A stretch of 24,448 nt of DNA from a virus. Where the stretch lies: positions 1-24,448 of IMG/VR virus record IMGVR_UViG_3300025543_000207; one strand, written 5' to 3'. The position numbers and the translations under genes are program-made. The notes under the pieces were generated by a model. The model did not search any database. It had not been told where the DNA came from and saw only the letters and a program-made list of their open reading frames with translations. How positions within the stretch are numbered: the first letter of the stretch is position 1; each line of letters starts with the position of its first letter. Of the stretch, positions 1-24,448 are shown piece by piece.

Positions 1-1
1 T

Positions 2-211
2 GACATGCAATCAGACTCATGGTTAAGCAAGTCAATACGTCCATTAGTGTTAGCTTGGTTAGTAATATCAACTACACTGCTAATTTTTATTGATGCAGGT
101 GTGATTATGTTTAATGTAGAAGATAAATGGGTTGATCTTTTACAATTAGTATTAATAACGGTTATAGGCGCCTATTTTGGTGGACGCTCGTACGAAAAAA
201 TAAAAAAATAA
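2..211 (+). CDS. Holin-like membrane protein, 5' end cut off by the window
   Basis: This is the C-terminal part of a small membrane protein; the frame is open to the left window edge, and the ATG at 5 is probably internal. Two hydrophobic segments are visible: residues 12-35 of the ATG-based reading (PLVLAWLVISTTLLIFIDAG) and 43-60 (DLLQLVLITVIGAYFGGR). The pattern SWLSKSIRPLVL, then a membrane span, then GAYFGGRSYEKIKK matches the C-terminal half of the family known as 'holin of 3TMs, for gene-transfer release' and related marine-phage proteins, where the segment before SWLSK normally continues upstream. Role by family: forming lesions in the inner membrane that release the lysis enzyme. It lies 1 base before the next gene. 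The family call is from memory of the motif. Other small phage membrane proteins remain possible, and no endolysin is visible inside the window to support a lysis cassette. Confidence 0.55.
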   Translation, partial: DMQSDSWLSKSIRPLVLAWLVISTTLLIFIDAGVIMFNVEDKWVDLLQLVLITVIGAYFGGRSYEKIKK

Positions 212-212
212 A

Positions 213-578
213 ATGGGAATTAACAATACACAAACATCATACGCCTTTGGACAACTAGGCAGTGTTTATACTACAGCTAGTAGTGACGCTATTAAACCTC
301 CAACAGACAAGGTATTTGTAGCAATAACAATGCTTGCAGACACTGTGTTCGACGCATCGGGCGGTTTAATTGCAGACATACCTCTTACTGGATCTGATCA
401 GTATATTGGAACAGATCAACCAGCTAACGATTTAGCCGCTGGTTCTGAAACTACAGACGAAGGTTCTGGTGGTAAAGTTGTTGATTCAGTTACTTTTCCA
501 AAAGGTATTACTATCTATGGAAGATGGACTGAGATTGACGTAAGCAGTGGTTCAGTTGTAGCTTACATAGGAGCATAA
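213..578 (+). CDS. Small virion-associated protein, FPKGITIYGRWTEI family
   Basis: A 121-residue beta-rich protein with no signal peptide or membrane segment. The N-terminus (INNTQTSYAFGQLGS), the central VFVAITMLADTVFD and the C-terminal FPKGITIYGRWTEIDVSSG resemble a small protein type found near structural genes of many uncultured marine phages. I know of no proven function; a role as a head or tail decoration protein is inferred from its neighbours. The middle (residues about 60-100) is rich in Gly, Ser, Asp and Thr and is probably a loop. Its stop overlaps the start of the next gene by one base (TAATG), so the two are probably translationally coupled. The start is an ATGG one base after the previous stop, without a Shine-Dalgarno sequence. 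Confidence 0.7.
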   Translation: MGINNTQTSYAFGQLGSVYTTASSDAIKPPTDKVFVAITMLADTVFDASGGLIADIPLTGSDQYIGTDQPANDLAAGSETTDEGSGGKVVDSVTFPKGITIYGRWTEIDVSSGSVVAYIGA

Positions 579-1396
579 TGTTAGGATTAGGTAGTGGCAT
601 AACAGGTGGTTCAAGTTTAGAATCAGTTCTTGATTTATCTTCTAAGGTTTTTCATGTTTCTGGCTTTAACGTTACGTCTTCTGATGTAGGAGGCGAACAA
701 AAAGTAAGCGCTATGGAAAACTTAGCTGACGGTAGTAGTATAACTGTAGAGCAATCTGTAGATGATAAAAAACCTATTTATGACGCAGCTAACAAAGGGG
801 TTCATTTTCCTTTTACCTCTGCTTCTGGTCAAGTAGATCAACTAGATCTTAGTAGTGCTATTACACTAACCGACGCTTTTACAATATTTTTCGTGTCAAA
901 ACAATCTACGCCTGGCGAACAAAATGACGCTTATCAATTTGTAACTGGAAGCTATACAGATGCTAACAATAAATCTTCTATATATTTGTTTACACCAGAA
1001 GATGATGGCTCTGACCCTTATTTTAATATAAGAGCAACTCAAAGCGGAACTACTGATGAAATAGGTATAGAGCAGTTCGATAACGGCACGCCTTCAACCT
1101 CAAAAAGTTTTATCTGCATAACTAAAGACGCTGGAGCGAGCGCTACAGTTAAAGTTTATCAAAGCGCAAATAATACTTTTCACTCTGAAATATCAGATAC
1201 TGACTTTGATGCTAACGTAGATTTTGTAATAGATCAAATAGGTGGTTTTGAGCCTTTTCAAAATCCAGGCGGTGGTATTGCTGTACCACAAGGTAATATG
1301 CACCTTTACGAGCTAGGGGTGTATAATATAGCTTTAACAGAAGCGCAAGTTAGAGAAATATCTAGCGATATGACCGTTAAACACGGAATAGCATAA
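578..1396 (+). CDS. LamG/concanavalin-A-like decoration or adhesion protein
   Basis: A 272-residue protein. After a short glycine-rich N-terminus (MLGLGSGITGG) and a linker, residues about 60-265 read as a jelly-roll lectin-like domain: alternating hydrophobic strands such as AFTIFFVSK and SIYLFTPE, ending in MHLYELGVYNIALTEAQVRE. That ending is the typical last strand and helix of LamG/concanavalin-A-like domains in phage and bacterial surface proteins. Such domains bind glycans or stabilise virions, so a capsid decoration or host-attachment role is inferred. I could not identify calcium- or sugar-binding residues with certainty. The gene overlaps the preceding structural gene by one base and is followed by a 34-base A/T-only spacer. 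Confidence 0.65.
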   Translation: MLGLGSGITGGSSLESVLDLSSKVFHVSGFNVTSSDVGGEQKVSAMENLADGSSITVEQSVDDKKPIYDAANKGVHFPFTSASGQVDQLDLSSAITLTDAFTIFFVSKQSTPGEQNDAYQFVTGSYTDANNKSSIYLFTPEDDGSDPYFNIRATQSGTTDEIGIEQFDNGTPSTSKSFICITKDAGASATVKVYQSANNTFHSEISDTDFDANVDFVIDQIGGFEPFQNPGGGIAVPQGNMHLYELGVYNIALTEAQVREISSDMTVKHGIA

Positions 1397-1397
1397 C

Positions 1398-1430
1398 AAT
1401 TAACAATTAACAATTAAATTAAATTAAATT
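1398..1430 (+). promoter_or_regulatory. A/T-repeat leader, type B (AATTAAC and AAATT repeats)
   Basis: This gap consists of three AATTAAC-type units followed by three AAATT units, ending directly at the ATG of the coiled-coil gene. It contains almost no G. A closely related string (GAATTAAATTAAATAATG) precedes the gene at 23147. Such leaders could be Bacteroidetes-type A-rich translation initiation regions, a promoter for a phage polymerase, or both. I see no canonical Bacteroidetes TAnnTTTG element. The repetition is seen directly; the function is inferred. Confidence 0.4.
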
Positions 1431-1733
1431 ATGGCAAAAAGAAAAACACCAAAATCAGAAAAAATAGTAGACTTAAAGCCTAAAGCTGAAAAAGTTACTG
1501 AAGAGCAGTTAACAAAAATGCAAAATATAGTTAACGCTATAAACCAAGGGCAGCAAGAACTTGGAAGACTAGAACTTCAAAAAACCCAAATGGTATCAAG
1601 AGTTATGTCTTTCCAAGAAGCTATTGGTCATCTGCAAAAAGAACTTGAAGAAGAGTATGGTCAAGTAGACATAAGTATTCAAGACGGAACTATTAAATAT
1701 CAAGACGATGTCGAAACTGATACGAAAGATTAG
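1431..1733 (+). CDS. Small coiled-coil protein of unknown function
   Basis: A 100-residue protein with a basic N-terminus (MAKRKTPKSEK), a long heptad-like helix from about residue 23 to 75 (EEQLTKMQNIVNAINQGQQE onward), and an acidic C-terminal tail containing DISIQDGTIKYQDD. Similar small coiled-coil proteins sit just upstream of the terminase in marine crAss-like contigs; this is recalled, not searched. Function is unknown; assembly or chaperone roles are possible. Its last 26 bases overlap the next gene in a different frame. The start follows the A/T-repeat leader, with no Shine-Dalgarno sequence. Confidence 0.65.
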   Translation: MAKRKTPKSEKIVDLKPKAEKVTEEQLTKMQNIVNAINQGQQELGRLELQKTQMVSRVMSFQEAIGHLQKELEEEYGQVDISIQDGTIKYQDDVETDTKD

Positions 1734-1929
1734 TATCGGCAAAGATTATAAGAATGACGCCATGCACTATGCCGTTGGGCAAGAAGTGTATGGTGGTCAT
1801 ACTATTTGCGATATTATAGAAGAAGAAGACAAGTTTTCTATTTACATTAGAAAAGGTAAAGATGTTTTACCTTGGAAAGACTTTAACAAAAACATGGCTG
1901 TATCTGTTGAATATAATCTACAGTATTAA
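1708..1929 (+). CDS. Small conserved-looking protein of unknown function
   Basis: A 73-residue protein containing IGKDYKNDAMHYAVGQEVYG, then GHTICDIIEEEDKFSIYIRK and a VLPWKDFNKNMAVSVEYN tail: a compact, mostly beta fold with no membrane segment. It starts inside the preceding gene (26-base overlap) and its stop overlaps the GroES-like start by one base (TAATG). The tight chaining and a sensible protein composition support it as real. I recognise no domain. The downstream GroES-like gene suggests the three small genes may act together, but that is speculation. Confidence 0.65.
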   Translation: MSKLIRKISIGKDYKNDAMHYAVGQEVYGGHTICDIIEEEDKFSIYIRKGKDVLPWKDFNKNMAVSVEYNLQY

Positions 1930-2510
1930 TGAAAAGCGTTTATAACTTTGTTGTAGAGCCAATAGGCGAAAGATACGATAACGTTAAAAAAATTGGTGAT
2001 AGTGAGTTAATAACTAACACCGAAATATTTAACCATCAATACGTTAATAGACTAGCAAGGGTGATATCTGTGCCGTTAAAACTCGATACAAACATAAAGC
2101 CTGGCGATACTGTTTTAGTTCATCATAATGTATTTAGAAGATGGTACGACGTTAAAGGTGTAGAAAAAAACAGTAGAGCTTTTTTTAATGAAAACACGTA
2201 TATAGTTTCTATAGATCAAATATTTTTATTTAAGTCAAAACAAAAATGGCAGTCGCCAAAAGGATATTGTTTTGTAAAGCCTATAAAAGCTATAGATCAA
2301 TTTAGCACCGAGCTAGAAAAGCCTTTAGTGGGCATAGTTAAGTATTCTGACAAAACTGTTAACGTTGGAGATTTAGTTGGGTTTAGACCTAATAGTGAGT
2401 ATGAGTTTATTGTAGACGGAGAAAGACTATACAGAGTGTTATCAAATTTTATTACTATTAAATATGAATATCAAGGAGACGAAGAAGAATATAATCCAAG
2501 CTGGGCATAA
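1929..2510 (+). CDS. Tandem GroES-like co-chaperonin (Cpn10 fold repeated twice)
   Basis: A 193-residue protein reading as two GroES/Cpn10-like units. Unit 1 is residues about 1-101, with FVVEPIGERYDNV, the hairpin IKPGDTVLVHHN (57-68) and closing strand YIVSIDQIFLFK. Unit 2 is about 107-180, with GYCFVKPIKAID, VNVGDLVGFRPN and the closing strand DGERLYRVLSNFITIKYE. The order 'K-P-[IL] strand, variable loop, [IV]K.GD.V...., GE.Y.[IV]....I' is the hallmark of GroES, which caps the GroEL chamber during folding of substrates such as phage capsid proteins. The stretch 21-35 (KIGDSELITN) is where a GroEL-binding mobile loop would lie. Usual GroES is about 95 residues, so this is double length. No GroEL gene is in the window, so a host GroEL partner is inferred. 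It sits just upstream of the terminase genes. Confidence 0.65.
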   Translation: MKSVYNFVVEPIGERYDNVKKIGDSELITNTEIFNHQYVNRLARVISVPLKLDTNIKPGDTVLVHHNVFRRWYDVKGVEKNSRAFFNENTYIVSIDQIFLFKSKQKWQSPKGYCFVKPIKAIDQFSTELEKPLVGIVKYSDKTVNVGDLVGFRPNSEYEFIVDGERLYRVLSNFITIKYEYQGDEEEYNPSWA

Positions 2511-2739
2511 AGCTGTTGAAGAGCTTATTAAAGTAGCAAAAGAAGCTATTGTCGATAGTGGTGATGATATTACTGCTGATAGACTAAAAAATGCAGCTGC
2601 TACTAAAAAGCTAGCTATATTTGACGCGTTTGAAATACTTAATAGAATACAAGAAGAACAAAGCTTACTAGAAGGTAAAGAGCCTGAGAAAAAAGAAGAA
2701 AGAGTATTTAAAGGATTTGCTGAAGGAAGATCTAAATGA
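2464..2739 (+). CDS. Small helical protein, possible terminase small subunit
   Basis: A 91-residue, highly charged helical protein: IKETKKNIIQAGHKAVEELI, a central ITADRLKNAAATKKLAIFDA helix pair, and an acidic-basic tail ending GFAEGRSK. It lies immediately before the large terminase gene with an ATGA overlap (2736-2739), the usual place of the small terminase subunit, which recognises the phage DNA for packaging. I see no clear helix-turn-helix, so the assignment rests on position, size and helical character. The ATG at 2464 overlaps the GroES-like gene by 47 bases. Such a long overlap is unusual, but there is no later in-frame ATG until the distal part of the gene, so this start is kept. 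Confidence 0.55.
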   Translation: MNIKETKKNIIQAGHKAVEELIKVAKEAIVDSGDDITADRLKNAAATKKLAIFDAFEILNRIQEEQSLLEGKEPEKKEERVFKGFAEGRSK

Positions 2740-4952
2740 GTTACGAGCAAACTTTATATAAAATAATTGAACCTGTTAAGAAGACTGCTATAAGTAGACT
2801 TAACAAAGGCAAGAAGTGGGAGTACGGCTATAACAAGGAGCATGATATTATTGTTATATCTAAGACTGGCAAAATAGGAGATATAGTAGAAATACAGAAC
2901 TTAAAAATAGCATTGCCAAAAGTACCTAGCAGTGTGTATAGCAATAGCGATAACAAGTGGAGGCGTATTGATACGCCAAAGCAGTTAGACAAAATTAAAA
3001 ATATATTTGACTGGCGAGCTTATCCTGAGGAACAAAAAGAACAATGGTACGACTACATAGATGAAGAGTTCAAAAGAAGAGATGAGGGTTTTTGGTTTAA
3101 AAATAATGGTGTTTCAACTTATATTACGGGAAGTCACTATATGTACCTCCAGTGGTCAAAGATAGACGTTGGCGCTCCAGATTTTCGTGAAGCTAATAGA
3201 TTGTTTTTTATATTTTGGGAAGCCTGCAAAGCTGATAAAAGATGCTACGGTATGTGTTATCTTAAGAATAGACGTTCTGGCTTTTCTTTTATGAGCTCTG
3301 CTGAAACCGTTAACTTAGCTACAATATCGAGTGATAGTAGATATGGGATACTATCTAAAAGTGGTGCCGATGCAAAAAAGATGTTTACAGACAAGGTTGT
3401 ACCTATATCTATAAACTATCCTTTTTTCTTTAAACCAATACAAGATGGTATGGATAGACCTAAGTCTGAGCTAGCGTATCGTGTGCCAGCGAGTAAGTTT
3501 ACTCGTAAAAAAATAGAGGTTAACGAAAAGTTAGAGGAAATAAAAGGTTTAGATACTACGATAGACTGGAAAAATACAGGTGATAACAGTTATGATGGTG
3601 AGAAACTATCTTTGCTTGTTCACGATGAAAGTGGTAAATGGGAAAGGCCTGACAACATACTTAACAACTGGCGAGTTACAAAAACTTGTCTTAGATTAGG
3701 TGCTAGAGTTGTAGGTAAATGCATGATGGGCTCAACGTCTAATGCGTTGGACAAAGGTGGAGATAACTTTAAAAAATTGTACAATGATTCAGATGTCACT
3801 TCTAGAAACCGCAATGGACAAACAAAGTCTGGTTTATATTCTTTGTTTATCCCAATGGAATGGAACTATGAAGGATTTATTGACGAATTTGGACAACCAG
3901 TATTTAATAACCCAGATCATGATGTATACGGACCCGACGGTGAATTAATTGAGCATGGAATAATTGATCACTGGAACAATGAAGCTGAAGGATTAAAATC
4001 AGACCAAGATGGTTTAAATGAATTTTATCGACAGTTTCCAAGAACAGAAGAACACGCTTTTAGAGATGAGGCGAAAAACAGTATATTTAATTTAGTTAAA
4101 ATATACGAACAAATAGATTATAACGAAGGCATTAGAAATAGCTCTGTAGTTAATACTGGCAATTTTCAATGGGAGAACGGTATAAAAGATTCTAAAGTAA
4201 TTTTTTATCCTGATCCAAAAGGTAGATTTAACATTAGTTGGACGCCGCCTCATAACCTTCAAAATAGAGTAATAACTAAGAACGGAGTTAAATATCCAGG
4301 TAATGAGCACATGGGCGCTTTTGGGTGTGACAGCTACGATATTAGTGGAACAGTGGATGGTAAAGGATCTAAAGGAGCTTTACATGGACTAACTAAGTTT
4401 TCCATGGAAGACGCGCCACCTAATCACATGTTCTTAGAATATATTGCCAGACCACAAACCGCTGAAATGTTTTTTGAAGACGTTTTGATGGCTTTAGTTT
4501 TTTACGGTATGCCAATACTAGCGGAAAACAATAAACCAAGATTACTATATTATCTAAAACGAAGAGGTTATAGAGGTTACAGTATGAATAGACCAGACAA
4601 GGTGTGGAATAAGTTATCTGTTGCTGAAAAAGAAATAGGTGGAATACCTAACTCTAGTGAAGATATAAAGCAAGCTCACGCAGCTGCAATAGAAATGTAT
4701 ATACAAAGCCACGTTGGTCATTTAGGAGATGGCATTTATGGTAACATATACTTTAACCAAACGCTAAACGAGTGGAGTAGATTTGATATAAACAATCGTA
4801 CAAAGTTTGATGCCGCGATAAGTTCTGGTCTAGCTATAATGGCTTGCAACAGACATTTATATAGACCACACGCCGATATAAAAAAACCAGCATTAAATTT
4901 AAGAATTGCAAGGTATACTAATAATGGTGATACATCTAAACTAATAAAATAA
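2736..4952 (+). CDS. terL: Terminase large subunit, crAss-like type
   Basis: The DNA-packaging motor (738 residues): an N-terminal ATPase that translocates DNA into the capsid through the portal and a C-terminal RNase-H-fold nuclease that cuts the concatemer. The stretch from NNGVSTYITGSHYMYLQWS through PDFREANRLFFIFWEACKAD (about 123-167) is the crAss-like terminase signature. The ATPase P-loop position is NRRSGFSFMSS (178-188), which lacks the classical GK[ST] of a Walker A. Walker B is LSLLVHDE (291-298), and MGSTSNALDKGG (331-342) fits the coupling motif. Nuclease acidic residues are D532 in FGCDSYD and D692 in FDAAISSGLAIMAC. The start overlaps the previous stop as ATGA. Length suits the family. 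The portal gene follows after 2 bases. Confidence 0.9.
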   Translation: MSYEQTLYKIIEPVKKTAISRLNKGKKWEYGYNKEHDIIVISKTGKIGDIVEIQNLKIALPKVPSSVYSNSDNKWRRIDTPKQLDKIKNIFDWRAYPEEQKEQWYDYIDEEFKRRDEGFWFKNNGVSTYITGSHYMYLQWSKIDVGAPDFREANRLFFIFWEACKADKRCYGMCYLKNRRSGFSFMSSAETVNLATISSDSRYGILSKSGADAKKMFTDKVVPISINYPFFFKPIQDGMDRPKSELAYRVPASKFTRKKIEVNEKLEEIKGLDTTIDWKNTGDNSYDGEKLSLLVHDESGKWERPDNILNNWRVTKTCLRLGARVVGKCMMGSTSNALDKGGDNFKKLYNDSDVTSRNRNGQTKSGLYSLFIPMEWNYEGFIDEFGQPVFNNPDHDVYGPDGELIEHGIIDHWNNEAEGLKSDQDGLNEFYRQFPRTEEHAFRDEAKNSIFNLVKIYEQIDYNEGIRNSSVVNTGNFQWENGIKDSKVIFYPDPKGRFNISWTPPHNLQNRVITKNGVKYPGNEHMGAFGCDSYDISGTVDGKGSKGALHGLTKFSMEDAPPNHMFLEYIARPQTAEMFFEDVLMALVFYGMPILAENNKPRLLYYLKRRGYRGYSMNRPDKVWNKLSVAEKEIGGIPNSSEDIKQAHAAAIEMYIQSHVGHLGDGIYGNIYFNQTLNEWSRFDINNRTKFDAAISSGLAIMACNRHLYRPHADIKKPALNLRIARYTNNGDTSKLIK

Positions 4953-4954
4953 AT

Positions 4955-7372
4955 ATGGCAGAGTCTGTTATAAAAAGTTATTTTCCAAGTCAAACCGTAA
5001 GTGATGCTGAAAAACTTAGCTATGATTACGGTTTAAAAGTTGCTAAAGCTATCGAACAAGAGTGGTTTGATGACGACGCTACGAACGCTAAGTACAGAAG
5101 TAATCTAAATGATTTTCATAGATTAAGATTATATGCTAGAGGAGAGCAATCTGTACAAAAATACAAAGACGAGTTATCTATAAACGGAGATATGTCTTAC
5201 TTAAATTTAGACTGGAGCCCTGTTCCTATAATACCTAAATTTGTAGATATAGTTGTTAACGGTATAGCTGAAAGAACTTACGATATTAAAGCGTATTCTC
5301 AGTCACCTAATGGAGTGGCTAAAAGAACTAAATACATGGAGTCTATTATGGACGACATGGAGTTTAAAGATTTAAACGATTTAGTTTCCACACAGTTCAA
5401 TATAGACTTAAGGGAAAGTGAAGAGCCTATGCTGCCTCAAACTTTAGAAGAGCTACAACTTCACATGCAACTTAACTACAAGCAGGCTATTGAACTAGCA
5501 GAAGAGCAAGCATTAAATGTTCTACTCGACGGTAATAAATACGAGTTAACAAAGAAAAGATTTTTCTACGACTTAACGGTTTTAGGTATTGGTGCTGTAA
5601 AAAACAACTTCTCTACTTCTGAAGGTATTACGATAGACTACGTAGATCCAGCTGACCTTGTTTACTCTTATACGGACTCTCCTTATTTTGAAGACGTATA
5701 CTATGTAGGTGAAGTTAAATCTATACCTATAAATGAATTAGCAAAACAATTTCCACATTTAGATCAGGAAGAGTTAGAAAGTATAGTTAACAATTCTAAC
5801 TACAACGTAACAAACAAGCATAATAGATACAATTCCGATAAAGATGATATAAACAGAGTTCAAGTATTATACTTTAATTATAAGACTTATATGAACGAAG
5901 TTTATAAAGTTAAACAAGTAGGCTCTGGTGCTGAAAAAATTATAGAAAAAGATGATACTTTCAATCCTCCAGCTGAAGCTGAAGATTACTACAAACTACA
6001 AAGGTCTGTTGAAGTATTATATGATGGAGTTCTAATACTAGGAACCAACAAGTTAGTAAAGTGGGAGATGGCTAGAAACATGATGAGGCCAAAAAGCGAC
6101 TTTACTAAAGTTAAAATGAATTACTCTATTGTAGCGCCTAGAATGTATAATGGCAAAATAGAGTCGCTAGTTAAGCGTATTACAGGTTTTGCTGATATGA
6201 TACAGTTAACTCATTTAAAGCTTCAACAGGTAATGTCTAGATTGGTTCCAGACGGCGTTTATTTAGATGCTGATGGTTTAGCTGAAATAGACTTAGGTAA
6301 TGGAACAAACTATAATCCACAAGAAGCTTTAAACATGTTCTTTCAAACAGGTTCTGTTATAGGTAGATCATTTACTTCTGAAGGCGATATGAACCCTGGC
6401 AAAGTGCCTATTCAAGAAATACAGTCAGGCTCTGGCGGAGCAAAAATGCAAAGTTTAATAGGTACTTACAACTATTACTTGCAAATGATACGCGATGTGA
6501 CTGGTCTTAACGAAGCTAGAGATGGTAGCATGCCAGATAAAAACGCTTTAGTAGGTGTTCAAAAATTAGCCGCAGCAAATAGTAATACAGCTACAAGACA
6601 TATATTACAAGCTGGCTTATTTTTAACGGCTGATACCTGTGAGTCTTTATCACTTAGAATATCCGATGTATTAGAGTATTCTCCAACAAAAGATGCTTTC
6701 ATACAGGCTATTGGAGCGCATAATGTTGCTACACTAGAAGAGTTGGAAGAACTACACCTGTATGATTTTGGTATATTTTTAGAGCTTACACCGGATGAAG
6801 AAGAAAAAGCAAAGTTAGAAAATAACATACAAATGGCTTTGCAGCAGCAAAATATTGAACTAGAAGACGCTATAGATTTAAGAGAAATAAGAAATATCAA
6901 GCTTGCTAATCAACTTCTTAAAATACGTAGAAGAAAAAAGCAAGAAAAAGATAGAGCTATGCAATTAGAAAACATACAAGCTCAATCTCAGTCTAATTCT
7001 CAAGCGGCTCAACAAGCAGCGCAAATAGAGGTTCAAAAAGAACAAGCTTTAGTTCAAAGCAAGATGCAGTTAGAATCACACAAAGCGCAGCTTGAAGCTC
7101 AAAAAATGCAGCAAGAAATTGAAGCTAAAAAACAATTAATGGAGGTTGAATTTTCTTACAACATGCAGTTAAGAAAAGCTGACTCTGAAAATTTAATGAA
7201 AAAAGATATAACCAAAGAAGACCGTAAAGACGCAAGAACTAAAATGCAAGCTTCACAACAGTCAGAGCTTATAGATCAAAGAAATAAAGGTAAAGCACCT
7301 AAAAACTTTGAGTCTGCAGGTAATGATAGTATTGAAAGTGGATTTAATTTAGAAGGCTTTACACCTAGATAA
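4955..7372 (+). CDS. Portal protein, crAss-like type, with long C-terminal coiled coil
   Basis: The dodecameric portal at the unique capsid vertex (805 residues), through which the terminase packs DNA and on which the tail is built. The order directly after terL, the length, and motifs such as NLDWSPVPIIPKFVDIVVNG (84-103), DYVDPADLVYSYTDSPYFED (228-247) and VTGLNEARDGSMPDKNALVG (515-534) match crAss-like portals. Residues about 620-760 are a long Gln/Glu/Lys/Ala-rich helical region (EKAKLENNIQMALQQQN onward), as expected for an extended C-terminal barrel inside the head. The last residues carry FESAGNDSI (785-793), which reappears near the scaffold N-terminus. The start ATGGC follows an A-rich spacer with no Shine-Dalgarno sequence. 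Confidence 0.88.
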   Translation: MAESVIKSYFPSQTVSDAEKLSYDYGLKVAKAIEQEWFDDDATNAKYRSNLNDFHRLRLYARGEQSVQKYKDELSINGDMSYLNLDWSPVPIIPKFVDIVVNGIAERTYDIKAYSQSPNGVAKRTKYMESIMDDMEFKDLNDLVSTQFNIDLRESEEPMLPQTLEELQLHMQLNYKQAIELAEEQALNVLLDGNKYELTKKRFFYDLTVLGIGAVKNNFSTSEGITIDYVDPADLVYSYTDSPYFEDVYYVGEVKSIPINELAKQFPHLDQEELESIVNNSNYNVTNKHNRYNSDKDDINRVQVLYFNYKTYMNEVYKVKQVGSGAEKIIEKDDTFNPPAEAEDYYKLQRSVEVLYDGVLILGTNKLVKWEMARNMMRPKSDFTKVKMNYSIVAPRMYNGKIESLVKRITGFADMIQLTHLKLQQVMSRLVPDGVYLDADGLAEIDLGNGTNYNPQEALNMFFQTGSVIGRSFTSEGDMNPGKVPIQEIQSGSGGAKMQSLIGTYNYYLQMIRDVTGLNEARDGSMPDKNALVGVQKLAAANSNTATRHILQAGLFLTADTCESLSLRISDVLEYSPTKDAFIQAIGAHNVATLEELEELHLYDFGIFLELTPDEEEKAKLENNIQMALQQQNIELEDAIDLREIRNIKLANQLLKIRRRKKQEKDRAMQLENIQAQSQSNSQAAQQAAQIEVQKEQALVQSKMQLESHKAQLEAQKMQQEIEAKKQLMEVEFSYNMQLRKADSENLMKKDITKEDRKDARTKMQASQQSELIDQRNKGKAPKNFESAGNDSIESGFNLEGFTPR

Positions 7373-7373
7373 A

Positions 7374-7398
7374 TTTATTAATTATTTTATATTATATT
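7374..7398 (+). promoter_or_regulatory. A/T-only leader, type A, upstream of scaffold gene
   Basis: A spacer made only of A and T between the portal stop and the scaffold ATG. It begins TTTATTAATTATTT and ends TATATTATATT before ATGG. The spacer at 10094-10121 has the same beginning (TTTATTAATTTTT) and a near-identical end (TATATTATATC), and the MCP leader also begins TTTATTAA directly after the scaffold stop (8536-8543). This is a candidate late promoter or translation leader. The resemblance is seen directly; the function is inferred. Confidence 0.4.
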
Positions 7399-8535
7399 AT
7401 GGAAGAAAATGAAAACGTAGTTGAAGAGACTACACAAAAAACAACTATGGTTGATGAAAGTAAATTTGAAACCGCTGGAGACGATAGCGTTATTAAAGTT
7501 GATTTAAGTAAGCCTGTTGTTGTAGAAGATGAAAATCAAGAAGAAGTAGTAGTCGCGGCAACAGACGAACCAACAGAAGCGTTGAAAGAGTTAGTTGAAG
7601 AAGCAACACAGGCAGAAGATGCTGTTAAAGGTGATCAACCCGTTATTGAAGAAGTAACTGATGAAGTTGAGCAAGAGACTGTAGAAGAAGCTATAGCTGA
7701 AGCAGAGGCTACAGGAAAGCCGCTACCAGAAAATATCCAAAAGTTAGTTGACTTTATGGAAGAAACTGGAGGAGATATAAACGACTACGTTAGACTTAAC
7801 AAAGACTATAGCCAGATGGATGGTGACGAGGCTTTGAAAGAGTATTATAAATTAACTAAACCTCATCTTGACGCAGAAGAAAGGGCGTTTTTATTAAACG
7901 AAAACTTTTCTTACGACGAAGACGTAGATGATGAAAGAGATATAAGAAAAAAGAAAATCGCTTACAAAGAGCAAGTTGCCGAAGCGAAAGCCTATTTAGA
8001 CGGGCAAAAGTCTAAGTATTACAATGAGATTAAAGCTGGTTCAAAGCTAACTGCAGAACAGCAGAAAGCTGTGGATTTCTTTAATCGATATAACAAGGAA
8101 TCAGAAGCTAGCAAAACGCTACAATCTACATTTCTTAAAAAGACTGATTCAGTCTTCACTGATAATTTCAAAGGTTTTGAATATAACGTTGGTGAAAAGA
8201 AATATAGATTTAATGTAAAAGATGCTGCAAAGGTAAAAGAAACCCAAAGTGACATTAACAACTTTGTCAAAAAGTTTTTGAACGAAGACGGAACAATGTC
8301 AGATGCTAAAGGTTATCATAAAGCTTTGTACTCGGCAATGAACTCTGATGCTATAGCTCAACACTTCTACGAGCAAGGTAGAGCAGACGCTTTAAAACAA
8401 AGTGTAGCTAAATCTAAAAACGTAGATATGACGCCACGACAAAATCATAAAGAATTTGAAGCTGGCGGCGTAAAGGTTAGAGTTTTAGGGGATGATTCTT
8501 CTGATTTTAAGTTTAAAATTAAAAACAGAAAATAA
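7399..8535 (+). CDS. Capsid scaffolding protein (inferred from position and composition)
   Basis: A 378-residue protein between portal and major capsid protein, the usual slot of the scaffold that directs shell assembly and then leaves. The first 110 residues are very acidic and low-complexity (runs of Glu, Val and Thr). Then come helical charged segments (EEAIAEAEATGKPLPENIQK, YKEQVAEAKAYLDGQKSKYY) and a Lys-rich C-terminus ending FKFKIKNRK. Acidic N-terminus, helical middle and basic C-terminus is the classic scaffold layout, where the basic tail binds capsid subunits. There is no membrane segment or catalytic motif. Residues 23-31 (FETAGDDSV) repeat a motif of the portal C-terminus. The sequence alone does not prove function; an internal head protein is the alternative. 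Confidence 0.7.
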   Translation: MEENENVVEETTQKTTMVDESKFETAGDDSVIKVDLSKPVVVEDENQEEVVVAATDEPTEALKELVEEATQAEDAVKGDQPVIEEVTDEVEQETVEEAIAEAEATGKPLPENIQKLVDFMEETGGDINDYVRLNKDYSQMDGDEALKEYYKLTKPHLDAEERAFLLNENFSYDEDVDDERDIRKKKIAYKEQVAEAKAYLDGQKSKYYNEIKAGSKLTAEQQKAVDFFNRYNKESEASKTLQSTFLKKTDSVFTDNFKGFEYNVGEKKYRFNVKDAAKVKETQSDINNFVKKFLNEDGTMSDAKGYHKALYSAMNSDAIAQHFYEQGRADALKQSVAKSKNVDMTPRQNHKEFEAGGVKVRVLGDDSSDFKFKIKNRK

Positions 8536-8564
8536 TTTATTAACCCATTTAAAACTATAAAAAA

Positions 8565-10058
8565 ATGGCAATTACTAATGGAACGTTATTAAACAGTGTG
8601 CCTTCTGCAAGAAAGCAAACATTGTCTACTAACTACTTAGACCTATCATCAAGCGACAACGCAGGTTGGGGTCAACAATATGTACCAGATCTTATGGAGA
8701 AAGAAGCTGAAGTTTTCGGACCAAGAACAATTTCAGGTTTTCTTTCGCAAGTAGGAGCTGAAGAGGCTATGACAGCTGATCAAGTTGTATGGTCTGAGCA
8801 GTCAAGATTACATTTATCTTACAAGTGTGATATTGACGCAAATAACGTTATTACTATCCAGTGCGACATTGACGAAAATGATTTCGCTGCTGATGGGTTA
8901 TTAACTCACGGTGTTAGATTGAACGATACTGTTATCGTAGCTGCTCCAACAGGAGTATTTAAAGGTTTAGTTACAGCTATTGGAACTGGCGCTACTGCTG
9001 GTGACATTACTGTTGCAACTTACGATGGTAGTACTATCCCAACTTCAGGTAACACTGCTGACAAAGGAACTATCCTTTTAGTTTACGGATCTGAGTTCGT
9101 GAAAGGCGTTGGTTACAACAACAAAGGTGGTACTCACTCTGATAGTAGAGGCGCTAACGAGCCAACCTTCAAGTCGTTTACTAACAAGCCTATCATTATG
9201 AAAGACTACTACGAAGTATCTGGATCAGATGCGTCTCGTATTGGTTGGGTAGAGGTTTCTACTGAAGGCGGACAAGGCGGATATTTATGGTATCTAAAAG
9301 CTGAGTCTGACACAAGAGCTCGTTTCACTGACTACGTTGAAATGGCTATGTTAGAGTCTGAAATAGGTTTAGATTCAACTGCTGAGTCTACTGTTGATGA
9401 CACTCTTTACGGAGCTGACGGTGGTGAAAAAGTTGGTACTGAAGGTTTATTTGCTGCTATTGAAAGTAGAGGTAACGTAACCTCTGGTATTAACGGAGTT
9501 AACGCTGCTACTGATTTAGCTGAATTTGATGCTATCTTAGCTGAATTTGACAAGCAAGGTGCTATTGAAGAAAACATGTTATTTGTTAACCGTGCTTCTA
9601 GCTTGGCTATCGATGATATGCTAGCTTCTATGAATTCTTACGGTGCTGGTGGTACATCTTACGGTGTATTTGACAACTCTGAAGATATGGCATTAAACTT
9701 AGGCTTTTCTGGTTTCCGTAGAGGATCTTATGACTTCTATAAGTCTGACTTCCGTTACTTAAATGATTTAGCTACTCGTGGCGGTATTAATGCTGTTGCA
9801 GGATCTAACGCTATTCGTGGAGTCATTATTCCTGCTGGTTCTTCATCTGTATATGATCAAACCGTTGGTGCTTCTATTAAGCGTCCGTTCTTACACGTGC
9901 GTTATAGAGCTTCTCAAACTGATGATCGTAGAATGAAGACTTGGACTACTGGTTCAGTTGGAGCTGCTACATCTGCTTTAGATGCAATGCAACTACATTT
10001 CTTAACTGAAAGATGCTTGATCACTCAAGGTGCAAACAACTTTATGTTATTGAAATAA
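8565..10058 (+). CDS. Major capsid protein, crAss-like HK97 fold
   Basis: The main shell protein (497 residues), inferred to have the HK97 fold. The sequence PTFKSFTNKPIIMKDYYEVS, then SDASRIGWVEVSTEGGQGGY and LWYLKAESDTRARFTDYVEM is the crAss-like capsid signature. The N-terminal part (LMEKEAEVFGPRTISGFLSQ) fits the N-arm and long-helix entry. Residues about 110-180 are a Gly/Thr/Ala-rich beta insertion (LNDTVIVAAPTGVFKG, GDITVATYDGSTIP) likely exposed on the capsid surface. Codon use differs from its neighbours: by hand count about 10 of 21 arginines are CGT, where other genes use almost only AGA, and C-ending codons (TAC, AAC, TTC, ATC) are frequent, as expected for the most highly expressed gene. 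It is followed by a strong terminator hairpin. The start is ATGGC after an A-rich, Shine-Dalgarno-free leader. Confidence 0.9.
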   Translation: MAITNGTLLNSVPSARKQTLSTNYLDLSSSDNAGWGQQYVPDLMEKEAEVFGPRTISGFLSQVGAEEAMTADQVVWSEQSRLHLSYKCDIDANNVITIQCDIDENDFAADGLLTHGVRLNDTVIVAAPTGVFKGLVTAIGTGATAGDITVATYDGSTIPTSGNTADKGTILLVYGSEFVKGVGYNNKGGTHSDSRGANEPTFKSFTNKPIIMKDYYEVSGSDASRIGWVEVSTEGGQGGYLWYLKAESDTRARFTDYVEMAMLESEIGLDSTAESTVDDTLYGADGGEKVGTEGLFAAIESRGNVTSGINGVNAATDLAEFDAILAEFDKQGAIEENMLFVNRASSLAIDDMLASMNSYGAGGTSYGVFDNSEDMALNLGFSGFRRGSYDFYKSDFRYLNDLATRGGINAVAGSNAIRGVIIPAGSSSVYDQTVGASIKRPFLHVRYRASQTDDRRMKTWTTGSVGAATSALDAMQLHFLTERCLITQGANNFMLLK

Positions 10059-10066
10059 CATTATTA

Positions 10067-10092
10067 AAAGTCGGGACTTCGGTCCCGGCTTT
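10067..10092 (+). terminator. Strong UUCG-loop hairpin terminator after the capsid gene
   Basis: An 11-pair stem with one G-U pair closes a TTCG tetraloop: AAAGTCGGGAC (10067-10077), loop 10078-10081, GTCCCGGCTTT (10082-10092). It is followed by T-rich sequence (TTATTTATTAATTTTTATT). It lies 8 bases after the capsid stop. It should act as an intrinsic or partial terminator, or as a 3' stabiliser of the very abundant capsid mRNA. It is the most GC-rich spot in an AT-rich region. Confidence 0.85.
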
Positions 10093-10093
10093 A

Positions 10094-10121
10094 TTTATTA
10101 ATTTTTATTATATATTATATC
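10094..10121 (+). promoter_or_regulatory. A/T-only leader, type A, after the capsid terminator
   Basis: Almost only A and T (a single C just before the ATG), beginning TTTATTAATTTTT and ending TATATTATATC, matching the leader of the scaffold gene. Its place directly after a terminator suggests a promoter that restarts transcription for the connector and tail genes, but its 5' part also serves as the terminator's T-rich tail. No bacterial -10/-35 pair can be assigned with confidence. Confidence 0.4.
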
Positions 10122-10958
10122 ATGGCAAAAAAACAAACAACAAAGGCTGAAGTAGAACAACCAAAAGAAAACACTACAGTCGAACTAGATAACCTAATGC
10201 GTTATGAAAAACCAGGAAAGGATAAAGTTAAACCAACTTGGGAAATAAAAGACAGAGTTTATAAACTTAAAGGCAGAAAGAAGCCTATATCTAGAATGAT
10301 AAAGTCTGCTGGAATATATTGGTTTGACGAAGAAAAAGGTTATGAAAGAGAACTTAAATATTGTCAAAACCAAAGAACACCTTTTGTTGACGAAATGACA
10401 GGTGACCAAAGATTGGAGCATATTGTTTTTAGAAACGGAAGCTTATTTGTAGAAAAATCTAAAACAACATTGCAAAAACTTTTATCTTTGTATCATCCGG
10501 ATAGAGACAAAATATTTGAAGAGCTTGACCCAGTTAAAAATGCCGCTCAAGATATAGAGATATTAGAGTTAGAGGCAGACGCAATATTGATGGCTAGACA
10601 GTTAGATATTGATATGGCTGAAGCTATAATGAGAGTAGAGAAAGGGTCTGAAGTATCTCAGATGAGTTCTAAAGAACTTAAACGAGATCTATTAGTATTT
10701 GCGCGAAATAACCCTGTCTTGTTCTTAGAATTAGCTAATGACGATAACGTGCAGCTCAGAAACTTTGGTATTAAAGCTGTAGAAGAAGGAATTATTAAAC
10801 TATCTGCCGATCAACGTAATTTTATGTGGGGATCTAATGATAGAAAAATAATGACTGTACCGTTTGACGAACACCCATATACTGCGTTAGCACATTGGTT
10901 TAAAACTGATGAAGGTATGGAGATTTATTCAAACATAGAAAAGCGTTTAAACGCGTAA
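10122..10958 (+). CDS. Conserved-looking phage protein of unknown function downstream of the capsid gene
   Basis: A 278-residue soluble protein. The N-terminal 45 residues are Lys/Glu-rich (MAKKQTTKAEVEQPKENT). Residues about 46-130 include the basic segment YKLKGRKKPISRMIKSAGIY and FRNGSLFVEKSKTTLQKLLS. The C-terminal half is helical (ILELEADAILMARQLDIDMA, ELKRDLLVFARNNPVLFLEL) and ends FDEHPYTALAHWFKTDEGME. I recognise the type from uncultured marine phage contigs but know of no assigned function. Position between capsid and ring proteins suggests a head-completion, auxiliary capsid or assembly role. It is the only gene here flanked on both sides by UUCG hairpins, so its mRNA dosage may be set separately from the genes around it. 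Confidence 0.7.
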   Translation: MAKKQTTKAEVEQPKENTTVELDNLMRYEKPGKDKVKPTWEIKDRVYKLKGRKKPISRMIKSAGIYWFDEEKGYERELKYCQNQRTPFVDEMTGDQRLEHIVFRNGSLFVEKSKTTLQKLLSLYHPDRDKIFEELDPVKNAAQDIEILELEADAILMARQLDIDMAEAIMRVEKGSEVSQMSSKELKRDLLVFARNNPVLFLELANDDNVQLRNFGIKAVEEGIIKLSADQRNFMWGSNDRKIMTVPFDEHPYTALAHWFKTDEGMEIYSNIEKRLNA

Positions 10959-10973
10959 CTATCCCTATAGTAG

Positions 10974-10999
10974 AGCAGCCACTCTTCGGGGTGGTTGCT
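10974..10999 (+). terminator. Second UUCG-loop hairpin, terminator-like but without a T-tract
   Basis: An 11-pair stem with two G-U pairs around a TTCG loop: AGCAGCCACTC (10974-10984), loop 10985-10988, GGGTGGTTGCT (10989-10999). It starts 16 bases after the stop of the preceding gene. The following bases are TAACTATAAAAA, so the run of T needed for a standard intrinsic terminator is missing on this strand, and none is seen on the other strand either. It may be a weak terminator or an mRNA processing or stability hairpin. Confidence 0.65.
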
Positions 11000-11020
11000 T
11001 AACTATAAAAATAAAACATA

Positions 11021-11737
11021 ATGGCAATAAGTGTAGACACAGTATATCAAACAGTATTGGCGCTAGCCAACAAAGAGCAAGGAGGATATATAACACCTCA
11101 AGAATTTAACTTATTTGCTAACCATGCTCAATCAGAAATATTTGAGCAATACTTTTACGATCTTAATCAATTTAAAAGAGGTAGAGGTAGCGACGATAAT
11201 GAGTCTGACATGGTTTCTTTACTAGAAGATAAAATAGCTATATTCAGCTCAACATCAACACTTTCAAATCAAGATCCAGAAGCAGGTAACTCAAAATTTG
11301 AATTACCTAATAATTTCTATAGATTAATAGATGTTAGAACAGGCAGCTCTCACAGCAATGTTCAAATAAACAAGCTTTCAAGAAAAGACTTTTGGGAATA
11401 CAATCAAGGCCCACTTACTAAAGGAACTTTAAGTAGACCTAATTGTTACTTGCATCAAGACGGTATTGTTTGGGTAAATCCTGATTTAATAGAAGAAATT
11501 TGGGTAAACTATATTAGAAAACCTAAGGTTCCTAAATGGACGTATGTTGTTATTAACGAAAAAGCTTTGTGGAACCCTATAGCTTCAGACAAGCAAGACT
11601 TTGAACTGCACGATTCAGAGCAACACAACTTAGTTGTTAAAATATTAAAGCTTGCAGGTGTTTCTATAAAAGACTACAACTTAGCTCAAGCCGCAGGTCA
11701 AAATGAAGTTCAAAATATTCAACAACAAAAATCTTAA
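11021..11737 (+). CDS. Head-to-tail ring (adaptor) protein, probable
   Basis: A 238-residue protein with a helical N-terminus (MAISVDTVYQTVLALANKEQ, then YITPQEFNLFANHAQSEIFE), a central beta part (FELPNNFYRLIDVRT, KLSRKDFWEYNQGPLTKGTL) and a final helix (LVVKILKLAGVSIKDYNLAQ). The 'QSEIFEQYFYDLN ... LPNNFYRL' layout is that of phage connector or tail-tubular-like proteins that stack under the portal. In crAss-like phages, ring proteins are encoded just upstream of the muzzle, as here. The start is ATGGC after the second hairpin, with no Shine-Dalgarno sequence. The ring assignment is an inference from layout, size and motif memory. Confidence 0.6.
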   Translation: MAISVDTVYQTVLALANKEQGGYITPQEFNLFANHAQSEIFEQYFYDLNQFKRGRGSDDNESDMVSLLEDKIAIFSSTSTLSNQDPEAGNSKFELPNNFYRLIDVRTGSSHSNVQINKLSRKDFWEYNQGPLTKGTLSRPNCYLHQDGIVWVNPDLIEEIWVNYIRKPKVPKWTYVVINEKALWNPIASDKQDFELHDSEQHNLVVKILKLAGVSIKDYNLAQAAGQNEVQNIQQQKS

Positions 11738-11741
11738 GTAA

Positions 11742-13298
11742 ATGGGTTTAATAAACAAAACTGATAAACAGTATTACGATGGCAACGAGTTAGGTAGCTA
11801 TCAGTTCGTGTCACTAGACGACGTTATATCTCAATTTATGGCTGTTTATGTTGGAGATGAAAAAATAATAAATAAAGTAAGTAGATCTGACGTAAGCTTT
11901 TGGGCGCAACGTGCTTTAGCTGAACTTTCTTTTGATACTTTAAAATCTGTTAAGTCTCAACAAATTGAAATTCCACCAAGTTTAACAATGCGTCTTCCTA
12001 AAGACTACGTTAACTATACTCACTTAAGCTATGTAGACGAGTCTGGAATTAAACATCCTTTATATCCAACAAGAGATACGTCTAATCCTTTTCAAATACT
12101 TCAAGACGAAAATAAAGATTACGTTTATAATGAAGAAATATCTTCCGGGGTAAATTTAGACGATGCTAAAGGTTGGAACTTTACTGCTGAAGGAATGCAA
12201 GGTGTTAAAACTGGTGGAAAACTTACTTTTGGATCCGCCGCTAACACACTTAAAATAAGTCAAAGCCCTAGAAACAGACAAGTTGACAGTGTAGAAGGGT
12301 TTGTTGTTTCTGGTTATTACGAAATTGATGTTTCAATGTTTGAAGAAGCTCTTTTCTCAGCTTCAGCTTCAACAGTAAGCGGCGGCACTCAAACTATCAC
12401 GCAAGAAGACGTAGACAATTTAGCTTTAAATGGAACCAAAGTTCAAGGTGTAGTTCCTTATGTAAGTACAGCTGGAGACTACAGTACGCCAGCTACTACT
12501 ATTAGGGTTGGATTAAGTACTAGCATACCAGAAAATAATGTTAGAATGACAGAGTGGAGAGGGCAGACAGCCACTACCAACCTAGATCCTGATTATTTTG
12601 ATATTGGGTATCTTGAATGGTCCAACGGTGAGTCGGGTGAAAAAACTTTAAACACTAGCATTGACTTTACGCAAATACAAGGTAGTGTTTACTTAACCAT
12701 TATAGCCATCGCGCCATGGACTGATACTGATAGTCCAGTAGATACTTTAAGTCAAATACTAAAAGTAGAATCTACAGTGTCTAACATACTTATAGAATCT
12801 GCTAAATCAATAGGTTTGTTAGATCAAAGTTTAGTAGAAGAATCATCCACGTTTACAAACTATAAAAAAGCACGTTTAAGCGAAAAAGTAATAGATGACG
12901 ACTATATAGACGATACGTATTGGCCTAACGAAGGCGAGAGATATGGTACAGATCCAGTTAGAGCACAAGTAAATGGGTTTTTCTATATAGACGAAAGAAT
13001 AGGTAAAATAAACTTTAGCTCTAATATTTCTGGAAAAACTGTAATCTTAGACTACATAAGTGATAGTCTTGGAACTGATGAAGAAATGCAAGTGCATAAG
13101 TTTGCAGAAGAAGCTTTATACAAGTGGATAACCTATGGTGTTTTATCTACTAAGTCTAATATTCCTGAAATGATAGTAAGGCGCGCGAAAAAAGAAAAAT
13201 TTGCAGCTACTAGACAAGCTAAGTTAAGATTATCAAACATTAAATTAGGCGAGATGATCCAGTTATTAAGAGGAAAGTCTAAACAAATAAAACACTAA
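11742..13298 (+). CDS. Tail ring/tubular protein with a large central insertion
   Basis: A 518-residue protein with conserved ends. Residues about 50-130 hold SRSDVSFWAQRALAELSFDT, then VKSQQIEIPPSLTMRLPKDY and HPLYPTRDTSNPFQ. Residues about 360-518 hold VRAQVNGFFYIDERIGKINF, TVILDYISDSLGTDEEMQVH, then KFAEEALYKWITYGVLSTK and the ending RLSNIKLGEMIQLLRGKSKQ. These ends match tail ring/tubular proteins encoded before the muzzle in marine crAss-like phages (from memory). Between them, residues about 131-358 form a beta-rich region resembling carbohydrate-binding sandwich domains (GWNFTAEGMQGVKTGGKLTF near its start, LTIIAIAPW near its end). It lies 4 bases after the preceding ring gene and 3 bases before the muzzle, in one operon. 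Confidence 0.65.
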   Translation: MGLINKTDKQYYDGNELGSYQFVSLDDVISQFMAVYVGDEKIINKVSRSDVSFWAQRALAELSFDTLKSVKSQQIEIPPSLTMRLPKDYVNYTHLSYVDESGIKHPLYPTRDTSNPFQILQDENKDYVYNEEISSGVNLDDAKGWNFTAEGMQGVKTGGKLTFGSAANTLKISQSPRNRQVDSVEGFVVSGYYEIDVSMFEEALFSASASTVSGGTQTITQEDVDNLALNGTKVQGVVPYVSTAGDYSTPATTIRVGLSTSIPENNVRMTEWRGQTATTNLDPDYFDIGYLEWSNGESGEKTLNTSIDFTQIQGSVYLTIIAIAPWTDTDSPVDTLSQILKVESTVSNILIESAKSIGLLDQSLVEESSTFTNYKKARLSEKVIDDDYIDDTYWPNEGERYGTDPVRAQVNGFFYIDERIGKINFSSNISGKTVILDYISDSLGTDEEMQVHKFAEEALYKWITYGVLSTKSNIPEMIVRRAKKEKFAATRQAKLRLSNIKLGEMIQLLRGKSKQIKH

Positions 13299-13301
13299 TA
13301 A

Positions 13302-16300
13302 ATGGCGGAGATCAAAAACACTTTTAGTCAAGGTAAAATGAATAAAGACCTTGACGAAAGACTTATACCTAATGGACAATATAGAGACGCTTTAAACGTT
13401 GAAATAACTTCTGATGGCGAGTCTGCTGAAACAGGTAGTGCTGGCACAATATCTAATATAAAAGGAAATATACCTTTAGAGAATGTTGTGCCGAGCGATA
13501 AATGTGTTTGCGTAGGAAGTGTTGCTGATGAAAAAAATAATAAACTTTATTGGTTTATTAAATGTCAAGGATTCCCTCAGGTTGGAGACACAGCGTTTCC
13601 TAATAGAGATGCTATAATTGAATATGATACCGTATCAAAAGAATCTACTTTTCTTATTACTGATCTTAGAAGCACTTACACTAATAGCCTTGGAAGTACA
13701 GTTAAGCCTATATTAAATTTTTCTGGAAAAAAAATAACAGCAATAAGTATAATAGATCAATATTTAGTGTGGTCTGATGGCGAAACAGAGCCTAAAAAAA
13801 TAAATATTGAAAAAGCTAGAGAGGCTACGATTAAAGAAAACAAGGGTATAAATGGAAGAGGATCTATAAGTCATCATTCATATTTATATGTTGATGGCAT
13901 TGGCACTGGCCAGTATTTGCAAGAAGAAAATATAACTGTAATAAAAAAGAAGCCATTATCAGCGCCTAGATACAGCATTGTAAGCGCTAAAAATAAACAG
14001 TACGACCCAAATCTTAGCCCTATACTTCGTAAAGAGGCTATATTTGAAAAAATATTTCCTAGATTTTGTTTGCGATATAAGTACCAAGACGGAGAATATT
14101 CTGCTTTTGGTCCTTGGACAAATGTCATATTTAACCCTGAGTTTGTCGGCGACTATTCTGTAATAAACGCTTATACAGCAAAAGAGCCTTACAACGCCGC
14201 AATGGTTAACACTATAAGTAAAATAAACTTTTACGGTTTAGTTACTCCAGACATGCCTAAAGATGTTGTGCAAATAGATATTCTTTATAAGCAGGAAAAT
14301 TCTACCGTAGTTCATAATGTAGGTAGCATTAAAAACACGGATTCAGAGTGGTTTGAAGATGGCAACTGGTTTAAGTTAGAGGGCTTGGCGAATTACGACG
14401 CTTACAATCCTACAACAAAAGGTGTTTTTACTGTAGATACAGAAAATATACATGCTGCTTTACCTGAAAATCAATTTTTAAGAGTGTGGGATGCTGTTCC
14501 AAGAAAAGCTCAAGCACAAGAAGTGATTGGAAACAGGTTAGTTTTCGCTAATTATACAGAGGGCTATGATATGGTTTTCAACAACTCTGATTTTAAGCCA
14601 AAAGTTCTTGGATCTTTTGAGCCAAGACAAGTGGAAGCTGAAATTTTTAGAGATACTGGCGCTTTTGGAACATCATTTAATTTGAGCGTTCTTGAAGGTA
14701 CTTATGTGCAAACTTTAGAAACTTACGCGACGCCTGGCGTTGAAGAAGAAAATGATGCCGTAAGTTCTTATGTGTACGTTAATACTATAGATCCTTCTAG
14801 TCCATTATCGTATAGTTATGCTGGATATAGAGGAGCTGGTTTACCAACCTTAAAGTCTCAAAGAGATTACCAATTAGGTGTTGTTTTTGGGGACGAATAT
14901 GGTAGAGAAACTCCTGTGTTTACATCTGATTTAGCTACAATTAAAGTTCCTTGGGAAGGAACGTATGGTAAATCTGCTAGCACTTCTTTAAGCATAACGG
15001 CATCTTTAGGTAATACACCGCCTAGCTGGGCTAGCTACTACAAGTTTTATATAAAACAATCGTCAGGAGAATATCACAATATGGTTATGGATAAAATCTA
15101 TAGACCAGCTCTTAGTTATCCAGATGATGATAAAAATTTAGACCACGTTTGGGCTTCTTTCGCTTCTTCAGACAGAAATAAAGTTGAAGTTGGTGATTTT
15201 ATAACTATAAAGAAAATAGTAAACCAGCTCGCTACTCAAATAGAAAAAGAAAATAAATATAAAATACTGGACATTTCAAATGAAATGCCAGAATCTATAG
15301 CTTATGAGTATAATAATTTAGGTAATTTTGATAATGTTGGAGATTCTCTTACAGACGAAGAAACAGGCTCTAATAATCCTATATTTCCTAGTAATCCTGC
15401 GTCAAACGAAGATTCAAGAATAGATAGAATTACGGACACTATAGAAATAGACAAAATTAATTGGCTTAATAGAGGTGGATCTGCTTTAACTAAAGAAGCA
15501 ATAGACGACTATACGGAATTTAACCCAGATATTTACATATCTTGGAAAAGAAAAACCTCTAATGCTTCAGTTCATTCAAATAGATACAAAGTAACTAGCG
15601 TAACGTTTAAGAGTAATAAATATTTATTAAAACTATCTAGCTTTATTAAAGAAGAAGATGCTAAAATTGCGGCTAATAATAGTAGCGACTTAACTGTTGC
15701 TAGCGCTGTTTTAGGCGGTTCTTTAACCACAGATCTACTTACCTTTAGAGTAGAAAAAAAGCAAAAGAAGACTAAAGAATCTTTTGACGGGCGATTTTTT
15801 ATAAAAATAGCTTCAGATTATGTTTTACAAACTTATCTTCTTAGTGAGTTTTCTGAAACAAACACAGATTACTATATTGGAGGATCTCAAAAATTATTTT
15901 ATTTAGCTGACGAAGCGGTTACAGATTACAATGCTCAAAATGGTATTGTTAATTCTGAAAACTCTGGTGAAATAACAAGTTATCACGACGATGCTGATGT
16001 AAGTAGTCCTAGCGATATTCACTCTGGAGGTTCTTTAACAAATCTTAAATCAGAGTGGCAAAGCTTAATGGACGATCCAAATTTTGGTTGGAGAAAAACT
16101 GGCTCTTCTAGCGCTAGTGGTAATGGTGGCTTTTTTATTGACGCGATGTATTTTGCAGCTGTCAACAGTGATCAACAAAATTATTACGCAAAGTACTCAG
16201 GTCAAGGTTGGACTGGTAATCCAAGAACATATTATCCTGAAATAGAGTGGGGTAGAGTTATAGATTATAATACTAGTGATACCGACGCACCGGATCTTGA

Positions 16301-19300
16301 GTCACCATTTAATAATTGGCTAACCTTTATTCCACCTACTAGCTATGGTAGAGACTACAACGTTTCTGCAAAAAGAGTTAGGTATGGTTGGAGAAAAAAA
16401 GGCTCTGTTGATGCAGATATAAACAACTGGATAGAATCAACTAACGTAAGCGATTCTGGAGGATTTAGAAGAAAATATAGAAATTGGAATCATGGTAATT
16501 TTTCTACTTGGAAAGTTTTAGAAAGTACGCCTGATACGGTGGTGCAAGATAGAGAATCTGAAGTTAATGGATTTGAAGGAATATTAGAGCAAGCTAAACC
16601 TGTACACTACAACTCTCCTACTAACGGTGGATATAGAACTTTTTTAACAAATATATACGGGCAGCAACCTACTGGAAGAACTCAACCTAAAACAACGTAT
16701 ACAAGTAATTTAGCTGGTACGCAACCATCTTACATGCATTTTTCTTTTTTAGGACCAGGTTATGAAGGCTCTTTGTTTGATCCTAGTCAAGTTCCAACAA
16801 CGGTAGGTTTGTACGGTGAAAACGCTATAGGAAACTACTTGCAAGGAATATGGGGAGGTGGAGCTTTTACCAATGAAGCTGGAACTAACTTTGGCTTGTC
16901 AAACATAAGATTCGTAGAGATGGAAGGGTCACTTCATCTAGACCAAAAGCCTTACACTTCTGACGGCGTATTAAAGCCTACTGCTTTAGGCGATGCTAAT
17001 AGCGAAGAGCTTACAGCTCCATCGACTTTAGAAAGATCTATACCTCCTCACGAAAACGCACCTAACGTTTATTTTGGTTATAATAAAACTGATGGCAATG
17101 AAGCGCGTCACAAAAATCAATGGCTTCCAGGTGGAGATCCTAATGGTGATGCTAAAGATATATATAACTTCGTTCAGGCCAACATGGTTTCAGGTAAAAA
17201 GTTTAGATTTAAAAACGACGACAGTAAAGAAATTTATACTATATTAGACGTAGCTACTAGATATGTTTATAATCACACTCCTTGGAAAGCTAGAAAAATA
17301 TGGAATGGCACTGAGTACGTTTGGGGTAATGATAGCGTAGAAGAGGCTGTAGCTGCTTGGGCAGATACTGCTGATGCTGACGGAAACCCGGACAATAGCG
17401 GCAACGAGTTTGCGGCTATGTTACAAAGATTAGAAGACTTTGGGGATAGGTCAAATAGAAGAACTACTTACGTTTTAGCTTTAGACAAGCCAGTTCAAGG
17501 AAAAAGTTACAATCCTGTTTTAGGCGCAGATACTCAAGGTAGTCAAGTTTTACCAGACGCACAAGCTTTTTCAGATATAGAGTTTGTTTATGATAATCCT
17601 ATGGTTTTAACTGGAGAGGTATTAAAAGATCCAGCTGTATGGGAAACTGAACCTAAAAATAACGATGAGCTTGACGTTTACTACGAGGCGTCTAACGCTA
17701 TACCCACAAAGCTTAATAAAAATAATCTTGATTTATTCGCTCCACAAGGAACCAGAATAGAGTTTCCAAACATGGACAATAATGTTATAAAACATGATTA
17801 CGATGTTTACTTACGTAGGTGGAATGGCCCAATGTCAAGTTACAATGACGAGGTTATACAACTAGAAGTAAGAGCTTTAAGTGGTGGTGACACAGGTTTT
17901 AAGTGGTTTTCTGGAGATACTAATATTGATTATGGTAATCAAGAAGTTAGGTTTTACAGACAAGACGGTAGCTATACTACAGCTACAACAGCTAACGTGC
18001 AGATAGAGCAATTCTACATAGACAGTAACAACATGACCAATGGGGATGGTGATTATTGGAAAGCTAAAAACACAGCCGCGTATATATTTATAAAAAATAT
18101 TATAGACCCTACAAAACAAGTTGGATTAAATTGGTTTAACGCTTTTACCTTTACAGATGGTGTTGAATCTAATAGAATTAGAGACGACTTCAACGAAATG
18201 ACAATATCTAACGGCGCTAGAGTTTCTACCACGCTAGACGAGCCTTATAAAGAAGAAGTAAAGAAAAATAGTTTAATATACTCAGGAATATACAACTCTA
18301 ACTCTAAGCAGAATAGTTTAAATGAGTTTATCACTGCAGAAAAAATAACTAAAGACTTAAATCCTACTTATGGTAGTATTCAAAAGCTGTTTACTAGAAA
18401 TTCAGACTTAATTGCTTTTTGCGAAGACAGGGTGGTTAAAATATTAGGTAACAAAGACGCTTTATACAACGCTGATGGTAATCCTCAGTTAATAGCTTCA
18501 AATAGAGTTCTTGGCCAAGCAACACCTTTTGTTGGTGATTTTGGTATATCTAAAAACCCAGAGTCTTTTGCTAAAGATTCTTATAGGGCTTACTTTGCAG
18601 ACAAGCAAAGAGGAGCTGTATTAAGACTTTCTATGGACGGCTTAACACCTATATCAGAAGCTGGCATGGGAGACTGGTTTAAAGACGAGCTTACTGTTAA
18701 TGGCGTAAATATTATAGGAAGTTTTGATGACGACGCTAGAGAGTACAATTTAACTATAAAAGAGATTATACAGGATAATAAAATACAAAATAATACTTTT
18801 GATTATGGATCTGAATCGTCTTTGGTTAATATTGTAAATCAAGAAATATGTAGAAACCCTAATATGTCTGGTGGTGCAGAATATACACCAGTAGATCTTG
18901 CCAACGACATATACTATGGTGGTCCTGGTGCTGATTCTAGCCTAGGTGTTAGTTTAGGCTTTAAAATATACCCTAAAGCTCCTATTAGAAATAGATCTAT
19001 AGGTTATACATCTATAGTTAGAAACTGGCCGGCTATACCGCAAGGATCTATAAGATCAGCAGCGGCTGGTGTTGATCCAATACCAAGTTCAGATATACCC
19101 GCTTGGGCTGAAGTTATTCACGAGGTTGCGGGTACAGACGTGTGGAGTATTACCTCTGGCACTGGAAATAGATTTTATAAAGGTGAGCAGGTTTTAGGTG
19201 TTATGAACCCAGGTCAATGGGAGACTAGCGTTGATAATAATGGAAACACGGTTGAGTGGTATAATTTCGTTCAAGGCAACGATCTTATAGTAAATCCAAT

Positions 19301-21503
19301 TTATGACAACGCTGTTGAAGGCGAAAACTCTTATACTGGCTTAACGCCAACAACATACATAACCACACCAAGTGGAAGTGCTTTACAGCCTTTCAATCAA
19401 TACACTGAAGCTAGTACTGTTAATGGCGTAATTCCCGCTGATAATAATAGAGGAGTTCTTATTCAAAACAATGGAACTGCTGAAGGTAGTTTTTACTTTC
19501 AGCAAGCGTTAAATAATAACAGCAAATATGTTGTTGGTAATTGGTATTGCGTTGACGTGTATTTAGATTCTAGTTATTCTAATAATGCTCTAAACAATCT
19601 TTTAATACCTGGTGTATTAGGAGCGGGCAGCGGTTTAGATAGCGCTTATGGAACAGATCATACGCAAAATAACCCTGGCTATCCACCATATCACTTTGGA
19701 AAAATTGGTGGATCAGCTACAGCTGGATTTAACAAGTCTATAGTGTTAATGCCTGTAACAAATAACGAGTGGCCTCTTGGAAGTGGACAAGAAGTTTATA
19801 GAGCTATATTTCAATACAACGCCCCTGAAGATGTTCAAGCAGCACAAGGTCAAAACTTTATATTACAAGCTTGGAACGCAGACTGTTTAGTTAATCTTAT
19901 AATGCTTTACGACATAACAGAGCAAGCTACCATGACTAAACCTACAAACTGGAATGTTATAGATGACGCTTGGGTTAGTGAGCATGCTATGCATGAATTT
20001 ATTACGGCGCAAACTAATTATAACCTTGAGCCAGAGTGTTACTTTAGACATAATATGCTCTGCTGGAATACGCAAAGAGCTAGCCATGTTTATTGGAGAG
20101 ACGGTCATTATAGTGGTTCTGGTCTATTAGATTCAACAGAAGAATCTTACAGCGGATATTTACTTAACTTTACTATAGAAAATAATCCAGACTTTGATAC
20201 CTTTGAAGGAAAACTAAGAATTAGAGTTACAAACAGATGGGACGATCAAAATAACTCTTTAGACGGGGCGTACATTAGAAATATAGATATTCCTGGCGAT
20301 TATTCTATATTAATGAATTTTAACTCTGTAGATCCAACTATAATATCAGCGCCTGAAGGCTCTGAAGTTTACGGCGTAGCATTTGCTAATCAAAATGATT
20401 ATAGTCAAACTGAAGGACATAGAAGTAACATAACAATATTTCCAGAAAACGGTGGGTGTACAGGATCTTTAAGTAGTATATCTTTAATTGACGCTACACA
20501 ATATTACGAAGGTGGAGGTGTTGATTCTTGGGCTATAACAGGTTATGATAGATCAGCGTTTGACTATATATCTTGGAATGAAGAAAACTTAAACTTAGTA
20601 TTTAACCAGGCGCCAATAACTCAGCAAGACATAAACACAGGCGTAGAATCTAAAGTTCAGGTAGAGCAAAGGGTTGGTAATATTGAGTCAAACTCTAATG
20701 TTACGCTTGGCTTTAGTTTAACTGAATTAACTGGATCAATTAAAGTTTATTATTACAACAGCTTTAATAAAGGTTTTTCTTTGGTATTTGACAGCAGTGG
20801 TGTTGTTTCCACAAATGTTTTATTAAATCAAGATAGACCTGGAGACGCTTTAATAAACACTTTAGTCATTAGTGCTAACGAAGATAATACTAGCTGTGCT
20901 ATAGATGATATAGTTTTATTTAAAAGAGCTGACCAAGGATTTAAACCAAAGACGGTGAGCTATAGCGAAGAAGTTAAAGGTTGGACTAGTTTAAAATCTT
21001 TTCATCCAGAAAGTGGTTTAAGTGTTGCTAGACAATACTACACAATTAATAATGGTGAATTATGGCAGCACCACGCAAATGAAGTTAGAAATAACTTTTA
21101 TGGAAACCAATACGACAGCCATGTTACTTTTGTTATGAACTCTGAGCCTTCTACAGTTAAAAACTTTAGAGCATTTAGTTATGAAGGAACGCAGGCTAAA
21201 GTACACGAGTCCCAACAACAACTTTTAGGGCAAGACGAAAACGGTAATAATGTTTACGCTAGCTCTGCAGATAATTACAACTATAGCTCTAAGCAAGGTT
21301 GGTTTGCTGAAGATATACACACAGACATTCAACATGGCTCTATAAAAGAGTTTATCAAAAAAGAAGGTAAGTGGTTTAATAATATAAAAGGAAAAAACAC
21401 TGGCGATTCTGTAACTATTGAAGAAGTAGGATCTTTTAGTTTTCAAGGCTTAGGTTTTGTTAGCTCTATAGAGCCTTCTGTCGATATTGCACCTGTGGAA
21501 TAA
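13302..21503 (+). CDS. Giant muzzle/tail-nozzle protein, crAss-like, with inserted beta-sandwich domains
   Basis: A 2733-residue protein that fills a third of the window. N-terminal KMNKDLDERLIPNGQYRDAL (12-31) is the signature of crAss-like muzzle (older name 'stabilisation') proteins, which form the tail barrel below the ring proteins and gate DNA exit. Further conserved blocks are WETEPKNNDELDVYYEASNA (from 1447), the core NSLNEFITAEKITKDLNPTY (from 1671) through ADKQRGAVLRLSMDGLTPIS (from 1766) and DDDAREYNLTI (to 1819), and the C-terminal SYSEEVKGWTSLKSFHPESG (from 2553) with YEGTQAKVH. The last two blocks are normally nearly adjacent; here about 730 residues of beta-rich domains lie between them. 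The insertion includes three carbohydrate-binding-like units (about 2030-2220, 2247-2400 and 2407-2545). No signal peptide or coiled coil is seen. Base use does not change visibly at the insertion. Confidence 0.8.
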   Translation: MAEIKNTFSQGKMNKDLDERLIPNGQYRDALNVEITSDGESAETGSAGTISNIKGNIPLENVVPSDKCVCVGSVADEKNNKLYWFIKCQGFPQVGDTAFPNRDAIIEYDTVSKESTFLITDLRSTYTNSLGSTVKPILNFSGKKITAISIIDQYLVWSDGETEPKKINIEKAREATIKENKGINGRGSISHHSYLYVDGIGTGQYLQEENITVIKKKPLSAPRYSIVSAKNKQYDPNLSPILRKEAIFEKIFPRFCLRYKYQDGEYSAFGPWTNVIFNPEFVGDYSVINAYTAKEPYNAAMVNTISKINFYGLVTPDMPKDVVQIDILYKQENSTVVHNVGSIKNTDSEWFEDGNWFKLEGLANYDAYNPTTKGVFTVDTENIHAALPENQFLRVWDAVPRKAQAQEVIGNRLVFANYTEGYDMVFNNSDFKPKVLGSFEPRQVEAEIFRDTGAFGTSFNLSVLEGTYVQTLETYATPGVEEENDAVSSYVYVNTIDPSSPLSYSYAGYRGAGLPTLKSQRDYQLGVVFGDEYGRETPVFTSDLATIKVPWEGTYGKSASTSLSITASLGNTPPSWASYYKFYIKQSSGEYHNMVMDKIYRPALSYPDDDKNLDHVWASFASSDRNKVEVGDFITIKKIVNQLATQIEKENKYKILDISNEMPESIAYEYNNLGNFDNVGDSLTDEETGSNNPIFPSNPASNEDSRIDRITDTIEIDKINWLNRGGSALTKEAIDDYTEFNPDIYISWKRKTSNASVHSNRYKVTSVTFKSNKYLLKLSSFIKEEDAKIAANNSSDLTVASAVLGGSLTTDLLTFRVEKKQKKTKESFDGRFFIKIASDYVLQTYLLSEFSETNTDYYIGGSQKLFYLADEAVTDYNAQNGIVNSENSGEITSYHDDADVSSPSDIHSGGSLTNLKSEWQSLMDDPNFGWRKTGSSSASGNGGFFIDAMYFAAVNSDQQNYYAKYSGQGWTGNPRTYYPEIEWGRVIDYNTSDTDAPDLESPFNNWLTFIPPTSYGRDYNVSAKRVRYGWRKKGSVDADINNWIESTNVSDSGGFRRKYRNWNHGNFSTWKVLESTPDTVVQDRESEVNGFEGILEQAKPVHYNSPTNGGYRTFLTNIYGQQPTGRTQPKTTYTSNLAGTQPSYMHFSFLGPGYEGSLFDPSQVPTTVGLYGENAIGNYLQGIWGGGAFTNEAGTNFGLSNIRFVEMEGSLHLDQKPYTSDGVLKPTALGDANSEELTAPSTLERSIPPHENAPNVYFGYNKTDGNEARHKNQWLPGGDPNGDAKDIYNFVQANMVSGKKFRFKNDDSKEIYTILDVATRYVYNHTPWKARKIWNGTEYVWGNDSVEEAVAAWADTADADGNPDNSGNEFAAMLQRLEDFGDRSNRRTTYVLALDKPVQGKSYNPVLGADTQGSQVLPDAQAFSDIEFVYDNPMVLTGEVLKDPAVWETEPKNNDELDVYYEASNAIPTKLNKNNLDLFAPQGTRIEFPNMDNNVIKHDYDVYLRRWNGPMSSYNDEVIQLEVRALSGGDTGFKWFSGDTNIDYGNQEVRFYRQDGSYTTATTANVQIEQFYIDSNNMTNGDGDYWKAKNTAAYIFIKNIIDPTKQVGLNWFNAFTFTDGVESNRIRDDFNEMTISNGARVSTTLDEPYKEEVKKNSLIYSGIYNSNSKQNSLNEFITAEKITKDLNPTYGSIQKLFTRNSDLIAFCEDRVVKILGNKDALYNADGNPQLIASNRVLGQATPFVGDFGISKNPESFAKDSYRAYFADKQRGAVLRLSMDGLTPISEAGMGDWFKDELTVNGVNIIGSFDDDAREYNLTIKEIIQDNKIQNNTFDYGSESSLVNIVNQEICRNPNMSGGAEYTPVDLANDIYYGGPGADSSLGVSLGFKIYPKAPIRNRSIGYTSIVRNWPAIPQGSIRSAAAGVDPIPSSDIPAWAEVIHEVAGTDVWSITSGTGNRFYKGEQVLGVMNPGQWETSVDNNGNTVEWYNFVQGNDLIVNPIYDNAVEGENSYTGLTPTTYITTPSGSALQPFNQYTEASTVNGVIPADNNRGVLIQNNGTAEGSFYFQQALNNNSKYVVGNWYCVDVYLDSSYSNNALNNLLIPGVLGAGSGLDSAYGTDHTQNNPGYPPYHFGKIGGSATAGFNKSIVLMPVTNNEWPLGSGQEVYRAIFQYNAPEDVQAAQGQNFILQAWNADCLVNLIMLYDITEQATMTKPTNWNVIDDAWVSEHAMHEFITAQTNYNLEPECYFRHNMLCWNTQRASHVYWRDGHYSGSGLLDSTEESYSGYLLNFTIENNPDFDTFEGKLRIRVTNRWDDQNNSLDGAYIRNIDIPGDYSILMNFNSVDPTIISAPEGSEVYGVAFANQNDYSQTEGHRSNITIFPENGGCTGSLSSISLIDATQYYEGGGVDSWAITGYDRSAFDYISWNEENLNLVFNQAPITQQDINTGVESKVQVEQRVGNIESNSNVTLGFSLTELTGSIKVYYYNSFNKGFSLVFDSSGVVSTNVLLNQDRPGDALINTLVISANEDNTSCAIDDIVLFKRADQGFKPKTVSYSEEVKGWTSLKSFHPESGLSVARQYYTINNGELWQHHANEVRNNFYGNQYDSHVTFVMNSEPSTVKNFRAFSYEGTQAKVHESQQQLLGQDENGNNVYASSADNYNYSSKQGWFAEDIHTDIQHGSIKEFIKKEGKWFNNIKGKNTGDSVTIEEVGSFSFQGLGFVSSIEPSVDIAPVE

Positions 21504-21521
21504 TTTTAATAAAAAAATCAA

Positions 21522-22754
21522 ATGGCTTTAATAAACGAAATGGAAATAAATACTGACGCTATACCATCTACTGGTAGCACTAGGTATTTTAAAGTGACGG
21601 GTGATGACGGCGCTAAGTTTATGATTCAAGTCGTAACTTCTGAAGGTGTTTTTTATAACTTTGTTACAAAAAAATTTACTGCTGAAGAAGGATTTAATTC
21701 TAACCACAATCAAATAGTGACATTAAGCGGTGAATACAATTCATCTATACATTTCCCAAGCAACGCTACAACCACATACAGCATTTTACTTATAACAAAT
21801 GGATTTGATACTACTATAAGAAATAATACTAGAAAAGTTAGTGTCAAGAAAATAACACAAAGTAGTCAAACAACGGTTACACTTGCTTTTTCAACAGACA
21901 ACACAGATAAATACAACTCAACGCCAGCTGCCGCCAGTGTATTATCAAGTGGCACGCCAGGTGTGTTTTCAAACGTTGAGGTAACAAACGCGAGCACTGT
22001 AACCAATGCTGATAACGATACTCATGGAAGTGGATTCACACCATTAAGGTTTGATAGAGATGGAGTGATAACGTTTAGTGGTGATAGTATATGGTATTAT
22101 CAAAAAACAGCAGTAGTAAGCAGTGATAGTTCTAGCACTATATTAAGTTTAGATACTGTAGAGGGAATAGCTGTAGGGTCAGAAATAACTTATGTTACAG
22201 GAACTACGCCACCTGATTTTACAACTGTTGTTAAAGCAATAGATACAACCTCTAATACATTAACGTTGTCTAGAGCACAAGCATTTACTAGCGGTAATAC
22301 TGTTACTATAAGATCTTATGGATCATCTTTAATAAATCAAACTAGTGGTGCAAACTTTAAATTTGGTAGTGTTAACGGTGTTGTGAGTAAACTTACATAT
22401 TTAGGGTATACAACAAGGGGCATAACAGACGGTAGCAATACTATAAACTTAAACGGATCAAGAGGTTTAGGTAAAGGCGCTCAAATAGCCGCGTCAGGCT
22501 TAAACAGATCAAACTCTGGAGATACAATAAGGTCAGTGGTGCTTAGTGAAAACGAAGGAAGTATCGTCGTTGGTGACGGTGACGCTGGAACTACTGGTGA
22601 CTTGCAGTATCTATCAGATAACATTAAGATTACTACAAATTCTATTAATAGTTTAGATATAAATTATTTTTTAACCATAGTTTCATATCCTTCGTCAGAC
22701 GTAACAATAAATCTTAATTTAGATAAAATATTAATACCTCAAGCTATATCATGA
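21522..22754 (+). CDS. Beta-rich virion-associated protein, possibly tail or fibre-related
   Basis: A 410-residue Ser/Thr/Asn/Gly-rich protein with regular short strands (YFKVTGDDGAKFMIQVVTSE, TTYSILLITNGFDTTIR, SSSTILSLDTVEGIAVGSEI). The segment TVEGIAVGSEITYVTGTTPP, then VKAIDTTSNTLTLSRAQAF is the small beta-barrel repeat seen in tail and baseplate-associated proteins of marine phages. No membrane segments or catalytic motifs are visible. It begins 18 bases after the muzzle stop and overlaps the next gene by 4 bases (ATGA), so the two are probably made together. A surface or tail appendage role is inferred. The exact function is not recognised. Confidence 0.6.
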   Translation: MALINEMEINTDAIPSTGSTRYFKVTGDDGAKFMIQVVTSEGVFYNFVTKKFTAEEGFNSNHNQIVTLSGEYNSSIHFPSNATTTYSILLITNGFDTTIRNNTRKVSVKKITQSSQTTVTLAFSTDNTDKYNSTPAAASVLSSGTPGVFSNVEVTNASTVTNADNDTHGSGFTPLRFDRDGVITFSGDSIWYYQKTAVVSSDSSSTILSLDTVEGIAVGSEITYVTGTTPPDFTTVVKAIDTTSNTLTLSRAQAFTSGNTVTIRSYGSSLINQTSGANFKFGSVNGVVSKLTYLGYTTRGITDGSNTINLNGSRGLGKGAQIAASGLNRSNSGDTIRSVVLSENEGSIVVGDGDAGTTGDLQYLSDNIKITTNSINSLDINYFLTIVSYPSSDVTINLNLDKILIPQAIS

Positions 22755-23098
22755 TAATAAACATTTCTTCAGAAATACAAAATAGTTCTATAGCTGTTGG
22801 CGATGTAGTTTACGCTTCATCGGTTAGCACTATAAAAAACGGTTTACAATACTATGGTCAAGATGGTTCCACACCTAATAGAGTTGGAAAAATAACATCT
22901 ATAGGCTCTAATTTTATAGAAGTGCAAGACGAGTCTTTAGTGCCAGCTGAAGGAGATTTTTTAATGTTTTCAAAAGACAACTCTGTAAACGAGTCTAGTT
23001 TAAAAGGGTATTACGCTAGTATAACAATGAAAAATGATTCAACAGATAGAGTAGAGCTTTTTGCTGTTAATGCTGTAGTTCATGAAAGTAGTAAATAG
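22751..23098 (+). CDS. Small virion protein, 'GYYASITMKN ... ELFAVNAVVHESSK' type
   Basis: A 115-residue protein. The N-terminal 70 residues form a small beta barrel (VGDVVYASSVSTIKNG, VGKITSIGSNFIEVQ), like the repeat in the preceding protein. The C-terminus KGYYASITMKNDSTDRVELF followed by AVNAVVHESSK is a widespread ending in marine phage structural proteins of both podo- and myoviruses (recognised from memory). Its role is unknown; a small tail or baseplate-like subunit is likely. The start overlaps the previous stop as ATGA, showing translational coupling. Confidence 0.65.
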   Translation: MIINISSEIQNSSIAVGDVVYASSVSTIKNGLQYYGQDGSTPNRVGKITSIGSNFIEVQDESLVPAEGDFLMFSKDNSVNESSLKGYYASITMKNDSTDRVELFAVNAVVHESSK

Positions 23099-23130
23099 CG
23101 CGCTTAAAATGTGACTATATACACTATAAT

Positions 23131-23146
23131 AGAATTAAATTAAATA
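23131..23146 (+). promoter_or_regulatory. A/T leader, type B, with a weak TATAAT-like element before it
   Basis: The string AGAATTAAATTAAATA ends at the ATG of the GNAT-like gene and repeats the leader of the gene at 1431. Just before it, TATAAT (23125-23130) lies 15 bases downstream of TTAAAA (23104-23109), a poor sigma-70-like match. A partial direct repeat ACTATA-tac-ACTATA overlaps it. A promoter is possible but weakly supported. Confidence 0.35.
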
Positions 23147-23566
23147 ATGAGTGAACAAGTTACATTTAGAACCTTTAAAGAAGGTGATTACGAAATGTGT
23201 TGTGACTGGTGGAGATGGTGGTGGAAAGAAATACCGGTAAAAAGAAAAGTTTTACCAAATGATGAAAGATGTTTCGTAATAGAAAATAATAACATACCTG
23301 TAGCTGCGGTTTTTTTATATGCAGCAGTAAATCCAGAGGTAGGTTATCAAACATGGTTAGTATCTAATCCAGAGTACAAACAAAAAGATAGAAGAAAAAT
23401 GCTAGAGTTGCTAGTAGCAAACGTGGCAAAGGAAGCGAAAGAAACCTGGGGTATGTCGATGTTATTTACAGTGTGCGTAAACAAGCACATGGAAAATATA
23501 CACGAAAGCCAAGGTTGGTTTATAGAACGATCAGCGCCTTGTTACGAGGCGTTCAAATACTTATAA
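23147..23566 (+). CDS. GNAT-like protein of the marine phage type
   Basis: A 139-residue protein with the strand-helix order of a GNAT acyltransferase: N-terminal strand VTFRTFKEGDYEMCCDWWRW, hairpin CFVIENNNIPVAAVFLYA, strand TWLVSNPEYKQKDRRKMLEL leading into the cofactor-binding helix, strand MLFTVCVNKHMENIHESQGW, and a final strand. Phages from seawater often carry this kind of protein beside genes for internal virion proteins, with the same 'W[IL]VSNP.Y..KDR' segment. The canonical acetyl-CoA loop (R/Q-x-x-G-x-G/A) is not present; the site reads KQKDRRK, so catalysis is uncertain and it may be a structural relic. A Trp cluster (DWWRWWWK) near the N-terminus is striking. It is followed 1 base later by the ejection-type gene. 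Confidence 0.65.
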   Translation: MSEQVTFRTFKEGDYEMCCDWWRWWWKEIPVKRKVLPNDERCFVIENNNIPVAAVFLYAAVNPEVGYQTWLVSNPEYKQKDRRKMLELLVANVAKEAKETWGMSMLFTVCVNKHMENIHESQGWFIERSAPCYEAFKYL

Positions 23567-23567
23567 A

Positions 23568-24221
23568 ATGGGTAGAGCAGCACAAAGAAGAACAGAGCAA
23601 CAAATTACAGGCGCTACAGAAGCTCAACTACAAGAGCAGCGCGCATTTCAAGACAGACAAAGACAAGTTTTAGATGCTCAAAGAGCACAATACGAAAATT
23701 TTGAATTTACAAATCCTTTTGCTGGTATGGAAAATACCATGGAGGATTTACAAGTCAATACAGCGGCAGCTGATTTTCAAGCAGAACAAGGTAGACAACA
23801 AAGAGCAAACTTATTAAGTGGGCTAAGAGGAGCTGCTGGAGGTTCTGGTATCGCAGGTTTAGCTCAAGCATTAGCTAATCAAGGAACTCTGCAAGCAAGA
23901 CAAATATCTGTAGACTTATCACAACAACAATCAGCAAATCAAAGACTTGCAGCTCAGCAAGGCATGCAACTACAACAATTAGAAAGACAAGGACAAGCCG
24001 GTGTTCAGCAAGCCTTAGCTAGTAGAGAAGCTACATTGCTAGGTATGGAAATGGGTGAAATGGCTGGCGCTAGAGCTGGAGTGCAATCAGCTTACGCAAA
24101 TCAAATGGCTGGACTTGGAGCTATCTCAGGTATGGAAAACGCTCGTATGGGTATGTATGGGCAAATAATAGGCGGAGTGGCGCAAGGTCTTGGTTCTGCT
24201 TTCACAGGTTCATTCGCATAA
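23568..24221 (+). CDS. Ala/Gln-rich internal virion (ejection-type) protein
   Basis: A 217-residue protein rich in Ala, Gln, Gly and Met. It has an N-terminal charged helix (TEQQITGATEAQLQEQRAFQ), then NTMEDLQVNTAAADFQAEQG, the glycine turn LSGLRGAAGGSGIAGLAQAL (82-101), long Gln-rich helices, and a small-residue C-terminus (GQIIGGVAQGLGSAFTGSF) that could enter membranes. The 'LRG.AGGSGIAGLAQA' block is typical of an internal protein found in many marine phages. It probably travels inside the capsid or tail and is ejected with the DNA, like P22 or T7 ejection proteins. In crAss-like phages, 'cargo' proteins occupy this part of the genome. The ejection role is inferred. Confidence 0.65.
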   Translation: MGRAAQRRTEQQITGATEAQLQEQRAFQDRQRQVLDAQRAQYENFEFTNPFAGMENTMEDLQVNTAAADFQAEQGRQQRANLLSGLRGAAGGSGIAGLAQALANQGTLQARQISVDLSQQQSANQRLAAQQGMQLQQLERQGQAGVQQALASREATLLGMEMGEMAGARAGVQSAYANQMAGLGAISGMENARMGMYGQIIGGVAQGLGSAFTGSFA

Positions 24222-24235
24222 AACAAAAAAATAAA

Positions 24236-24448
24236 ATGGCAATAGATTTAACACCAAAAGCAGATGCAACTTTAGTAGCACAGTCGTATAGAATGGGTAT
24301 GGCTGGTGTACCAAAAGACCTTAGCAAGACATTTGAAGGTATGTCTAAAAGCTACGCAGAGTCAATGAAAATTATAGGTGAAGTTGGTAACAACATTAGC
24401 CAAACGGTAGGTAAGCTAGCGGGCGAAGCAATAAAACAAGGAATAGAA
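24236..24448 (+). CDS. Start of a probable internal virion protein, cut off by the window
   Basis: The first 71 residues of an open frame running off the right edge. It starts ATGGC, 14 bases after the previous stop, behind the A-rich spacer AACAAAAAAATAAA. The sequence begins MAIDLTPKADATLVAQSYRM and continues GMAGVPKDLSKTFEGMSKSY, with a helical, small-residue character like the preceding protein. The 'ADATLV...A..GVPKDLS.TFE.M..SY' pattern occurs in internal or structural proteins of marine phages (from memory). It is likely the next ejection or cargo protein and probably long. Confidence 0.65.
   Translation, partial: MAIDLTPKADATLVAQSYRMGMAGVPKDLSKTFEGMSKSYAESMKIIGEVGNNISQTVGKLAGEAIKQGIE

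Follow-up and report, generated by a model that had tools for sequence, protein, structure and literature searches.

The window analysed here is the whole stretch of 24,448 nucleotides of an IMG/VR virus record (IMGVR_UViG_3300025543_000207, positions 1 to 24,448). Its gene order, as read from PHROG matches, is terminase, portal, capsid, ring/adaptor proteins and muzzle, as in phages with a crAss-type muzzle. Because the cultured relatives infect Flavobacteriaceae and related contigs were mostly found in Bacteroidota MAGs, the host is likely to be a marine member of the Bacteroidota. The features considered below are as follows.

11742..13298, + strand: ring protein with an insert of its own of about 240 aa (about residues 130-370 = 12129-12851); PHROG 13977 (273 positions) matched in two stretches, cultured homologues 269-307 aa
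13302..21503, + strand: muzzle/nozzle protein of 2733 aa, interrupted by the insert at residues 1820-2550; PHROG 14478, PF25729 crAss_MUZ_C and a profile match to crAss001 gp44
18708..18758, + strand: last conserved strands before the insert (IIGSFDDDAREYNLTI), placed from the sequence and its alignment to gp44 and to relatives lacking the insert; taken by eye as strands A and B of propeller blade 6
18759..20951, + strand: inserted module array, residues 1820-2550 (731 aa); 3-35 aa or absent in 33 relatives, 730-1440 aa in 35
18759..19454, + strand: N-terminal stretch of the insert (residues 1820-2051), poorly folded in the AlphaFold2 model (mostly low pLDDT, few strands)
19058..19079, + strand: junction at which L001 and L003, the nearest relatives, have an additional module of ~371 aa (protein alignment; blastn, window 19057/19080 versus L001 10055/11191)
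19455..19913, + strand: predicted beta-sandwich 1 (M3), residues 2052-2204 (AlphaFold2 secondary structure, pLDDT)
20037..20492, + strand: predicted beta-sandwich 2 (M4), residues 2246-2397 (AlphaFold2); homologous to M5
20532..20924, + strand: predicted beta-sandwich 3 (M5), residues 2411-2541 (AlphaFold2, pLDDT mostly 75-94); profile link to a CBM_4_9 module of L004
20952..21503, + strand: conserved C-terminal block, the remaining propeller strands and C-terminal domain (PF25729, PHROG 18548 and 38031); a separate gene in phi46:3 and ctfjg026
22751..23098, + strand: terminal domain of the muzzle as a separate gene, homologous to the C-termini of the phi38:1 and elemoD muzzles and of phi46:3 gp112

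An insert at one exact point of the muzzle

The core of the muzzle ORF matched PHROG 14478 (virion structural protein) with an E-value of 1.4e-122, and residues 2595-2696 passed the cut-off for PF25729 (30.1 bits against 27). Comparisons made with insert-free relatives of the window protein showed that the propeller half is homologous to crAss001 gp44 (hhalign E 1.8e-6, 89.8%; hmmsearch 1.2e-7), and by analogy with gp44 the muzzle would be a hexamer. A model of the insert-free propeller half reached a pLDDT of only 38.1, and the propeller blades were read from sequence only.

The earlier note held that a segment of about 730 residues splits two conserved blocks of the muzzle, and its placement agreed with ours. 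In ORF 13302-21503 the motif DDDAREYNLTI starts at residue 1809 and SYSEEVKGWTSLKSF at residue 2553, and the segment between the blocks comprises 731 residues (1820-2550 = 18759-20951). To compare this region in other phages we searched with the muzzle core, which returned 80 IMG/VR loci with cores 60-90% identical. Core and C-terminal block were placed by blastp, giving 75 scoreable muzzles (74 relatives and the window). The distance between the blocks was 3-35 residues in 33 of these (3-5 residues in 12 of the 33), about 145-300 residues (145-298) in seven, and about 730-1440 residues (731-1443) in 35, the window included. Insert-free, short-insert and long-insert muzzles therefore coexist among relatives whose cores are 60-92% identical. 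The site was likewise contiguous, without a comparable insert, in the four cultured relatives checked: Calle, phi38:1 and Gundel (Pachyviridae, Pervagoviridae) and Flavobacterium phage elemoD.

These data confirm that the muzzle is interrupted at residues 1820-2550 by an insert that is absent from many relatives. The contrary outcome named in the earlier note, a segment belonging to the barrel fold in every close relative, was not observed. Chance or a compositional artefact was rejected as the origin of the gap, the insert being polymorphic at one exact point. The previously claimed richness in Gly, Asn, Trp and Tyr was slight for the first three when the insert was compared to the rest of the muzzle (G 8.9 versus 7.5%, N 10.5 versus 8.3%, W 2.1 versus 1.8%) and absent for Tyr (5.5 versus 5.5%). 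The clear compositional bias of the insert is a paucity of lysine, 2.2% as compared to 6.1% in the rest of the muzzle.

The alignment with relatives places the gap exactly at the predicted point. By profile comparison the site maps near residue 1197 of gp44, between DVYFTYK and DHCLCYSE, which in a parse by eye is the hairpin between the second and third strands (B-C) of blade 6. In the shortest muzzles just 3-5 residues join these two strands (for example EYNLTLNLNTISYDEKVKGW in L049), and the insertion site is therefore a tight hairpin.

In two further phages, Cellulophaga phage phi46:3 (L088) and ctfjg026 (L090), the muzzle gene is broken exactly at the insertion site, with other domains added before the break. 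The core in phi46:3 gp111 can be followed to YVLSTEDEDLTV, after which come ~490 other residues, and the next gene, gp112, opens with MPKTITYSEKNKGWTSF, the muzzle C-terminal block. The C-terminal block of ctfjg026 is again a gene of its own (MEHTLSYDDGVKGWTSF), two ORFs on. Since the insert-free muzzles, the long-insert muzzles and these two splits share the point, a single hairpin is contiguous, filled or broken in related phages. The position of IG1 below the propeller of crAss001 had at first seemed to require a B-C loop facing the host. This argument was dropped: the propellers of T7 stand with their planes radial (PMC6702177), and the direction of the loop therefore cannot be read from sequence.

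Breaks of other kinds were also seen. In L047 (4818-10494) a split close to the muzzle N-terminus leaves two adjoining ORFs of 612 and 1281 aa, and L048 and L061 have the same short second ORF. The muzzle of Maribacter phage Panino (L085, 5448-9361) is annotated as two ORFs with the break inside the core, possibly a frameshift or an intron-like interruption.

Folds, relationships and history of the inserted modules

The insert alignment has 742 residues, with the window first and 31 relatives at about 19-28% identity except L001 and L003 (72-74%). AlphaFold2 modelled the insert as all-beta with three separate beta-sandwiches, at moderate confidence (mean pLDDT 68.7, pTM 0.47). The two units offered in the earlier note as examples of jelly rolls (residues 2051-2198 and 2405-2541) coincide with predicted sandwiches M3 (2052-2204) and M5 (2411-2541), and the third sandwich lies between them. 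In a Foldseek comparison with the PDB, single modules were matched to CBM16 (2zew_A, probability 1.00, TM 0.54 of target, E 3.6e-3) and CBM4 (1gui_A, probability 1.00, TM 0.51 of target). Foldseek also returned the tandem CBM22 4xup and Bacteroides surface glycan-binding protein B (7kwb_B, E 2.2e-4). The top ranks were multi-domain jelly-roll proteins, and whole-array superpositions had an rmsd of about 15 Å or more, so that only the single-module matches are informative. At the level of fold, the expectation of separate CBM-like jelly rolls was thus borne out, the modules being predicted by a model of moderate confidence to have a CBM-type jelly-roll fold.

Profile comparisons link the modules to one another and to a known family. 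The hhalign score between M4 and M5 (98.0%, E 2.8e-13) identifies them as repeats of a single family, and M5 aligns with a module of L004 (hhalign 96.1%, E 3.5e-9) that itself passes Pfam CBM_4_9 (PF02018; 1.1e-7, 32.8 bits versus a cut-off of 25.9). By profile, at least two of the window modules are therefore CBM_4_9-like. M3, unlike M4 and M5, had no profile link to a CBM_4_9 module. The window insert itself gave no Pfam match even at E 1, no significant Pfam or PHROG family, no significant PDB-sequence match and, when 50,697 phage records were searched by tblastn, no match there either; no Pfam or PHROG family was convincing among the 31 aligned relatives. Because the curated CBM_4_9 cut-off was tried and not reached, we call the window modules CBM-like and not members of a CBM family.

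The insert is maintained by purifying selection and evolves faster than the core. Among the window, L001 and L003, dN/dS was mostly 0.13-0.29 for the insert versus 0.06-0.09 for the core, values that are approximate as synonymous sites are near saturation. The window and L001 are collinear, with 77-81% identity in DNA, and the absence from the window of the ~371-aa module at 19058-19079 is probably a natural module deletion; an assembly error in the window is possible. On a quick tree of the core and C-terminal block, with modest branch support, two changes suffice to explain the long insert, most plausibly a single gain followed by a loss, the loss falling in the L004/L011/L016/L021 group.

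C-terminal muzzle extensions of 400-1500 aa are frequent in insert-free or short-insert relatives (L063, L070, L055, L034, L045, L074). The relatives' extensions had no match to the insert modules, and two of them hold fn3 domains. Large inserts and C-terminal extensions rarely occur together (1/34 versus 26/38, Fisher p 2.8e-9); we do not claim that they are mutually exclusive, as the tree holds just one or two independent contrasts.

The habit of inserting modules is wider than the muzzle, as the ring protein also carries an insert. Across the 80 loci the corresponding gap in the ring protein ranged from 8 to 459 residues, and the cultured homologues are without an insert. Ring-protein inserts of relatives matched the M5 profile; whole alignments gave nothing by hhalign, while the single inserts of L046 and L053 aligned with M5 at 92% and 90%. 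It is likely that some, not all, of the ring-protein inserts are related to M5. An M5-like module is carried by an upstream ORF in L046, L053 and the MAG-derived L097, this ORF being the ring protein in L046 and L053. In L004, which has no muzzle insert, CBM_4_9-like modules (Pfam 1.1e-7) interrupt the terminal-domain protein (L004:11335-12498). Most relatives, like the window, encode the terminal domain as a separate gene; phi38:1, elemoD, L066, L067 and L077 have it fused to the muzzle, and phi46:3 gp112 has it fused to the C-terminal block.

Two other ORFs of the window, 578-1396 and 21522-22754, are possible receptor-binding or fibre genes. The earlier proposal that the array is displayed from the barrel rather than from a separate fibre goes beyond the data in this respect: the contig is a fragment, and these candidates are present on it. 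ORF 578-1396 (272 aa) ends in MHLYELGVYNIALTEAQVREI and has a LamG/concanavalin-type look by eye; it had no Pfam match.

Possible roles of the array

The explanation that we favor, and consider probable, is an "evolved muzzle": a CBM-like jelly-roll array on the tail tip that helps adsorption and works like an evolved Dit. It builds on the exact insertion point, the insert-free relatives, the modular make-up and the purifying selection, together with the predicted jelly-roll folds. Tandem CBM-like jelly rolls would have been inserted in frame into a late propeller blade, at its tight B-C hairpin (the sequence parse makes it blade 6), and in a hexameric muzzle six copies of the array would stand out from the tail tip. 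By our reasoning, the channel has no steric room for six copies of 730-1440 residues, so that a location within it is excluded. The arrays may recognise envelope or capsule glycans of the host, or the matrix around the cell, which would raise the chance of productive adsorption, and gain, loss and exchange of modules at this hairpin and in other loops could tune host range. That binding also helps to open the gate is speculation. The earlier reading, a receptor- or glycan-binding array on the tail barrel with the gate sensing the host surface, is in this way partly supported. Against adsorption by glycan binding stand the lack of a significant Pfam or PHROG family in the window insert and the moderate quality of the model (pLDDT 68.7, pTM 0.47). 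Moreover, some jelly rolls have a purely structural role or act as docks for fibres.

One alternative, which we regard as rather unlikely, is that the inserted jelly rolls are architectural, bracing the tail tip or forming sockets for separate fibres, and bind no sugar. The fibre docks of the T7 nozzle and adaptor are jelly-roll barrels (PMC6702177), the ring protein adjoining the muzzle has an insert too, and ORFs 21522-22754 and 578-1396 may be fibre genes nearby. However, many relatives and the cultured phages checked have a muzzle without any insert here, and one would expect less variation in a docking part than in this segment, whose length runs from 145 to 1440 aa and whose identity drops to about 25% where that of the core remains above 60%.

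A second possibility goes beyond adsorption: the plug would be its own receptor sensor, glycan binding by the six arrays parting the propellers and opening the channel, in a lineage that trades CBM-like modules among the loops of its tail (the ring protein, the muzzle hairpin, the muzzle C-terminus and the separate terminal-domain protein). Channel opening comes into question because, provided that the blade numbering agrees, the insert lies in the blade that supplies T7 with its tightest gate. In T7 the gate in question is a loop of blade 6 (PMC6702177), and in crAss001 the tightest gate lies in blade 4 (PMC10172136); with gates in different blades, coupling to the gate is speculative, and we consider this combined proposal unlikely.

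It is very unlikely that the insert is tolerated cargo, held in a loop that accepts any domains and kept by drift and recombination with little function. Such a view could accommodate a point that, from phage to phage, reads through, holds an insert or separates two genes, and a window without a whole ~371-aa module that its nearest relatives carry. On the other hand, the dN/dS of the insert (mostly 0.13-0.29) indicates purifying selection, 35 of the 75 scoreable muzzles retain the array with few places of change in the tree (two changes), and 730 to 1440 residues in six copies are costly. Least credible is an enzyme in the array, a polysaccharide-degrading or deacetylating module in place of binders alone: longer Foldseek matches include glycosidases (GH101; the matched region in them was not reported) and an ORF annotated as a putative glycosidase lies at the split point in ctfjg026, but no catalytic family matched at significance in any of the 32 members, and each fold in the model is a small sandwich, about 130-150 residues long.

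Comparison with known tail proteins

Taken with adsorption as the preferred role, the data suggest that this lineage builds cell-surface binders into the plug of its own tail. The natural series at one defined hairpin comprises no insert, one short insert, long arrays and a gene split, and how the muzzle gate is told to open therefore becomes testable. The hairpin also marks a loop that accepts foreign domains without breaking the propeller.

Among the closest known proteins is crAss001 gp44 (PMC10172136), whose C-terminal half is homologous, its core and C-terminal block aligning across the insertion site. Bayfield et al. (2023) described muzzle length variation through insertions in the crass and IG2 domains and proposed that the distal crass domain touches the cell (PMC10172136). 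Length variation of muzzles by insertion was thus already known; what had not been described is where this insertion lies, that its modules are CBM-like, the complete natural series, and the form with a split gene. Unlike the insertions of Bayfield et al., which lie in the crass and IG2 domains, the insert described here occupies another loop, the hairpin at about gp44 residue 1197, and consists of predicted CBM-like jelly rolls and not of the crass fold.

The T7 nozzle gp12 (PMC6702177), likened here by architecture, is a hexamer with a seven-bladed propeller, in which a blade-3 loop leads to the tip domain and a blade-6 loop forms the tightest gate. PMC6702177 describes no comparable insert in the blade-6 loop. 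The BACON-domain arrays of crAssphage (PMC6949934) are similar in that they consist of beta-sandwiches repeated in tandem, are associated with the tail and have been proposed as binders of the host surface, but they are encoded by tail-associated genes of their own and not inside the muzzle, and have an Ig-like fold and not that of a CBM jelly roll.

A functional parallel comes from lactococcal 936 phages. CBM insertions in their Dit promote adsorption (PMC10688798), and CBMs are found in neck and tail proteins of lactococcal phages (PMC6669499). As in those phages, CBM-like modules lie in a loop of a conserved tail protein, related phages have classical insert-free versions, and several kinds of module occur at several virion sites; the flanks of the window's insert can be aligned with insert-free homologues, as for an evolved Dit. 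In contrast, the lactococcal carriers are the Dit and major tail protein of siphophages with Gram-positive hosts, whereas the carrier here is the propeller-based plug of a podovirus-like Bacteroidota phage, which is a muzzle and not a Dit and can only work like one. The window array is also much larger, and its binding is predicted while that of the 936 phages has been demonstrated. If the prediction is right, the principle of the evolved Dit, CBMs grafted onto a conserved tail protein, would extend to the tail plug of crAss-related marine Bacteroidota phages.
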